Shown here one piece after another: positions 1 to 64,000 of a stretch of DNA of 64,000 bases; within the stretch, counting starts at the first letter, position 1, and every line of letters starts with the position of its first letter. Source of the stretch: Candidatus Brocadia sp. WS118. GTDB taxonomy: Bacteria; Planctomycetota; Brocadiia; Brocadiales; Brocadiaceae. The stretch covers positions 1-64,000 of the forward strand of contig PHFX01000005.1 in NCBI GenBank assembly GCA_007618135.1. Direction: 5' to 3'. The notes under the pieces are model-generated. The model saw nothing but the letters and a program-made list of their open reading frames with translations, made no database searches and had not been told where the DNA came from. Position numbers and translations under genes: made by a program.

Positions 1-1
1 A

Positions 2-469
2 CATGGAAGCGAGTTCTATTACAATCAGGAGTACTGTAACCGGTGCCATAATGATAATTACTGGTGTATCAACTGTCATCAGGATCAAAAACCCAGAAAT
101 CACAATAACACCTGGCGCAGAAAGACCCATGGGTTTGCAGCATCGTGGGAACGGAAGAAATGCAGCGTATGCCATCAGGAGGATTTTTGTGTACGATGCC
201 ATGAAAATACAACACCGTTGAGCCACAATGCATCGTGGGGCGGAGAAAATACCAGAAACCGCCATTGCGTCAATTGCCATTTTCCGCTATCAATGGTCAA
301 TTGCACGGTATGTCATCCCACCCCAACGCATCCTTCCGCAATAGATTCCCCCCACCCCCCCTTTTCCGGAAATTGTACTCAGGCGGGTTGCCACCCCATA
401 GGCAGGGCCGGTGAGCCGCCACATCTCAATCCGATGGGGATTGCATGTACCGTTTGTCATCAGCGGTAA
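2..469 (+). CDS. Multihaem c-type cytochrome, C-terminal part (5' end outside window)
   Basis: The frame is open from the left edge to a TAA at 467-469, giving about 155 residues. It carries eight haem-attachment motifs: CNRCH, CINCH, CSVCH, CVRCH, CVNCH, CTVCH, a CTQAGCH with three residues between the cysteines, and a terminal CTVCH. Extra histidines and tryptophans between them could be distal ligands. Such density is typical of periplasmic electron-transfer cytochromes of the NapC/NrfH/octahaem or doubled-CXXCH type. The family cannot be fixed without the N-terminus. Translation after the last motif stops almost at once (QR), so the last haem sits at the C-terminus. The role in respiration is inferred. 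Confidence 0.9.
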   Translation, partial: HGSEFYYNQEYCNRCHNDNYWCINCHQDQKPRNHNNTWRRKTHGFAASWERKKCSVCHQEDFCVRCHENTTPLSHNASWGGENTRNRHCVNCHFPLSMVNCTVCHPTPTHPSAIDSPHPPFSGNCTQAGCHPIGRAGEPPHLNPMGIACTVCHQR

Positions 470-634
470 TTACCCCTGGAATGATTCGTTTTTCCTTGCA
501 GCACGAACACTGCCTTCCCCTGCACGAGTTCTTGTCATGCCAGAGACTATATTTTTGTTTTTTCGGCATTTTTATGATTTAATATACCCGGCAAAGCGAA
601 GGTCTTTTTCATTATTTTTGGAGGAATAGAATTT

Positions 635-802
635 ATGGATATCTTAAAACAGGTGGCTGAACTTAAGGAATTTTTGGGGAAGATTTATTGTTTCATTGAG
701 GACAACGAAGACTCATTCAAAGACGGCGTTGAGGCGGAAGATATAAAGAACGAAACCTGGAAGTGGATGCAGGAGCTGGCCAAATTTCTGCCCGAGGTTT
801 AG
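635..802 (+). CDS. Small hypothetical protein, 55 aa
   Basis: An ATG at 635 is preceded by a strong Shine-Dalgarno GGAGG (620-624), and the frame ends with TAG at 800-802. The product (starts [10 protein letters not shown]) is acidic and helical-looking, with a single cysteine, two tryptophans near the end and no membrane segment or signal peptide. It lies between the cytochrome and urocanase genes, all on the same strand. I do not recognise a family. The good ribosome binding site and protein-like composition are the reasons for calling it. Confidence 0.6.
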
Positions 803-890
803 GAAAAAATTTTATTTTTCAGCACAGACGAATTCAGACTACACTAATTCAGAAAAATCTGTGTTCTGCTTTCTCAAGGGATACCTGACT

Positions 891-2576
891 ATGACACGAC
901 CGATGTTTTACGAATTCAGACCGCAGACCTCTATCAAGGCGCCAACAGGCGCTACCCTTACGTGCAACAACTGGGATAGTGAAGCGGCCTTGCGGATGTT
1001 GATGAACAACCTTGATCCAGATGTGGCCACCCAGCCGGAAGAACTCATTGTCTATGGGGGTACAGGCCGTGCTGCAAGGAATTGGAAGGAATATCAGAGG
1101 ATCGTAAACGCCCTGAAAACCCTGAAAAAAGACGAGACGTTGTGCATTCAATCAGGCAAACCGGTATATATTGCCAGGACCCATGAATGTGCCCCGCGTG
1201 TTGTCATTGCTAATGCAAACCTGGTTCCCGCATGGGCAAAACAGGATGTCTTTGACCAATATGATGAGATGGGACTTACCATGTATGGACAGATGACCGC
1301 AGGAAGTTGGATTTATATTGGCACCCAGGGCATTTTACAAGGGACATACGAAACCTTCGCCGCCCTCGCCAAAAAGGCATTCAACGCTGAAACCCTCAAA
1401 GGTAAATTTGTACTTACAGCAGGCATGGGCGGCATGAGCGGCGCTCAGCCATTAGCCGTGACCATGAATGAGGGGGCAATTCTGTGCGTAGAGGTGCGGC
1501 GGGAACGCATAGAGAAAAAGATGAAAGAGGGTTACTGTGACAAGATAACCGGTAATCTTGACGAGGCGCTTCAATGGGTTTTGGATGCGAAGTCCAAACA
1601 ACTGCCCCTGTCTGTTGGTCTGGTGGGAAATGCCGCAGAAGTTCATCCTGAACTGGTAAAACGGAATATCACCCCCGATGTTGTAACGGATCAAACCCCC
1701 GCCCACGACCTGATGTCGTATGTGCCAGTTGGTGATGTGAAGGAACTCGACAAACTCAGGGAAAAGAATAAACGAGCTTATAAGGAAAAGGTGCTGGATG
1801 CCATTGTTGACCATGTAAAAGCTATTTTAGCACTGCAGAGGAACGGCGCTGTGTGCTTTGATTATGGCAACAACCTGAGGTCGCAGGCAGAGATGGCGGG
1901 TGTGTCTGTGAGGGATTCCAACGGACGTTATTGGTATCCGGGTTTTGTCCCAGCATTTATACGGCCTTTATTTTGTCGGGGAAAAGGGCCGTTCCGGTGG
2001 GTAGCATTGTCGGGCGACAAGGCAGATATTGAAAAGATAGATGATGCGGTTGTCAAAAATTTTCCCAATGATACATCTCTGGTAAGATGGATAAAGCTTG
2101 CCAGAGAAAAAGTCCCCCAGTTAGGACTGCCAGCCAGGATCTGCTGGTTAGGATACGGTGACCGCGCAAAGATGGGTTTGATCATTAATGACATGGTGAG
2201 AAAAGGTGTTGTCAAGGCGCCCATAGTCATCGGCAGAGACCATCTCGACTGTGGGTCTGTGGCATCTCCGTACCGCGAGACGGAGGACATGAAGGATGGC
2301 AGCGATGCTGTTGCCGATTGGCCGCTGATAAACTTTGCCCTGAATGCCATAAATGGCGCCAGTTGGGTAAGCTTTCATCATGGAGGTGGCGTGGGTATTG
2401 GCAATTCACTCCATGCCGGCATGGTCATTGTGGCTGATGGTACAAAAGAAAGAGATGAGAGACTGGAAAGGGTTTTAACCGTAGACCCGGGGATTGGCAT
2501 TGCGAGGCATGTGGATGCAGGTTATGAAGAGGCTATGCTGGTAACAGAGGAAAAGGGAGTACAGATACCGGAATAA
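891..2576 (+). CDS. hutU: Urocanate hydratase (urocanase)
   Basis: The enzyme hydrates urocanate to 4-imidazolone-5-propionate in histidine degradation, using a tightly bound NAD+ as electrophile. From the ATG at 891 the product is 561 aa, close to the usual 550-560. A Rossmann-like [10 protein letters not shown] segment, the signature LGLPARICW with the catalytic cysteine at about residue 418, and a C-terminal [16 protein letters not shown] block are all present. The frame extends back to a GTG at 861, but the family N-terminus and an AAGGG before 891 favour the later start. No hutH, hutI or hutG gene lies in the window, so the pathway is incomplete here. Confidence 0.95.
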
Positions 2577-2605
2577 ATTTTGAAATTTTTACGGAGGGTA
2601 TTACT

Positions 2606-2935
2606 ATGTCAGAACTGGCTTCTAAAACATGTGTACCTTGTAAAGGTGGAGTGCCACCCCTGAAAGGCGAAGCGCTTCAAGCCTTGCAGAAACAAGTAGA
2701 AGGCTGGGACGTGGTAGAAGAACACCACTTAACAAAAATCTTTAAATTTCCCGATTTTCGAAAAGCCCTTGACTTTGTGAACCGTGTAGGCGAGATTGCC
2801 GAACAAGAGGGACATCATCCAATCATTACCTTCACCTGGGGAAAGGTGGAGATCAAGATTTATACCCATAAGATTAATGGCCTGACGGAGAGTGATTTTA
2901 TCCTGGTAGCAAAGATTGATGCACTCTGTAAGTAA
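2606..2935 (+). CDS. phhB: 4a-hydroxytetrahydrobiopterin dehydratase (pterin carbinolamine dehydratase)
   Basis: This cytosolic enzyme dehydrates 4a-hydroxy-tetrahydropterin, recycling the pterin cofactor; in some bacteria it acts in folate or molybdopterin metabolism instead. The 109-aa product has the family's usual length. The active-site histidines are visible: EGHHP (His70, His71), a later His88 in YTHK, and an acidic residue in LTESD. A GGAGGG at 2592-2597 sits well before the ATG. It follows hutU by 29 bases and is probably co-transcribed. No aromatic amino acid hydroxylase (phhA) is visible nearby, so its substrate here is unknown. Confidence 0.93.
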   Translation: MSELASKTCVPCKGGVPPLKGEALQALQKQVEGWDVVEEHHLTKIFKFPDFRKALDFVNRVGEIAEQEGHHPIITFTWGKVEIKIYTHKINGLTESDFILVAKIDALCK

Positions 2936-3041
2936 CTAAATAAGGTTTTTAGGACAGTATAAAAGTTGGCCACAGAATCACTTAAGTGGAATAAAAAACC
3001 GCTGGACTTTAGTAAAATAGGAAATGGAAGGTAATGTTTCT

Positions 3042-3155
3042 ATGAAATGTGATACAAAAACAATCGCCGAACTTAGAGACATGTATGACAATGAGCAAAT
3101 AGAACTCGACCCTCCGTATCAACGAAAACCAACTTGGAAACCAAAATTTCTTTAA
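3042..3155 (+). pseudogene. Truncated DUF262/GmrSD-type N-terminal fragment, 37 codons
   Basis: The short frame reads a DUF262-like start: TIAELRDMYDNEQIEL, then PPYQRKPTWK, the family's conserved QR-x-x-W core. It hits TAA at 3153-3155 where a full gene would continue for hundreds of residues. DUF262 proteins are ParB-fold enzymes of modification-dependent restriction (GmrSD) and related defence genes. No downstream continuation was seen in the other frames before the next gene begins at 3162. This is best read as a remnant cut by recombination. The family call rests on a short stretch. Confidence 0.5.
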
Positions 3156-3161
3156 TTTATC

Positions 3162-3479
3162 ATGGTAAAGACCGTTGATTTTGTAGTAGTTTTTGATGAT
3201 GGAGTGAGGAAACGGCACTATCATGAGGCTGAAAAGAATAAAATCACGTATTTCGCAGTACAATTGGAAGTAGCAGTTAAAGGGGAGTGGAAAGCGGTAA
3301 TAAGGTACGACTGCTCTCATGGATTTTCACATATGGATAAATATGATATAAAAGGAAAGCGAACAAAGAAAATGTTAAATCTTAGCTTTGAAAGTGCTCT
3401 AACTTATGGGGATTGGGATATCAATAAAAATTGGTTAAAATATAAGGAAGAATTTCTGGAAGGAGCAAATAATGGGTAA
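3162..3479 (+). CDS. Hypothetical protein, DUF7718-like, 105 aa
   Basis: A small soluble protein with many charged and aromatic residues (VVFDDGVRKRHYHEAEK, then VIRYDCSHGFSHMDKYD) and no signal peptide. It resembles small proteins I associate with DUF7718, of unknown function. Its last 8 bases overlap the start of the next gene, so the two are translationally coupled. No clear ribosome binding site precedes the ATG at 3162, which lies only 6 bases after the DUF262 remnant's stop. Translation may once have been coupled to that gene. The two-gene overlapping layout resembles a toxin-antitoxin or defence accessory pair, but nothing in the sequence proves this. Confidence 0.6.
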   Translation: MVKTVDFVVVFDDGVRKRHYHEAEKNKITYFAVQLEVAVKGEWKAVIRYDCSHGFSHMDKYDIKGKRTKKMLNLSFESALTYGDWDINKNWLKYKEEFLEGANNG

Positions 3480-3735
3480 CTATCCTAATTTTCTAGCAAT
3501 GGTTTCTGCAGAATTTCACAAATATATAATGGAAAACAAGGAGCTTGCAACCAAAATTCCTGCTAATGCCCTGGTAATATTTCAGATTGAGGGAGAAACT
3601 GACTTTAATAACTGGCATAAAGAGATGTCACTGAGAAACCGCGAACTAGACCAACCGATAATTTATGTCTACGTTAAGAAATGGAGAGAGCATTCTTCAA
3701 TTGAAGAGGTAAATGTGGCTGAAGTAGCAGTATGA
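3472..3735 (+). CDS. Hypothetical protein, DUF5647-like, 87 aa
   Basis: The protein starts MGNYPNFLAMVSAEFHKYI and contains the pattern ELATKIPANALVIFQIEG followed by DQPIIYVYVKKW. It matches my recollection of DUF5647, a family of unknown function with an alpha helix, then two strands. An AAGGAG stretch overlapping the upstream gene's last codons serves as ribosome binding site. It overlaps the previous gene by 8 bases. No catalytic residues are evident. Its location beside a truncated defence-type gene hints at a mobile or defence context, which is inference. Confidence 0.6.
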   Translation: MGNYPNFLAMVSAEFHKYIMENKELATKIPANALVIFQIEGETDFNNWHKEMSLRNRELDQPIIYVYVKKWREHSSIEEVNVAEVAV

Positions 3736-3874
3736 AAAAAGTTATTTGTGGCAGTGTAGGAAGTGGTTTTCGGTTCGTAAAGGTAAATTTCAAAAAAATT
3801 TGATCTTGTTGTTAATATTATTAGCCCGAGAACCATTGAATCATGGGAATTTTTCCTCTTTTTCAAAAATCTGC

Positions 3875-3904
3875 TTGACATATATATATTGTATGTTATA
3901 TACT
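3875..3904 (+). promoter_or_regulatory. Sigma-70 promoter for nrdR-nrdD
   Basis: TTGACA (3875-3880) is followed by an 18-base spacer and TATACT (3899-3904). Transcription would begin near 3911, leaving a leader of about 77 bases before nrdR. The spacer is almost pure alternating TA. Strength and use are inferred from consensus match only. Confidence 0.6.
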
Positions 3905-3987
3905 CTGGCCATCATATATATAGCTATCCTGAATAACCAGGTGTGCCCAAAATATCCAGTTCTACAGGCGTGTTTCTGTAAAATTTT

Positions 3988-4497
3988 ATGCAATGTTTAT
4001 TCTGTAAGGTAGACAATGACAAGGTTATTAACTCCAGGACATCGGTGGATGGTCTGAGTATTAAACGAAGACGGGAATGTTTGGGCTGCGGGCGCCGGTT
4101 CACGACCTACGAGCGGATTGAAGAGAGTCCGCTGCGTGTTGTTAAGAAGGATGGAACGCGGGAGTCGTTTGATCGTAAGAAGATATTAAATGGACTATTA
4201 AAGGCATGTGAAAAGAGGCCGGTTTCGACTGATACGCTGGAAAATATTGTAAATGAAATAGAGCGGGAAATATACAACAAGTTTGACCGGGAAGTGACTA
4301 CGAATTTCATCGGGTCGCTGGTGATGCAAAAACTGAAGATCCTTGATGCAGTGGCGTATGTGCGTTTTGCATCAGTATATCGGGAGTTTAAGGATATCTC
4401 AGAATTTATTGATGAGCTGAAGCCGCTCATGACGGGTGAAAAAAAGAAGAAAAAGGATGGGGGTAATGACTCCCGCAGTATATCTCTTCAACATTAG
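3988..4497 (+). CDS. nrdR: Transcriptional repressor NrdR
   Basis: NrdR senses dATP/ATP and represses ribonucleotide reductase genes. The 169-aa product has an N-terminal zinc ribbon with Cys3, Cys6, Cys31 and Cys34, then the conserved IKRRRECLGCGRRFTTYE block, then an ATP-cone domain from about residue 49 to 140. The C-terminus is a lysine-rich tail that adds some 15 residues to the usual length. It lies 17 bases upstream of nrdD on the same strand, so repressor and target form one operon and probably autoregulate. I could not see convincing paired NrdR boxes near the promoter at 3875-3904. Confidence 0.95.
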   Translation: MQCLFCKVDNDKVINSRTSVDGLSIKRRRECLGCGRRFTTYERIEESPLRVVKKDGTRESFDRKKILNGLLKACEKRPVSTDTLENIVNEIEREIYNKFDREVTTNFIGSLVMQKLKILDAVAYVRFASVYREFKDISEFIDELKPLMTGEKKKKKDGGNDSRSISLQH

Positions 4498-4514
4498 ACC
4501 ATAGGGGAAGGGAA

Positions 4515-6962
4515 ATGAACACAGCAACAGCAATAGAGTACGTAGTAAAACGCGATGGAAGATTAGTGCCTTTTAACGAGAAAAAGATCGCTGATGCCAT
4601 TTTCAAAGCTGCGCAGTCGGTGGGAGGTGAGGACCGTGCCCTGGCGGATGAACTGGCGGTTGTTGTTACCATGTTTTTAGAAAAAAAATATGCAGGACAA
4701 AAACCTGGTATTGAGGAGATACAGGATGTTGTAGAGAAGGTGCTCATTGAAACAGGACATGCCAAAACGGCTAAGGCGTATATCCTTTATCGTGATAAAA
4801 GGGCGAGGGCGAGGGAATCCCTCCGTGTGCGAAAACAGACGAAGAAACGGGCAGATACCACGGACGTATCCCTTTTGGTTGATACCGAGACAAAAGATGA
4901 AACCTTTCCCTGGGATAAGAGAAAGATTGCGGATGCCCTGGAGAAGGAGGCTGACCTTCCCGAAGGGGTTGCGTCTGAAATTGCAGGCGTTGTTGAGCAG
5001 AGGGTGTTTTCTTCCGGATTAAACCGCATCTCTACGGCTTTGATACGTGAGTTGGTGGATAACGAACTCTTTGAGAGGGGCTACAATAAGAAACTCGAAA
5101 AACAGGCCGTTATTGGTATGCCTAAGTACGATCTCGAAGAGTTGATCATGTCAAAGAACAAGGAGAACAGTAATATTGCCACAAATAATCCGGAGGCAAT
5201 CAATCTTGCGATTGCCGAAAATACCTTAAAGCAGTTTGCCCTTCAGGAAGTATTTTCGAGGGATGTGGCAGATGCCCATCTGAACGGGATGGTGCATATC
5301 CATGATCTGGGGTATCCGACACGGGTATATTGCTCTTCCCATTCCCTCGAATATTTGAAGAAATACGGATTGTCGCTCCAAAATCTTGACACAGAATCCG
5401 CACCCGCAAAGCATGCGCGCACCCTGACGGGTCATCTGAATACCTTTTTGGCATCAATGCAGGCCTATTATGCCGGGGCGCTTGGTGTGGCGTATGTCAA
5501 TATCATGTATGCCCCTTATCTGGAAGGGATGAGCTATGCAGAGATGAAACAGGAGGCACAGCACCTTATCTTCAGTTGTTCCCAGAGCGCGTTTTCCCGC
5601 GGAGGCCAAACCTTGTTCCTGGATTTTAACGTCCACACCGGGATTCCACGATATTTAAGAAATATCCCCGCTATCGGACCCGGTGGAAAACCCACTGGAA
5701 AGACCTATGGGGATTACGAGGAAACGGCGCGTCAGTTTACCCTAGCCATGCTTGACGTATGGCGTGAAGGGGATTGTTATGGCCACGTCTTTGCCTTTCC
5801 AAAGTGCGATTTCCATATTAATGAGGACACCCTTAACGACCCGAAGCAATATGAAATCCTTGAATATGCCTGCCAGATTGCCAGTGAAAATGGAGTTCCC
5901 TATTTTATTTTTGATAGAGACGAAATTACCCTCTCGGCATGCTGCCGTTTGCGCACCACGATAGACGATAATTACATGATTAAACATCCGGAGAGTATGC
6001 GTTTCTGTGGATTTCAGAATATTACGATCAACCTTCCCCAGGCTTCCTACCGGGCAGGCAGAGGCAATTGGGATGCGCTGTACAAAGAAATCGACAAAGG
6101 CATTGAGATTGCCGTAAAAGCGCATCTCCAGAAAAAGGCGTTTGCCTCAAAGCTGATGGCTAGCCCGGAGATGCCCCTCTGGGAGATTGGCAAGAGGGCA
6201 AAGGATGGACGTCCTTATGTGGATCTGGAGACATCGACATACATCGTGGGTATCCTGGGATTGAATGAATGCCTGCAATTTATGACCGGAAGAGAATTGC
6301 ATGAAGGCGACGATATGATTAAGCAGGGATTGCGGGTCATTTCTCACATGTATATGCGCGTGAAGGAGGCAGGCAAGAAACATAAGTTGAAATTTTCCTT
6401 AGAGGAATCTCCGGCGGAAAGCGCCAGCAGGCGACTCGCAAAGGTTGATATAAGAAATTATCCGGAGGCAGCGGATATGGTCAAGGGAAACATTGAAAAA
6501 GACGAATTCTACTACACCAATAGCGTGCATCTGCGCCCGGATGCCCCGGTGGACATGATTACCCGAATCTTCCTCCAGAGTAAGTTCCATACGATGATTG
6601 AGTCTGGCGCTATTATCCACGCATTTGTAGGCGAAGAAAGGCCACCGGCATCCAGCATCATGAATCTGGTCAAAAAGACCTTTAAGAATACCCAGGCTGC
6701 ACAGGTTACCATATCCCCGGAATTTACGATCTGCAACGACTGCAAGAAGGTTACTCAAAAACTTACCGATATTTGCGGACACTGCGGCTCAAAAAATGTG
6801 TATGGCATTTCGAGGATCGTGGGGTATTTTAGCCGCATCAATAACTGGAATAAGTCCAAGATCGGAGAACTGGTAGACAGGCACAAGGGTAATTATAGTG
6901 TAAGTGATCTCGTGCCCAATGAGATGCCGGTATCTGCAGAATCATGCGGAACGAAGTGTTAA
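4515..6962 (+). CDS. nrdD: Anaerobic (class III) ribonucleoside-triphosphate reductase
   Basis: The enzyme reduces ribonucleoside triphosphates to deoxyribonucleotides with a glycyl radical, which oxygen destroys. The 815-aa product begins with an ATP-cone (residues 8-100, KRDGRLVPFNEKKI) and a second cone-like segment (about 130-200), the allosteric part. The catalytic barrel follows. Near the C-terminus come CNDC and CGHC, the structural zinc site, and SRIVGYFSR with the radical Gly770. GGGAAGGGAA precedes the ATG. No aerobic class I or cobalamin class II reductase is in the window. Its activase NrdG is encoded 226 bases downstream, and NrdR just upstream. Confidence 0.96.
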   Translation: MNTATAIEYVVKRDGRLVPFNEKKIADAIFKAAQSVGGEDRALADELAVVVTMFLEKKYAGQKPGIEEIQDVVEKVLIETGHAKTAKAYILYRDKRARARESLRVRKQTKKRADTTDVSLLVDTETKDETFPWDKRKIADALEKEADLPEGVASEIAGVVEQRVFSSGLNRISTALIRELVDNELFERGYNKKLEKQAVIGMPKYDLEELIMSKNKENSNIATNNPEAINLAIAENTLKQFALQEVFSRDVADAHLNGMVHIHDLGYPTRVYCSSHSLEYLKKYGLSLQNLDTESAPAKHARTLTGHLNTFLASMQAYYAGALGVAYVNIMYAPYLEGMSYAEMKQEAQHLIFSCSQSAFSRGGQTLFLDFNVHTGIPRYLRNIPAIGPGGKPTGKTYGDYEETARQFTLAMLDVWREGDCYGHVFAFPKCDFHINEDTLNDPKQYEILEYACQIASENGVPYFIFDRDEITLSACCRLRTTIDDNYMIKHPESMRFCGFQNITINLPQASYRAGRGNWDALYKEIDKGIEIAVKAHLQKKAFASKLMASPEMPLWEIGKRAKDGRPYVDLETSTYIVGILGLNECLQFMTGRELHEGDDMIKQGLRVISHMYMRVKEAGKKHKLKFSLEESPAESASRRLAKVDIRNYPEAADMVKGNIEKDEFYYTNSVHLRPDAPVDMITRIFLQSKFHTMIESGAIIHAFVGEERPPASSIMNLVKKTFKNTQAAQVTISPEFTICNDCKKVTQKLTDICGHCGSKNVYGISRIVGYFSRINNWNKSKIGELVDRHKGNYSVSDLVPNEMPVSAESCGTKC

Positions 6963-7136
6963 ATCTCAGGCGGCCTCGTGGCTTTGTGTGTTGATCTATT
7001 TCGTGTATCGTCGGTGTCTCACGTTATGTATGCATGAATTGTTATTGTGATGGGTAACAAGGCAATTCTCTGATTATGATGCTTTGTTATCCTCCATTGC
7101 AGCTATATTTATTCTTGTTGTTCGTTATTGCCGGTT

Positions 7137-7219
7137 GGGTGAAGCGGAGCACACCCAATAAACGGTTTAAACCGTTTACATTATTTAAATGGCTAAGAAT
7201 GGGTTGCTTCGCTTCACCC
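7137..7219 (+). repeat. Nested palindromes between nrdD and nrdG
   Basis: An outer inverted repeat, GGGTGAAGCG (7137-7146) and CGCTTCACCC (7210-7219), flanks a perfect 20-base palindrome centred between 7168 and 7169 (7159-7178, core AAACGGTTTAAACCGTTT). The left arm can also fold locally (TTGGGTG with CACCCAA). The structure overlaps the first codons of the longest nrdG reading frame. The nature of the element is unknown: REP-like repeat, operator or processing site. Confidence 0.7.
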
Positions 7220-7977
7220 ATTCTTCTGCATTGCGGTATGGCGTGATTTTACCAATCAAAGGATTCATAGAAAATAGTCTTATCGAATGGGAAGGTAAGA
7301 TAGTCTCTATCATATTTTTACCCACGTGCAACCTTCGTTGTCCTTATTGTCATGCCCCTCATTTGGTGCAAACGCCGAACGAGCTTGAATCCATCCCTGT
7401 CGATGCTGTGATTGACAAGATGAAGCAAAATCTTGGCTGGGTGGATGGTATTGTAGTCACGGGTGGTGAGCCAACCACACATAGGCAACTCGATGTGTTC
7501 CTTCATTCACTAAAAGAGCTAGGGGTTCTGGTGCGTTTAGATACGAACGGCACAAATCCGCATATCCTAAAAGATTTTATTGCCAGAAACCTTGTGGATT
7601 GTGTGGCAATGGATATCAAAGCGCCTCTCCAGAAAGAAAAGTATGATCTGGTTTCTGGCGTACCCTGCGCTATTGAAGATATTGAAGAGAGTATCCGGAT
7701 TATTATGGAAAGTGGTATCGAATATGAATTCCGCACCACCGTATGTCCATCACAATTGGATGGGGATGATATTGAGGATATCGCCAGAACCATTCAGGGT
7801 GCAGAGCGATATATCCTGCAGGCTTTCAGGCCAAATCATTGTCTGGACACCGGGATGTTAAAAATTGACCCATATCCCCCTGAAACGCTGAGAAGTTTTG
7901 CGGCAAGCGCCGGCAAATATGTTGGTTACTGCTGTGTGCGCGGTGAGGAGGGAAAGGTTTTACAGAGGAATTGGTAA
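7189..7977 (+). CDS. nrdG: Anaerobic ribonucleotide reductase activating protein (radical SAM)
   Basis: The protein cleaves S-adenosylmethionine at a [4Fe-4S] cluster to install the glycyl radical on NrdD. The cluster motif CNLRCPYC (Cys47, Cys51, Cys54 of the longest frame) is present. VVTGGEPT, the SAM-binding GGE block, and RLDTNG follow. It fits the NrdG2-type activase (TIGR02495). The first 18 codons are made of the palindromic repeat and are not protein-like for this family. The family usually begins near IKGFIENSLIEWEGK, so GTG 7243 (244 aa) is a better start than ATG 7189, though no good ribosome binding site decides it. Confidence 0.88.
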   Translation: MAKNGLLRFTHSSALRYGVILPIKGFIENSLIEWEGKIVSIIFLPTCNLRCPYCHAPHLVQTPNELESIPVDAVIDKMKQNLGWVDGIVVTGGEPTTHRQLDVFLHSLKELGVLVRLDTNGTNPHILKDFIARNLVDCVAMDIKAPLQKEKYDLVSGVPCAIEDIEESIRIIMESGIEYEFRTTVCPSQLDGDDIEDIARTIQGAERYILQAFRPNHCLDTGMLKIDPYPPETLRSFAASAGKYVGYCCVRGEEGKVLQRNW

Positions 7978-8030
7978 TTTCATTATACTGTTTGGTCTCA
8001 GGTAAAAGCAGAGAAAGGAGGTGATTCTCT

Positions 8031-8117
8031 ATGGCGATGAAGAAGTGCGGAAGTTCGGGAAAGACGGCAAAAAAAACCGCAAAGAAAGCAACAACAAAGA
8101 AGTCAACGAAGAAATAA
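8031..8117 (+). CDS. Tiny lysine-rich basic peptide, 28 aa
   Basis: A near-perfect Shine-Dalgarno AAAGGAGGTGAT sits about 5-8 bases before ATG 8031. The frame, MAMKKCGSSGKTAKKT followed by more AKK/TKK units, stops at TAA 8115-8117. Over 40 percent of residues are lysine and one is cysteine. The strength of the binding site and the lack of rare features suggest real translation. The repeat-like AKKTAKK pattern resembles histone H1-like or HU tails, so a nucleic-acid-binding role is possible but unproven. It follows nrdG by 53 bases and precedes the terminator at 8313. A second such peptide lies at 57797. Confidence 0.55.
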   Translation: MAMKKCGSSGKTAKKTAKKATTKKSTKK

Positions 8118-8312
8118 TAACAAATATGTGTCAGCCTAAAAGCATCTTAAAAGACTTTTAAGATAATTTTATGGGTGAAGGTTTACTTAATGGATATTTT
8201 GATTATAATTACACTCTGTATGCTGAGCGTATGTATCGAGAATATTAATGGTTAATGTATAGAGAACTTCGTATATTTCATTTAAGAGACCACACGCTGC
8301 AGGTATAATGAG

Positions 8313-8348
8313 AAAGGGGTGTTTCGCATAAACGAAATACCCCTTTTT
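8313..8348 (+). terminator. Rho-independent terminator after the nrd operon
   Basis: AAAGGGGTGTTTCG (8313-8326) pairs with CGAAATACCCCTTT (8333-8346), a 14-base-pair stem with one G-U pair and a 6-base loop, followed by a run of T ending at 8348. It lies between the lysine-rich peptide gene and smc. Confidence 0.8.
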
Positions 8349-8389
8349 AGTAACGAGTATTTCGTGTTTAACTTTGAATTATCAGGATC

Positions 8390-11300
8390 ATGAAGCTGAA
8401 AAAACTGGAATTATTCGGGTTTAAGTCTTTTGCAGAAAAAACCGAAATCATCTTTGAGGATGGGATAACCGTCATTGTGGGACCTAATGGGTGCGGGAAG
8501 AGCAATGTCATTGATGCCATCAAGTGGGTCCTTGGTGAGCAAAGCGTAAAGTCACTCCGGGGCAATGAAATGGCGGACGTAATTTTTAATGGGACGGATA
8601 AACGCCCCTCCCTGGGTTATGCTGAGGTGTCCCTGACCCTCCAAAACAATAAAGGGTTGTTGCCGCTCGAATACACCGAGGTTTGTATAACACGCCGTTT
8701 ATACACCTCGGGTGAATCAGAATACCTTCTCAACAAACAGGCAAGCAGGTTAAAGGACATACGGGAGCTTTTTCTCGATACTGGTTTTGGCGCAAATGCT
8801 TATTCTGTCATAGAGCAGGGCAACGTGGAAGCTATGCTGCAGGCTGATTCCCGTGAAAGGCGGCTGCTGTTTGAAGAAGCTGCCGGAATCAGTAAGTTTA
8901 AATCACGTAAAAAGGCAGCCTTAAGTAAACTGGAACATGTGGAGCAAAATCTCCTTCGGGTGGGTGATATCATTGAGGAGTTGCAAAAGCAGCTTCGCTC
9001 AGTAAAACTCCAGGCATCAAAGGCGCGTAAATATCAAGAATATGTGGAACAATTGAAAAAATTAAAGGTGGGCCTTGCACTGAAAAATTACCGGGAACTC
9101 AAGGGGAAAAAAGCGGCTGTTTCTGAGCAGGCAGCTCAGACCGGAGAACGAAACCAAAAGATTGTTGCTGAGATGGATGAACTTGAAGTGCAGATAAACG
9201 CAATTAAAGGGATGATAGGACAATTAGAGAAGCAATTGGCACAGATGCAGACCGAGAGGGTAAATCTCGATGCGCAAATATCCAACAATAGAGATAAAGT
9301 AACCTATGACCATGAACGTATAAAAGAGATGGAAAGTCTCCGGGAAAAATATATTGAGCAACAAAAGGGACTGGAAAACAAGATATCTGAGATAAACAAC
9401 AAGATTGCAGAAACGAAGGAACAATTGAGTACGGTAGAACAAGAAATTTTGCGGTTTGCAGACAGCCTGAAGGCAAAAGAGACTACCCAGAAACAGATCA
9501 GCTTCGAATGCGACCTGTTATATCAGGGCATTGACGAAAAGAAAGCGGAGGTTATTTCTATCCTTCAGCAGGAATCCAGCCTTCAGAATGAAATTGGCAG
9601 TCTGACGACAGAGAAGGACACCTTAAAAAGCCGGAAAATGCGGCTCTTTAAGAGACAAGAGGAAATTGCTTCATTCATGGATACCTTGATGTCTAAATAT
9701 CAGGAAACGGTGAAGGAAAAGGATTCCCTCCTTGAAGAATCTCATGGCTTAGACCAGAAATTGTCTACTTCAAAGGGACGCATCCAGGAACTGGTGAGTA
9801 TGATACGGTCTTTGGACGAGCAGATCAACCAGCAAAAACGGTTGCAGAGCAGCAAAACCTCACGGCACGAAGTGCTCATGGACTTCGAAATGCGGTCGGA
9901 AGGGGTAGAGTCTGGTGCGAAGGCCATCTTAGAGGAATCCAGGAAGGACCCTGCAGCGGTAAAGGGTATAAGGGGCATGATTGCCGACTTGGTAAAGGTA
10001 GATCTCCCGTATGCATTGGCTATCGAAACTGCCTTGGGTGAGAGGGTTCAGGGTATTGTTACTGACACTACAGATGATGCCGTGGAAGCTATTGCATTCC
10101 TGCAAAAGAACCAAAAGGGTCATGCGATCTTTTTCCCGTTGGATCGAGCGGGCAGCCAGGTTCCCATTCCTGATGAAATCCTGCAAAAACCTGGTGTTGT
10201 GGGTATCGCACGCAACCTTGTCAATTACACGGGAGAGGTTTGTAAGGTTGTCGACAGCTTCCTGAATACTACGGTCGTTGTAAACGACCTTACTACGGCG
10301 CTTGCCTTGAGCGGCGATAACCATACGAATCAGTATGTGACCCTTGATGGGGCATTGTTAGAATCTGATGGCGCGCTTAGCGGTGGTAAGAAGCAGGGAC
10401 AGGTAGGAATCATATCCCGTAAAAGCGAACTGAAGAAGATCGAAGAGGAATTGGTTCAAATCCGGCAAACCCTCGAAAAATTGGAGATTGATAAACAATA
10501 CCACATCGAGGAACTTACCGGACTCGAAGCGGAGACGGCCCAATTAACAAAGAGAATAGAGCAGGTAAATATTCTGAAAATTTCCAAAGATAATGAGCTT
10601 GCACAGAATGAACAGAAACGGGATGAACTTGCTGCAGAGAAAAAAATCAACGAAAACGAGATGGAAGAGATTGATGTGGAAGTGGAAAATGCCTGTGCAC
10701 GTGAACGGAGTTTGCAAGAAGAGCTCATGCAACTCAACCAACAGCGCAAACAGTTAGAACAACAGGTCGAAGAGTCCTCCATGCTTGTAGAAGAAAAGGA
10801 GCATCTGAAAAAAAGTGTTCAGGAGGAAATAACTGCGGTGAAAGTTGGCCTTGCGCAGAGACAAGAAAAGAAAGACGGTCTGAGCAAGGCATTGAATAAA
10901 CTCGATGCAGAATTGCGGGAAACCCAGGAACAGATTAAACATATTATCCAGGAACAACAAAACTGCCAGCAGAAAAAGCTGGAAGCCGAAGAAGAGATCA
11001 AGCGTCTGGAACTTCTGATAAGCGAACTCGACACAAAAAAGGGTGCATTAGAAGGATCGATCGCATCTTTCAAAGCCGAGCAAGACGGCCATCATCTGAA
11101 AGCTGAGGAATTAAAGGCACACCTTGACGAGAAACGGACAGAACAGAAACATTTCGAACAACAGCTCCAGGAAATAAAGCTCAAGGAAAATGAGTACCAG
11201 ATTCGCCTATCAAATCTGGAAGAACGTGTCCGGGAGGAATATCAATTCGATCTGTCAAACTTAGATGCTACAACCGAAGAAATCAAACTGGAATTAATGA

Positions 11301-12013
11301 CGTCATCGCCAGAATCTACCGATCCGGCTCAACCCCAGATTGATTTCTGGGAGGCAGTTTCCCGGGAAATTGAGGAACTCCAAGGAAAGATCGGAAGGCT
11401 GGGGAATGTGAACCTGGAGGCCATCAAAGAGCAGGACGAACTGGAGATCCGCGAGACGTTCCTGGTAAATCAGAAGGAAGACCTCGAAAAGTCCCAGGAT
11501 GCCCTGCAGAACCTGATAACAAAGATCAATCACACCAGCCGGGAATTATTTGAAAAAGTCTTCAATGACATTCGCCAGAATTTTCAGGTAATGTTCCGAA
11601 AGCTGTTTGGCGGGGGCAAGGCTGATATCCTGTTAGAGGAAAATGTCGATATCCTGGAGGCAGGCATAGAAATCATGGCACAGCCACCCAGCAAAGAGTT
11701 GCGATCCATCACCCTCCTTTCCGGTGGCGAAAAGGTAATGACCACCGTAGCACTCCTTTTTGCTGTTTTCCAAGCCAAACCCAGTCCATTCTGCATCCTG
11801 GACGAGGCGGACGCCGCCCTGGACGAGAGCAACATCAACCGCTTTACCCATATGTTAAAAGAGTTTACGAGGGACACGCAATTCCTCGTTGTTACCCACA
11901 ACAAGGTGACCATGAGCGTTGCCGACGTGATGTACGGCATTACCATGCAGGAGCCGGGCGTATCCATGAAGGTAGCGGTTAAATTTGAGGAGATCGAGAA
12001 GAAAGTCGCTTGA
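8390..12013 (+). CDS. smc: Chromosome segregation ATPase SMC
   Basis: SMC forms a ring-shaped dimer that, with ScpA and ScpB, loads on DNA and extrudes loops to condense and separate chromosomes. The 1207-aa protein starts at the conserved KLKKLELFGFKSF. Walker A GPNGCGKSN lies at residues 31-39. Long coiled coils (about 170-500 and 670-1000) surround a hinge (about 515-650, with the GxG-rich DGALSGG block). The C-terminal ATPase signature LLSGGEK lies near residue 1109 and Walker B FCILDEADAALD near 1135. All catalytic motifs are intact. No scpA or scpB lies nearby. The ATG at 8390 has only a weak ribosome binding site. Confidence 0.97.
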   Translation: MKLKKLELFGFKSFAEKTEIIFEDGITVIVGPNGCGKSNVIDAIKWVLGEQSVKSLRGNEMADVIFNGTDKRPSLGYAEVSLTLQNNKGLLPLEYTEVCITRRLYTSGESEYLLNKQASRLKDIRELFLDTGFGANAYSVIEQGNVEAMLQADSRERRLLFEEAAGISKFKSRKKAALSKLEHVEQNLLRVGDIIEELQKQLRSVKLQASKARKYQEYVEQLKKLKVGLALKNYRELKGKKAAVSEQAAQTGERNQKIVAEMDELEVQINAIKGMIGQLEKQLAQMQTERVNLDAQISNNRDKVTYDHERIKEMESLREKYIEQQKGLENKISEINNKIAETKEQLSTVEQEILRFADSLKAKETTQKQISFECDLLYQGIDEKKAEVISILQQESSLQNEIGSLTTEKDTLKSRKMRLFKRQEEIASFMDTLMSKYQETVKEKDSLLEESHGLDQKLSTSKGRIQELVSMIRSLDEQINQQKRLQSSKTSRHEVLMDFEMRSEGVESGAKAILEESRKDPAAVKGIRGMIADLVKVDLPYALAIETALGERVQGIVTDTTDDAVEAIAFLQKNQKGHAIFFPLDRAGSQVPIPDEILQKPGVVGIARNLVNYTGEVCKVVDSFLNTTVVVNDLTTALALSGDNHTNQYVTLDGALLESDGALSGGKKQGQVGIISRKSELKKIEEELVQIRQTLEKLEIDKQYHIEELTGLEAETAQLTKRIEQVNILKISKDNELAQNEQKRDELAAEKKINENEMEEIDVEVENACARERSLQEELMQLNQQRKQLEQQVEESSMLVEEKEHLKKSVQEEITAVKVGLAQRQEKKDGLSKALNKLDAELRETQEQIKHIIQEQQNCQQKKLEAEEEIKRLELLISELDTKKGALEGSIASFKAEQDGHHLKAEELKAHLDEKRTEQKHFEQQLQEIKLKENEYQIRLSNLEERVREEYQFDLSNLDATTEEIKLELMTSSPESTDPAQPQIDFWEAVSREIEELQGKIGRLGNVNLEAIKEQDELEIRETFLVNQKEDLEKSQDALQNLITKINHTSRELFEKVFNDIRQNFQVMFRKLFGGGKADILLEENVDILEAGIEIMAQPPSKELRSITLLSGGEKVMTTVALLFAVFQAKPSPFCILDEADAALDESNINRFTHMLKEFTRDTQFLVVTHNKVTMSVADVMYGITMQEPGVSMKVAVKFEEIEKKVA

Positions 12014-12062
12014 GAATCTTTGTTACCAATTTATTTTCGCAAATCTGCTTGACAAAATATGC

Positions 12063-12302
12063 TCAGGCGAGTGCTGAGAATCTTCTACAAAAAAAGGCAG
12101 TCATCGGTATCAAAGCCATCATACTTTCCCTGTAGTTTGATTTTGTTGATTGGCCAAGATGGCAGGCAGGGAGCGGCACTCCTGGCAAGCATGAGAACCG
12201 CAAACGCAGATTGAACATGTGTCTCGAAAGAGAAATCAGAAACGGATCAAGGTACTCTACTACATCCTGTTTACGGATTTCTACGTCTTTTAATGTTGCC
12301 AT
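12063..12302 (-). CDS. Doubtful hypothetical protein, 79 aa
   Basis: The frame begins MATLKDVEIRKQDVVEYLDP, which looks like a genuine protein start, but the remainder is proline-, cysteine- and arginine-rich and not protein-like. No ribosome binding site precedes the ATG. It may be the head of a decayed gene that once followed the DUF2283 gene on the same strand. The rest of the gap between smc and that gene (12014-12429) holds nothing else I can identify. Confidence 0.2.
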   Translation of the reverse strand: MATLKDVEIRKQDVVEYLDPFLISLSRHMFNLRLRFSCLPGVPLPACHLGQSTKSNYRESMMALIPMTAFFCRRFSALA

Positions 12303-12429
12303 AATTCAAGTCTTTGAGTCAGTGTGCTACATGAAGTAAGCATTTGAAAATGATTCTTATTTTACGGCTATTAGTACCGATAATACTCTTTCTTGTAACC
12401 TTATACTGTATTCACATATTGCCACGTTG

Positions 12430-12648
12430 TTATTTAATTGCCTCCACTGGAAGGTTTTCTATATTTACGTTGACAATATCGGCAAGGCTAAATCTCTTGC
12501 TTGCGTCTAATACTTCAATTCCGATTAATTGGCCGTTCTTGTCAAAATCAATTACGATTCCATCTTCTATTTCCTTAGATTTTTCAACAAAATATTCTTT
12601 GAAATACACATAAATTGCATCAGCTTCTTTGCTATATTCAATCTTCAT
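12430..12648 (-). CDS. DUF2283 domain protein, 72 aa
   Basis: The product reads MKIEYSKEADAIYVYF, then IEDGIVIDFDKNGQLIGIEVLDASKR: the classic DUF2283 pattern of an ADA-x-Y start and a (I/V)V(I/L)D-x-D-x2-G-x(2)-GIE(I/V)LDAS end. Function is unknown; DUF2283 genes often sit beside DUF4258 genes in toxin-antitoxin-like pairs. A strong AAGGAG precedes the start. No DUF4258 partner is visible upstream (12649-12819), so the gene appears to stand alone between smc and nadE, on the opposite strand. Confidence 0.88.
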   Translation of the reverse strand: MKIEYSKEADAIYVYFKEYFVEKSKEIEDGIVIDFDKNGQLIGIEVLDASKRFSLADIVNVNIENLPVEAIK

Positions 12649-12819
12649 TTGTACTCTCCTTGTGTTTTGTCAACGATAGAATTAATTGGAAGGAATAAAA
12701 TGGGTATAACGTCACGAAATCCTTCATTTTCATGGTAAAACAGGAAGTCAGCCCAATATCAAGGACGTAAGAATAAAATTTGTTTGCTAAAGACGCGCTA
12801 ACATATTACATTAAAAAGC

Positions 12820-14460
12820 ATGAAAATTGCGCTGGCGCAGATTAATCAAATCATAGGTGACTTTCAAAGGAATACCCAAAAAATCTGCTCCTACCTTGAA
12901 CGTGCCAGGAGTCAAGGTGCTGATCTTGTCATTTTCCCGGAGTTGGCCGTTACGGGTTACCCTCCAAAGGATTTTCTCGATATCCCCGGATTTATCGACG
13001 AGAATCTAAGGGCTCTCAACGAAATAACCGGCCGCGTATCCGGTATTTCTGCCATTATGGGCTTCGTCGATAGAAACAAACGACGTCATGGCAAGCTTGT
13101 CCATAATGCGGCAGCATTCATTCAGGATCAAAAGATTATTTCTGTCCATCACAAATCACTCCTGCCGACATACGATGTCTTTGATGAATGCCGCTACTTT
13201 GAACCAGCGTATCAGATTTCACCGGTAAAATGTATGGATTACACGTTGGGCATATCTATCTGTGAAGATATGTGGAACGATGAAGAATTTTGGACACGTC
13301 CCTTGTATGAGATAGACCCGATTGAAGGCCTGATTTCTCAGGGGGCAAATGTCATGATTAATATCTCTTCTTCACCCTTTGCCGTGGGGAAGCACGATAC
13401 GATCAGATTACGCATGCTCATCCATGATGCTGTGAAATATAAAGTGCCCTTTATCTATGTAAATCAGGTGGGCGGCAATGATGATCTTGTCTTCGATGGA
13501 AACAGCGTGGTAATAAATGCCCAGGGCAAGCTTATTGCCCAGGCAGCCGCGTTTCAGGAGGACTTGGTGGTGATCGATATAAAAAACCCATCGGTGCAAA
13601 TCCAACCCCATACCTATTCCGACATTGAAATGGTACATATGGCCTTAATTGCAGGGCTTCGGGATTATGTAACAAAGTGCGGTTTTAAGAAAGTAATCAT
13701 TGGACTGAGCGGGGGGATCGATTCTGCGGTAACCGCCGCACTTGCGGCAGAATCTCTGGGCAATGAAAATGTCATCGGGATGCTTATGCCATCCCAATTT
13801 TCTTCGCAGGGGAGTATCGATGATGCCGTAATGCTTTCTCAAAACCTGGGTATTATTCATAAAGTGATACCTATTCAGGAAGTATTTGCAATATATCAGA
13901 AAACCTTGGAAACCGAATTTAAAGGAAGCCCCTTCGATATTACGGAAGAAAATCTCCAGGCACGCATCCGTGGCAATATCCTCATGGCGCTTTCCAATAA
14001 GTATGGATACCTTGTCCTGACGACGGGAAATAAATCGGAATTGGCTGTGGGCTATTGTACCCTGTATGGAGACATGAGCGGCGGGCTTGCCCTGATCTCT
14101 GATGTCCCCAAAACGATGGTGTACGAACTCGCCAGGCATATAAACCGCGAAAAGGAGATTATTCCGCAGAATTCCATCACCAAGCCTCCTTCGGCTGAAT
14201 TGAGGCCGAATCAATGTGACCAGGACAGCTTACCCCCGTATGATGTGCTCGACGGCATTTTAAAGGCATATGTGGAAGATACGAGGGGTATTGATGAAAT
14301 TATTCGGATGGGGTTTGATGAAAAGGTTGTGCGTGAGATTATCAGAAAGGTGAACAGGAATGAATATAAGAGGCGGCAGTCTGCTCCTGGTATTAAGGTA
14401 ACTTCCAAGGCATTTGGATCGGGCAGGCGAATGCCCATTGCCCATAATTTTCGGAGTTAA
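12820..14460 (+). CDS. nadE: Glutamine-dependent NAD+ synthetase
   Basis: The enzyme amidates nicotinate adenine dinucleotide to NAD+, using ammonia released from glutamine. The 546-aa protein is the two-domain form. The N-terminal nitrilase-like amidase (1-260) has the Glu41, Lys112 (HHKSLLP), Cys148 (GISICEDMW) triad. The C-terminal synthetase (about 285-546) has the ATP pyrophosphatase P-loop LSGGIDSA and TTGNKSE. Both active sites are intact. A weak binding site precedes the ATG. It lies 32 bases before murI, probably in one transcript. Confidence 0.96.
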   Translation: MKIALAQINQIIGDFQRNTQKICSYLERARSQGADLVIFPELAVTGYPPKDFLDIPGFIDENLRALNEITGRVSGISAIMGFVDRNKRRHGKLVHNAAAFIQDQKIISVHHKSLLPTYDVFDECRYFEPAYQISPVKCMDYTLGISICEDMWNDEEFWTRPLYEIDPIEGLISQGANVMINISSSPFAVGKHDTIRLRMLIHDAVKYKVPFIYVNQVGGNDDLVFDGNSVVINAQGKLIAQAAAFQEDLVVIDIKNPSVQIQPHTYSDIEMVHMALIAGLRDYVTKCGFKKVIIGLSGGIDSAVTAALAAESLGNENVIGMLMPSQFSSQGSIDDAVMLSQNLGIIHKVIPIQEVFAIYQKTLETEFKGSPFDITEENLQARIRGNILMALSNKYGYLVLTTGNKSELAVGYCTLYGDMSGGLALISDVPKTMVYELARHINREKEIIPQNSITKPPSAELRPNQCDQDSLPPYDVLDGILKAYVEDTRGIDEIIRMGFDEKVVREIIRKVNRNEYKRRQSAPGIKVTSKAFGSGRRMPIAHNFRS

Positions 14461-14492
14461 GGGAATAGGTACTTATTGGGTGTCAGGGTCTC

Positions 14493-15311
14493 GTGAAAAA
14501 TCCAGGAACTAAATTACCTATAGGGGTCTTCGATTCTGGCATTGGAGGAATCTCGGTCCTCGCTGAGATAATTAAGACGCTGCCGTGTGAGGAGTTTGTC
14601 TATTTTGCCGATACGCTTCATGCCCCATACGGGAACAAGCCAGAGGATGTTGTCCGGTCTCTATCGGTAAAAGCCACAGAATTCCTGGCTCTTATGGGTA
14701 TTAAATCCCTGGTCGTTGCGTGTAACACAGCCACAAGCGTTGCAATCAACGAGATCCGAAGAATGTATCCTTTCCCGGTAATTGGTATGGAACCTGCCTT
14801 AAAACCAGCCGTGGAGCTTGGGCTGACTGGTAGAATCCTTGTCATGGCTACCCCTCTGACGTTAAGAAGTAAAAAATTCAACGAGCTTGCGTATCATTAC
14901 AGACACCGCGCTGAGATCATCCCGGTTCCCTGTGACGGACTGGTGGAGATCATTGAACGAAATCATTCCAGCGGTCAGGAAGTTAAGGAATATCTTTCTC
15001 GTCTGTTTTCACCGGTAAATAAAGTGGGTGTTTCTGCCATCGTCCTCGGGTGTACTCATTATGTCCTGATAAAAAAGGAGATTTTACATGCCCTTGGGGA
15101 TAACATTGCAGTTATTGACGGGAATTGGGGGACAGCCAGACACTTACGGTCCGTGCTTCAGAATAAATGCCTGCTGAATAGTGCCATCGCAGAAAAACCT
15201 CATGTTCCTATAAAAGCTCAGGTAAGGTTTTATGTCTCGGGAGACGAAAGGGAGGAGAGGATATTACAGTGCAAACAATTATTGCAACATGAAGGTATTC
15301 TGTGTGGGTAA
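14493..15311 (+). CDS. murI: Glutamate racemase
   Basis: MurI interconverts L- and D-glutamate, supplying D-Glu for peptidoglycan. The 272-aa protein shows FDSGIGGISVL, AD-x-x-H-A-PYG, the first catalytic cysteine in ACNTAT (Cys77), the second in GCTHY (Cys187), and the assisting His189. Translation starts at a GTG. The presence of murI implies D-glutamate use. If the host is an anammox planctomycete, this agrees with peptidoglycan being present in that group. The transcript probably ends near the repeat at 15336. Confidence 0.95.
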   Translation: MKNPGTKLPIGVFDSGIGGISVLAEIIKTLPCEEFVYFADTLHAPYGNKPEDVVRSLSVKATEFLALMGIKSLVVACNTATSVAINEIRRMYPFPVIGMEPALKPAVELGLTGRILVMATPLTLRSKKFNELAYHYRHRAEIIPVPCDGLVEIIERNHSSGQEVKEYLSRLFSPVNKVGVSAIVLGCTHYVLIKKEILHALGDNIAVIDGNWGTARHLRSVLQNKCLLNSAIAEKPHVPIKAQVRFYVSGDEREERILQCKQLLQHEGILCG

Positions 15312-15335
15312 AGGTATTTACCCGAGAGGAACGAA

Positions 15336-15487
15336 ATTTGGTAACAATTTAGCTTTTTGAAAAAGGTAGCGCCGATCCCTTGTGGTCGGCTTGTGCGGGG
15401 GATAAACCGCCCGCGCTACGCATTCTGTTTCGTGTGGATTACATAATAAATGTACGGATTTTTCAAAAAGTTAAATTGTTACTAAAT
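15336..15487. mobile_element. MITE-like element with 29-base terminal inverted repeats and a REP-like core
   Basis: The left end (15336-15364, ATTTGGTAACAATTTAGC...) and the right end (15459-15487) are inverted copies of each other, with two mismatches in 29 bases. Between them lies a REP-like unit (15366-15431) that starts GTAGCGCCGATCCCTTGTGG and ends CCCGCGCTACGCATT. No transposase is encoded. The long terminal repeat could equally act as a strong bidirectional stop between murI and the gene at 15502, which end towards it. Confidence 0.65.
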
Positions 15488-15501
15488 TTGTAAAAATCCA
15501 A

Positions 15502-16242
15502 TCATTTGATCTCCGGTGTCGCGTTCGGATCAAAAGGATTCGTTCGCAGGGCAAAGGAAAAGAGATACGGATATTCGTCCTTTAAATGTCTCATATATTC
15601 CAGCCATTCGTGGATAAGTACCAGGTATGCCCGCTTTATATCACCAGAGAGATGCGCATAGTCGGCGTTCGTTAGCTTTTTCACATCTGTCCTTGCGGCT
15701 AATTCTTCCGTCAGATGAGATATCGCCCACAGAAGTTCTGTGAATGATTCATGTTCCAGTAAATTGGGATTTTCCAGGAGACGCAGCAAAAAATCCCTTT
15801 TTCCTATAAGAAAATTTCTCAATTCTTCTAAATTGCTTTTTTGGCTGTCAATGCGGTAGTCAAAATTTTTCAGGCTTTTGCTGGTACTAACAAATTTTTG
15901 TTCTGACCAATCGTTCATCACCACAAGATTTTCCCTGACCTTGTCAAAGTTGTAGTCAAAATGAGAAAAATACTGTAAAAGCCTTATGCCAACTTCACTA
16001 AAGAACGAGCCAATAACCATATTCAGTTTTTTCAGAATAGCGCGCTTTTCCCGCTGATTGAGCAACTGGTGGATAATCAACGTAACAAACAATACCTCAA
16101 TCGGGACAAATGCAATATCCCCTACCAAAAAAATGAAAATATGATGGGCATCCTGAAAAATTGCATAATGGACAAAATAAAGGAACACAGATACGGTAAC
16201 GAGGGATAAACCCAAACAGAGTTGCCAACTAAAACGTTTCAT
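15502..16242 (-). CDS. Conserved hypothetical membrane protein, 246 aa
   Basis: Two membrane segments occupy residues 7-27 (LCLGLSLVTVSVFLYFVHYA) and 35-58. The rest is a soluble, mostly helical domain rich in charged residues, followed by a conserved-looking tail YPYLFSFALRTNPFDP. No enzyme motif is seen. The topology (short lumenal loop, large cytosolic domain) resembles sensory or scaffolding membrane proteins of unknown function. It stands alone on the minus strand, flanked on both sides by copies of the same REP-like repeat in opposite orientation. Confidence 0.8.
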   Translation of the reverse strand: MKRFSWQLCLGLSLVTVSVFLYFVHYAIFQDAHHIFIFLVGDIAFVPIEVLFVTLIIHQLLNQREKRAILKKLNMVIGSFFSEVGIRLLQYFSHFDYNFDKVRENLVVMNDWSEQKFVSTSKSLKNFDYRIDSQKSNLEELRNFLIGKRDFLLRLLENPNLLEHESFTELLWAISHLTEELAARTDVKKLTNADYAHLSGDIKRAYLVLIHEWLEYMRHLKDEYPYLFSFALRTNPFDPNATPEIK

Positions 16243-16263
16243 ATGATATCACCTAACCCGAAC

Positions 16264-16330
16264 GAGCCGGAATGCGTAGCGCGGGTGGTTCATCCCCCGC
16301 CAAATGCCGACCACAAGGGATCGGCGCTAC
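16264..16330. repeat. REP-like repeat, inverted copy of the 15366 unit
   Basis: Read on the minus strand, this is GTAGCGCCGATCCCTTGTGG, then GTCGGC, a GGGGGAT-AACC-CCCGCGCTACGCATT tail and CCGGCTCG. The ends GTAGCGC and GCGCTAC pair. It lacks the 29-base terminal repeats of the copy at 15336. The two copies enclose the gene at 15502-16242 head to head. The GTAG at the 5' end resembles the tetranucleotide recognised by REP transposases, which is inference. Confidence 0.75.
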
Positions 16331-16526
16331 GTTTTTTGCCGAAAATGTAAAAATATATTTTGTAAGCGCCTATAATAATTCCTTTTTGCAAGTTTTTGTT
16401 CATGAAAATCTGCTGAATCCAAGGCACAAAGTCGTTCAACCGAGCGTTTACGACGGAATTCAAAATTCAGCCCAATTTTAAAATAATACCTTGAAATACT
16501 CCGCTTTTAGCATCACAAGGATACGG

Positions 16527-17012
16527 TTACGATACCTCCATCATCCATGGGATATCTTCACTGGCAAACCGGATGGTAGCTTCTGTTGTATAATTATATT
16601 CCGTTCTGAAAAGTTCATAATGAGATAGTTCAACCTTTGCAAGCATGGCAAACATTTCCTGCTCTTTAGCATCTGTCGAGGATTCCACAGCCCTTTTGTA
16701 AAACTCATATGCCCGCCATTCGGTATCCATAATGACCTTAATGGCGTCTGCGAATGATGCCGTTTTGGATGGGGTCTCCGGCCGTACAATCTTTAATTCC
16801 CCGGTTTCTTGCACGACGGGTAATTGTTTAAATTTTTTCTTATAATAAGAGAAAAGTAATTCATAATGGGTCATTTCAACAGCAGCCATGTCATCAAATT
16901 TAAGACGTGTTCCCTTCTGTTCCATCTGGAGCGCCAGGACTGAGTAAAACCGGCTTGCCTTCATCTCCTCTGAAATGGCCGTTTCTAAAATACGTTTCAT
17001 ATCGTTTGACAT
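16527..17012 (-). CDS. Ferritin-like / rubrerythrin-domain protein
   Basis: A four-helix diiron protein, probably scavenging peroxide or storing iron under anaerobic conditions. The ATG at 17012 (MSNDMKRILE, 161 aa) has an AAAGG about 8 bases upstream, whereas an in-frame ATG at 17060 would add 16 unlikely residues. Two ligand pairs are visible: SEEMKASRFY with VEMTHYE, and DTEWRAYEFY with VELSHYE, matching the repeated E-x6-Y and E-x2-H ferritin-like pattern. There is no C-terminal rubredoxin domain, so it is not a classical rubrerythrin. Confidence 0.85.
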   Translation of the reverse strand: MSNDMKRILETAISEEMKASRFYSVLALQMEQKGTRLKFDDMAAVEMTHYELLFSYYKKKFKQLPVVQETGELKIVRPETPSKTASFADAIKVIMDTEWRAYEFYKRAVESSTDAKEQEMFAMLAKVELSHYELFRTEYNYTTEATIRFASEDIPWMMEVS

Positions 17013-17106
17013 AGATTGACCTTTTTGGTATGAGGAAAGCATTTGTTGGTTGGAGTACAAACGTCTGTATGGTAATTATAGGAACCGCTTTGCCCCTATA
17101 CAAAAC

Positions 17107-17184
17107 CTATTTAATTCCAACCGAAATCTTGACTACCCTTGGTTTTACCATCTGCTCAAAATCCTTTAATTTCTTCACCGGCAT
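17107..17184 (-). CDS. Possible small peptide, 25 aa
   Basis: ATG 17184 with an AGAAGG about 5 bases upstream opens a frame MPVKKLKDFEQMVKPRVVKI that ends at TAG 17107-17109. It is basic and could form a helix. It lies just upstream of the ferritin-like gene on the same strand. It may be a leader peptide, a remnant or chance. Confidence 0.3.
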   Translation of the reverse strand: MPVKKLKDFEQMVKPRVVKISVGIK

Positions 17185-17570
17185 ATGAACCTTCTTTCTT
17201 GATTTTAAAATTACTGATTTGCATAATACAAAAGCATGTTTAAGCTTATTTTCCCTTTCTCAAGAGGATAGTTTGTTATTATCACCTTCTTTCATCTTTT
17301 TGGGAAAACTATTGTCTATTTAGATAGCCTAATTTCAGCAATATTTTACGACTTTCAGGAAGTGTATTCAATGTAATAATCCTGGTATATGTTACGTTTG
17401 CAAGGTAAACATTCATGAACCAAAGGCTCACAAAAGGGCGTGAAAATGCGTCACCCTTAATTCCTCCCGACAAGGGAGGGAAAGTTTCTTCGCCTTTGTG
17501 GGAGAGGTGTGTTTTCGCACCAATACGCAATTATTTAGTTTACGAAAATATTTCTAACGAAATACTACTT
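17185..17570. other. Non-coding interval with a dispersed C/G-run repeat
   Basis: The stretch 17420-17520 holds palindromes of the type seen in dispersed repeats: GGGCGTGA with TCACCC, and TTCCTCCC with GGGAGGGAA around 17461-17482. Translated, they give SPLIPPDKGGK, an artefact peptide common in repeat-derived frames. No gene or clear promoter was found in the remainder. Confidence 0.55.
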
Positions 17571-19673
17571 CTAAGGCCTTCCTTCTGTGGATGTCAGTTT
17601 ATTGATGACCTTCTTCATTTCTTCTGCTTGCCTGTGTTTGGGGTTTATTCGTAATGCCTCCCGGATATGTTCCAATGCCTTTTTATTGTCATGAAAATGA
17701 TTCAGGTATAAAACACCCAGGCTAATGTGCACATCGGCATTTTTGGGGTCTAGTTGATAAGCCTCCAAAAGCTTATGATACGCCTCGTCCATTTGCCCCT
17801 TTTTAAAATAAACTACGGCCATGTTATAATGCGCCAGAGCAAAATCCCTTCGAATCTTCACGGCCTTTTCTAATTCAGAGAGCGCCTCGTCGAGCCTCCC
17901 CTGATCAATAAGGGCGCTCCCCAGGTTGCAATGTGCATCGGCATAATAGGGGTTCGTCCTGAGCGCCTCGATATATTCACCAACGGCCTCATTCAGCATC
18001 CCCTTTCTCTTGTAAAGAATACCAAGGTTGTTATGTGCCTCCGGATATTCATTCCTTAGCCGGGTCGCTATCGTAAGCTCTTCAATTGCTTCTTTATCAA
18101 GTCCTTTCAGCGAATACGCGGCGCCGAGGTTGCAGTGCGCCTTGGGTTGATCGTATTTCACGCGAATAGAATCCCTGAATGCCCGAATAGCTGCATCGGT
18201 GAAACCGTTGTGATAGTAATAGTACCCCAGGTCGTTATACACCCGAAAACTCCCCGGTGAACGGCGTATGGTTTCAGTACTGAACGCAAATTCATTCACC
18301 CATATTCTGTTTCTGTTCATTGTGCCCCATGCGAATAAGAGGCAGATGATCGTTGTTGATGCTATGCGAAATAACCTCAGGTATAAGATTTCGCCTGAAA
18401 CGTTCACAAATCGTTTATTTGCAAATGGTTTTTGAGTAAATATCGAACCCAAAAGCAAGGTAAATCCGATGCCAGGGAGATAGAGATACCTCTCTGCCAT
18501 AATATTAATTATGGGAATAATATTCATTACCGGTAAGAGTGTTATGAAAAACCAGAGGATGGAAAAGGTCCATATCCTTGAAAGGCGGCAGAGTTTTATT
18601 GATAGCACAACAACGAGTATTACTGCGATAACACTTAGCAGGAAAGCCGCATCGGCAGGTGAATAGGTAAGGGGAACGACGTAATCTGCGTTGAGCGGGA
18701 CAGGGATAAACAAGAGCTTGAAATAATAACCGAGCACCTTTGTCATCATAATGCCATTTACAAAAACACTGTTTCCGGGAAACTCAGATGATTCGCCGGG
18801 ATTGCGGAAGAAATAAAATCGCAAAAACAGATAAAAGATGCTAATGATAATATAGCCTGTATAGTGTGTTACGAGCGGCATAATAATTTTTCGGAAAGGT
18901 TTTTTACACTCCCCTGTCTCCCCCCTTGCTAAGGGGGGAATCAAAGAGGGGTAATCAATAACACTTCCTCTATCGCTTGTGAAGGGGGGCTTTTGGTTGA
19001 AACTTTGCTGTGCTGTCATACTATGGATGTTGAACGAGATACCTCTTTGAAAGATGAGGTCGTAGGCAAGGATCAGGAAGGGAAGGGTAATTGCCATCTC
19101 CTTCGATAGTAAGGCAAAGAGATACGCAGTCAGGGAAAAGGCATAACAAATGATGAAGTCTCTTCTGCCCGCGCTCCTGTTGGATTTGAGAAATAAGATA
19201 AAGGCAATAAGCAAAAAGGTGGCTGACAAAAGATCTTCGCGATAGCTAACGGCATTTACGGCCTCCGTAAAAATGGGGTGTATGGAAAAAATTATGGAGG
19301 AAATAAAGGCAGGCTGCCGATCATAAAAGAGCCGGTATGCCATACAATAAACGAGGTAAACATTCAGGGTGTGGATGATGATATTTGTCAGGTGATAACC
19401 CCAAGGGTTTAATCCCCAAAGGGCATACTCAAGAAAATAGGAAAGGGTGACCATGGGGCGGTACGTGAGCTCGTTGGAGACAACAAAGTATTTCTGGTTA
19501 AAGAATGCGGGGAGATACCTCCACTCCCGGATAAAATAGTTATTGGTGATGGTAACATAGTCGTCGTAAACAAAGGTATTCCCCAGAGAATTTAAGTAAA
19601 CCAATGCAGGCAAGGCAGTGATGAGGGTAAATAATATTACGCGGGTCTTATTGTTCAACGTCTTCGAATACAA
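17571..19673 (-). CDS. Membrane GT-C-like protein with C-terminal TPR repeats, 700 aa
   Basis: The N-terminal 450 residues carry about ten membrane segments. An early luminal NTFVYDDYVTI has the Asp-Asp pair typical of GT-C glycosyltransferases and of the TMTC/DUF1736 proteins that transfer mannose from a lipid donor. About residues 490-700 hold tandem tetratricopeptide repeats (AYSLKGLDKEAIEEL and so on) for protein binding. The likely role is transfer of a sugar to an exported protein or lipid. Residues about 219-258 come from an inserted DNA repeat (see 18905). The start overlaps the end of the YfhO-like gene by 19 bases, so the two are co-translated. Confidence 0.82.
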   Translation of the reverse strand: MYSKTLNNKTRVILFTLITALPALVYLNSLGNTFVYDDYVTITNNYFIREWRYLPAFFNQKYFVVSNELTYRPMVTLSYFLEYALWGLNPWGYHLTNIIIHTLNVYLVYCMAYRLFYDRQPAFISSIIFSIHPIFTEAVNAVSYREDLLSATFLLIAFILFLKSNRSAGRRDFIICYAFSLTAYLFALLSKEMAITLPFLILAYDLIFQRGISFNIHSMTAQQSFNQKPPFTSDRGSVIDYPSLIPPLARGETGECKKPFRKIIMPLVTHYTGYIIISIFYLFLRFYFFRNPGESSEFPGNSVFVNGIMMTKVLGYYFKLLFIPVPLNADYVVPLTYSPADAAFLLSVIAVILVVVLSIKLCRLSRIWTFSILWFFITLLPVMNIIPIINIMAERYLYLPGIGFTLLLGSIFTQKPFANKRFVNVSGEILYLRLFRIASTTIICLLFAWGTMNRNRIWVNEFAFSTETIRRSPGSFRVYNDLGYYYYHNGFTDAAIRAFRDSIRVKYDQPKAHCNLGAAYSLKGLDKEAIEELTIATRLRNEYPEAHNNLGILYKRKGMLNEAVGEYIEALRTNPYYADAHCNLGSALIDQGRLDEALSELEKAVKIRRDFALAHYNMAVVYFKKGQMDEAYHKLLEAYQLDPKNADVHISLGVLYLNHFHDNKKALEHIREALRINPKHRQAEEMKKVINKLTSTEGRP
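18905..19010. repeat. C/G-run repeat translated in frame inside the TPR membrane protein
   Basis: CTCCCCCCTTGCTAAGGGGG and the following AATCAAAGAGGGGTAATC, then TTGTGAAGGGGGGCTTTTGG, form the typical dispersed CCCCCTT...AAGGGGG palindrome. It adds the peptide IDYPSLIPPLARGETGECKK to a cytosolic or luminal loop of the host protein without breaking its frame. Confidence 0.7.
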
Positions 19674-22171
19674 AAGATGGATAGAGGAATTAGAATGACG
19701 ATACTTGTCAGGGTAATAATCATGCCGATGGTGAATGATTTTGGTTCGTACATAAACTTAACCATGTGGTCACCCTTTTCGAGGAAGACGGAACGCAGGA
19801 TGTAATCAGTCTTTAACACCCGACTCTTTTTCCCATCAACGTATACATGCCATCCAGGATAAAAGGTATCGCCTATGACCAGATAACCGTCCGCCAATAA
19901 AGTTGCCTTTATTGTAACGCTGTTTGGTGAGTAATCAAGAATCGTTGGATCAGGCTCCTGTTGCAAATTTTCGGTGTTTGTGTTCATGGCAAGTCTGGAC
20001 GGCTCTTCCAGGATAACATATTTTTTGGGATTAAATTCACTGCTGGAGAGTTCTTTAAATATGGCATCTCTTCCCTGCAGGGTCTTTGCCTCGTGGACGA
20101 TAAAGGCACGCTGCAATGCCTGCGTATTGTAAAAGAGAGCGTATTGAGAGTTATGAAAAGCTGGTTTTATTGTCGGGTGTTCTATCTTCGCATGGGCGGG
20201 AAGAAGCAGATATTTTACGTTGAGCAGATTAGTCAGTTTTGAAAGCTGGGCAACTTCCATCACGATGCGCGGTTCTTCTATGGGTTTACCATCGGATAGA
20301 TTGATAAATTCGCTGTATTCTTTGATGACATTGGCGTCATATCCCCCGATATGAGAAATATCATGCGCCATACCCTGATTAAGTTCAAAGTGACCAACCG
20401 TTGTGATGCGGAATGGTTCCGGGTCGTTTTTCAGGACATTGAGTAGCTCTTTATTCCAAAAACATTGCCTGGCATCAAACGTTACCATATATTGGTTCCC
20501 AAAACACCAGAGGTCTCCGAATATTACAGCCATGGTGATGGGGATTAAAATCTGCCTTCTTAGCCTGCTATTCATCCAAAGGCCAATAACAAGTAAGCTC
20601 AGTATGGTGAGAATTATAAATTTTACGGCGCTCTTTGTAGCAACGGCAAAGGTTGTATGCAAAAATCCAGGGTCTTTTAGATTGGGTAACGTGGTATATC
20701 GATCGCCCCAAGAACAAACCTTCTGGATGATGCCGTGCCATGTTCCATACCCTGACTTGAACAAAAAGAAGACCAAGAGAAACAGGCTTATCACAGCAAT
20801 GATGCCTATGGTAATATAAAGAAAACGCAGTGTCTTTTTTTTCGTAAAAACTCTCCTTTGCAGGCATTCTGCCCCGATACCGGAAAGGACGGAAAGGGAA
20901 AAGGCAACAATAAAAATGAATTTGGAGTTTCCCCGAAACATGTTAAATCCTGGTACGATGGCATACAGGATTTTGAAGAGGGGTGTAAACTTGCCCAATG
21001 CAAGGATCATGGTGACGAGTGCTAAAATGAGAAAGGTCTTTGTGGATTTATTTCCAGCATAGAATGAGGCAAGTGCACACAAGAGTAAAGGAAGGATGCC
21101 AACGTACAACGACATCTCCCAGAGATAGTATCGGCCCCAATACGGGGTTTTCAGGGAATCCCCCAAAAATTCAGGGATAAATAATGTGATAATATTTTCC
21201 GGCGCAAAGGAAAACTGGCCTACCCATTCGTATGAAATCGTTTGACGGGCAGAGTGCTGAACCATCTCAAAGGCCGGTAATAGTTGAATGGCAGCAAGTG
21301 AAATTCCTGCAACATATTGGATGAAAACCCCCGCCGTATGATACCCAACATGCTTCCAATTCCTGTGTTCTCTGAATTCCTGAATCATGCGTATGATAAA
21401 ATAGATAACGACAGCAATGGAGGTATAAAAAAAGTATTGGGGATGACCTGCCAATATATTAAATGCAACCGCAACGCCCCCCAGGAGTGCATAGAAAAAA
21501 TTCCTGGTACGAATAAACAGTTCTGAAAATAAAAGAATGAGTGGCAGCCATATCATGGTACACAGATTGGGTAGGTGTCCGGGATAGACATGGAATATCT
21601 GCGGGGCGCAGAACATAAAGATGACGGACGAAATCATACAACTCGGTCGGGAAAGCCCGTCTGCATAAAATTTCGGATTTTGGATTTCGGATTTTGGATT
21701 TAAATGTAAAAATCTAAGGTATAAGTAAGTAAATACCCCCGATAGAAATACGTGGAGGATGATGCTATAGTTGATAGCAACATGCGTAGGAAATACAAGA
21801 AAGATCAGGTTGAGCGGATAGAATAAAGCTGATTGAACTCCCCCGACAAAGGGTGTTCCACCATAAATATATGGATTCCAGAGGGGAATCGTTCCTTTCG
21901 CCAGGGTATTGAAGCCAAAATATCTCCAGTAAAATAGCTGGTGTCTGGTATCGGTATTCTGATCGCTCAGAATCCTAAAATCCGCGGGAATAACGACGTT
22001 GTGGAAATATGCCAAGGTAAGAAGGAATAGGGTGAGTATCGCAAACCAATCGGATTGAGACCATTTATTTGTTAGTTCTGAAGTTGAACTTGGAGGGAAG
22101 CATGATGTATTATCGTGTAAATTGCGGACCATTTTCTTGTGCCCTTTGTCTATGAAATGGGTAATTTTCAT
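19655..22171 (-). CDS. YfhO-family membrane protein (GT-C fold), 838 aa
   Basis: About a dozen membrane segments begin near residue 44. An early loop has DQNTDTRHQLFYWRYF with acidic residues where GT-C catalytic aspartates sit. The luminal C-terminal domain ends with the YfhO hallmark DGYLVIGDTFYPGWHVYVDG, then a last membrane helix. YfhO proteins glycosylate teichoic acid or other surface polymers in Firmicutes; the substrate here is unknown. An AGGAT lies about 10 bases before the ATG at 22171, though Met14 could also be used. Residues about 157-168 (NPKSEIQNPK) derive from a DNA repeat. Confidence 0.85.
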   Translation of the reverse strand: MKITHFIDKGHKKMVRNLHDNTSCFPPSSTSELTNKWSQSDWFAILTLFLLTLAYFHNVVIPADFRILSDQNTDTRHQLFYWRYFGFNTLAKGTIPLWNPYIYGGTPFVGGVQSALFYPLNLIFLVFPTHVAINYSIILHVFLSGVFTYLYLRFLHLNPKSEIQNPKFYADGLSRPSCMISSVIFMFCAPQIFHVYPGHLPNLCTMIWLPLILLFSELFIRTRNFFYALLGGVAVAFNILAGHPQYFFYTSIAVVIYFIIRMIQEFREHRNWKHVGYHTAGVFIQYVAGISLAAIQLLPAFEMVQHSARQTISYEWVGQFSFAPENIITLFIPEFLGDSLKTPYWGRYYLWEMSLYVGILPLLLCALASFYAGNKSTKTFLILALVTMILALGKFTPLFKILYAIVPGFNMFRGNSKFIFIVAFSLSVLSGIGAECLQRRVFTKKKTLRFLYITIGIIAVISLFLLVFFLFKSGYGTWHGIIQKVCSWGDRYTTLPNLKDPGFLHTTFAVATKSAVKFIILTILSLLVIGLWMNSRLRRQILIPITMAVIFGDLWCFGNQYMVTFDARQCFWNKELLNVLKNDPEPFRITTVGHFELNQGMAHDISHIGGYDANVIKEYSEFINLSDGKPIEEPRIVMEVAQLSKLTNLLNVKYLLLPAHAKIEHPTIKPAFHNSQYALFYNTQALQRAFIVHEAKTLQGRDAIFKELSSSEFNPKKYVILEEPSRLAMNTNTENLQQEPDPTILDYSPNSVTIKATLLADGYLVIGDTFYPGWHVYVDGKKSRVLKTDYILRSVFLEKGDHMVKFMYEPKSFTIGMIITLTSIVILIPLSIFCIRRR
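21671..21701. repeat. Heptad-like short tandem repeat inside the YfhO-like gene
   Basis: On the minus strand this reads AAATCCAAAATCCGAAATCC and continues with a further half copy, units of about 7 bases (AATCCAA, AATCCGA). It is translated as NPKSEIQNPK. The same 20-base string recurs in the next gene, on the plus strand, at about 24250. Confidence 0.8.
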
Positions 22172-22297
22172 TTCTTAGAGTAATCCTGTTGAATTTATAA
22201 TGGGGTATTTCCATACTTGTTTGTAATATGCTAAGATTTGGATAAAAGCGATAAATATTAGTTTACCCGTTTAGCAAGCCCTTTCAAACAAAAAACC

Positions 22298-24694
22298 ATG
22301 CAAAACAGGACATTCCATATCTTCCTATTCCTGTGCATCGCAGCAATCGGTTGTTACGCAACCATTGCACAGGTGATATTGATCCGTGAATTTCTGAATG
22401 TTTTTTATGGCAACGAACTCTGCCTGGGTATCGTATTTGGCGCATGGTTTCTGGGTATTGCATCGGGCGCCTTTGCAGGTGCAAAGGTTGAGCATGCTTT
22501 TCGACATGTCTTCAGTGTCTTTATCATCACCTTGTTCGTTTTGTGCCTTGTACTGCCTGTACAGATCCTATTTATACGCGGCATGCGGGGTTTTTTACGT
22601 GTTGGAATCGGTGAGTATATTTCCTTAATACCCTTGCTCCTTACCTCCTTCGGATTCATCCTCCCGTTGAGCTTTATTATTGGTTTTATCTTCCCGTTCT
22701 CATCAAAAGTTGTATGGGGAGTTACCAGAGATGCCGCAATAGATATAGGAATAGTTTATATCGTAGAGTCCATGGGTAGCCTTGTGGGAGGACTTGTATT
22801 TTCATTTTTCATGGTTTCCAGATTCCATCCATTCAAAATCATTGCACTTTTGAATGTGGGCATGTTTGTTCTTTTAACCTTTTTATCCTTTTATTCACGT
22901 GGCAAAGAAAACACGGCAAAAAGGATTTTAAGCCTTGTTTCCCTGGGTTTCGTATTGGCAATGCTGGTGGTTTTGTTTTCATCCGTTCCTGATAAGGTAG
23001 AGGCGTTGTCAACAAAGATACGATGGAATACGCTGAATCCCCATATTGAACTGGTGGCCTCTGCGGACTCGAAATACCAGCACATCGATATTGGCAAACA
23101 GGCCGATCAGTATAGTATTTATCTCAACGGGCAATATGCCGCTGCCTTTCCCAATGAATATGAATACGCTCAGGTTACCCATTTGGTGATGACCCAGCAC
23201 CCGTCCCCGAAACAGGTATTACTCATTGGTAATGGACTGGGCGGCATCATTTCGGAAATGCTCTTGTATCCCATCGAATCACTGGATTATGTGGAACTGG
23301 ACCAAGACCTCTTGCAAATCTCCGGCAGATATCTATCCCCTTCCGACAAACAAGCGCTATCCGATAGGCGGGTAACGGTATTTCATCAGGACGGCCGTTA
23401 TTACGTAAAAAACACATCGAAGAAACAGCACTATGACATTATTCTGGTAAATACCCCGGATCCCGCAACGGCCTTCCTCAACCGTTTTTATACCCGTGAA
23501 TTTTTTCAGGAGGCACAGACCATTTTAAAATCAGACGGCGTCCTGGCCGCCTCAGTGAGCTCGGCAGTAACCTATATTGGAAAGGAGGTCGGAAGTTATA
23601 CGGGTTCTCTTTATCGTACTCTTCATGAGACTTTCCAACAGGTACTGGTAACACCCGGTCAAACCAATTTCTATTTTGCATGCAATGAAAAAGGAATCAT
23701 TACCCCGGACATCGAAACCCTCATGGGGCGATATCGGAGATTTCAGGTAACATCGGGCTGCTTTACCGAATATCTCTTCTATACCCTGCTGCAGCCGGAA
23801 CAGGTTGCCTTCATCGAAAGACAACTCAGCCGGAGAGAAGACTTGCCCGTTAATACCGACGCAAGGCCTGTCACCTATTTTTTAAATCTCGTATTATGGG
23901 ATTCGCTTATCGGCGGACGTTTACACGGATTCTTTCAATGTTTAAAGAATGCGGGTATTCAATCGTTTCTTGTTCCTATCCTTATGATACTGGCAGGCAG
24001 GGTCATGTATCTGCTTTTCAGGCCATGGAGAGAATTCAATCCATATTTCATCAAACAACTCAAAACCCACTACCTCATCGCCCTGGCCACAACGGGCTTT
24101 GCCGGGATTGCGCTTGAAATGGTGCTCCTCTATGCCTTTCAAAATATCTATGGCTATATTTACGAAAGGATGGGTGTCATTATTGCCGTTTTCATGGTGG
24201 GCCTTGCACTGGGCGGCTACCTGATGAACCAAATTATTAAGAAAATCAGAAATCCAAAATCCGAAATCCCAAATAACTCCTTGCAACCAGCAGGAGCAGA
24301 TTCTTACCATGGGATAAAAATATTGTTAGTCATACAAGGAATTATTGGATGCTATGCCCTTGTCCTGCCGTTTTTTATTCACCTATTGTCTTCTTATTCA
24401 ATAGCAGCAGAAGTTGGTTTGACCTGTCTTATTGGTATTGCAGGGATATTGACCGGCATGGAGTTTCCCCTGGTCAATAAGATCCTCATACAACACAGTC
24501 AGGATATTGCCATATCTGCCGGGGTTACGAACAGCGCCGATCACGTTGGCGCCTTTCTGGGGGCACTATTGACCGGAGTAATCTTTATCCCGCTTTTTGG
24601 CATATTCGGCACGTGCCTGATCCTGGCCGTACTCAATATAGTAAGCCTTATCCTGATCGTTTTTTCACTCGTGTGCCGGAAAAGATCTAATTAA
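22298..24694 (+). CDS. Spermidine-synthase-like domain fused to membrane transporter-like segments, 798 aa
   Basis: Seven or so membrane helices (1-230) are followed by a class I methyltransferase-like spermidine synthase domain (about 255-510) with the nucleotide motif LLIGNGLGG, the acidic YVELDQDLL and the active-site-like VNTPDPATAFLNRFYTREFF. A second set of six or seven helices (about 545-798) follows. Such fused proteins are widespread; whether they make polyamines is not established. A Shine-Dalgarno is not apparent at the ATG at 22298. Its start faces the YfhO gene, leaving a divergent 126-base promoter region. Residues about 651-658 (NPKSEIPN) are repeat-derived. Confidence 0.85.
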   Translation: MQNRTFHIFLFLCIAAIGCYATIAQVILIREFLNVFYGNELCLGIVFGAWFLGIASGAFAGAKVEHAFRHVFSVFIITLFVLCLVLPVQILFIRGMRGFLRVGIGEYISLIPLLLTSFGFILPLSFIIGFIFPFSSKVVWGVTRDAAIDIGIVYIVESMGSLVGGLVFSFFMVSRFHPFKIIALLNVGMFVLLTFLSFYSRGKENTAKRILSLVSLGFVLAMLVVLFSSVPDKVEALSTKIRWNTLNPHIELVASADSKYQHIDIGKQADQYSIYLNGQYAAAFPNEYEYAQVTHLVMTQHPSPKQVLLIGNGLGGIISEMLLYPIESLDYVELDQDLLQISGRYLSPSDKQALSDRRVTVFHQDGRYYVKNTSKKQHYDIILVNTPDPATAFLNRFYTREFFQEAQTILKSDGVLAASVSSAVTYIGKEVGSYTGSLYRTLHETFQQVLVTPGQTNFYFACNEKGIITPDIETLMGRYRRFQVTSGCFTEYLFYTLLQPEQVAFIERQLSRREDLPVNTDARPVTYFLNLVLWDSLIGGRLHGFFQCLKNAGIQSFLVPILMILAGRVMYLLFRPWREFNPYFIKQLKTHYLIALATTGFAGIALEMVLLYAFQNIYGYIYERMGVIIAVFMVGLALGGYLMNQIIKKIRNPKSEIPNNSLQPAGADSYHGIKILLVIQGIIGCYALVLPFFIHLLSSYSIAAEVGLTCLIGIAGILTGMEFPLVNKILIQHSQDIAISAGVTNSADHVGAFLGALLTGVIFIPLFGIFGTCLILAVLNIVSLILIVFSLVCRKRSN
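24247..24275. repeat. Heptad-like short tandem repeat inside the spermidine-synthase-like gene
   Basis: AAATCCAAAATCCGAAATCC is present here in plus orientation and is translated as RNPKSEIPN, in a loop between two membrane helices. It is identical over 20 bases to the minus-strand copy at 21671-21701. Confidence 0.8.
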
Positions 24695-24716
24695 ATTGAT
24701 ATTGTCGCACATAAGA

Positions 24717-25901
24717 CTAGTTCTTCTTTGTGCTCAGCAGGCTATATTGACCATCCTTAAAACCGTATGTTCCGATAACGCGTGGAGTTTCAGGGTTTTT
24801 GAAGGTCACGGCAAATTTCAGGCGCGAATAACCAACGGTTGCTGGCGTTGGTTCCACCTCTACATAGGTTAGATGCGCCTTGTGCTCAAAACTCAGGATG
24901 TTCCACTGAAGCCCCTTATTGTCGGGAAACTCAGCCTCCGCCAACCGAACGATATTATCTTTCAGAAATGCCTCCCTTTTCGCCGGTTCATTACCCTCAC
25001 TAATCGCAGCGGTTTCCTGCTTTGGAGGTATGACATCAGTCTTTGCACCGCTTGTCTGCGGCATTTCTTGAATATCCTTCTGTATACCCTCAGACGACGC
25101 TTTTTCCATTTCCTCCGCGCCCTTTTTTAGCCCTTCTTCCATTGCCTTGCCAACATCTTTGGTCGCCTCGCCGATTGCCCCTCCGTGCATGGATGACATA
25201 GTCTGGTCAATATCAACTTTCCATTGTCCATCTTCCTTTACGAGAATGGTCTGCATCTGTGCTTCAGACGTCGTTGTCCCATAATGCGTTTGCATGGCGG
25301 TTTCAATAGTGGCTTTGTTGTCTTCCGTCGTAACTTCGCCAAAGGTCATTGTGTTGCTGGCAGTGGCATCGGTATCCGTTATTGATAACTTGTCCCCGCT
25401 TTCTTTTGTTACATACGACTTTGCCGCTTGAATATCTTTTGCAGTCATTGCATCCCAGAATCCCTTAGCGACGCCCAACTGGCCTTCGGTATCTTCCTTA
25501 TGTTGAACTTCGGATTCCGGTGTATCGGATGGTTTGCTGCTATCGGTTACAGAAACGCCAGGTGCAACGGGTGTTTCTACCGCAGACGGAGGGGCGATAT
25601 CCGGAATTTTTGCGGGTGTGCTAAGATTCGTAATCCGCTCATTCAAGTCCCTGACAGTTGCTTCTATTCCACTAATCTTTTGTTGAATGATAGCATTGGA
25701 CGTCTTTGTTTCCTCCATTTCATTATGGAGTACATTTGCATCAGTTACTACAAGGTTAACTTTACCGGCTAAATCGTCAATCCTCTTTTCCAGCAACCTG
25801 CTGTCAGCCTGATGCTTCTTCTGTGGCGCGGTAGAACAGCCAAAAAGAAGTGCCATTGGGAGGCAAACGCATGTTACTAGGTATTTCTTTCTGTTAAACA
25901 T
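24717..25901 (-). CDS. Lipoprotein with N-terminal coiled coil and a central DUF4878-like domain, 394 aa
   Basis: A type II signal peptide ends in the lipobox LLFGC (Cys22), so the protein is predicted to be lipid-anchored in the outer or inner membrane. Residues 30-95 form a coiled coil with heptad-spaced hydrophobic residues, as in Lpp. Then come a proline/serine/threonine-rich linker, a domain (about 145-235) with the VKEDGQWKVDI pattern of DUF4878-type NTF2-fold lipoproteins, an acidic lysine/glutamate-rich linker, and an unrecognised C-terminal domain. A promoter at 26005-26032 overlaps a perfect palindrome. Function is unknown. Confidence 0.85.
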   Translation of the reverse strand: MFNRKKYLVTCVCLPMALLFGCSTAPQKKHQADSRLLEKRIDDLAGKVNLVVTDANVLHNEMEETKTSNAIIQQKISGIEATVRDLNERITNLSTPAKIPDIAPPSAVETPVAPGVSVTDSSKPSDTPESEVQHKEDTEGQLGVAKGFWDAMTAKDIQAAKSYVTKESGDKLSITDTDATASNTMTFGEVTTEDNKATIETAMQTHYGTTTSEAQMQTILVKEDGQWKVDIDQTMSSMHGGAIGEATKDVGKAMEEGLKKGAEEMEKASSEGIQKDIQEMPQTSGAKTDVIPPKQETAAISEGNEPAKREAFLKDNIVRLAEAEFPDNKGLQWNILSFEHKAHLTYVEVEPTPATVGYSRLKFAVTFKNPETPRVIGTYGFKDGQYSLLSTKKN

Positions 25902-25990
25902 AACATATCTCCTTTACTGCCGTAATTTACGCAGTGTTCTTAAAGAGTTTTTATAAGATTCACCCGGAAAAACGATTAAAACCCTGGTCA

Positions 25991-26032
25991 GTTATTATGC
26001 AAGCATAATAACAGTTTGCGTGTCCATGTCAA
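25991..26032 (-). promoter_or_regulatory. Sigma-70 promoter with a perfect 22-base palindromic operator
   Basis: Reading leftwards, TTGACA (26032-26027), a 16-base spacer and TATTAT (26010-26005) form a good promoter for the lipoprotein gene. The perfect palindrome GTTATTATGC-AA-GCATAATAAC (25991-26012) covers the -10 box and start point, as a repressor binding site would. The leader is about 95 bases. The rest of the interval 25902-26252 holds only the repeat at 26135-26225. Confidence 0.65.
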
Positions 26033-26134
26033 CAGTTTTGTTTTTTGTATCGTAAACATACAAAAAGAAAGAGCCATTCGTAGTTCGAGTGGCTTTTCCG
26101 ATTGGCTTTAGGAATTTCAAAGTTGGATACGTCG

Positions 26135-26225
26135 GTCGTTTCGCATCCTTTGCTTTACTCAGGACAGGCCCTCAGAATGACAGAATAATGCGAAAAAATG
26201 TCATTCTGAACGGAGCCAAGAATCT
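26135..26225. repeat. Dispersed palindromic repeat
   Basis: TCAGAATGACA (26172-26182) and TGTCATTCTGA (26199-26209) form a perfect 11-base inverted repeat, with CTCAGGACAGGC before and ACGGAGCCAAGAATCTAATC after. The same motif (CAGAATGAC / GAACGGAG-AAGAATCT) is familiar from many bacterial genomes as a dispersed repeat. It lies beyond the 3' end of the DUF72 gene. Confidence 0.6.
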
Positions 26226-26252
26226 AATCAACACCCATCGGGAAAATGATTG

Positions 26253-27050
26253 TCATCCAAGCCCTATTAATTTTAACATCTCGATTGCATTTTTAACCGA
26301 CTTTCCTGCATGGCAATTATTGAACATAACTATAGTCTTGCTGGTGATGCCGGATATATGCTTGATACCAGGCACAAAAGACCTCAACTCTTCAGGCGTG
26401 TACAGATAATCATACCGTTCTACTGCTGATGCATCAAACCAACTCATATTCCTGCCATGAAACCTGAAGTACCCCAGATCGGTCGTTGCCTTTGGATTAT
26501 ACGGCATGAGACCCTTGAGTTTAGGTTCATCCACGATGCAGTATCCAATGTTATTTTCTTTCAGAAACACTAAACTTCTTTCATTGTGCCAGTAATAGTT
26601 TCTAAATTCTACCACTAACGGTATGTCTTTAAGTCTCTGTTTGAACGCCAGAAGATAGGTATAGTTATCTTTTACTGCATGAAAACTGTAAGGGAATTGA
26701 GCAAGAATTGCGGTCAATCTGCCCTCTTTCCTCAAAGGTTCAACGGCATATAAGAATCGGTCAAAGGCGTCTTTATTGTCAATGAATATGCCTGTTTCTT
26801 TATCCCGTATTTCGTGGGTCATTGCCTTATGCGCCTTGACAGTAAATTCAAAATCTGGAGAGGTCTTTTTTGCCATGCCTTCGAATGACTTTTGGGAGGG
26901 TATGGTGTAATACGTGGAGTTAATCTCGGTTATCGTAAAGCCAAGATTCTGTTCGTAATACGGGAGCATCTCTCCCTTTTTAATATTGTCAGGGTAAACG
27001 TTGCCTACCCAATCTGGAAAAGAAAAACCTGATGTACCTACTTTGATCAT
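26253..27050 (-). CDS. DUF72 family protein (YecE-like)
   Basis: The 265-aa product has the DUF72 start MIKVGTSGFSFPDWVGNVYP, then YYEQNLGFTITEINSTYY, an EFRNYYW block and FRFHGRNMSWF. DUF72 proteins adopt a TIM-barrel fold; their reaction is unknown. It lies at the downstream end of the restriction locus, 87 bases after the metalloprotease gene on the same strand. DUF72 genes are usually chromosomal housekeeping genes, so it may simply abut the locus. Confidence 0.9.
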   Translation of the reverse strand: MIKVGTSGFSFPDWVGNVYPDNIKKGEMLPYYEQNLGFTITEINSTYYTIPSQKSFEGMAKKTSPDFEFTVKAHKAMTHEIRDKETGIFIDNKDAFDRFLYAVEPLRKEGRLTAILAQFPYSFHAVKDNYTYLLAFKQRLKDIPLVVEFRNYYWHNERSLVFLKENNIGYCIVDEPKLKGLMPYNPKATTDLGYFRFHGRNMSWFDASAVERYDYLYTPEELRSFVPGIKHISGITSKTIVMFNNCHAGKSVKNAIEMLKLIGLG

Positions 27051-27137
27051 GTAAAAAATTTTATCTATTGATTAATCTTTGAAAGAAATATTAAAGGGCA
27101 AGCCATCAAGGTCACGGACTTTTCTGATTTAGATTCT

Positions 27138-27503
27138 CTATACCTTAGTTGCATTGCACTGCTGAAAATCGAATTTACCTTGTAAAGTCTTCAGCTTTCT
27201 TTCTGTTTTCTCATAATCTCCCATGTACACCGCCATCAAGCTTTTCCATAATTTACCGTGATTAGGAACACGAAAATGCAAAAGCTCATGAACAATAACA
27301 TAATCACCTATTTCTTTATCCATTTCCAAAAGTTCCACATTGAAGTTCAGATTGCCGTTTGTGGAACAAGAAGCCCATTTATTTTTCATAGGTCTTAAGG
27401 AAAGGGATTTTACGTCAATCCCCAATTCCCTCGAAAAATAAAAAACCCGCTCTTTAAACTCCGCTTTGTCTTGCCATCTTTCCATAGTCAACACTGTTTC
27501 CAT
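27138..27503 (-). CDS. YgjP-like metallopeptidase, short form (121 aa)
   Basis: The zinc motif HELLHF (His72, Glu73, His76) and a following NHGKLW (His82) match the YgjP/M48-related family, with the KWASCS strand preceding it. YgjP itself has about 230 residues; this protein lacks its N-terminal part but keeps the whole catalytic core. The start codon lies 2 bases after the hsdR stop, so translation is coupled to hsdR. YgjP-like genes are frequent companions of type I restriction genes. The role there (perhaps turning over HsdR) is inferred. Confidence 0.85.
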   Translation of the reverse strand: METVLTMERWQDKAEFKERVFYFSRELGIDVKSLSLRPMKNKWASCSTNGNLNFNVELLEMDKEIGDYVIVHELLHFRVPNHGKLWKSLMAVYMGDYEKTERKLKTLQGKFDFQQCNATKV

Positions 27504-27505
27504 AA

Positions 27506-30421
27506 CTAAATGTTCTGTGCCTTCTCCAGGAGATTAAATAAGTAATCTACAAAGCCCACGACTTTATCCATGTCATCTTCAATTGCGCCTAACACACCAT
27601 ATAAAGCTGTCCTTAATTCCCTTGATTCCTGTTCGCTTCCCTGCCAATGAGGAAATTCTTTAAAGGTATTCCTTATCTTTCTTGTAGTACCATCAGGGTC
27701 TTTCATTTTCTTATCTACCAGGACTGTGTAAATAAATGATGCCAGACCATCAAAACCTTTTGCCTGCTGTTCCTTTTTCTTTTTGACTTCACTTTCTATA
27801 AGAGTAGATAACTCATCTAAAATTTTCCGGGTTTCTTCCTGTCTATTCTCATACCGTTCTTGTATCTCCTGCGCCCTTACTGCAAGAGGTATCAAAGACA
27901 AGTCATCTGAATTTTCCGCCACATATTTCTCAATGCTCTTAATCAGGTTGATAACCCTGACATTATCGTTCCTGGTCTTTTCTTTTATCTTCTTTAAGGT
28001 ATCCTCGCCAATCTCAAAGATGTCAAAACCACCCTGCACTTTGTATATATCTACATGTTCCCTGACCAATTGATTGGTCTTTCTTAAAAACTCCCTGTCC
28101 ATGTTGATCTTTTTGGCAAAGGCATTTCTCACGATAGCGTATATTTCAGAGATGAAATTATAGTCTTTTAAGTATGGTCTTAAAAATGCATCGGGCGAGA
28201 TAATTTCATAGAGAGCCTCCAATTCCTTGTAGAGTTTGAAAAACTCCTTTCTTGTTGACTTGTCCTTGAAATGTTCAATTAACTTGTCAACTTCTTTGTC
28301 GGTAATGGGGAAAGATACTATTTTTAAATATCCTGGAATATCCTGCTCCATCTTTGTCTTGAACAGGTTTTTTAGTAAATCAATACTCTTGATAACAGCG
28401 CTTACTTCCTCTGAATCGAACGCCAATGCCTTCTCCAGCTTGTCAAATATGCCGATAAAGTCCAATACGAAACCATGCGGCTTTTTCATATTTCGTTCTT
28501 CGTTCTCATAGGGTCTGTTTACCCTTGCGATTGCCTGAAGCAGAGTATGGTCACGCATGGGTTTGTCCAGATACATCGCATAGAGGATGGGGGCGTCATA
28601 ACCTGTGAGTAGTTTCTCCGTCACTATTAAAATCTTAGGACAGGTATCCTGCTTAACAAAGGTCTTTCTGACTCCCTTTTCTTTTTCTGCTGTAAGATGA
28701 TATTCCTTGAGATGTGCCGGGTCATTGTGATTGCCTGTATAGACTACCGATGAATATTCAGTTGGTAAATATGTATCCAATGCCTTTTTATACAATGCGC
28801 ATGCCTCTCTATCCACACCCACTAAAAATGCCTTATATCCCAATGGCTCTACATATTCTTTATAATGATTTGCCACGAACTCAGCTACCTTATCAACTCT
28901 TTTTCCGTCTTTTAAAAAGTTGCGGGTGTTGATTGCCCGCTCAAGGATTTTGTTTAATTCGTCAATGTCACTAATGCCTTCTGCCTCTGCTAAACCCCAG
29001 AACTCTTTTTCAAGGGTTTCTTTGGGAACTAAGAGCTCATTAGGCGCCAGAGAATAATATAAAGGCAAGGTCGTGCCATCTCTTATTGAATCTGCAATGG
29101 AATACTTATGCAGATACCCTTTCTTATCGTCTATACCAAAGGTCTTAAATGTTCCCCTGCCGTGTGCAGTCTTATCAATGGGTGTGCCGGTAAAACCGAT
29201 AAATGTAGCGTTGGGAATAGCCGCCAATAAGTAATTACCCAAATCTCCTTGTGTCGTGCGGTGCGCCTCGTCAACAAGGACGTAAATATTTTTGCGAAGG
29301 TTTATATTGGCAGGCATATCCTGGAATTTATGTATCATAGAAACGATAATGCCCCGGTAATCTTTTTTGAGTAGTTTGTTCAGGCTTGCAATACTTGTGG
29401 CTCGTTCGGCATGCTTTATTCCAACTGACTCCAGATTACGCACCAGTTGATCTTGCAATTCGTTGCGATCAATGAGCATCAAAATAGTCGGCTTCTCTGA
29501 TTCATGCGCTTTGAAGAGCATTTCTGCCGTCTTTATCATGGTAAAGGTCTTGCCGCTTCCCTGCGTGTGCCATACCAACCCTCTGTGTTTGGCACGGTGA
29601 TGTGCCCGCTCTATAACTAACTCAACTGCCTTTGTTTGATGCTGGCAGAGGATATATTTGTTTAACTCCTCGTCTTTTTCGGCAAAAATAATGTAGTCCT
29701 TGATGTAAGCTAAAATGCGTTCTTTGTTGAAAAATGTCTTTACCTTATCCTCAAGCCTGCCGACTTGCTCTTGTTTCCAATTAAAGATACTTCTCTTGTT
29801 CATATTCCACGTCACGCCATAGGAGAAGCCAAGCGATTCCGTAACCGTGAACATCTGCTGTGGTATCATCATTTCAGGCGTTTCTTTATGGTAGCGTCTT
29901 AATTGGTCAATGCCTATGGCAATTGCCTCATCTAATGCAGCATTCTTGCACTCAATTACCACGACAGGTATGCCATTGATGAGAAATACTATATCCTCAC
30001 GGTTGCCATAATGACCATTGAAGTAGTAATATTCTTCAGTTACCTGATAGATATTGTTGCCAGGATTAGGGAAGTCTATGAGGATAAGGTTGAATTCTCT
30101 GCCTTCTGCTTGAGAATAAAAGGTCTTTTCGCCTTTGAGATATGCGAGAAAATCCCTGTTGCCCTGTATGGTGTTTGGCAGGATGCTTAACTTTCTTGTT
30201 AACTCCTCTTTGGTATCATCCAGCTTTGGATTAAACTTTTTTGCCTTCTGATAGAGGATGTCGCTAAAGAATACCGAGGCGCTGTGTGCCCTGTCCTGAA
30301 GTGAAACAGCGTTTGCATCAAAACCCCTTTTGGCCTCAGCGTCAGGGCGGGAAACAATTTCCCAGCCCAAATTATCAGCATACTTTAGTATGGAATTTTG
30401 AACGGCTGTTCTTTCAGTCAT
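27506..30421 (-). CDS. hsdR: Type I restriction enzyme R subunit
   Basis: HsdR moves DNA past the bound HsdM/HsdS complex and cuts it. The 971-aa protein has a PD-(D/E)XK nuclease (residues 1-230, with VVVIECKNA near residue 156), a superfamily 2 helicase motor with Walker A QGSGKTFTMI (near 290), DEAH box LVDEAHR (near 382) and FTGTPID, then a helical C-terminal domain that binds the methyltransferase. All key motifs are intact, so it should be active. It is the third gene of the locus in transcription order but separated from hsdM/hsdS by the toxin-antitoxin and RAYT genes. Confidence 0.96.
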   Translation of the reverse strand: MTERTAVQNSILKYADNLGWEIVSRPDAEAKRGFDANAVSLQDRAHSASVFFSDILYQKAKKFNPKLDDTKEELTRKLSILPNTIQGNRDFLAYLKGEKTFYSQAEGREFNLILIDFPNPGNNIYQVTEEYYYFNGHYGNREDIVFLINGIPVVVIECKNAALDEAIAIGIDQLRRYHKETPEMMIPQQMFTVTESLGFSYGVTWNMNKRSIFNWKQEQVGRLEDKVKTFFNKERILAYIKDYIIFAEKDEELNKYILCQHQTKAVELVIERAHHRAKHRGLVWHTQGSGKTFTMIKTAEMLFKAHESEKPTILMLIDRNELQDQLVRNLESVGIKHAERATSIASLNKLLKKDYRGIIVSMIHKFQDMPANINLRKNIYVLVDEAHRTTQGDLGNYLLAAIPNATFIGFTGTPIDKTAHGRGTFKTFGIDDKKGYLHKYSIADSIRDGTTLPLYYSLAPNELLVPKETLEKEFWGLAEAEGISDIDELNKILERAINTRNFLKDGKRVDKVAEFVANHYKEYVEPLGYKAFLVGVDREACALYKKALDTYLPTEYSSVVYTGNHNDPAHLKEYHLTAEKEKGVRKTFVKQDTCPKILIVTEKLLTGYDAPILYAMYLDKPMRDHTLLQAIARVNRPYENEERNMKKPHGFVLDFIGIFDKLEKALAFDSEEVSAVIKSIDLLKNLFKTKMEQDIPGYLKIVSFPITDKEVDKLIEHFKDKSTRKEFFKLYKELEALYEIISPDAFLRPYLKDYNFISEIYAIVRNAFAKKINMDREFLRKTNQLVREHVDIYKVQGGFDIFEIGEDTLKKIKEKTRNDNVRVINLIKSIEKYVAENSDDLSLIPLAVRAQEIQERYENRQEETRKILDELSTLIESEVKKKKEQQAKGFDGLASFIYTVLVDKKMKDPDGTTRKIRNTFKEFPHWQGSEQESRELRTALYGVLGAIEDDMDKVVGFVDYLFNLLEKAQNI

Positions 30422-30428
30422 ATTTCCC

Positions 30429-30483
30429 TTTAGCCATAATTTGGCTGAAATACAGGGTAATTTTAGTCTTATTTTGGCTAAAA
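30429..30483 (-). promoter_or_regulatory. Repeated operator-like motif upstream of hsdR
   Basis: TTTAGCCA (30429-30436), TTTGGCTGAAA (30440-30450) and TTTGGCTAAAA (30473-30483) are one inverted and two direct copies of a TTTGGCT(A/G)AAA half-site, just upstream of the hsdR start codon. They could bind a regulator of restriction. No controller protein is recognised in the window. Confidence 0.4.
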
Positions 30484-30623
30484 CACAAATATATTTACTG
30501 AGTTGGAGAGAGGAGACAACCTCATGGCGGGTTCAAGTTGCAAATCTGAACTCTCAAGAAAATACCTAATTGACATCAGTTTGTTTCTTACCCTTCTCAG
30601 AACACAGACTTCAAATTTTAATA

Positions 30624-30652
30624 TTGACATTTTCAGGGTGTATTTTTACACT
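30624..30652 (+). promoter_or_regulatory. Promoter of the toxin-antitoxin pair, giving a leaderless message
   Basis: TTGACA (30624-30629), a 17-base spacer and TACACT (30647-30652) place the transcript start at about 30659-30660, the A of the panA ATG. No ribosome binding site is present upstream of that ATG, consistent with a leaderless transcript. Confidence 0.5.
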
Positions 30653-30659
30653 TACAAAC

Positions 30660-31238
30660 ATGAATACAAAAAATATGCAAATCATTAAGTTTATTGTTGA
30701 AAGATTGTCAGGCAAGCTCGGACGTATACACCTGATGAAGCTGATTTACCTGGCTGACTATCATTCACGCAGACTCTTTGGATGGCCTGTTTCAACTTTT
30801 CATTACCATTGGTGGCAGTACGGCCCTTTTGATAAAGAGTTTTACACCTGTATCGAAAATCTCGGCAATACGTATATCAGAGAAGAAGCAGTCTCTTTCC
30901 CTTCTTGTAAAGGCTACGTGTTTCATGATACTCCAATAAGAATAAAATATGACAATCTTTCTGAGCAAGAACTTTACATACTGGAATATGTAATAAGAAA
31001 TTATGGGAAAGTCGGTTTGCAGACATTATTAGAAGAAGTCGTATATAAAACAGAACCAATGGAGGAGTTAACAAAAAAGAATGCCTATGGGGAAATCCTC
31101 CCGATGGAAATGATAGATAACGTTGATAAGACACTTTATGAAGGTCTCGACCCAAAAGGAATAATTAATGGAGAAAAGTCCGTCCAGGAAGGGAGAACGC
31201 GCTCATTAGAAGAGGCATTCAATGCCTTACAGAGTTGA
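30660..31238 (+). CDS. Panacea-domain antitoxin (SocA/DUF4065-like)
   Basis: The start at 30660 (MNTKNMQIIKFIVERL, 192 aa) is chosen because the Panacea fold starts there; the frame upstream is not protein-like. The hallmark pattern LMKLIYLADYHSRRLFG and HYHWWQYGPFDKEF is clear. Panacea proteins are promiscuous antitoxins (PanA) that neutralise different toxins encoded next to them. It is on the opposite strand to the hsd genes and overlaps the following toxin gene by 17 bases. The neutralisation of that partner is inferred from the layout. Confidence 0.82.
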   Translation: MNTKNMQIIKFIVERLSGKLGRIHLMKLIYLADYHSRRLFGWPVSTFHYHWWQYGPFDKEFYTCIENLGNTYIREEAVSFPSCKGYVFHDTPIRIKYDNLSEQELYILEYVIRNYGKVGLQTLLEEVVYKTEPMEELTKKNAYGEILPMEMIDNVDKTLYEGLDPKGIINGEKSVQEGRTRSLEEAFNALQS

Positions 31239-31500
31239 AATAGCAGATACAGAGGAAAATAACACATTTCTTAAAAACATTCCAAAAGACATCCTTACAA
31301 AATTATCTAAACATTTACAACTTTTAGGTGAACATCCCTTTTTAGGACGAAGCATAGAAGCCCCTATCCCGGCATACCTTTATAGTTTTCAAATAACACA
31401 CGCCGAACAAAACCACCAATTTATTGTGTCGTATAAGATCAACGAAGGGAATGAAACCATTTATATTACAAGTTTTGGTCGAACAATTATTAAGACTTGA
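31222..31500 (+). CDS. ParE/RelE-like toxin partner of the Panacea antitoxin
   Basis: The 92-aa product begins PYRVEIADTEENNTFLKNI, and its core HAEQNHQFIVSYKINEG followed by ETIYITSFGRT follows the RelE/ParE fold: strand, two helices, then a sheet that ends in an arginine. RelE-type members cut mRNA on the ribosome and ParE-type members poison gyrase; which applies here cannot be told. The start lies inside the end of the antitoxin gene. The stop is 20 bases before the REP element at 31518. No transcription terminator is visible besides that hairpin. Confidence 0.68.
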   Translation: MPYRVEIADTEENNTFLKNIPKDILTKLSKHLQLLGEHPFLGRSIEAPIPAYLYSFQITHAEQNHQFIVSYKINEGNETIYITSFGRTIIKT

Positions 31501-31517
31501 AAAACCAAAAATTCCAA

Positions 31518-31593
31518 TCGGGTGGCAGGAGGAAACTCCTGCCACCACTTCCTCTTTCCCGTGCTGTCAGGAGTTTCCTCCTGACAGCAACCG
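31518..31593. repeat. Composite REP element A (two facing hairpins)
   Basis: GGTGGCAGGAG (31521-31531), loop GAAA, CTCCTGCCACC (31536-31546) is followed by GCTGTCAGGAG (31563-31573), loop TTTC, CTCCTGACAGC (31578-31588). On opposite strands both hairpins share CAGGAGGAAACTCCTG. It abuts the 3' end of the RAYT gene and also follows the toxin gene. Confidence 0.85.
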
Positions 31594-31594
31594 C

Positions 31595-32134
31595 TTACCA
31601 CTCCATATCCACAGGGATTGCCGATGTGCCAACAGATAGATAATCTCTAGCGCTGGAGTAAAACCAATCCTCCGGCACGGAAACCAGTCCTTTTCTCACT
31701 GGATTTGCATGAATATAGTTGATTTTCGTGATCATCGTCTCCCGCCTGTTTAAAACCAGGTCATCAAATCTACTCTTCCACAATTTAAAGACCTGTCCTT
31801 TTGCCCCTTCGGCGTTTGCCTTAAGTATGTTTAAAAGTTCATGCTCACCTTCTTGTTCCAGCGCTTTTCTGATCTGGACAGAGGTAAACTTCTTGAAATC
31901 CCGCATAAAATCAGAGATAGCAGAGCCTTGATCAGGCCACAAGACCAAATGCACATGGTTAGGCATGAGGCAGTAAGCGATCAATTTGCAGATATACTTA
32001 TTTTTGCAAAAGACCAGGCTTTCGCAGAGGATATCGAAGTATGCTTTACTTTTAAATACCGCTGCCCATTCAACAACGGTTGTTGTGATAAAGTACGGAT
32101 AACCAGAATAGTTCCAACGATTTCTTAGTCCCAT
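31595..32134 (-). CDS. REP-associated tyrosine transposase (TnpA_REP, Y1/HUH)
   Basis: The 179-aa protein starts at ATG 32134 (MGLRNRWNYSGYPY), with GGAG 5 bases upstream; the frame's extra upstream codons are REP sequence. The two HUH histidines His60 and His62 lie in MPNHVHLVL, and the nucleophile Tyr140 in INYIHANPVRKGLV, as in IS200-like single-strand transposases. RAYTs bind and process REP hairpins, and are domesticated rather than self-moving. Here three REP elements lie within 2.2 kb, one at each side of the gene. All catalytic residues are present. Confidence 0.93.
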   Translation of the reverse strand: MGLRNRWNYSGYPYFITTTVVEWAAVFKSKAYFDILCESLVFCKNKYICKLIAYCLMPNHVHLVLWPDQGSAISDFMRDFKKFTSVQIRKALEQEGEHELLNILKANAEGAKGQVFKLWKSRFDDLVLNRRETMITKINYIHANPVRKGLVSVPEDWFYSSARDYLSVGTSAIPVDMEW

Positions 32135-32146
32135 AGTAACTCCAAT

Positions 32147-32276
32147 CGGGTGGCAGGAGAAGATCATCAAAGTGGCAGGAGGAAACTCCTGCCACCACGG
32201 GAACGGGAAACTCCTGCTGCAACGGGAACCCGGAAGCTTCCCCGTGCTGTCAGGAGTTTCCTCCTGACAGCAACCG
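32147..32276. repeat. Composite REP element B (expanded)
   Basis: It begins TCCAATCGGGTGGCAGGAG as element A does, is interrupted, then contains GTGGCAGGAG-GAAA-CTCCTGCCAC (32172-32195), a degenerate piece GGGAAACTCCTGC, and GCTGTCAGGAG-TTTC-CTCCTGACAGC (32246-32271). It lies immediately upstream of the RAYT start, overlapping its ribosome binding region, and downstream of hsdS. Confidence 0.85.
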
Positions 32277-32322
32277 CGGTTCAGGATGACAATTGCTGGA
32301 CAACCTGCAATCTATAAGAAAA

Positions 32323-33594
32323 TCAAGAAAACTTCAACTCCTTAACCCTGATTTGCCCTGTCATCAGGTGGTGGAGCATTGACTTAAAAAGAGATTGAAG
32401 CGAAACTGCTTTCGTCTTGCAAAAATGAATCTTATTGTCTATCTTTATAAACATCTCTGAGATTTCTGCCTGTTCTTTACATGAGGGGAATGGAATTAGT
32501 GTTTCTCCAAGCACAGTTTTGCTTAATCTTTGCCTTCCAGTTGATCCTTCCATCTTACCTGTTAACATAGACCTGACGTCATTTTTTAATAAATAGTAAT
32601 ACAAATAATGTTTGTTACTTATCCTTTCTTTTTCGTTGATAGGAATGACCTCTGTAGTGGCAAATCCAAACTTATGTTCAAAATCTACGATTGCTTGCTT
32701 CCCATTTTCAAAAGAGGGTGTTATTTTTGCAATCAACAAATCACCGTTCTCAATATAAGTTCCACTTGATAAATCATCAGCATCTCTTGATTCAAAATCC
32801 CTTACGAATAAATTGTCATCAGGTATCAACTCCATAGGAATAAAGGGAACATGCTTGGTTTTCTTCCAGTTAATTCCTCTTGGTTTACTTGTAAAATCAT
32901 ATACTTCCTCAATCCTTTTCACTTCCCAACTCTTCGGCACTTTTCCAATCTCTGTCTCTTTCTGCGCTTCGCCACGCAACCCCTCGGTAAAGAATTTCTG
33001 CATGAGCGCCTTCTTGAGTTCGGTGGTCGTCTGAATAATCTTTTCTTGTGTCTCTATGGCGGATTGGATTATAGATAAAATCTTTGCGATATTGCTTTGC
33101 TCATTTAACGGTGGATAAGGCATTTTCGTCTTTTTAACATCATCATCCCTAACGGCTGGATAACTCGCTCCTGTCTGATGTTTTGCTATCTCTTTAACAA
33201 AGAAATTTGTTAGCAAATACTGATAGAGAAACACAAAATCAAGTTTATTTTTATCTACTCTCAACACACAAAATGCTGTGCTACAATACTCATTGTTGTA
33301 TTCCTGACTTATCTTTGCAATCCTTTTCAAAGTAGGTCTCACGGTAGCGAATATTACATCATTTTTGTAAACAACTTTTCTTGCCCTGCCTGGGGCATCT
33401 TTACCGAGATAATCTTGATAACTTATTACTGAAAAGGTTTGATTAGAAACACTTGAAACATCAATGTATTTTATCTTCTTTGTGGGTTTTTTTTGAGGAT
33501 TTCTTGTCTCAGTATCTAAAACCAAATCTTTTATTTCACGCACTTCCCAATCTTCTGGCAATGTTCCTATGTCTGTTTGTTTGAAGCCTGTCAT
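32323..33594 (-). CDS. hsdS: Type I restriction-modification specificity subunit
   Basis: HsdS recognises the bipartite DNA target for both methylation and cleavage. The 423-aa protein has two target-recognition domains, each followed by the conserved coiled-coil spacer: TRD1 (about 8-170) then NEQSNIAKILSIIQSAIETQ, and TRD2 (about 225-375) then KEQAEISEMFIKIDNKI. The boundary W motifs (PEDWEVREI, PKSWEVKRI) are duplicated, as expected. Both TRDs look complete. Target sequence cannot be predicted. hsdM starts transcription upstream; a REP element (33610-33694) lies in the gap between them. Confidence 0.94.
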   Translation of the reverse strand: MTGFKQTDIGTLPEDWEVREIKDLVLDTETRNPQKKPTKKIKYIDVSSVSNQTFSVISYQDYLGKDAPGRARKVVYKNDVIFATVRPTLKRIAKISQEYNNEYCSTAFCVLRVDKNKLDFVFLYQYLLTNFFVKEIAKHQTGASYPAVRDDDVKKTKMPYPPLNEQSNIAKILSIIQSAIETQEKIIQTTTELKKALMQKFFTEGLRGEAQKETEIGKVPKSWEVKRIEEVYDFTSKPRGINWKKTKHVPFIPMELIPDDNLFVRDFESRDADDLSSGTYIENGDLLIAKITPSFENGKQAIVDFEHKFGFATTEVIPINEKERISNKHYLYYYLLKNDVRSMLTGKMEGSTGRQRLSKTVLGETLIPFPSCKEQAEISEMFIKIDNKIHFCKTKAVSLQSLFKSMLHHLMTGQIRVKELKFS

Positions 33595-33609
33595 TTAATA
33601 TCCTATATT

Positions 33610-33694
33610 CGGGTGGCAGGAGGAAACTCCTGCCACCACTTCCACCACGATACCACCTCCCCGTGCTGTCAGGAGTTTCCTCCTGACAGCAACC
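33610..33694. repeat. Composite REP element C between hsdM and hsdS
   Basis: GGTGGCAGGAG (33612-33622), loop GAAA, CTCCTGCCACC (33627-33637), then a linker and GCTGTCAGGAG (33664-33674), loop TTTC, CTCCTGACAGC (33679-33689). It is nearly identical to element A apart from the linker, and fills the gap of 117 bases between the hsdM stop and the hsdS start. Confidence 0.85.
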
Positions 33695-33711
33695 GTACTG
33701 GGAACCGACAA

Positions 33712-35253
33712 CTAACAACCAATTTTCTTCAAAACTTCCTTCAAATCCTTATCAATCCTTTTTGCCTCGTCTTCCAACTCGTAGAGTTCTTCCACAATCT
33801 CAGCAATAGGTCTGTGTTCTTCTGCGTCTGCGGTATGGATATAACGAGAAGGAGAGATATTATAATCGTTCTTGATAATCTCGTCTTTACTCACTACCTT
33901 GCTAAACTTGTCTATCTCTTTCCACTTTAGAAATGCATCCACAATCTTCTTTTGTCTTGCCTCCGGGATAAAGTTCTTGGGGTCGCCTTTTTCAAAGTCC
34001 AAAGAGGCATTGACTAAAAACACCTTGTCTTTTTTTGTCTTGTTTCTGTTTAAGAATAAGACAATGCCCGGCGCTGTCGTATTGTAAAAGAGGTTTTCTG
34101 GCAGATATAAAACGCCCTCAACCAAGTCCTGTTCAATAAACCATTTCCTGATTTCTTTTTCCTTGTTGCTTGAGGCGTTTCCCGAACCCCTTGAAACCGC
34201 GCCCGTATCTAACACAATGGCTGCCCTGCCGTTGTCCTTCATGCTGGCAAGGACGTGTTGCGCCCAACCCCAGTCAGCGCTGCTTGTGGGTGGTATGCCT
34301 GCCTTGAAGCGGTCTAATTCATCATTCTCGTAATCCTTTTCCACGAATGTCTTTTGATTCCACATGGGATTAGTAACCACCAAATCGAACTGCTCAAGTT
34401 TATTGCCGTCTTTGAACCTGGGGATTTTCATGGTATCGCCAATCTCAATCCTGCCCTCCATATCGTGGATTACCATATTCATATTCGCCATCGCCCAGGT
34501 AGTGCCAATAAATTCCTGTCCATAAAGTTTAAGGGGCGCATACCTCCTCAAAGACTGCTTTTTCATCTTCTCATCCAATACCAACTCGCACTTAATCAGA
34601 AGACCTGCTGAACCACAGCATGGGTCGTATATCTCCATACCTGATTCAGGGTCTAATATCTTCGCCATAATCATACCCACTTCGCCGGGGGTATAGAATT
34701 CCCCTGCGCTTTGGCCTCCGCCCTCTGCAAACTTGCGGATAAGGTATTCATAACTTCTGCCGATGATGTCAGGCTCAACATCATGTAATCCCAGGCGTTT
34801 CTGGCTAATCTTTTCTATCAGCTTGATCAAACTATCTTCTGAAATATCCCTTTGACCGTGAGTTGTGGCGTTGAAGTCTATGCGGTCTATAATGCCCTGT
34901 ATCCGGGAATTAAATTTAGCAATATCCCGCATAAGACTGGTCAGTTGCTCGCCAACCTTGTCAGTTAGGGTTCTGATAACCGACCATGTATCGTCCTTTT
35001 CAGGTTCTTTTGCTTTTAACGGCAGGTAGAAACGAACAAGTTTATGGTCTTTTTCTATAAGTTTGTGCGCCTTGGTTCTGCTACCCACTTGTTTTGCAAT
35101 GCGGTTTATTTCATCATCAAAGACGTCACAAAGCCGTTTTACAAAGACCAGAGGCAGGATATAATCCTTGTACTTGGGGGCATCTTTCTCTCCGCGTATC
35201 ACGCAGGCAGCATCCCAAAGCCACGCTTCTAACGATTTTTCTTCGATTGGCAT
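33712..35253 (-). CDS. hsdM: Type I restriction-modification methyltransferase subunit
   Basis: HsdM transfers a methyl group from S-adenosylmethionine to adenine N6. The 513-aa protein has a helical N-terminal domain (1-150), motif I DPCCGSAGLL (near residue 209, SAM binding), and motif IV NPMWNQ (near 294), in place of the usual NPP(F/Y). The NPMW variant occurs in this HsdM subfamily and is not by itself a sign of inactivity. The C-terminus is helical. It is the first gene of the locus; the 600 bases upstream contain its promoter but no consensus match that I trust. Confidence 0.95.
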   Translation of the reverse strand: MPIEEKSLEAWLWDAACVIRGEKDAPKYKDYILPLVFVKRLCDVFDDEINRIAKQVGSRTKAHKLIEKDHKLVRFYLPLKAKEPEKDDTWSVIRTLTDKVGEQLTSLMRDIAKFNSRIQGIIDRIDFNATTHGQRDISEDSLIKLIEKISQKRLGLHDVEPDIIGRSYEYLIRKFAEGGGQSAGEFYTPGEVGMIMAKILDPESGMEIYDPCCGSAGLLIKCELVLDEKMKKQSLRRYAPLKLYGQEFIGTTWAMANMNMVIHDMEGRIEIGDTMKIPRFKDGNKLEQFDLVVTNPMWNQKTFVEKDYENDELDRFKAGIPPTSSADWGWAQHVLASMKDNGRAAIVLDTGAVSRGSGNASSNKEKEIRKWFIEQDLVEGVLYLPENLFYNTTAPGIVLFLNRNKTKKDKVFLVNASLDFEKGDPKNFIPEARQKKIVDAFLKWKEIDKFSKVVSKDEIIKNDYNISPSRYIHTADAEEHRPIAEIVEELYELEDEAKRIDKDLKEVLKKIGC

Positions 35254-35856
35254 ATCTCTCGCTTTTTTTACATGATTCGTTTCATTAATTGATTAACTGT
35301 TCGATTTTCATTCATTTGTTTCTTGTAATAATTGGAGTAATTGCTAACAAGAATTTGTTTGTATAAATTTATAAGTTAGTATAGACGCGATCAAGTCTTT
35401 AAAATCTCTTGCTTTGTCTATTTGTATAAAGCTTTTGGGCAGATTTTAGCATTACTCAACTTTTAATGTTCTTCAGAATCGTTCGGTTAGGTTTGTACCA
35501 TAGACATGAAATTCCCTTTTCAAGGGTAGTTGGCTGGTTATGATAGCAGTTTGCAGGAAGAAATCAATATAAAATCTATTAGATAAAAATGAATAAATAC
35601 TTATCAAAATCCTTCAATGTCAGTATTTATTATGGTCGATTCTTTTTTGCTTCCATATCATCAGGCAGTTTTACGCAAGATGGTTTAATCCGCTAGTAAC
35701 AAAGCATAATTCACAAGTGCATGGATAGGTTGGAATGATTTATTGGAAATATGTTGGACAAACAGCCGTAAAGGAAGTGAGAACAGAAATTTCGGAATAG
35801 CCATAAACTCCTGGGGTCAAGTCATCTGGAAGCTATAAATAAAACAAGTTCCTAAA
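35254..35856. other. AT-rich non-coding interval upstream of hsdM
   Basis: No frame with protein-like content was found on either strand. Weak promoter-like boxes (for example TATACT and TATAAA near 35370-35390 on the minus strand) could drive hsdM. A minus-strand phrase ending RTILKNIKS then a stop (about 35450-35510) is reminiscent of a transposase tail but too short to call. Confidence 0.4.
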
Positions 35857-36489
35857 TCAGCTATTTTCAATACAACAACAGTAAATTAATTCTATACATT
35901 CATCCAAAGTTAATTTTTCTCTTTCAACAGAAGTTAAGTCATTTATTTCCATCTCTGCTTTTTCCCAACAAGTTCCTCCGAAATAGTCAATAACTTCGTG
36001 CCTAAGCACCTCAGTTATAGTCATAGAATTAGAGGCATCATTAATTAAAAAACCGTGGTCTTCCAGGTTATCAAAACGATTTGAAATAACTTTAACAACA
36101 CTTTCATACTCGTCTGGATTTTGCTTCCAATTATTTATGTGCTTATTAATTAACTTCATTAAAAAGGACTCCAACTCAATTTCAAGGGGTTTTATATATA
36201 TGCAATCTTCAGCATCTTCTAGATAGTATTGAACATCTTCAAGTATCCACTTAAATCGTGAAAACTCCTCTAACTCTAAAATCTTATTTATTTCTTCTTT
36301 TAAATTACAAAAATATTTTGATGTAATAATTTTTTTATTAAGCATGTCTTTAATTGTATATATTGTCCAACCTTCCTTTTGATTATGATGCGTTAGAGTT
36401 TCTAGCAGCACGTTGAAGTTATCAACTTCTCTAAAAATACATCGCGGAATATTATCTGTGTATAGTATTTGCTCTGAATTCTTTGTCAT
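35857..36489 (-). CDS. Hypothetical protein, 210 aa, no recognised family
   Basis: The soluble acidic protein has no signal peptide. It is predicted mostly helical, with repeated E/D/I/L-rich helices (NKILELEEFSRFKWILEDVQ) and an odd cysteine triplet near the end (IYCCCIENS). An AAAGG lies 8 bases before the ATG at 36489. The AT-rich codon choice contrasts with the neighbouring core genes and with rluD. Together with the adjacent non-coding DNA and remnants this suggests acquired DNA. Position beside a type I restriction locus makes a defence role possible; nothing in the sequence demonstrates it. Confidence 0.7.
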   Translation of the reverse strand: MTKNSEQILYTDNIPRCIFREVDNFNVLLETLTHHNQKEGWTIYTIKDMLNKKIITSKYFCNLKEEINKILELEEFSRFKWILEDVQYYLEDAEDCIYIKPLEIELESFLMKLINKHINNWKQNPDEYESVVKVISNRFDNLEDHGFLINDASNSMTITEVLRHEVIDYFGGTCWEKAEMEINDLTSVEREKLTLDECIELIYCCCIENS

Positions 36490-36664
36490 GCTGTCAACCT
36501 TTCTGATTGTATACTAATTGTGCGATAGATAAAGAGAGAGCAAGTGATAACAATGTATAAGATGTGATCACCCTCTTTTCTTTTTTTCGGATTAAAATTT
36601 TTCAAATGGCAACAAATTGTCAGATTTGGTTTGCAGCCGGTAGCAACCATGATTTACTGACTAC

Positions 36665-36706
36665 AAAAAAAATAGCCTGATATGCCATCTCTGACATACC
36701 AGGCTA
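36665..36706 (-). terminator. Rho-independent terminator, minus strand
   Basis: On the minus strand TAGCCTGGTATGTCA pairs with TGGCATATCAGGCTA (two imperfect pairs, loop GAGA), followed by eight T residues (36672-36665). No complete minus-strand gene ends just upstream; the nearest candidate is the polymerase remnant at 37093. The hairpin is strong enough to be functional. Confidence 0.75.
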
Positions 36707-36772
36707 CATTTTCAACTTCCTCATTACGTACACCCCTTTCTGTTTTTCCATCGGGTTAAGGAAGTATATATA

Positions 36773-36854
36773 ATCAGTAACATTTCAAAGACTGCGACGC
36801 ACTTTATATACTTTGTAAATATTGTCGGACGGGTCTTATTTTAATGTTACTGAT
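36773..36854. repeat. 82-base element with 12-base perfect terminal inverted repeats
   Basis: ATCAGTAACATT (36773-36784) and AATGTTACTGAT (36843-36854) bound it. The interior partly pairs as well (AAGACTGCGAC with GTCGG-CGGGTCTT), so the whole can fold into one long imperfect hairpin. TTTCAAAGA follows each end closely. MITE-like or a structured RNA. Confidence 0.5.
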
Positions 36855-37092
36855 AATTTCAAAGAGCTTTAGGAGGGAGAACTAAGAGCGGTAGAACAGA
36901 TACATACAACTTACATCTTTAAATTTCATTTATATCTTGAGGAACGTTTAACCCCATTAACTCTCTCTTAGTCCCTCTCCATCATTATTATACCACATTA
37001 TTTGATTTTTGCCACTTTTTCAGACTATTTACCAAAATAATATCTCTTATTTTTCGTGAGTACCAAAGGATAAAAAACAGTTTTTTAGCCCT

Positions 37093-37284
37093 TCATGTTT
37101 TACAGGGTTTATTTTTTGCTTTATGTGCCGAAAGATTAATACATTTAACCCCACTGGGTCTCCATGATGGAGAAATAACACCCTTGTGATGATAGCGTTC
37201 AATCAACGTGCACCAGGTAATGCAGAAATCCCCATATCGGTCGTTGATCTCATCCATAGCGCGTACAAGAGCCTTTTTATTCTA
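37093..37284 (-). pseudogene. C-terminal remnant of a Y-family DNA polymerase (DinB/UmuC-like)
   Basis: On the minus strand a frame without start reads KALVRAMDEINDRYGDF, then GVISPSWRPSGVKC, and stops at TGA (37095-37093). AMD-x-IN-x-RYG and SP-x-WRP recall the C-terminal end of bacterial Pol IV or UmuC-type lesion-bypass polymerases. A TAG interrupts the frame upstream at about 37285, exactly where the hairpin at 37291 begins, so the gene is cut there. Homology is judged by eye from about 60 residues. Confidence 0.45.
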
Positions 37285-37290
37285 AATTAG

Positions 37291-37317
37291 AAAACCACGT
37301 CCTATGGACGTGGTCAG
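37291..37317. mobile_element. Hairpin resembling an IS200/IS605 end
   Basis: ACCACGTCC (37294-37302), loop TAT, GGACGTGGT (37306-37314) is a perfect 9-base-pair hairpin with AAA before and CAGAGAAC after. IS200/IS605 ends carry such subterminal hairpins instead of inverted repeats. It lies at the break in the polymerase remnant. No transposase frame is nearby. Confidence 0.4.
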
Positions 37318-37851
37318 AGAACTTGGGCTATGCCAGTATAATTTCATCGAATACTGCAGAACTTGCATTGGATAGGCTGTCTTTGTTAACAAACATTTTC
37401 ACATAGTATTTAAAACATTATAAACCTTGATCGGGTATTTTCTTAAATTGCAAAGATGCCTTTTGGAAGTGAGGGGAAAACAGTGGTAGTCCTATACAGG
37501 ACAGAAATCACTTTCAAATTGTGCAATGGATACCCCGAAGGTTAAACGTATTCCCTTATAGGGGTAAACCCAAAGTCACCTGTTCTGTGGGGGGATTCTT
37601 TACTTATATCTCCCAACCCTTCTCCCCTTGCATCCCATCTTTCCGTGATTCGCACGTTTGCTGCGCCATGTTAATCTTTGTCTTCTCCTGTCTTTCATTT
37701 CTGATTATCCCTCATGAAAAATTAATTTTTATTATGCCAGCGTGCCTTCCCTTTTTTAACCGGGAAAGCATTGAATTTTCTTCATCACATGCAATGAGCA
37801 AGGATACAGCATCTTCCCTGCTTTAGAATCTTGAACATTATCTTGAATGGA
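37318..37851. other. Non-coding interval, nothing recognised
   Basis: Both strands were read for genes, RNA signatures and terminators. Only low-quality frames rich in C, S and F were found. The 36490-37851 block as a whole contains just the terminator, the 82-base repeat, the polymerase remnant and the IS-like hairpin. Confidence 0.5.
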
Positions 37852-38076
37852 TTACTTTGTTTCCTGTTTGGTAGTGTCCTTCTCTGTATCTATCTTCTTC
37901 TGCGCAGATTTGCTGCTTGCGTCTTCGACATCCTCTTCGACTCCCTTGACGCCTTTTTTGAACTCGACAATGCCCCGGCCCAGGGATTTCATTACCTCAG
38001 GTAGTCTTTTGCCGAAGATCAGAAGCGCCACAATCAGGATGATAAGCCATTCCCAACCGCCTGGCATACTAAACAT
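37852..38076 (-). CDS. tatA: Sec-independent protein translocase TatA
   Basis: TatA oligomers form the pathway for folded proteins exported by twin-arginine signals. The membrane helix (WEWLIILIVALLIF) is followed by the FGKRLPEVMKSLGRG hinge and amphipathic helix, then an acidic/lysine-rich tail. Two in-frame ATGs exist: at 38082 the AAGGAGG would end one base before the codon, too close; at 38076 spacing is 7 bases, so the 74-aa start is preferred. No tatB or tatC is adjacent. Confidence 0.92.
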   Translation of the reverse strand: MFSMPGGWEWLIILIVALLIFGKRLPEVMKSLGRGIVEFKKGVKGVEEDVEDASSKSAQKKIDTEKDTTKQETK

Positions 38077-38114
38077 ATTCATGCCTCCTTATATAAAATT
38101 CTATAAACAAATTA

Positions 38115-38142
38115 ATTATATCATCATGACAATGAAAATCAA
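38115..38142 (-). promoter_or_regulatory. Sigma-70 promoter of tatA
   Basis: Reading leftwards: TTGATT (38142-38137), 16-base spacer, TATAAT (38120-38115), about 32 bases before the Shine-Dalgarno sequence. Confidence 0.55.
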
Positions 38143-38227
38143 CGAATTTGTTTTGTAAAAATACGTGTTTACCGGGGGTGGTTGAGATGTGTTATGTGCC
38201 AGTTTGGTGCTTCCTGCAAAACTACAA

Positions 38228-39232
38228 TTAATTGTTGCCGTTTCTATAAGGCCTTATTTCCCTCAGCGTCTGTACGAGCCGGGATATATCCTCAGGCAGG
38301 TCTACCTGAAATTCCATCTTCTTATTCTGGATGGGGTGAAAAAACTCGATCCGGTGTGCGTGAAGCGCCTGCCTCTCGATAATGGGAACTTCCCCGGCTT
38401 CCCTTTCCTTTTCCAGCAAATCGGAGAGGCAGCATGATTCATGGTTGCTGTACATAAAGTCGGCAACGACCGGGTGACCAATAGACCGCATGTGTACCCG
38501 AATCTGGTGGGTCCGTCCCGTTTTTGGCATTACTCGTACCAACGTATAGCCGCGAAAACGTTCCATCACCTCATAGACAGACACCGCCTCCTTGCCGGTA
38601 TCACGTCGTACCGCCATCTTTTGCCGGTCATTCTTGTGTCTTCCAATGGGCAAATGGATCTCATCGGAATCAAACGTGACTTCGCCTTCCACGACGGCAA
38701 GGTATTCCTTTCTGACGTACCTTTTTTCAAATTGCATAGCGATATGCGAGTGGACGGCGTCACTTTTGATGACTAACATAATCCCGCTGGTATCTCTATC
38801 CAGCCGGTGCACAATACCTGCCTTTAACGGTCCGTTGACCTGGGAAAGGTTCTGACAATGGAAGGCTACGGCATTTACGAGCGTTCCGGATGGATGGCCT
38901 CCTGCCGGGTGCACCACCATGTCATACGGTTTATTGATAAGCATTAAATAATCATCTTCGTAAACGATCTGTAAAGGGATATCCTCAGGGACGATCTTGC
39001 TTTCTTCAAGCACCGGCACATGGACGGAAATAAAGTCTCCCCTCTGAATATCATAACTGCTCTTGACCGTGCGGCCATTGACCAGCACGGCGCCTTCTTT
39101 TATTAACCTTTGAATAAAGGTCCTTGAATAATCGGGGAGACGTGCAGCAAGGTATCGATCGATCCTTTTGTCGTCAAACACCTTCTTTATCTCAAAAGTT
39201 ACTTCTTTTATTTGCGAAACTTCCGGTTGCAT
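38228..39232 (-). CDS. rluD: RluD-family 23S rRNA pseudouridine synthase
   Basis: The enzyme converts specific uridines of large-subunit rRNA to pseudouridine. The 334-aa protein has an N-terminal S4 RNA-binding domain (about 15-75, RIDRYLAARLPDYSRTFIQR) and the catalytic domain with GIVHRLDRDTSG, whose Asp is the nucleophile, plus GRTHQIRVHM. It is complete. A 1-base gap separates its start from the stop of the TPR gene upstream, so the TPR gene and rluD are one transcription unit. RluD-type specificity (positions near H69) is a guess. Confidence 0.93.
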   Translation of the reverse strand: MQPEVSQIKEVTFEIKKVFDDKRIDRYLAARLPDYSRTFIQRLIKEGAVLVNGRTVKSSYDIQRGDFISVHVPVLEESKIVPEDIPLQIVYEDDYLMLINKPYDMVVHPAGGHPSGTLVNAVAFHCQNLSQVNGPLKAGIVHRLDRDTSGIMLVIKSDAVHSHIAMQFEKRYVRKEYLAVVEGEVTFDSDEIHLPIGRHKNDRQKMAVRRDTGKEAVSVYEVMERFRGYTLVRVMPKTGRTHQIRVHMRSIGHPVVADFMYSNHESCCLSDLLEKEREAGEVPIIERQALHAHRIEFFHPIQNKKMEFQVDLPEDISRLVQTLREIRPYRNGNN

Positions 39233-39233
39233 A

Positions 39234-39884
39234 TTATCGAATTACCGATAAACGGTACTGTGCCATGGTTGCCCAGTTGCTGTTTGGAGAGAGTTCTATG
39301 GTTTTGGTGTATGAACGGATGGCATCACTCGTTTGGCCTAACTTTTCATAGCAACGACCTGCATCCCAATTGCCCTGCGCCACAAGAAAATTATGGCTAT
39401 TCGCCGAAATATCCTCAAACTGCTTAACTGCGTCCTGAAAGAGCCCTTTTTCTTCGTAGGCATACCCCAGAGACTGCTTCACGATTGGAGTAAGGGAATG
39501 ACCGCTATGGCGGGCTAAGAAATCAGTATACGCCCGGATGGCTTCGTCGTAATTCTTCAGACGATAATACACGTTTCCCAGCTGAAATACCACCCACGGC
39601 GTAGCGCTGGAGGAAGACATATTGTCTCTCATATATTTGTAAGCATCAACTGCGGTGTTTAATGCTGCCGTTTTATCCTTTTCACCTTTTGCTTGTTGTG
39701 CTGCCGTTGCCAGATCATTATTAATCTTCCATAGGTTTTGCCATGCGACCTCAGTCTTTTTTGCCTTTTGTGTAACTAAAAATGCAGATCCCGCGCCGGC
39801 GGCAATTGCAATACCAACACCTATCGCAATGTAGACTTTGTATTTATTCAACGTTTTTAATACATTTAGAGCGGCTTCTTTCAT
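39234..39884 (-). CDS. Membrane-anchored TPR protein (YfgM-like)
   Basis: One N-terminal membrane helix (residues 17-37, IAIGVGIAIAAGAGSAFLV) anchors a 170-residue domain with about four TPR motifs (for example VFQLGNVYYRLKNYDEAIRAY). The arrangement resembles YfgM, a chaperone-associated partner of the Sec translocon, or BamD/YbgF-like periplasmic scaffolds. No lipobox is present. It sits between the PHP phosphoesterase and rluD genes on the same strand. Function is inferred from architecture. Confidence 0.8.
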   Translation of the reverse strand: MKEAALNVLKTLNKYKVYIAIGVGIAIAAGAGSAFLVTQKAKKTEVAWQNLWKINNDLATAAQQAKGEKDKTAALNTAVDAYKYMRDNMSSSSATPWVVFQLGNVYYRLKNYDEAIRAYTDFLARHSGHSLTPIVKQSLGYAYEEKGLFQDAVKQFEDISANSHNFLVAQGNWDAGRCYEKLGQTSDAIRSYTKTIELSPNSNWATMAQYRLSVIR

Positions 39885-39911
39885 GTGCGTCCTTCTTTAA
39901 ATTTATGATAT

Positions 39912-40553
39912 TTATAAACCGATTAAAGATGCTGCCTCTTGAAATATTTCTTGAATATCCTGCTCCTCCAGGCCTGCCCCGCGGGCAATGAATTCAGCGC
40001 GGCTCCGGTCTAACAAATCATCAGGCGTATGGGAATCCGAACCAAAGACAAGTTTTGCCCCGACCTTTTTTGCTATTTTAGCTACATGTCCATTCGCATA
40101 GGCATGTCCTTTCCTGCCTGAAATCTCCAGTCGTACCCCGTTCTTTTTGGCAAGCCGTGCATCCTCCTCCGTGATAAGGCCCGGGTGCACCAAGATATCG
40201 ACTCCGGCCTCGATAGCCGCCCGATTTGTTCCCGGAAGCACCGGTTCCGTTATGGTTTCACCGTGCACCAGCACCATACATGCGCCCAGGTCTCTTGCCC
40301 GTTTCACCATGGATTTGATATGCTCCGGACGAAGGTGGGTTAATTCTGCCCCCCCAAACACCTTGATCTTTGAAACCGCAGATATTTCCCTGCAAGCCTT
40401 TAAAACATTCGGTATTACCATATCGATATTGGAATAATCGACATGGTCTGTTATTACCAACCCACGGAAACCCTTTGCCTCGCAACGTCTGATTAATTCA
40501 GCCGGCAAGAGTACCCCATCGGAAAATAACGTATGCGTGTGCAAATCGATCAT
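39912..40553 (-). CDS. PHP-domain histidinol phosphatase-family hydrolase
   Basis: The 213-aa protein starts MIDLHTHTLFSDG (metal-binding His5 and His7), then TDHVDYS, a metal Glu in GGAELTHL, VHGETI and the C-terminal SDSHTPDDL. These are the PHP metal ligands. Family members hydrolyse phosphate esters (e.g., HisJ, YcdX-like). The substrate cannot be inferred. It heads a minus-strand unit with the TPR gene and rluD, 27 bases upstream of the TPR start. Confidence 0.9.
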   Translation of the reverse strand: MIDLHTHTLFSDGVLLPAELIRRCEAKGFRGLVITDHVDYSNIDMVIPNVLKACREISAVSKIKVFGGAELTHLRPEHIKSMVKRARDLGACMVLVHGETITEPVLPGTNRAAIEAGVDILVHPGLITEEDARLAKKNGVRLEISGRKGHAYANGHVAKIAKKVGAKLVFGSDSHTPDDLLDRSRAEFIARGAGLEEQDIQEIFQEAASLIGL

Positions 40554-40583
40554 TGACAGAATTACCCAAAAAAAAATTTTTAA

Positions 40584-40657
40584 TGCGCCCGAGACGATTT
40601 GAACGTCTGGCCTACGGTTTAGGAAACCGTTGCTCTATCCAGCTGAGCTACGGGCGC
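40584..40657 (-). tRNA. tRNA-Arg(CCU)
   Basis: The minus strand folds as a full cloverleaf: acceptor GCGCCCG/CGGGCGC, D arm with AGCTCAGCTGGATAGAGC, anticodon stem ACGGT/ACCGT with loop TTCCTAA giving anticodon CCU, T arm with GTTCAAATC. It reads AGG. The discriminator base is A; CCA is not encoded. A TATAAT (40682-40677) lies about 20 bases upstream of the 5' end on the minus strand. Confidence 0.97.
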
Positions 40658-40789
40658 ATTTGTTCAATGCAATGGCATTATAAAAGCAAAAGTGCGAGCA
40701 TAATCGAAATAAACCGAAAGAGAATTAAAAAGCTAAATTATAGCCTCAAGATGAAAAAAATCAACATCATTCCTTGCCCATGTTCCATA

Positions 40790-41060
40790 GAGGGTTAGGT
40801 CTTGCCGGAAGCTCGCTTCGTCCTTGAGGAGAGGGAATGAGCGATTGTATGGGGATAAAACAATTGCTGCCCCACACCTCATTGGGTAATTGGTAGCAAA
40901 GATTGGTGGTTACCTGGGCCTCTCCGGTGATCCGCCACCTGGGCACAGGAAATGTGAAATGGTCATTCTCAATTGCAACTCATGTGTGAAGGCTCATTTG
41001 CCAGGAAGGAAAAAATTGCCAAGAAATATGGCTTGAAAAATCTTTAGTTTATTTTATTAT
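40790..41060 (+). promoter_or_regulatory. Structured leader before moaC, probably a molybdenum-cofactor (Moco) riboswitch
   Basis: The interval between the tRNA and moaC has no gene but several phrases typical of a structured RNA: GGGG with CCCC (about 40838 and 40871), a duplicated ACCTGGGC (40912-40919 and 40937-40944) around CTCTCCGGTGATCCGCC, then GAAATGGTCATTCTC and a long paired-looking tail GTGAAGGCTCATTTGCC. The GCCTCTCCGGTGATCCGCC block and the location before a molybdopterin gene fit the Moco RNA motif (Rfam RF01055) as I recall it. I could not fold or align it. It would bind Moco and repress its own synthesis. Confidence 0.5.
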
Positions 41061-41093
41061 GATAAAAAGAAAAAGGGAGGTGAATACGAAACC

Positions 41094-41579
41094 ATGACAC
41101 AGTTAACCCATTTTGACGAACAGGGCGCATCCCGTATGGTGGACGTCGGCACTAAGGAAGTTACGGACAGGGTTGCCGTCGCTCATGCAAAGGTTATTAT
41201 GAAATCTGAGACCTTCCGGCTTATAATGGATAAAAAAATACAAAAGGGAGATGTGCTGGAGGTGGCCAGAGTTGCAGGTATTATGGCGGCAAAGCAGGCC
41301 TTTACCTTAATTCCGATGTGTCATCCACTCAACTTAACGAGTGTGAAAATTGACTATGCAAACAATTCTGTAAATGAAATTGATGTGCTTTCAGAGGTGA
41401 GAGTGACAGGAAAAACCGGGGTAGAGATGGAGGCGATTACCGCCGCTGCTGTCTGTGCCATTACGATATATGATATGTGTAAGGCCGTAGATAAGGGGAT
41501 GGTAATCAGCGATATTCATGTGGTAAAAAAATCAGGCGGGAAGAGCGGGACATTTGTTTTTGATAAAAATTCTGCCTAA
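41094..41579 (+). CDS. moaC: Cyclic pyranopterin monophosphate synthase accessory protein MoaC
   Basis: MoaC converts the MoaA product (3',8-cyclo-GTP) to cyclic pyranopterin monophosphate, the first stable intermediate of molybdenum cofactor. The 161-aa product has RMVDVGTKEVT at the start, the conserved PMCHPLNLT with the active-site His, and TGVEMEAITAAA. It is complete. GGGAGGTG lies 13 bases upstream. No other moa or moe gene is next to it. Confidence 0.96.
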   Translation: MTQLTHFDEQGASRMVDVGTKEVTDRVAVAHAKVIMKSETFRLIMDKKIQKGDVLEVARVAGIMAAKQAFTLIPMCHPLNLTSVKIDYANNSVNEIDVLSEVRVTGKTGVEMEAITAAAVCAITIYDMCKAVDKGMVISDIHVVKKSGGKSGTFVFDKNSA

Positions 41580-41646
41580 TCCGGACGGGTCGGAAGGGAA
41601 AGTCCTTCTGTTTCCACACGGAAACACAAATATTTTTTGTAAGACA

Positions 41647-42570
41647 CTAAACCCCCTTTAATACCCTTTCTGACAATTCTTTCGGCAGTTTCGCCTCGGT
41701 TATTTTTTTTGATGCTGCTTCGGTATTATAAGGAACCCGTTTAAAATCGATATGTTTTACGGTAGAATCGAACACTACATAACATGCCTGTGGATTTCCA
41801 TCCCTGGGCTGACCCACTGATCCCACGTTGATATAATACCTCCAGTCCCTGCCAGGATCGATATCGAAAGATTCTACCTTGTTCGTTGATTGCTTTTCAA
41901 TGAGCATAAGTCTCATATCATAGTTGTCTGCCGGAACAAGAACAGAGGCATTCACGGTCCTGGTTTCTTTGGTATAAATATAAGCTGAGGGACGATGGGT
42001 ATGGCCTCCAAAGGTTACCTGTGACCATAGCGTTGTATACTTCAGTACGCCAGCATTCCTGACATATTCGTAACCCCGCGGATAAGAAGGTGTGCTGTGT
42101 ACGATTTCGAATTGTTCTTTGCCAAATTTCATCCGTAGTGAAAGACCTTGTAAAAATTTACGATTCTCTTTCGACAATACCCCTTTTGTCCAGTCTACAG
42201 CGGCTAATGCCACGGGGTTCATTTCACTCGTAAGGGAAGGTTCCCCGGCGGTTTCCCTGTCGTGATTTCCGCCGATGGCGAGTCCTTTCTTTTCTAATGC
42301 AATAAGGGCGTTATGCTGATCATGCCGCTGCTGGGAGTCAAGATATGGCTGTGCAACAATTTCCTGAATCCTCTGTAAATCCACCGCCTTTCTGCCATGG
42401 ATTAAGAACCGCACAATGTCACAGCACTCATTTGGCGATGCGCCATAGCCAACAATATCGCCGGCGATTAATAATCTGACGGCAGCACCTTCCTTTTCGG
42501 CGATTTCTTTGATTACCGCCAGCAAGGCATCTACGTTACTATGGATATCCGACAGGATGATATTTTTCAC
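41647..42570 (-). CDS. Calcineurin-like metallophosphatase, 307 aa
   Basis: Metal-binding motifs are visible in order: DIHSN (residues 8-12), AGDIVGYG, GGNHDRE, HSTPSYPRG and GGHTHRPS. The HTH pair and the family layout resemble MJ0936/YfcE-type or ApaH-like phosphodiesterases that hydrolyse nucleotides. A longer-than-usual middle insertion (about 60-95) separates the metal sites. It follows the kinase-like gene on the same strand by 36 bases, so they may be co-expressed. Substrate unknown. Confidence 0.88.
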   Translation of the reverse strand: MKNIILSDIHSNVDALLAVIKEIAEKEGAAVRLLIAGDIVGYGASPNECCDIVRFLIHGRKAVDLQRIQEIVAQPYLDSQQRHDQHNALIALEKKGLAIGGNHDRETAGEPSLTSEMNPVALAAVDWTKGVLSKENRKFLQGLSLRMKFGKEQFEIVHSTPSYPRGYEYVRNAGVLKYTTLWSQVTFGGHTHRPSAYIYTKETRTVNASVLVPADNYDMRLMLIEKQSTNKVESFDIDPGRDWRYYINVGSVGQPRDGNPQACYVVFDSTVKHIDFKRVPYNTEAASKKITEAKLPKELSERVLKGV

Positions 42571-42605
42571 GTGTTATCCGTAAAACATAAAAAAGTTTGT
42601 GCGCG

Positions 42606-43412
42606 TTACATGCTCATCAGAGCCTTTTTTACTTCCTCTGCAGACGAAATTCTTTGAGAGGGGTTTACCTCCAGGAGACCTTTCAGAACCTCTTCGAGTT
42701 TCTGCGGGATATGGCTATTTATTTTACTGGGTAAAACCTTTTCTGTCTGCCATAATTTTTTTGTTACTATCTGATAGAATATGAGGCCAAGGGCGTAGAG
42801 GTCTACCTTGCCGTCCAGCCGGATGGTGGAGGAAATCGCCTCGTAATGAACCTTTCTCGGCAGGTCCTTCAGGTAGTTAAGCATCTGTAATTGTTCCGGA
42901 GACGCATATTCTTTACTAATTCCTTTAATAATTCCCCCTCTTTTAATAGCCAATTCAAAGTCGATAATATGTACCAGGCTGGTTTTTTGATTGAGGATCA
43001 GATGGCCGGGTTTTAAATCGCAATGAACGTAATGTTTGTCATGGACATGCTGCAGGGGATCGCAGACGGTTATAAATGATTTGATAACTTCGTCAATCGT
43101 TTTCACATCTTCAATATCCTTTTCAGTGAAGTAGTCTACTAAGTCATATCCATTCACATGTTGTAATACAAGAAAATTTTGCTTGATTAAAAATTTATCA
43201 TCTCTGAATAATTCTCCTTGTCCAAAATCACTCGTGCTTGGTATTTGAGGGTGGTTGAGCTCCTTTAGTATATAATATTCTTCAGAAAAATCAAAATCGG
43301 GTGAGTATTTTATGCCGGTATCTGAGACATTAATTAAAACGGCGTAGTTAGACTTATGTAAACTTGCTTCGCATTTGAATTCGTTAAAATGATATTTATT
43401 AATTCTATACAT
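42606..43412 (-). CDS. Degenerate serine/threonine protein kinase-like protein, 268 aa
   Basis: The C-lobe is clearly kinase-like: HCDLKPGHLIL (catalytic loop), IIDFELAI (DFG position), the KEYASPEQ APE-like motif, and VDLYALGLIFYQI. However the loop asparagine is replaced by histidine and DFG reads DFE. In the N-lobe no glycine-rich loop and no VAIK lysine are seen, only a plausible alpha-C glutamate (EEYYILKEL). These changes predict weak or absent phosphotransfer, a pseudokinase-type scaffold. It has no membrane segment or PASTA domains. It lies between metallophosphatase genes on the same strand. Confidence 0.82.
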   Translation of the reverse strand: MYRINKYHFNEFKCEASLHKSNYAVLINVSDTGIKYSPDFDFSEEYYILKELNHPQIPSTSDFGQGELFRDDKFLIKQNFLVLQHVNGYDLVDYFTEKDIEDVKTIDEVIKSFITVCDPLQHVHDKHYVHCDLKPGHLILNQKTSLVHIIDFELAIKRGGIIKGISKEYASPEQLQMLNYLKDLPRKVHYEAISSTIRLDGKVDLYALGLIFYQIVTKKLWQTEKVLPSKINSHIPQKLEEVLKGLLEVNPSQRISSAEEVKKALMSM

Positions 43413-43511
43413 AGAATGATGAATATTTATGTATCATCCGTCGGAAAATTCAATTGTAACCTTCGGCCATTTTGGCCTGTTTTCTCCTATCTAAGATGTT
43501 TTATGACAATA

Positions 43512-43730
43512 CTAACAACATCGGCGAGGATCATGTACGTTAACACACCAATCTACCGTGGCAGCTTGCCCTGCCTTGCTGTGAATTAAGGCAAAGGTGA
43601 GTACGGTCATGGTGGGAAACGTAGCCACAAAGGCGGCCAAGAGCCCCTTGCCTTGCGAACCCATAAAAGTTACTGCACTTACAATGCTACCACCAAGGAT
43701 AAAATAAAATACAAAGTTCTTTAGTTGCAT
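43512..43730 (-). CDS. Small membrane protein, DUF3147/GlpM-like, possibly frameshifted
   Basis: Two membrane segments (FVFYFILGGSIVSAVTFMG and LLAAFVATFPTMTVLTFALI) match the start of DUF3147-type membrane proteins (usually about 110 aa). The last 20 residues (after TVDWCVNVHDPRRCC) are not membrane-like, while another frame continues GVLTYMILADVVSIVIKH to about 43490. A frameshift or sequencing error near 43550 would explain this. The gene is in a minus-strand run between the kinase-like gene and a metallophosphoesterase. Confidence 0.6.
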   Translation of the reverse strand: MQLKNFVFYFILGGSIVSAVTFMGSQGKGLLAAFVATFPTMTVLTFALIHSKAGQAATVDWCVNVHDPRRCC

Positions 43731-43739
43731 TCTTTGGCG

Positions 43740-45059
43740 CTACTCCGCGCCTCCGCGGTGAATTGATTCACTTTGCCAATGCAAAGAAAAATCATCGATT
43801 AATTCAAGCCGCTCCTTTATAAAGTGCTTTTCGAAGACATCGTCATCAGGCAGTTCCTGTGGCGGGTCATATCGTAGTCCTAATACTTTGCATTGTAGCG
43901 TCACCGTGTTTTTCTCATCGGAATGGATAGCAACGTCCACATATTGATAGGCCTTTACCATCTGCAAACACCGAAAACCATGGAATGGAATCTGGGAGAT
44001 GTCACATTCCCCCGGGCCAGACAATTCAGCCCCGCCGCCGCCTGAGACAATATATACAGGTAACTGTACACCACCGGTTTTGTCAGTTTTTGCCATGCGT
44101 TGGTAGTTATGTTCGTGTCCGCAGATAACCAGTAATATCGTATTCGACGGATTGTTAAAACTCGTGGAATAGCGGTCACGAAACCTGGATGCCTTGGATT
44201 GTTTATCCAACAGGTCGGTACATCCATGATGTCCGATAGAGTAAGGCGGATAGTGTGCCAAAATAATTTTTGGCCCACTGAAATCATTGAGTTCATCTAA
44301 AAACCATTGGAACTGTTCTGCATCATCGGGTAAAGAGGAGTTTAGGGCGATGAATTTTATTTTTACTCCATCGGTTTCTTTAATGAAAGAATACCACGAC
44401 TGACCATTCATTGTGCTGCCCAGGATTTCTTTCAGATACGCAATATACGCAGGGTTCAATTTATCGCAGATTTCTCCCCATAGAACCTGCCAGCTTCTCT
44501 TTTTTAATTGTATCTCATCAATTGAGTCGATCACCTTATATATTTTTTCACGAAATGTTTGAGTCTCATTCAAATGGTCTGAGCAAGGCGATGATTGCTT
44601 TTGGGAAATATTTCCTTCCCCCATTTTTTTTATCAACTCTTGTATAAGGGCATCGGTCTTTTCGCTATAAGCAACCTCATGATTCCCAATGACCGGATAG
44701 AAGGGAATCATTTTTTCACCGGTATAGTTTTGAATAATTACTTCTCTGAACCTGTCAAATTCATTGTAACAGACCATATCTCCTGAAAAGAGGATGAAAT
44801 CAGGGTTTGAGTCCCGTATTACCTTAGCAATCGCATGGTGTTTCCGCTGGGGTTTCCCCATGGAATTTATGTCTCTTCTCGTATCTCCATAGGCGATAAA
44901 ATGCAAAGACCTGGCATAGAGACTCTGCAAAAAAGGACCAAGTATAATCGTGATGATAAGCAGAAATGTCTTGACGTGTTTACCCATGGTGTTAATTTTT
45001 CTGTATTCGACAAGCCAGGATGCTAACCCGTTGAAAAGGAATACGTGTTTTGTATCCAT
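43740..45059 (-). CDS. Exported metallophosphoesterase (purple acid phosphatase-like), 439 aa
   Basis: Motifs: YGDTRRD, FSGDMVCY, GNHEVAYS, LAHYPPYSIGHHG and CGHEHNYQRM, the order of calcineurin-like/PAP-type metallophosphoesterases. A hydrophobic segment at residues 29-45 (TFLLIITIILGPFLQSL) predicts a signal peptide or anchor; the alternative ATG at 44987 (MGKHVKTFLL) gives a cleaner signal sequence. No ribosome binding site decides between them. It is on the minus strand just downstream of the divergent intergenic region. Confidence 0.87.
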   Translation of the reverse strand: MDTKHVFLFNGLASWLVEYRKINTMGKHVKTFLLIITIILGPFLQSLYARSLHFIAYGDTRRDINSMGKPQRKHHAIAKVIRDSNPDFILFSGDMVCYNEFDRFREVIIQNYTGEKMIPFYPVIGNHEVAYSEKTDALIQELIKKMGEGNISQKQSSPCSDHLNETQTFREKIYKVIDSIDEIQLKKRSWQVLWGEICDKLNPAYIAYLKEILGSTMNGQSWYSFIKETDGVKIKFIALNSSLPDDAEQFQWFLDELNDFSGPKIILAHYPPYSIGHHGCTDLLDKQSKASRFRDRYSTSFNNPSNTILLVICGHEHNYQRMAKTDKTGGVQLPVYIVSGGGGAELSGPGECDISQIPFHGFRCLQMVKAYQYVDVAIHSDEKNTVTLQCKVLGLRYDPPQELPDDDVFEKHFIKERLELIDDFSLHWQSESIHRGGAE

Positions 45060-45287
45060 TCCAACGATAATTCATATTTTCTTTGATGAACCATTATGGT
45101 TTTTTCCGGTTTTCTGCCAGATGCTTTTATCGTCTGTTTATTATTCTGCCTTGATTTTTACAACAGGCGTATACCCTGTTTCCCTATAGTACAAATATAT
45201 CGAGTGGTGTCAAGCCTAATTATTGGTACATTTTACAATTTGTTAGACGAGGTCAGGACGGTAAAGCGCTTTAAACATTCTTTTTTA
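45060..45287. other. Upstream region of the divergent DegT and phosphoesterase genes
   Basis: No gene is visible. The stretch leads up to the promoter at 45288 and contains AT-rich DNA but no operator that I can defend. Confidence 0.45.
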
Positions 45288-45316
45288 TTGACAAATCCCG
45301 TTTCTCTCAATATAAT
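45288..45316 (+). promoter_or_regulatory. Perfect consensus sigma-70 promoter for the degT-lptD-coaD operon
   Basis: TTGACA (45288-45293), a 17-base spacer and TATAAT (45311-45316) match the consensus at every position. Transcription would begin near 45323, 79 bases before the ATG at 45402. Confidence 0.8.
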
Positions 45317-45401
45317 GACGCTCATAGCTGATGCAAATATAATGGCTTAGCAAACTTACGAATTAATATTTAATTAACCCACGAAAGCTATTGTCTCGTT
45401 A

Positions 45402-46508
45402 ATGAAAGTAAGTTCTCTGGATTTAAAACGACAGTATGAAACGATCCGGGAAGAAATAAATAGAGCAGTTTTAGGGGTAATCAGTAGCCAGTCCTTCATT
45501 CTGGGACCCTATGTCGAATCGTTTGAAGATAAGATTGCACAATTTTGTTGTGTGAAACATGCCATTGGGGTATCATCTGGTACGGATGCTCTATTGTTGG
45601 CCTTAATGGCCTGTGATATAAAACATGGCGATGAAGTCATTACTACGCCTTTTACTTTCTTTGCGACGGCAAGTTCTATTGCACGTGTAGGAGCAGTCCC
45701 CGTTTTTGTGGATATTGATCCCCTTACGTACAATATCGATGTTACTAAAATTTCTCCAGCCGTAAATAAAAAGACTAAGGCGATCCTGCCGGTTCATCTC
45801 TATGGTCAGTGTGCAAACATGGATGCTATCCTTGATATTGCCCGTGTCCATGGGTTGCAGGTTATCGAGGATGCTGCGCAGGCAATAGGAGCTGTTTACA
45901 AAGGAAAAAATGCCGGTTCTTTTGGAGACATTGGATGTTTCTCATTTTATCCCACAAAAAATCTTGGTGGTTATGGTGACGGGGGGCTCATAGCAACGAA
46001 TAATGACAAACTGGCGGAGTTTATTAAACTCTTGCGGGTGCATGGGTCGAAATCCAAGTATTATCATTCATACCTCGGCATCAATGGGAGGTTGGATGCG
46101 ATCCAGGCTGCCGTCCTGTCGGTAAAACTCAACTATTTGAGCGGCTGGTCTGAGAAACGCAGAGCGATTGCGGCATATTACCATGAACATTTACAGGATT
46201 TACCCATTCGACTGCCCCGAACAGAGTCCTATAATACCCACATATTTCATCAGTACGTCATAGCAACGCCAGCAAGAGACGCTTTGGCGCAACACCTCTA
46301 CCGTCATGGTGTAGAAACTGCTATTTATTATCCCGTTCCGTTGCACTTGCAAGAATGTTTTGAGTTCTTAGGGTATAAAAAAGGTGACTTGCCTGAGTCT
46401 GAAAGAGCGTCAAATGAAACATTGGCCTTGCCTATCTTTCCTGAGATTACCGAGAAAGAGCAAGATCATGTAATTGTTCAGATAAAAAAATTCATTTCGC
46501 AACAATAA
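45402..46508 (+). CDS. DegT/DnrJ/EryC1/StrS sugar aminotransferase
   Basis: This PLP enzyme transfers an amino group to a keto-sugar nucleotide in lipopolysaccharide or surface polysaccharide synthesis. The 368-aa product begins VSSLDLKRQY and has SSGTDALLLAL (phosphate-binding), VIEDAAQAIGA (Asp157) and the Schiff-base lysine Lys186 in FYPTKNLGG. All are intact. It is the first gene after the strong promoter and lies 16 bases before lptD, which suggests an envelope function. The sugar substrate cannot be inferred. Confidence 0.92.
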   Translation: MKVSSLDLKRQYETIREEINRAVLGVISSQSFILGPYVESFEDKIAQFCCVKHAIGVSSGTDALLLALMACDIKHGDEVITTPFTFFATASSIARVGAVPVFVDIDPLTYNIDVTKISPAVNKKTKAILPVHLYGQCANMDAILDIARVHGLQVIEDAAQAIGAVYKGKNAGSFGDIGCFSFYPTKNLGGYGDGGLIATNNDKLAEFIKLLRVHGSKSKYYHSYLGINGRLDAIQAAVLSVKLNYLSGWSEKRRAIAAYYHEHLQDLPIRLPRTESYNTHIFHQYVIATPARDALAQHLYRHGVETAIYYPVPLHLQECFEFLGYKKGDLPESERASNETLALPIFPEITEKEQDHVIVQIKKFISQQ

Positions 46509-46524
46509 ATTTTAACTTTTTCTC

Positions 46525-49323
46525 ATGCGAATATTAGCGTTTTCTTTGGTGCTTGTCGTCTTGTTTTCCATACCCGGATATAGCTGCGCGGAAAGCTTGA
46601 TTGCCAAGGTCAAAGATATTGATCAACGACCTTTTTCCTTGTCAGGTAATCGTATTGTTACCTGGGAAAAAGAGGGAATTCGTGTGTTTGTTGTTTATAA
46701 AGACGCAAGAATATTGCAGGGGCCTTTTCAGATTACCGCGGATACTGTGGTTTGTTGGTTTCATGAGGAAGAGGCGGCTCAGCAGAAAGCGGCTACCGTG
46801 GAAGTGTATTGTGAGGGAAAGGTAACCATTCTGGAAGAAGAAAATTATGAAAATTATGAACAAGTGTACTTAAGATTTGAGACGCTGACGGGCATCGTTG
46901 TCAACCCCGAAATACAGCCGATAGAAACTTTTGAAGTTGCCCAGGAGACGGAGACCGTTCGCCGGGGCGAAGAAATTCGTTCGATGGAAAAAGAAGAATA
47001 TTTGTCCACGGAAATTCCCCCAAAAGTCTCAACTTCAGGAATTGCTCAAAAAGAGGAGATGGTAGATATTATCGCTGACAGTATCGACTCGTGGGAAGAA
47101 GGAGACAAACGAATCGTTGTTGCTCTTGGAAACGTAAAAATTAAAAAAGAGGATATGACGATAGATGCGGACAGCGTCATCTTGTGGTTTGATAAAGCGG
47201 AATCAGGCATCTCAAAAGATGCGAAGCTGCCTTTGCGTGAAATTTATGCGGAGGGGAACGTAACAATGCGCCGCAAAGATGATCTGCAAATTGCGGATAA
47301 GATATTTGAAAACGTAAAGGAAGAAAAGGGGATTCTTATCAATAGCAAGATAAAGACAACGATTCAGAAAAAAAAAGACACAACGGATGCTCTCTCTGAA
47401 ATGAGAACGCCCTCACGAAAAGGAAAAACCTTTGCCTTTGAAGGGTTACCAGCATTTGTTGAAGGGGAAGAGATAAAACGGGTGAGCAAAGGAAAATACG
47501 AAATTACCAATGGTAAGATAAGCGCCTGTGGATTCGGACATCCCCATTACCATTTTCATGGGAAAAAGATTCGGTTGGTTCAGAGAGGGGTGCACAATAT
47601 TGTCTCCTCTACCAATAATGCATTTTATCTGGATAGATATCCGATTGCTTATTTGCCGTATTTATCCCTTGACGTGCGAAGGAAGGAGCGACTTTTAAGA
47701 GACTGGCAATTCGGGAGTTCATCCCGTTTTGGTTCGTTTTTCAGGACAGACTGGGATTTATTTGCCGTTACCGGGGGAAATCAAAAAGATTGGAGTGACC
47801 TGATCTTAAATCTCGACTATTTGGAAAAGAGGGGGGTAGGCGCCGGACTTGATTTCGAATATAACAGGGAGGATATGTTTGGTTACATCGATACCTATTA
47901 TATAAGGGATCAGGGGGATTTCGACATCAATAAAATTCCTGTCGAAAACGAAGACCGCGGCACCATTCTTTGGAGGCACCGGCAGCAATTGCCTTATGAT
48001 TTGCGTTTGGAGATGGAGTATTCCTATTTGAGTGATCCGCGGTTTCTTCGGGAATATTTCCAGCACGAATTTAAACAAGAGAAAGACCGCGAAACGGTGT
48101 TTTATTTACGAAGAATGCACGACACCTCGGCGGAAACCTTTGTCATTAACGAACAGTTTAATGGATTTGACACAACCGTTGATGCGTTACGGGAAAGACG
48201 GTACGCAGAACGCCTGCCTGAGGTTTCGTATCGAATCATTGGAGAACCTATTGGAGACAACCGGTTGGTATTCACTTCTGAGTCAGCAGCGACATATTTT
48301 AACGGCTCTTTTGAACGGATTGATCCGGAAGTTCAATCTGAATCCGTTGCAAGAGTGGATAGCGTAAATCGTGTAAGTATGCCGTTTAAACCAGGGATTT
48401 TCAATATAAATCCCTTTGTGGAGGGGAGGGTTACCGGATATACGGAAAGCATTGACACCTCTGATGTTATTGATGAGGCAAATGGCCCTGCCACCGGGCG
48501 TTTTATTGGATCCTTTGGTTTTGATTGGAGTTCAACCCATTGGAGAAACTATAGTTTTTACAATGACTTCTTTAAAATTAACCGTTTAAGGCATATCTTC
48601 GTCCCTGAACTCCGGTATACGTATAGTCCTATCGTTACGGAAGACCCAAATGAATTCTATCAATATGATGCAGTTGATGCATTAGACTCATCCCATGTTG
48701 CCGTTATAGGGGTAAAAAATAAATTACAGACAAAACGCGGCGAACCGGGTCTTGAAAAAACGGTGGATTTTATCGATTTTAGCGTTGATTATTATCTATT
48801 TCCGTCAAAGGCAGGTATTTATAATGACGGAATAAACGGTATTATCATAAGAGAAGATAACTTTGTAAATATTGATTTCCGATCCCAACTAACGGATATT
48901 GTTGCGTTTGTTTCCGAACGGAATGAGTTTAACACGGAAGAATTTCAGTTTGATGTTCTTTCCTCCGGCTTTGAGGTCTTCAACCCACCTGATTGGCAAT
49001 TTTTTGTTGGCCATCGCTTTATCAGGGATATCAGTTCTACCGTGATCCTGGCGGCTGAATACACGATTAGTGAAAAGTGGAAGGTGATGGGCGGAGAAAA
49101 GTACGACTTCAAGTCTATTGAATTGGTTGAAGACGAGGATAATGATATAGACAGAGAAAATAAATCCCAAAACCTTAAGACAAATTTTATCTTATCCCGT
49201 TATTTCCATGATTGGGTAGGCAGTCTTACCCTGGAGTTGGATCCGGTAAGGGATGATAACTCCTACAGGTTTGACATTACGCCGAAAGGGCTGGAGAGAA
49301 AGACGAGACGTTTTTGGTTTTAG
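46525..49323 (+). CDS. lptD: LptD-like outer-membrane LPS-assembly protein, 932 aa
   Basis: LptD forms a beta-barrel with LptE that inserts lipopolysaccharide into the outer membrane. The product has a signal peptide (residues 1-22), two OstA/LptA-like domains (about 45-150 and 180-300, each with the DADxV-x-W-type strand and EGNV/CEGKV motifs), then a C-terminal beta-barrel (about 400-930) with alternating aromatic strands ending KTRRFWF. The terminal aromatic residue is a standard Bam signal. Two OstA domains instead of one are unusual. Its presence implies a Gram-negative-type outer membrane. Confidence 0.88.
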   Translation: MRILAFSLVLVVLFSIPGYSCAESLIAKVKDIDQRPFSLSGNRIVTWEKEGIRVFVVYKDARILQGPFQITADTVVCWFHEEEAAQQKAATVEVYCEGKVTILEEENYENYEQVYLRFETLTGIVVNPEIQPIETFEVAQETETVRRGEEIRSMEKEEYLSTEIPPKVSTSGIAQKEEMVDIIADSIDSWEEGDKRIVVALGNVKIKKEDMTIDADSVILWFDKAESGISKDAKLPLREIYAEGNVTMRRKDDLQIADKIFENVKEEKGILINSKIKTTIQKKKDTTDALSEMRTPSRKGKTFAFEGLPAFVEGEEIKRVSKGKYEITNGKISACGFGHPHYHFHGKKIRLVQRGVHNIVSSTNNAFYLDRYPIAYLPYLSLDVRRKERLLRDWQFGSSSRFGSFFRTDWDLFAVTGGNQKDWSDLILNLDYLEKRGVGAGLDFEYNREDMFGYIDTYYIRDQGDFDINKIPVENEDRGTILWRHRQQLPYDLRLEMEYSYLSDPRFLREYFQHEFKQEKDRETVFYLRRMHDTSAETFVINEQFNGFDTTVDALRERRYAERLPEVSYRIIGEPIGDNRLVFTSESAATYFNGSFERIDPEVQSESVARVDSVNRVSMPFKPGIFNINPFVEGRVTGYTESIDTSDVIDEANGPATGRFIGSFGFDWSSTHWRNYSFYNDFFKINRLRHIFVPELRYTYSPIVTEDPNEFYQYDAVDALDSSHVAVIGVKNKLQTKRGEPGLEKTVDFIDFSVDYYLFPSKAGIYNDGINGIIIREDNFVNIDFRSQLTDIVAFVSERNEFNTEEFQFDVLSSGFEVFNPPDWQFFVGHRFIRDISSTVILAAEYTISEKWKVMGGEKYDFKSIELVEDEDNDIDRENKSQNLKTNFILSRYFHDWVGSLTLELDPVRDDNSYRFDITPKGLERKTRRFWF

Positions 49324-49336
49324 CTGTCATATAAAT

Positions 49337-49840
49337 ATGATGAGAAAGGCCGTATATCCTGGAACGTTTGACCCTGTTACCAATGGGCATCTTGATGTGA
49401 TAAAGCGGGGAAGCATGGTTTTTGATGCCTTAGTCGTATCGGTAGGGTGCAATCCATTAAAAGAAGCCCTGTTTTCTGTTGAGGAACGCATGGAGATGAT
49501 TCGGGAACAGGTTGCAGACTTAAAAAACGTTGAAGTCGACAGTTTTAACGGAATGCTGGTAGATTATCTCAAAAAACAAAAGACAACTATCATATTGCGC
49601 GGTATACGTACGGTGTCTGATTTTGAATATGAATTTCAAAGGGCGCTGACGAATCGGGTTCTTAATAAAGAAGTTGAGACCGTATTTGTAATGACCAGCG
49701 AACAATATTCTTTTTTAAATTCCACGCTTATTAAGGAGGCCGTTAGTCTGGGCGGAAACGTGAGCCAGTTTGTTCCGCCCGGTGTTGAAAGGCGTTTAAT
49801 GCAGAAATTCAAGCATGTGTACAGAAAGAATTTTGAATGA
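49337..49840 (+). CDS. coaD: Phosphopantetheine adenylyltransferase
   Basis: CoaD joins ATP and 4'-phosphopantetheine to dephospho-CoA. The family start RKAVYPGTFDPVTNGHLDV (motif TFDP-x-T-x-GH, with the catalytic His18) occurs right after the ATG at 49337, giving 167 aa. The longer frame starting at 49253 runs inside lptD. The adenylate motif RGIRTVSDFEYE and a final FLNSTLIKEA are present. It overlaps the next gene by 4 bases (ATGA). The ATG-ATG doublet leaves 49337 or 49340 as the exact start. Confidence 0.96.
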   Translation: MMRKAVYPGTFDPVTNGHLDVIKRGSMVFDALVVSVGCNPLKEALFSVEERMEMIREQVADLKNVEVDSFNGMLVDYLKKQKTTIILRGIRTVSDFEYEFQRALTNRVLNKEVETVFVMTSEQYSFLNSTLIKEAVSLGGNVSQFVPPGVERRLMQKFKHVYRKNFE

Positions 49841-50628
49841 AAATCAATGTCTTGGTTATCGGTGATATTGTAGGGAAGCCGGGCCGTGTGATTTTAAAGG
49901 AAAAGCTAAAACCATTTATCGAGAAGGAAGAGATACACTTTTGTATTGCAAATGGAGAAAATGCTGCAGCGGGGGCAGGTATCACCGCTGAAATAGCCAC
50001 AGAATTACTTTCGTACGGGATCGACGTTATCACTACCGGTGACCATGCATGGGATAAAAAAGAAATATTGCCCATGCTGGAAACCAGTACCAGCATACTG
50101 AGGCCTGCTAATTATTCCCCGCTGGCAATGGGAAAAGGATATGTGGTAAAGAGTTCCAAACTGGGGAATCCGATTGGGGTTATTAATTTGCTGGGTCGGG
50201 TATTTATGAAACCCATAGATTGTCCTTTTCGGGTTTCTGACGAGATTATTAAGAATATTTCAAAAGAAACAAAGATAATCTTTGTGGACATGCATGCTGA
50301 AGCGACCTCAGAAAAGATTGCTATGGGATGGTATTTGGATGGTAAAGTAAGCGCCGTTCTGGGTACGCACACCCACGTGCCCACTGCAGATGAAAAAATA
50401 CTGCCGAAAGGAACAGCCTTTATCAGTGATTTAGGAATGACAGGGCCTCATGAGTCTGTTTTGGGCAGAAAGATTGAGTGTGTGCTAAAGGCAATTGTGA
50501 CACAGATGCCCACCCGATTTGATGTGGCAGAAAAGGATATGCGGATAAATGGCGTGAAGATCATAGTAAACAGCCAAACGGGAAGCGCAGAGAGCATAAA
50601 AAGGATTGAAATTAAAGAGGGTGATTAG
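49837..50628 (+). CDS. YmdB-like TIGR00282 metallophosphoesterase
   Basis: The 263-aa product starts NVLVIGDIVGKPGR and has IANGENAAAGAG, TTGDHAWDKKE, VDMHAEATSEK and LGTHTHVPTAD, the metal-binding set of YmdB. B. subtilis YmdB hydrolyses 2',3'-cyclic nucleotides and affects sporulation and biofilm gene expression; the role here is unknown. The stop TAG and the xseA ATG abut directly (50626-50631), so the genes are coupled, and it overlaps coaD by 4. Confidence 0.93.
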   Translation: MKINVLVIGDIVGKPGRVILKEKLKPFIEKEEIHFCIANGENAAAGAGITAEIATELLSYGIDVITTGDHAWDKKEILPMLETSTSILRPANYSPLAMGKGYVVKSSKLGNPIGVINLLGRVFMKPIDCPFRVSDEIIKNISKETKIIFVDMHAEATSEKIAMGWYLDGKVSAVLGTHTHVPTADEKILPKGTAFISDLGMTGPHESVLGRKIECVLKAIVTQMPTRFDVAEKDMRINGVKIIVNSQTGSAESIKRIEIKEGD

Positions 50629-51873
50629 ATGAATCTTGCCAGCCCCTCACCCGTGTTCTTGGACACGGCAAAAAGCCGGAATACGATACTTACGATTTCC
50701 GAATTAACCCGGAGGATACGGGGTTCGGTTGAACAGGAGTTCTTCAATCTATGGGTCGTCGGAGAATTGTCTAATGTGAAGATGCCTTCATCCGGTCATG
50801 TGTATCTGACCCTGAAAGACGTGCATGCGCAGCTTCAGGCTGTCATATTTAAATCTGTCGCACATGGGCTGAAGTTCGAGGTGCGGGACGGCATGGAGGT
50901 TTTTGCTTTTGGTTCGGTTACCGTTTACGAAGCTCGCGGGCAGTATCAACTGATTGTTGAACGTATGGAGCCAAAAGGGATCGGGGCGCTGCAATTGGCT
51001 TTTTTGCAATTAAAGGAACGTCTCGAAAAGGAAGGGTTGTTCGATCTGGCACACAAGAAACCTCTTCCTGTCCTTCCCAGAAAGATTGCCGTTGTGACCT
51101 CTTTAACGGGCGCAGCAATCAGAGACATCGTAAACGTAATCAACAGAAGATTTGCCAGGGTGGAGATCCTCATTTGTCCGGTGAAAGTACAGGGTGAAGG
51201 TGCAGCCCTGGAGATTGCGCGGGCGATCAGCGACTTGAATACCCTTTCCGACATCGATGTAATGATTGTGGGAAGGGGGGGAGGCAGTTCAGAGGATTTG
51301 TGGGCATTCAACGAAGAAGTGGTTGCACGCAGTATTTTTGCCTCCAAAATTCCTGTAATTTCGGCAGTGGGTCACGAAATTGACGTGACCATTTCAGACC
51401 TGGTTGCAGATAAAAGAGCACTTACGCCTACCGAGGCAGGTGAACTGGTTGTCCCTCAGTATGATCAGATAAGGGATGCATGTGAGAAAATTAAGACTAG
51501 ACTTGCACAAGCATTGTATAATAAAATACTGCTTATGAGAAGCAGGTTGTTGAGGGTTGAGAATAGTTTTTCATTTAAAAAACCATTTGATAAAGTACTT
51601 CGGTTACAACAGGATTTGGATGAGATGGCACAACGACTTGTTACGGCAGAGAAACATGCAGTTGAATTAGAACGCGAACGGCTTATTGGCATGGTGAACC
51701 GATTGGAGAGTATTAGTCCCTTAAAAGTCCTCGGCAGAGGATATTCTATTACTACCACGGTAGAAGATACTAAACTTATCAAGTCTAGCGCAGGATTGAC
51801 TGCGGGAAAAATGTTAAAGACACGATTTTCCCATGGTAGTGTTGTGTCGGCGGTAGTTGAGGTATTAAAGTAA
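50629..51873 (+). CDS. xseA: Exodeoxyribonuclease VII large subunit
   Basis: XseA with XseB cuts single-stranded DNA to small oligonucleotides in repair. The 414-aa product has an OB-fold (about 15-115, with FNLWVVGELSNVKMPSSGH), the catalytic core VVTSLTGAAIRD and GRGGGSSEDLWAFNEE, VISAVGHEIDVTISD and DKRALTPT, then a coiled-coil. Typical length is about 450, so it is slightly short. xseB follows after 131 bases, and both are in the long plus-strand run. Confidence 0.95.
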   Translation: MNLASPSPVFLDTAKSRNTILTISELTRRIRGSVEQEFFNLWVVGELSNVKMPSSGHVYLTLKDVHAQLQAVIFKSVAHGLKFEVRDGMEVFAFGSVTVYEARGQYQLIVERMEPKGIGALQLAFLQLKERLEKEGLFDLAHKKPLPVLPRKIAVVTSLTGAAIRDIVNVINRRFARVEILICPVKVQGEGAALEIARAISDLNTLSDIDVMIVGRGGGSSEDLWAFNEEVVARSIFASKIPVISAVGHEIDVTISDLVADKRALTPTEAGELVVPQYDQIRDACEKIKTRLAQALYNKILLMRSRLLRVENSFSFKKPFDKVLRLQQDLDEMAQRLVTAEKHAVELERERLIGMVNRLESISPLKVLGRGYSITTTVEDTKLIKSSAGLTAGKMLKTRFSHGSVVSAVVEVLK

Positions 51874-52004
51874 GCGAGTGTCAAAATGCTGTACGATATT
51901 TGCTGAATGCAAAACTAATATCTGCCAGTATCCCTTGTGAAGGCATTAATAATACGGACATCATGCTGGTGCGGGAAATATTGTAAAGGGACTGATTTTA
52001 GCCT

Positions 52005-52253
52005 ATGGCAAAGATAAAATTTGAGGAAGCAGTAAAAGGATTAGAGGATATTGTTGAACTTCTCGAAAAGGGGGATTTACCCCTCGATGAAACCCTGTCA
52101 AAATATGAGCAGGGTATTAAACTCTATAAGCAGTGTATAGCTTTGTTGGAAGATGCGGAAAAAAAGATTCAAATTCTTGTGAAGGATGAGAATGGCGTTT
52201 TCCGTACCAGGGAGTATGAGATTGAAATTGCCAAAACTCATAATGCAAAATAG
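52005..52253 (+). CDS. xseB: Exodeoxyribonuclease VII small subunit
   Basis: The 82-aa product has the XseB pattern: FEEAVKGLEDIVELLEKGDLPLDETLSKYEQGIKL. It wraps XseA into the active complex. It follows xseA and precedes dxs, an order known from many bacteria (xseB-ispA-dxs-like), although no ispA lies between them. Confidence 0.93.
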   Translation: MAKIKFEEAVKGLEDIVELLEKGDLPLDETLSKYEQGIKLYKQCIALLEDAEKKIQILVKDENGVFRTREYEIEIAKTHNAK

Positions 52254-52305
52254 CTCTCTCTTTTAATATGGATAAACCTTTTCGATTTATCATAACGGGT
52301 AAAAT

Positions 52306-54240
52306 ATGAATAAACTATTGGATTCTATTGAATATCCGGAAGATTTAAAGAAGGTAAAACTGGAAGATTTACCAAAACTCGCTGCGGAAATTCGCGAATT
52401 AATCGTTGATGTCGTTTCAAAAAATCCAGGACATCTTTCTTCAAATCTTGGTGTCGTTGAGTTAACGATTGCTCTCCATTACTGTTTTGATTTTAAAAGA
52501 GATAAACTCGTGTGGGATGTAGGACATCAGGCATATGTGCACAAGATTCTTACGGGCAGGAAATCGAAGTTTCCAACCCTAAGACAATATAAGGGTCTCA
52601 GTGGTTTTCCTGATAAAAACGAGAGTGAGTACGACCCATTTACGTGCGGTCATAGCGGGGACGCCATATCGGCAGCCCTAGGCATGTCTTGCGCTTCCAC
52701 AATTCTTGGAGAAAAAAAATCGTTTGTGGCAATTGTCGGTGATGGCGCTATCGGGGCGGGAATGTCTTTAGAGGCGTTGAATCATGCGGGTGATCTGAAG
52801 AAAAATTTACTGGTGGTATTAAACGATAATGAAATGTCTATTTCCAACACCGTTGGCGCTTTCTCAAAATATCTGAACAAAATCCGGACAGCCCCAATTT
52901 ATGCGGATATGAGAAAAGAAGTCCATAATTTATTGAAAGTATTTCCGGTGCTTGGCAAGCCGGTTGAAAAGACCATGGAACATGTTGTTGAGTTAATACA
53001 GGGAGGGGGTGTTCCTGGTCAAATATTTAAAGACCTTGGATTTAATTATTTCGGGCCAATTGACGGACATGATTTCCGAATACTCATTGATACTTTGAAC
53101 AATATTAAGCATCTTGGTGGGCCCGTATTACTCCATGTAATAACGGAAAAAGGAAGGGGTTTTGAACCGGCATGCCAAAACCCAGCACAATATCACAGTG
53201 CCGGCAAGTTTGAGATGTGTAACGGGAAAATTAAAACGTCATCCCCTGATTCCCAAAAGATTGCTTATACCAAGGTTTTTGGAAATACCCTTGTAGAGCT
53301 GGCAAAAATAGACCCGAAGGTGGTGGGTATTACTGCTGCCATGCCTGATGGAACTGGCATAGTTTCTTTTGGTAAAAAATTTCCGGACAGATTCTATGAC
53401 GTTGGAATTTGTGAACAGCACGCTGTTGGCTTGGCCAATGGGCTGTCAGCAGGGGGTCTCAAGCCCGTGGTAGCTATCTATTCGACATTCTTACAAAGGG
53501 CTTATGATCAGGTGTTTCACGACATTTGTTTACAAAGGCATGGTGTTGTATTCGCCCTCGACCGGGCAGGGGTTGTAGGAAATGACGGCCCGACGCATAA
53601 CGGCATCTTTGACATTGCCTATCTTCGTAATCTGCCCGAGATTGTCCTAATGGCGCCAAAAGACGGGAATGAGCTAAAATCTATGATGAAGATTGCCTTA
53701 GAATCCGGAAAGCCGGTGGTGATCCGATATCCAAAGGAAGACATCCCCGAAGAAAAAATCAGCTCGCAGTATAAAAAATTTGAAATTGGAAAGGCTGAGA
53801 TTTTAAGAGAAGGATCTGACGGTGTTTTGTTAGCCTATGGCGCTATGGTGTACCGGTGCATGCAAGCAGCAGAAAGACTGAGTGAAAAAGGAATTGAGGT
53901 TACGGTGGTAAATGCAAGGTTTGCGAAACCTCTTGACAAAGAACTTATTTTGAGGTTGGTCAGGAATAACAAATTGATTCTTACGGTAGAAGACCATGCG
54001 CTGATGGGTGGTTTTGGATCTGCGGTACTTGAATTTGTTTCGGATGAAGGGGAAAATGTTAATAAAATTGTACGCGCAGGCATCCCTGATCGTTTTATGG
54101 AACATGGTCCGCGAAATCTGATATTAAAAAATATTGGCTTAGATGAAGACGGAATTGCCAAGAAATTTATTGCAATGCTTGACTTGATGGATATACGCGG
54201 TTCTTTTACCAAGGCAGGGAAACAACGTTTGACCGTTTAA
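52306..54240 (+). CDS. dxs: 1-deoxy-D-xylulose-5-phosphate synthase
   Basis: Dxs condenses pyruvate and glyceraldehyde 3-phosphate, the first step of the MEP isoprenoid pathway. The 644-aa product has the TPP motif GDGAIGAGMSLEALNHAGDLKKNLLVVLNDNEMSIS split over its active site, with GHSGDAISAALG and the DRAGVVGNDGPTHNGIFD segment. Length and order are typical. It lies 5 bases upstream of nadK. Isoprenoid precursors feed hopanoid, carotenoid and quinone synthesis. Confidence 0.96.
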   Translation: MNKLLDSIEYPEDLKKVKLEDLPKLAAEIRELIVDVVSKNPGHLSSNLGVVELTIALHYCFDFKRDKLVWDVGHQAYVHKILTGRKSKFPTLRQYKGLSGFPDKNESEYDPFTCGHSGDAISAALGMSCASTILGEKKSFVAIVGDGAIGAGMSLEALNHAGDLKKNLLVVLNDNEMSISNTVGAFSKYLNKIRTAPIYADMRKEVHNLLKVFPVLGKPVEKTMEHVVELIQGGGVPGQIFKDLGFNYFGPIDGHDFRILIDTLNNIKHLGGPVLLHVITEKGRGFEPACQNPAQYHSAGKFEMCNGKIKTSSPDSQKIAYTKVFGNTLVELAKIDPKVVGITAAMPDGTGIVSFGKKFPDRFYDVGICEQHAVGLANGLSAGGLKPVVAIYSTFLQRAYDQVFHDICLQRHGVVFALDRAGVVGNDGPTHNGIFDIAYLRNLPEIVLMAPKDGNELKSMMKIALESGKPVVIRYPKEDIPEEKISSQYKKFEIGKAEILREGSDGVLLAYGAMVYRCMQAAERLSEKGIEVTVVNARFAKPLDKELILRLVRNNKLILTVEDHALMGGFGSAVLEFVSDEGENVNKIVRAGIPDRFMEHGPRNLILKNIGLDEDGIAKKFIAMLDLMDIRGSFTKAGKQRLTV

Positions 54241-54244
54241 ACGA

Positions 54245-55087
54245 ATGAAAAAGATTCTGGTTCTTGGCGACTTAAGTAAGAAAAAGATTCATGATACAAT
54301 CTCTGGCCTAAAACCATGGCTGGACAAGCATGTAATTGCTGAAATTCTTGATGTGTCGAAAGGAAAGAAAATTGAAAAAATGGGAGCGGAAATTGCGGTT
54401 GTGTTTGGAGGTGACGGAGCAATTCTTTCGACATGCCGTGGACTCGGAAAAAATCAAATACCGATCATAGGTGTACACATGGGGAGGTTTGGTTTCCTGG
54501 CAGAGCTTATGGAAAAGAATGTATGCGCCTCTTTAGAAAAAATATTTACAGGAAAATATCAGGTGCGTAAAAGGATGCTCCTGTTATCCCGTATTGAGCG
54601 TGCAGGAAATATGATAAACGAATCCATGGGCATTAATGATGCGGTGATCTCCCGCTCTTCTTTATCACGATTGATATCCATAAAATTAAATATTAACGGG
54701 GAAGACGTTGCAACATACCGGGCAGATGGTCTGATCATATCAACCCCCTTAGGTTCAACGGCGCATTCACTGTCTGCCGGGGGGCCGCTTTTAACGCCCG
54801 ATTTACATGCCTTTGTTATTGTGCCAATATGTCCCCATACGCTTACAAACCGGCCGTTAGTGGTTTCAGCGGATGTAAAGATCGAAATGGAAATCTTGTC
54901 TCAATTAGTCGGCACCGGTTTTACGGTTGATGGTCAGGTCTTCACGGAATTAGAAATGGGCGATAGGATAAAGGTTGAAAGATCAGATGTTGAGGTTCAG
55001 ATGATAGACACGGGCGAGAGGACATTTTATGGTGTGTTGCGGGAAAAGTTAAATTGGGGAGGACAACCGAATTATGGCCGTAATTAA
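54245..55087 (+). CDS. nadK: NAD kinase
   Basis: NadK phosphorylates NAD+ to NADP+. The 280-aa product has the GGDG motif in VVFGGDGAILST, GVHMGRFGFLAEL, and STPLGSTAHSLSAGGPLL, all required for the diacylglycerol-kinase-like fold. The ATG at 54245 lies 4 bases past the dxs stop. It overlaps the ferredoxin gene by 14 bases. Confidence 0.96.
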   Translation: MKKILVLGDLSKKKIHDTISGLKPWLDKHVIAEILDVSKGKKIEKMGAEIAVVFGGDGAILSTCRGLGKNQIPIIGVHMGRFGFLAELMEKNVCASLEKIFTGKYQVRKRMLLLSRIERAGNMINESMGINDAVISRSSLSRLISIKLNINGEDVATYRADGLIISTPLGSTAHSLSAGGPLLTPDLHAFVIVPICPHTLTNRPLVVSADVKIEMEILSQLVGTGFTVDGQVFTELEMGDRIKVERSDVEVQMIDTGERTFYGVLREKLNWGGQPNYGRN

Positions 55088-55277
55088 AATAAAAGAGAAT
55101 TATTGTAAAGGATGCCTTCTCTGTGTGCCGGTATGTCATAACAAATCGTTTGTAATATCTGATACCATCAATGAACAGGGCTTGCATCCGGTGAAATTCA
55201 GAGAAGATGCAGAATGTGATGGGTGTAAAAAATGCGCAATCATGTGTCCTGATCTGGCGATAGAGATTTATAATTAA
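55074..55277 (+). CDS. korD: 2-oxoacid:ferredoxin oxidoreductase delta subunit (2[4Fe-4S] ferredoxin)
   Basis: The 67-aa product carries two cluster motifs: CKGCLLCVPVC and CDGCKKCAIMCP, each for a [4Fe-4S] cluster. It feeds electrons between the catalytic subunits and free ferredoxin. It starts inside the nadK end and is followed by the alpha, beta and gamma genes in the same direction. Subfamily naming (kor, vor or por) follows the neighbours and is tentative. Confidence 0.92.
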   Translation: MAVIKIKENYCKGCLLCVPVCHNKSFVISDTINEQGLHPVKFREDAECDGCKKCAIMCPDLAIEIYN

Positions 55278-55324
55278 AAATACGAACGTTATTTTTAAAA
55301 CAATTTACAAGAGGCATATCTATA

Positions 55325-56413
55325 ATGAAACAGTTAATGACGGGAAATGAGGCCGCTGCGGAAGCAGCTATCGTAGCAGGTTGTAGATACTATTACGGGT
55401 ATCCCATTACTCCTCAGAATGAACTGATCAATTATATGTCAATGAGGATGCCCCAGGTTGGCGGCGCCTTTATTCAGGCAGAAAGTGAGATTGCAGCCAT
55501 CAATATGGTCTATGGAAGTGCGGCAGCTGGCGGCCGTGCCATGACGTCCTCTTCAAGCCCTGGCATTAGCCTGAAACAGGAGGGAATTTCCTATCTCGCC
55601 GGGAGTGAATTGCCATGTGTCATTGTCAACATACAGCGAGGGGGGCCTGGTTTGGGCGATATTTCAGCATCACAGGCAGACTATTTTCAGGCAGTCAAAG
55701 GTGGTGGACATGGTGATTATCATACCATAGTGCTTGCGCCCAGTTCTGTCCAGGAGATGGCAGATCTTGTATACGATGCCTTTGACCTTGCCGATAAGTA
55801 CCGAAATCCGGTCATGATCCTGGGAGATGCTCAAATCGGTCAATTAATGGAACCGGTAGAGTTTCATAAAAGACCGAAGAAAAATCTTCCGCAAAAAACC
55901 TGGGCACTGACAGGGGCCGAGGGGAGAAAGAGAAATATCGTAAAATCTTTCTATCCCGTAAAAGGGCAACTGGAAGAGTTTAATGCCCACCTGCAGAGAA
56001 AATATAAGACGATAAAAGATAACGAAGTCCGTTATGAAACGATTAATACGCATAAAGCCGATGTGGTATTAGTCGCTTACGGAACATCTGCGCGAGTATG
56101 TACAGAAGTCGTTAAAAAGAGCAGCCGCCTTGAATTCAAGGTTGGCTTGATACGCCCCATCACCCTGTGGCCTTTTCCGAAAGAGGTCATTCGAAGGATA
56201 TCAGAGAAGGTCCAGTGTATTTTAACTGTTGAGATGAGTGCAGGGCAGATGGTAGAAGATGTAAGACTTGCAGTTGAAGGCAGATGTCCGGTTCATTTTT
56301 ACGGGAGGACCGGTGGGGGAGTTCCAACATCTTCGCAAGTAATCAAAAAAATTGTGGAAATTGTCCCAGACAACCTGGCCGATACCTTATTACAATTAGC
56401 TGAGGTAAGATAA
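55325..56413 (+). CDS. korA: 2-oxoacid:ferredoxin oxidoreductase alpha subunit
   Basis: The 362-aa product starts MKQLMTGNEAAAEAAIVAGC and has YGYPITPQNE, AESEIAAINMVYGSAAAG and TSSSSPGISLKQEG, typical of the TPP-dependent pyrimidine-binding subunit that decarboxylates 2-oxoglutarate or branched 2-oxoacids (Kor/Vor type). In anaerobes it often runs in the reductive direction, fixing CO2 onto succinyl-CoA. Substrate choice cannot be determined. A 1-base gap separates it from korB. Confidence 0.92.
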   Translation: MKQLMTGNEAAAEAAIVAGCRYYYGYPITPQNELINYMSMRMPQVGGAFIQAESEIAAINMVYGSAAAGGRAMTSSSSPGISLKQEGISYLAGSELPCVIVNIQRGGPGLGDISASQADYFQAVKGGGHGDYHTIVLAPSSVQEMADLVYDAFDLADKYRNPVMILGDAQIGQLMEPVEFHKRPKKNLPQKTWALTGAEGRKRNIVKSFYPVKGQLEEFNAHLQRKYKTIKDNEVRYETINTHKADVVLVAYGTSARVCTEVVKKSSRLEFKVGLIRPITLWPFPKEVIRRISEKVQCILTVEMSAGQMVEDVRLAVEGRCPVHFYGRTGGGVPTSSQVIKKIVEIVPDNLADTLLQLAEVR

Positions 56414-56414
56414 T

Positions 56415-57155
56415 ATGAAGGCTTTATGTGAAAAACCAAAAACATTTATCGATACCGCAACACATTTTTGCCCCGGGTGTGGGCATGGAATTGTGCTGAG
56501 ACTTATCGCGGAAATCATTGATGCATGGGGAATCCGGGGAAAAACCGTTGGACTGGCTCCGGTAGGATGTGCCGTGCTTGCCTATAATTATCTTGATATT
56601 GATATGTGTGAAGCTGCACATGGCCGCCCTCCTGCGGTAGCCACGGGTATTAAGAGGGTACATCCCGACCATGTCGTTTTTGCCTATCAGGGTGACGGTG
56701 ATCTGGCGGCAATTGGAACCGCAGAGATTATTCATGCTGCCAACAGAGGTGAGAACATTACCTTCATCTTTGTCAATAATGCCGTTTATGGGATGACAAA
56801 CGGTCAGATGGCACCCACGACCCTTACGGGGCAGAAAACAGCAACTACGCCATCAGGCAGAGATTTGGTGAACCATGGATACCCCATTCGTGTATGTGAA
56901 CTCCTGTCCGTTCTGGGTGGAAGTAGCTACCTAGAGAGGGTGAGTCTTTCCTCTCCGGAAAACGTTCGAAAAACGAAAAAAGCCCTCGAAAAAGGCTTTA
57001 AGACACAGATGGAGAGAAGGGGATTTTCCTTGATAGAAATCCTGTCCCCCTGCCCCATTTACTGGAGGATGGACGCCAACGAAGCGATGCGGCATATTGA
57101 TGAGGAGATGTCCAGAACCTTCCCCCTAGGAGTGATTAAAGATTGGGAACGATGA
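56415..57155 (+). CDS. korB: 2-oxoacid:ferredoxin oxidoreductase beta subunit
   Basis: The 246-aa product has HFCPGCGHGI, YQGDGDLAAIG and NNAVYGMTNGQMAPTT, which is the TPP and magnesium-binding pattern of the beta subunit. The CPGCGHG cysteines can bind the proximal cluster. It starts one base after korA and its stop overlaps the korC start (ATGA), so translation is coupled. Confidence 0.93.
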   Translation: MKALCEKPKTFIDTATHFCPGCGHGIVLRLIAEIIDAWGIRGKTVGLAPVGCAVLAYNYLDIDMCEAAHGRPPAVATGIKRVHPDHVVFAYQGDGDLAAIGTAEIIHAANRGENITFIFVNNAVYGMTNGQMAPTTLTGQKTATTPSGRDLVNHGYPIRVCELLSVLGGSSYLERVSLSSPENVRKTKKALEKGFKTQMERRGFSLIEILSPCPIYWRMDANEAMRHIDEEMSRTFPLGVIKDWER

Positions 57156-57733
57156 ACAATTATTTTTCAACACATATGACGGAAAGAATAATCCTGGCTG
57201 GTTTTGGAGGGCAGGGAATGATGTTGCTGGGAAAATTGCTTGCACAGGCCGCCATGGCTGATGGAAAAAAGGTAACCTATTTTCCTTCCTATGGCACCGA
57301 AGTAAGAGGCGGAACGGCGGTCTATCACCTGATCATTTCAAACGACGAGATTTTTTCCCCGATTATTGAAGAGGCGGACACGCTTATTATTATGAATCAA
57401 CCTTCTTATCAAAAATTTAAGGAGATGTTAAAGACTGACGGGTTGCTTCTTTTAAATGCATCCATGATTAAATCGAACAATTTTCATGATGCGACAGTCT
57501 ATAAAGTATCAGCAACAGAGATCGCAAGCAAGTTGGGAAATGTCCTCGTCTCAAACATAGTCATGCTGGGTGCTTATCTGGCAATTAAAAAGTTATTTCC
57601 TCCTGCCCTTATTTTGGAGCAGTTACAAGAAATACTGAAAGGGAAGAAGGGGAATTTATTTACCATCAATAAACAAGCCCTTGAAAGTGGTATGCACGTG
57701 ATAGAAACCATGCAACATCAATCCGTACAGTAA
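57152..57733 (+). CDS. korC: 2-oxoacid:ferredoxin oxidoreductase gamma subunit
   Basis: The 193-aa product has the GFGGQGMMLLGKLLAQAA nucleotide-like loop and YGTEVRGGTAVYHLI. The start at ATG 57152 overlaps the korB stop by 4 bases (ATGA); a longer frame from a TTG at 57143 is less likely, and Met at 57178 is also possible. It completes the four-subunit enzyme and ends the long plus-strand operon. Confidence 0.9.
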   Translation: MNNYFSTHMTERIILAGFGGQGMMLLGKLLAQAAMADGKKVTYFPSYGTEVRGGTAVYHLIISNDEIFSPIIEEADTLIIMNQPSYQKFKEMLKTDGLLLLNASMIKSNNFHDATVYKVSATEIASKLGNVLVSNIVMLGAYLAIKKLFPPALILEQLQEILKGKKGNLFTINKQALESGMHVIETMQHQSVQ

Positions 57734-57796
57734 AAATTTATGAACCGGTATTTTATTTCATAGATCACATTTTTTGATAGGAGAAGGAGGCAGTAT

Positions 57797-57889
57797 ATGT
57801 GTACGACATGTGCAAAACATAACCCCGGCGGAAAAAAGAAGGAAGGATCAGCAAATAAAAAAAGCGGGGGAAAGGGAAAAAAGAAATAG
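57797..57889 (+). CDS. Tiny lysine/glycine-rich peptide with a CTTC motif, 30 aa
   Basis: GAAGGAGG precedes ATG 57797 by 6 bases. The frame MCTTCAKHNPGGKKKEGSAN, followed by KK/GK-rich residues, stops at TAG 57887-57889. A CxxC pair and a further His could bind metal. About half the residues are lysine or glycine. It lies 63 bases after korC and 14 before a terminator. It resembles the peptide at 8031 (lysine-rich, strong ribosome binding site, followed by a terminator). I recognise no family. Confidence 0.6.
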   Translation: MCTTCAKHNPGGKKKEGSANKKSGGKGKKK

Positions 57890-57903
57890 ATTGTAGTAAA
57901 AAC

Positions 57904-57942
57904 AAAAACCCCTCTGAAAAACAACGCATCGGAGGGGTTTTT
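57904..57942. terminator. Bidirectional Rho-independent terminator
   Basis: AAAAACCCCTC (57904-57914) pairs with GAGGGGTTTTT (57932-57942). T-rich runs follow on both strands. It ends the plus-strand peptide/korC unit and, 9 bases away, the minus-strand RNase P RNA. Confidence 0.85.
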
Positions 57943-57950
57943 ATTTTTAA

Positions 57951-58350
57951 GCAGACAATAAGCCGAGTCCTGTCGTGGGCGGTCATTTATCTAGTCCCGT
58001 TGTTGCCAGCGAGATCAAACGGTTTACCCAGAGGTATTGCCGAAGCGGACCACTTCATCCCTCTCTATTTAACCTTTCTCCCAGTGGGGTTTGCCATGCC
58101 TCCGATGTCACCACCGGAGCGGTGGGCTCTTACATTAAGTCGGTTCAGACCCTGTTCTTTTCAACAGGGAAACGACCCCGCCATTTCACCCTTATTCCAC
58201 CCAAAAGGTGGAACGGTATCTTTTCTGTTGCACTTTCCTTCCCGTCGCCGGGACTCCGCGTTACGGAGCACTGTGTCCTGTAGAGCTCGGACTTTCCTCC
58301 CGCTCTTTCTTTCTCCAGGAATAGAAAGAGCCGGCGACCGCCTTGTCTAC
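57951..58350 (-). ncRNA. rnpB: RNase P RNA (class A)
   Basis: RnpB is the catalytic RNA that trims the 5' leader of tRNA precursors. The minus-strand RNA starts GTAGACAAGGCGGTCGCCGG and ends CCACGACAGGACTCGGCTTA, then TTGTCTGC. The two ends pair (GTAGACAA with TTGTCTGC) to form helix P1. The conserved GAGGAAAGTCCGAGCT (P4/CR-I) and the ACGACAGGACTCGGCTTA (P4 partner) are present. Its first base lies one base beyond the stop codon of the following minus-strand gene at 58347, so RnpB and that CDS overlap by 4 bases. Confidence 0.93.
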
Positions 58351-59081
58351 TTTTCTTCTTCCTCTAGCACTTCATTACCGTTATTCAGATATAAAATACG
58401 TCCACAACTATTGCAGAAGGTGATGTCTTTGCCTGACAAAAGCTGATTCAGCGTCTGGGCTGTTACGGACATAAAGCATCCTTGACATACCTTGTTAACA
58501 ACAGGAACTACAGCTACTGCATCCTTGTGGCTTACTAAACGATTATAGTGATGTAGCGCGTCTGAGTCAAGCAAGGTTGCATATTTATTGCGTGTTTTTT
58601 TCAGTTCATTTATCTCTGCATCTATTGTTGTCAGATCAGTTTCCACATCTTTCTGAAGTTCTTTTAACTGTGCGTTTTCATGTTCAATCGTTTTTTCAAA
58701 TGATCGGTATCTCTGATTCATTTCTTCATATTTTGTCATCATACCGAGGATTTCATCTTCCAGGACAGATTTGTTTGCTTCCTTTCCTCCAATTTCTGCT
58801 TTTATTGCGCTATATTCTTTGTTCGTTTTGATTTGATTCATCTGTAAGCGTAATTTAGCAATCTCTGTTTCCATACTCTTCAAGTCAAGTTCCTTAATTC
58901 CGACATCTTTTTGATAGTTCTTTGTCTCTTCGCTCAGTTTCGACAACTCTGTTTTCTTTTGCTGGATTAGCGTCAGTTTTTTTTGAACATCGTAACCACG
59001 ATAGAGTTTGTCGCCTTCCAACCGCCGCAGCTTTGTATCGATTGATTGCAACCTCCGTAGCACCTCCATCCTTTCATTCAT
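58347..59081 (-). CDS. C4-type zinc-ribbon coiled-coil protein (zf-RING_7/DUF164 type)
   Basis: The 244-aa product is a long coiled coil (residues 5-175, e.g. KLTLIQQKKTELSKLSEETK) followed by a zinc ribbon: CQGCFMSV and CNSCGR. Such proteins have an unknown or chaperone-like role; some bind RNA polymerase or membranes. The stop codon lies within the 5' end of RNase P RNA. The ATG at 59081 is 88 bases after the stop of rpoD, and the genes run in the same direction. Confidence 0.87.
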   Translation of the reverse strand: MNERMEVLRRLQSIDTKLRRLEGDKLYRGYDVQKKLTLIQQKKTELSKLSEETKNYQKDVGIKELDLKSMETEIAKLRLQMNQIKTNKEYSAIKAEIGGKEANKSVLEDEILGMMTKYEEMNQRYRSFEKTIEHENAQLKELQKDVETDLTTIDAEINELKKTRNKYATLLDSDALHHYNRLVSHKDAVAVVPVVNKVCQGCFMSVTAQTLNQLLSGKDITFCNSCGRILYLNNGNEVLEEEEK

Positions 59082-59168
59082 AGATTCCTCTCAATCAATA
59101 AATTAATGCGCCAAAAACAGAATAAACAGGAGCACTACAAAGAAGTAGTCTGACAGATATCTTGCCTC

Positions 59169-60821
59169 TTAATCTGCGCTGATTCCGTCTAAAAATCCTT
59201 CAAGTTTCCGGCTTCTAATCGGATGTTGCAGTTTCCGTACGGCTTTTGCCTCAATCTGCCTTACCCTCTCCCGCGTGACTTTAAATATTTTGCCCACCTC
59301 TTCAAGGGTATAGGTATAGCCGTCACCAATACCATACCGGAGTTTAATGATTTCTCTTTCGCGGTACGTTAACGTCTCTAATACATTTTCAATCTTATCC
59401 TTGAGCATCTCCTGGGTTGCGGCAGAAACAGGGGATTCCGCCTTTTCGTCCTCAATAAAATCACCAAAGGAGCTATCTTCGCTTTCGCCGACAGGCCGGT
59501 CCAGCGAGATTTGGTGCCGGGATATTTTAAGGACACGCCGCGCTTCTCCTACCGTGATCTTTACTTCTTTTGCAATCTCTTCTATCGTTGGTTCACGACC
59601 CTTTTCCTGTAGCAGTTTCTTAGAAACATTTCTTATTTTACTCATTGTCTCGATCATATGCACAGGAATACGTATTGTTCGTGCCTGATCTGCAATTGAA
59701 CGGGTAATTGCCTGACGTATCCACCACGTAGCGTAAGTACTGAATTTGTATCCTCGCCGGTATTCATATTTATCAACCGCCCGCATGAGGCCGGTATTTC
59801 CTTCCTGAATCAGATCCAGAAAACTCAGTCCACGATTCCGGTATTTTTTTGCAATGCTTACGACCAGCCGGAGATTTGCGCCAGAGAGTTTTCTCTTGGC
59901 GGATTCGTGTTCTCGATAAATACTTTCAACGGAGTCTACGCGCCGTTTCAAACTTTTGGAAGATTCCAGAACCAACTCTTCCAGTTTTACGAATTGCGAT
60001 TCCAATTCTTTGTAATGGCCATTGGATCGGGAACGTTGTTTCGATTCAAACATCTGGTTTTCTAAAAACTCCATTTCAAGAATGATCTCCTGGAGTTTTT
60101 TCATCATGGGCTGGATTCGTTTTGTGCGAATGTTGATTTCCTCAAGCAGATCTATTCCCTTTCGTCTTCTGTTTCTAATTGTACGGAGGAGTTTTATTCT
60201 TTCCTTTTTGGAAATCTGTTTCCGTTTCGCCCGCAGGTAATCTTCTTTGTTTTTTTGGAGGAGGGATTTGAGAATTTTTGCACTTCGTGGAAATTGTTCT
60301 AAAATCTCGTCCTTGCAATTGTCGACCATTGCATTCACCTTCAGGGTGCGGTCGAACGATAGCTCTCCATTATTGACATCCTCTAATATCCTTAAACAGG
60401 TTGCCAGCGAAAGATCGGAATGAAGGACTTTCTTTAAAAATCTCTTTCTGGTAATTTCTATCTTTTTCGCAAGCATGATCTCTTCGTCTCGGGTGAGCAA
60501 AGGAATTTCACCCATCTGCGTGAGGTACATACGAACCGGGTCGTCTATCTTTTCGGTGATGGTCGGAACTTCACCAAATTCTAAGTCGACTTCCGGATAG
60601 GGTTCTCCCTCTTCTGTCTCAACAACGTCGCGGCTTTCAATCTCAGTCTCGTCGATCAAATCGATGCCTAATTCATCCAGCATCATTAAGATATCATCAA
60701 TCTTCTCGGGGGAAATATCAGCATCATCAGGCAAGATATCATTCAGTTCTTCGTACGTTAAATAGCCCTTTTCTTTGCCTTTTTGCACAAGCTGCTTGAT
60801 TTTTTGGTTTAAACTTTCCAT
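59169..60821 (-). CDS. rpoD: RNA polymerase primary sigma factor (sigma-70/RpoD)
   Basis: RpoD directs RNA polymerase to housekeeping promoters. From ATG 60821 it is 550 aa: region 1.1 (1-75), [21 protein letters not shown] region 1.2 (about 95-130), a non-conserved region, core-binding and -10-recognising region 2 ([22 protein letters not shown], then [21 protein letters not shown]), region 3 and region 4 helix-turn-helix [13 protein letters not shown]. An extra in-frame ATG at 60845 overlaps the GAGGAGG ribosome binding site, so the 60821 start is right. It lies 117 bases past dnaG. Confidence 0.95.
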
Positions 60822-60938
60822 ACAAAAGATAAACCTCCTCAACAATGTTAATGTATCTGAATAAAGATGATCGATAATGGTCTTTTTGTTTAATCGTAAT
60901 CTGTTTCACACCCAATAGAATAAAAGTGCCCTAAGACT

Positions 60939-62735
60939 TCACGTTTTATTTTTTAGGATGTGGATGTTTTTGCTTTTCCTGTGAAATTCGTCCAACGATA
61001 CAAGAATATCTTCTTCGTTGTTGCTGGCCATAATAGTCTTTAGCGTTTTTTCCTTTGCTTGGTAACGCTCTTTTTTGCTATTCCGCCGTTTAAAAAAATG
61101 AATGCATGCCTCTAATCTCTTATCCTGATTCGTAATATGTTGAAATTCCTTTGTTGTTATAATATCCATCAGCGTTTTATTGAGTTGTACGTCATCCAAT
61201 ATATGCAACACGTCTTCCTCTCTTACCACAGTATTTTTGCGATATAATTCGACTATTTTTCCTGCAATCTTGAAGAGATCCCTGTTGTTAAATTCCTCAA
61301 GGCCTATCTCCTCCAAGACTCTGGGTATAAGTTCATTGCAGGATAACATCAGATAGAGAAGTTCCCGCTCAGCGGTGAATGAGGCGTCTAATCGACGTGA
61401 AGCCGTTTGTTTCTCATCTGCAAAAGAAGTGTGTCTGTTGAATTTTTTCAATTGGATACGCAGTGTCGCTTCGTCAATAGACATATGTTCGGCAATCCAC
61501 TTAATCAGTAAATTGCGTTTGATAATATCAGGCATTTTCATTGCCGTAGAAAGAACGTCGTGTATGGCATTTGCCTTTCCCTGAATCGTTGATGTGTCCC
61601 ATTTTGATGAGGCAGTTTCGATTTTAAAACTAAAAAAATCTTTTGCATCATGAACATACGCTAAAAATTTGTCAACGCCCTCCGCCACGAGGAAGTCACA
61701 CGGGTCATAATCCTTGGGTAGTTGTGCAATTTTCACATCGAATTCTTCTTCAATAAAAACGTCCAGATTTCTGTCAGAAGATTTCCACCCCGCAATATCT
61801 GAGTCCAGAAGTAATATCACCTGATTGCAATATTGCCGTAAAAGCCTCAAATGGTGCCTTGAAATGGCCGTTCCCATTACGGCGACCGACCATTCTATGC
61901 CGTTCTGATGTGCCATGATGACATCGGTGTAGCCCTCCATGAGTATGACTTTACGGTGTTTCAAAATTGAATTTTTTGCCTGGTCGATCCCGTAAAGGAC
62001 ATTGCTTTTGTTGAAAAGAACGGTTTCAGGTGAGTTGAGATATTTGGGAAGTGAATCATCCAGTGCCCTTCCGCCAAAACCGACGACCTGCTTCCTTGAG
62101 TCAGAGATAGGAAACATCAATCGATTGCGAAAACGATCGTAATAGCCATTCCCCTCCTTCTTGGATATAACTAACCCCGTCTTTTCTAACAGGTTCTTTG
62201 AAATATTACGCCCATTACATACCCTTAATAACGAATCCCAACTGTTAGGGGCATATCCGAGACAAAAGTTTTTTATAGACTGATCGTTAATGTGCCTTTT
62301 CTTTAAATAATCTCTTGCTTCTTTTCCCTGCTCGCTATCGAGCAATACTTTGTTATAAAACCTTACAGCAAAATTGTTTATATTGAACAACCTGGTCTTT
62401 TCTGTAACGGAAAGAGACGGTTTATTTGTATTGTTCAAATGAGAAAGATCAATATGTGACTTGGAAGCTACTATCTTTACAGCCTCCACGAATTCCATGC
62501 CTTCCTGTTTCATCAGAAAATTAAAAACCGTTCCACCTTCACCACAACCAAAGCACTTAAAGAGTTTCTTTTCTGGATTTACCGTGAACGAAGGAGTTTT
62601 TTCGGAATGAAAGGGGCATAAACCAAGAAAATTTTTCCCGCTTTGCTTTAAGTTGACATACTCTGATATGATTTGAACAATATCTGAGGCAAGTTGTATC
62701 TCTGCAATCTTTTCTTGTGGGATAAAATTTGCCAT
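60939..62735 (-). CDS. dnaG: DNA primase
   Basis: DnaG makes the RNA primers of replication. The 598-aa product has an N-terminal zinc-binding domain, CPFHSEKTPSFTV with KLFKCFGCGEGG (CHC2 type), a TOPRIM/RNA polymerase domain (about 260-340) with MEGYTDVI and LLLDSDIAG, and a C-terminal helicase-binding domain (450-598). Motifs are intact. dnaG-rpoD forms the macromolecular synthesis operon, without rpsU upstream here. Confidence 0.95.
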   Translation of the reverse strand: MANFIPQEKIAEIQLASDIVQIISEYVNLKQSGKNFLGLCPFHSEKTPSFTVNPEKKLFKCFGCGEGGTVFNFLMKQEGMEFVEAVKIVASKSHIDLSHLNNTNKPSLSVTEKTRLFNINNFAVRFYNKVLLDSEQGKEARDYLKKRHINDQSIKNFCLGYAPNSWDSLLRVCNGRNISKNLLEKTGLVISKKEGNGYYDRFRNRLMFPISDSRKQVVGFGGRALDDSLPKYLNSPETVLFNKSNVLYGIDQAKNSILKHRKVILMEGYTDVIMAHQNGIEWSVAVMGTAISRHHLRLLRQYCNQVILLLDSDIAGWKSSDRNLDVFIEEEFDVKIAQLPKDYDPCDFLVAEGVDKFLAYVHDAKDFFSFKIETASSKWDTSTIQGKANAIHDVLSTAMKMPDIIKRNLLIKWIAEHMSIDEATLRIQLKKFNRHTSFADEKQTASRRLDASFTAERELLYLMLSCNELIPRVLEEIGLEEFNNRDLFKIAGKIVELYRKNTVVREEDVLHILDDVQLNKTLMDIITTKEFQHITNQDKRLEACIHFFKRRNSKKERYQAKEKTLKTIMASNNEEDILVSLDEFHRKSKNIHILKNKT

Positions 62736-62781
62736 TCAGTAGGAAGGGATAAATTATTTAAAATAATATACAAACCCTAAA

Positions 62782-62809
62782 ATTATATCATAAATATTAA
62801 TATTGTCAA
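62782..62809 (-). promoter_or_regulatory. Sigma-70 promoter of dnaG-rpoD
   Basis: Reading leftwards: TTGACA (62809-62804), a 16-base spacer and TATAAT (62787-62782), both at consensus. The leader before dnaG is about 40 bases and AT-rich. Confidence 0.7.
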
Positions 62810-62880
62810 TAAATCGAGAGATAATTATTTATTTTATCGTGATGACAGAAGGGCATTTGGGAACACAAAATTGTGTCCAA

Positions 62881-63657
62881 CTACTTGTAAAGCCTCATGT
62901 TAACGCCATTTTTTATTAAATACTCCTTCACGGTTTGGATGGAAATCGTTCTATAATGAAAAATAGAGGCAGCCAGTGCTGCATCTACCTTTCCTTTCGT
63001 AAAAACCTCGTAAAAATGCTCCACTTTACCCGCTCCTCCTGATGCGATAATTGGGATGTTTACCGCTTCGGATATCGCTCGGTTTAATTCAATATCAAAC
63101 CCATCCTTTGTGCCATCACGGTCCATACTGGTCAACAATATCTCGCCGGCTCCTTTTTTCTCAATGGTTCTTGCCCAGGCAACGGCATCCAGTCCGGTAG
63201 GTGTTCTGCCGCCGTTTATATAAACCTCCCATTTTGGTGTTTCAAAATTGCCTTGTGCCTTTTTTGCGTCGATTGCGATCACGATGCATTGACTACCAAA
63301 TCGCCGGGAGGCCTTTGTGATAAACTCTGGCTCTTTAACCGCTGCCGTGTTGATGGAAACCTTATCTGCCCCCGCTGTAAGCAACCGGCGGATGTCGTCA
63401 ATACTACGAATGCCTCCACCAACGGTTAATGGCATAAATACCTGTTCAGCGGTCTTCTTTACGACATCAAGAATAATATTTCTGTTTTCATGGGAAGCCG
63501 TAATGTCCAGAAACGTTAATTCATCAGCGCCTTCCTTGTCGTACCATGCCGCTATTTCTACAGGGTCACCTGCATCCTTCAAATTTAAGAAATTGGTCCC
63601 TTTGACGACGCGTCCATCCTTAACGTCCAGACACGGTATAATTCTTTTCGCAAGCAT
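62881..63657 (-). CDS. hisF: Imidazole glycerol phosphate synthase subunit HisF
   Basis: HisF is the cyclase half of the enzyme that makes imidazole glycerol phosphate in histidine biosynthesis, taking ammonia from HisH. The 258-aa TIM barrel has [17 protein letters not shown] (catalytic Asp11), [11 protein letters not shown]-like [19 protein letters not shown], the second catalytic Asp in VIAIDAKK, and [11 protein letters not shown]. Complete. It follows thiG on the same strand by 101 bases. hisH and hisA are not in view. Confidence 0.95.
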
Positions 63658-63758
63658 GAGTGGTTGAAAAATTCCTTCTGATAAAAAGTGAAGTGAGGTC
63701 GTAGAAAATATTTTCCGGGTATTCCATGGTAAAATTTACCTGGGCAGGAAGAGCAACG

Positions 63759-64000
63759 TTAGAAATCTTTTTCAGGGCTGCTGGCTTTTGCGTAAAGTCT
63801 TTTGGGTATGCGTCCGGAAAGGAATGCAAGTCGTCCTGCTTCACATGCGAGTTTCATTGCCTTTGCCATGCAGACGGGGTCTTTTGCAAGGGCAATTCCT
63901 GTATTGAGTAACACCCCCTCACAGCCAAGTTCCATGGCAAGAGAAACATCAGATGCTGTACCAACACCAGCATCAACGATAATAGGAACCTTTGCTGATT
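63759..64000 (-). CDS. thiG: Thiazole synthase ThiG, C-terminal part (5' end outside window)
   Basis: ThiG forms the thiazole ring of thiamine. The visible frame on the minus strand ends at TAA 63761-63759 and reads [20 protein letters not shown], then [21 protein letters not shown] and [15 protein letters not shown]: the phosphate-binding C-terminal end of the ThiG TIM barrel. The start is beyond the right edge. Upstream context (thiS, thiH) is not seen. Confidence 0.92.

What the first reader, a model, noticed from the sequence alone, without database searches (positions are those of the whole stretch)
30624..31500. Leaderless Panacea antitoxin / ParE-like toxin pair nested inside a type I restriction locus
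A PanA-type antitoxin and a RelE/ParE-like toxin overlap by 17 bases. They lie on the strand opposite to hsdR/hsdS, whose genes they separate. The promoter TTGACA-17-TACACT puts transcription at the start codon itself, so the message would have no leader and no ribosome binding site. Panacea antitoxins are known to pair with many toxin folds, and this combination would be a candidate pair. A toxin-antitoxin unit inside a restriction locus could guard its loss.
Basis: partly seen in the sequence, partly recalled or inferred. Interest (0 to 1): 0.6.

Follow-up and report, generated by a model that had tools for sequence, protein, structure and literature searches.

The report
Panacea antitoxin with RelE/ParE-fold toxin
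A small two-gene toxin-antitoxin unit sits inside a DNA-restriction gene cluster of an anammox-type bacterium; it is a real, conserved and mobile member of an already described kind, and relatives show that it and the restriction genes can each survive without the other.

Summary
panA (30660-31238) carries a Panacea domain (PF13274, E=8.9e-13). The 92-aa partner (31222-31500) has a RelE/ParE fold: AlphaFold pLDDT 90, and the top eight PDB matches are RelE, RelE2 and HigB2, although its Pfam ParE score is below cut-off. The genes overlap by 17 bases, and the same overlap recurs in all five related loci found in Brocadiales genomes, at 48-93% toxin identity. Both genes are under purifying selection.

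The pairing is not new: ParE-type toxins were already listed among Panacea partners (PMC8832971). It is a new member of the PanAT kind.

Nesting in a type I restriction locus is real but not obligatory. The cassette (30609-31514) is 93.6% identical in a relative whose chromosome is otherwise about 76% identical, so it moves. In that relative the pair survives intact beside only the last codons of hsdS, at the 3' end of the RNase P RNA gene. In another relative the restriction genes remain and only 24 toxin codons are left. So no strict "guarding" is seen.

The leaderless reading is geometrically correct but unproven; related loci show both leaderless-like and leadered starts.

RelE's catalytic residues appear to be missing, so the toxin's target is open.

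The parts
30609..31514 (+). Mobile unit: block 93.6% identical to L004 3272-4177 with unrelated sequence on both sides; contains promoter, panA and toxin
   Evidence: blastn; chromosomal background between the same genomes about 76-77%
30624..30629 (+). -35 hexamer TTGACA
   Evidence: sequence; identical in L004
30647..30652 (+). -10 hexamer TACACT, 17 bases after the -35 and 7 bases before the ATG
   Evidence: sequence
30660..31238 (+). panA: antitoxin with Panacea domain, 192 aa, with a conserved C-terminal tail of about 46 residues
   Evidence: PF13274 E=8.9e-13, 49.6 bits vs cut-off 25.7; start supported by homologues; tail alignment
31210..31215 (+). AAGAGG, Shine-Dalgarno-like site for the toxin inside panA
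   Evidence: sequence
31222..31500 (+). Toxin gene, 92 aa, RelE/ParE fold; 17-base overlap with panA
   Evidence: PF05016 E=0.002, below cut-off; AF2 pLDDT 89.9, pTM 0.79; Foldseek top 8 = RelE, RelE2, HigB2; dN/dS 0.14
31518..31594 (.). REP-like palindromes bordering the unit; further copies at 32168-32277 and 33609-33696
   Evidence: the repeat finder
31595..32170 (-). REP-associated tyrosine transposase (RAYT)
   Evidence: NF047646 E=1.6e-31; PF01797
27506..30421 (-). hsdR of the host restriction locus
   Evidence: TIGR00348 E=2.5e-145
32323..33594 (-). hsdS
   Evidence: PF01420 E=2.7e-30
33712..35253 (-). hsdM
   Evidence: PF02384 E=1.5e-94

Best explanation
The pair is a type II toxin-antitoxin operon of the PanAT kind, antitoxin first. 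PanA is made from a strong sigma-70-type promoter. The toxin is translated by coupling or re-initiation from a start codon inside the end of panA. PanA binds and silences the RelE/ParE-fold toxin, perhaps through its conserved C-terminal tail, and loss or inactivation of PanA frees the toxin to arrest growth. The unit is a roughly 0.9-kb mobile cassette. In Brocadiaceae it has travelled with a type I restriction island and here sits between hsdR and hsdS, but it is not functionally tied to it. Shown by computation: the genes, domain, fold, conservation, mobility and separability from the restriction genes. Inferred: toxicity, neutralisation, coupling and the role of the tail.
For: PF13274 match over cut-off. 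RelE/ParE fold from a confident model, with RelE (2khe), RelE2 (3g5o) and HigB2 (5ja8, 8a0x) as the first eight PDB matches. Weak but concordant ParE-clan matches in three independent homologues. Two-gene unit with the identical 17-base overlap in L004, L032, L006, L036, and in L034 where the toxin is truncated at codon 35 and the antitoxin is intact. All six members of this PanA subfamily found among 75 class genomes are followed by this toxin (one of them truncated), and the toxin is not found alone in 392 phylum genomes apart from one marginal hit with an internal stop. A distant pair in G131 (L044) again has Panacea (E=1.2e-4, just under cut-off) followed by a ParE-like protein. Purifying selection on both genes. 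Cassette 93.6% identical versus about 76% for the chromosome of the same two genomes.
Against: No toxicity or rescue data exist. The toxin's Pfam scores are all below curated cut-offs and no PDB sequence match was found. The antitoxin structure model is poor (pLDDT 49). RelE's catalytic residues are not evident, so the activity is unknown (weak alignment).
Confidence: 0.8

Rival explanations
1. The pair guards the restriction locus: losing the hsd region kills or arrests the cell, so the toxin-antitoxin unit keeps the restriction genes in place.
For: Location between hsdR and hsdS; the order restriction genes, pair, REP, hsdS tail is shared by the window, L004 and L005, so they travelled together. 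Precedent for a toxin-antitoxin pair in a type I locus: tvrAT in the pneumococcal tvr locus (PMC6265443).
Against: L004 keeps an intact pair but only the last ~53 codons of hsdS; L005 keeps hsdR, hsdS and RAYT but only the last 24 toxin codons. The pair occurs next to queE/queC, oxidoreductase and phosphate genes without restriction genes. tvrAT itself did not behave as an addiction module when tested.
Confidence: 0.12
2. An alarm coupled to restriction: Panacea acts as a sensor and frees the toxin when a phage blocks the restriction enzyme, as PrrC does next to EcoprrI.
For: Position between hsdS and hsdR resembles prrC; PrrC is silenced by a linked type I enzyme and activated by a phage anti-restriction factor (PMC2610378); Panacea has been proposed as a sensor domain (PMC10440598).
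Against: Most relatives of the pair have no restriction enzyme beside them; the pair has its own antitoxin and lies on the opposite strand.
Confidence: 0.05
3. Not a toxin: the small protein is a regulator or chaperone partner of PanA that merely shares the RelE/ParE fold.
For: RelE-type catalytic residues are not evident; Pfam scores are below cut-off.
Against: Gene order, overlap, patchy distribution, mobility and selective loss of the toxin with the antitoxin kept (L034) are all typical of toxin-antitoxin pairs.
Confidence: 0.12

Closest known systems
PanAT systems (Panacea/DUF4065 antitoxin with diverse toxins; Kurata 2022 PMC8832971, Ernits 2023 PMC10440598)
   Same: Panacea domain over the Pfam cut-off; two-gene operon, antitoxin first; patchy, mobile; ParE already listed among partner domains
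   Different: This toxin subfamily is below Pfam and NCBIfam cut-offs and seen here only in Planctomycetota; 17-base overlap; lies in a restriction island
RelE/ParE superfamily toxins (RelE, RelE2, HigB2)
   Same: Predicted fold and length; PDB top matches
   Different: About 11-18% identity; RelE catalytic residues not evident; antitoxin is not RelB, ParD or HigA
tvrAT in the pneumococcal SpnIV type I locus (PMC6265443)
   Same: A toxin-antitoxin pair among hsd genes
   Different: Phd-Doc type, with a recombinase that shuffles hsdS; addiction not seen in tests
PrrC / EcoprrI (PMC2610378)
   Same: Growth-arresting protein genetically linked to a type I restriction enzyme
   Different: tRNA nuclease held by the restriction enzyme itself, no dedicated antitoxin
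SocAB (type VI, SocA has a Panacea domain)
   Same: Panacea domain in the antitoxin
   Different: NCBIfam SocA score 29.5 versus cut-off 190; toxin unrelated to SocB by the searches made

Membership tests
PanAT toxin-antitoxin systems | Panacea (PF13274) domain over curated cut-off in the antitoxin | tested here: met
   49.6 bits vs 25.7
PanAT toxin-antitoxin systems | Two-gene locus within 100 bases conserved in at least two species | tested here: met
   17-base overlap in the window and five related loci, one with a truncated toxin
PanAT toxin-antitoxin systems | Partner is toxic and PanA neutralises it by direct binding | not testable with these tools
   needs growth assay and pull-down
RelE/ParE superfamily | RelE/ParE fold | tested here: met
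   AF2 pLDDT 89.9; first eight PDB matches RelE, RelE2, HigB2; best E 9.8e-4, TM 0.61-0.67 for the top two
RelE/ParE superfamily | Curated Pfam score PF05016 | tested here: not met
   19.1 bits vs 23; homologues likewise below
RelE ribosome-dependent RNases | Catalytic residues K52, K54, R61, R81, Y87 of E. coli RelE (from general knowledge) | tested here: inconclusive
   Local alignment places I68 at R61; by strand order L53/S55 stand at K52/K54; the protein ends before Y87; alignment probability very low
ParE gyrase inhibitors | Inhibition of DNA gyrase | not testable with these tools
   needs biochemical assay
SocAB type VI | NCBIfam SocA cut-off | tested here: not met
   29.5 vs 190 bits
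Leaderless mRNA | Transcript 5' end at the start codon | not testable with these tools
   Promoter geometry fits; same in L004, TTGCAA-17-TATTAT-6-ATG in L034, but leadered in L006 and L036
Addiction module guarding the restriction locus | Restriction genes and pair kept together | tested here: not met
   L004 keeps pair without hsd; L005 keeps hsd without pair

The most novel reading that the evidence does not exclude
A Panacea antitoxin acts as a sensor beside a type I restriction enzyme and releases a non-RNase RelE/ParE-fold toxin when restriction fails, a PrrC-like second line built from a different toxin and antitoxin.
Probability: 0.05. Interest if true: 0.7.

Novelty: new member of a known kind. 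Interest (0 to 1): 0.32.

Why it matters
It adds a conserved, mobile subfamily of Panacea-neutralised RelE/ParE-fold toxins in anammox-type Planctomycetota, with six or more natural variants for testing which part of PanA neutralises the toxin. It also offers natural experiments on whether toxin-antitoxin pairs guard restriction loci: relatives have lost one partner while keeping the other.

Tried and rejected
Sequence match of either protein to PDB chains: none at E<=1. Close relatives in viral contigs, phages and plasmids: none. AlphaFold of PanA with six homologues: poor, not used. Search for a known antitoxin tail in the PanA C-terminus: no significant Pfam, NCBIfam or PDB match; a short EGRT..L.E similarity to the distant G131 PanA is marginal. 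Genome-wide leaderless signal: no -10 peak close to start codons in 335 genes, while Shine-Dalgarno-like motifs are 3.5-fold over control. The consensus TTGACA set showed an excess (12 of 29 versus 3 of 24 open an ORF of 60 aa or more, p=0.03), which did not repeat for TTGACB (5 of 30 versus 8 of 24). The upstream TTG start (222 aa) was rejected because homologues start at the ATG.

Full report
OBSERVATION. The two ORFs, the 17-base overlap, the promoter hexamers and their spacing, and the opposite orientation to hsdR/hsdS are exactly as described. The locus is hsdM-hsdS-(RAYT)-[pair, opposite strand]-hsdR. hsdR, hsdS and hsdM are confirmed by Pfam and NCBIfam.

ANTITOXIN. PanA matches PF13274 at E=8.9e-13 (49.6 bits, cut-off 25.7). 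It is not SocA by NCBIfam (29.5 vs 190 bits). The start at 30660 is supported by homologues, whose proteins begin within a few residues of it. A C-terminal tail of about 46 residues is conserved in six members. By analogy with other PanA proteins in which an added element does the neutralising (PMC10440598), it is a candidate toxin-binding element; this is inference.

TOXIN. The family is weakly like ParE in Pfam: PF05016 at E=0.002, under cut-off, with homologues giving PF05016 or PF15781 at 6e-4 to 0.03. AlphaFold2 with a five-sequence alignment gives pLDDT 89.9 and pTM 0.79. Foldseek against the PDB puts RelE of Thermus (E=9.8e-4), RelE2 of M. tuberculosis and HigB2 in all of the first eight places. 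So the fold claim is supported. The residues that make E. coli RelE a nuclease do not appear to be kept, but that alignment is weak, so the target stays open: gyrase, ribosome or something else.

A CONSERVED PAIR. In 75 genomes of the class, 23 have Panacea proteins; six carry this PanA subfamily, and each of the six is followed by this toxin gene, one of them truncated. The overlap is 17 bases every time. In G211 the toxin is cut at codon 35 while the antitoxin is intact. A search of 392 Planctomycetota genomes with the toxin profile found only these, one distant member (G131) that again follows a Panacea protein, and one marginal hit with an internal stop. dN/dS against the nearest relative is 0.17 (antitoxin) and 0.14 (toxin).

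A MOBILE CASSETTE. Window 30609-31514 is 93.6% identical to L004 with unrelated sequence outside, while a 5.9-kb chromosomal block of the same two genomes is 76% identical. Elsewhere the pair lies beside queE/queC (L006), 2-oxoacid oxidoreductase genes (L036), phosphate transport genes (L038), or SIR2- and RecG-like genes with an MNT-HEPN pair nearby (L037).

RELATION TO THE RESTRICTION GENES. Two relatives act as natural experiments. In L004 (record title Candidatus Brocadiaceae; the same contig as G230) the pair sits between arcC and the RNase P RNA gene. A 114-bp copy of the RNase P RNA 3' end and its terminator abuts it on the left, and the last ~53 codons of hsdS and a REP lie on its right. 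Three sister genomes have arcC and rnpB directly adjacent, i.e. the empty site. So this is read as a decayed restriction island that kept the pair. In L005, hsdR, RAYT and hsdS are present in the window's order beside arcC (hsdS runs off the contig end), but only the last 24 toxin codons remain, directly after a REP, with an MNT-HEPN pair in the gap. Restriction genes and pair therefore travelled together but are separable in both directions, which argues against strict guarding. A comparable nested pair, tvrAT in the pneumococcal tvr locus, did not act as an addiction module when tested (PMC6265443).

LEADERLESS? The geometry is right, the same in L004, and similar in L034 (TTGCAA-17-TATTAT-6-ATG). 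L006 and L036 have leaders of about 20-45 bases. In a sample of 335 genes of this genome there is no peak of -10 boxes next to the ATG, and Shine-Dalgarno-like motifs are common (125 vs 36 in the control interval). Strong-consensus promoters set at an ATG do occur (29 in the genome; 12 open an ORF of 60 aa or more), and among those opening an ORF of 50 aa or more are HigB, TumE, MazE and Arc-like genes besides panA. The excess did not repeat with a relaxed -35. Toxin-antitoxin transcripts are predominantly leaderless in M. tuberculosis (PMC8485053), so the reading is plausible and, if true, has precedent. It remains untested.

NOVELTY. ParE was listed among Panacea partner domains in 2022 (PMC8832971). 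This is a new, well-conserved subfamily of a known kind in an interesting place.

Noticed in passing
L004 3157-5188 (G230 contig C453); empty sites L192, L201, L206: A roughly 1.4-kb island carrying the pair and an hsdS tail abuts a 114-bp duplicate of the RNase P RNA 3' end; three sister genomes have the empty arcC-rnpB site. Suggests rnpB 3' end as an integration site in Brocadiaceae.
   Followed up: partly
L005 5199-5890 and 5985-6072: An MNT-HEPN pair stands between hsdR and hsdS in a relative, next to the 3' stub of this toxin that directly follows a REP palindrome: one toxin-antitoxin unit apparently exchanged for another inside a restriction locus.
   Followed up: partly
window 31518-33696: RAYT transposase with at least three clusters of REP-like palindromes between hsdR and hsdM; REPs border the pair and the stubs in relatives.
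   Followed up: partly
L046, L048, L057, L074 (genome contigs C2, C4, C227, C278 at 88.75 kb): HigB-HigA, an Arc-like protein, TumE and MazE also have TTGACA-N16-18-TANNNT-N5-8-ATG starts: a possible excess of toxin-antitoxin genes among leaderless-type promoters in this genome; small numbers, not repeated with a relaxed -35.
   Followed up: partly
L038 6425-7148 (G211): Intact PanA followed by a toxin cut off at codon 35: an orphan antitoxin.
   Followed up: no
L037 2570-10378 (G233): The pair lies in a defence-like neighbourhood with a SIR2-domain protein, a RecG-like fragment and an MNT-HEPN pair.
   Followed up: no
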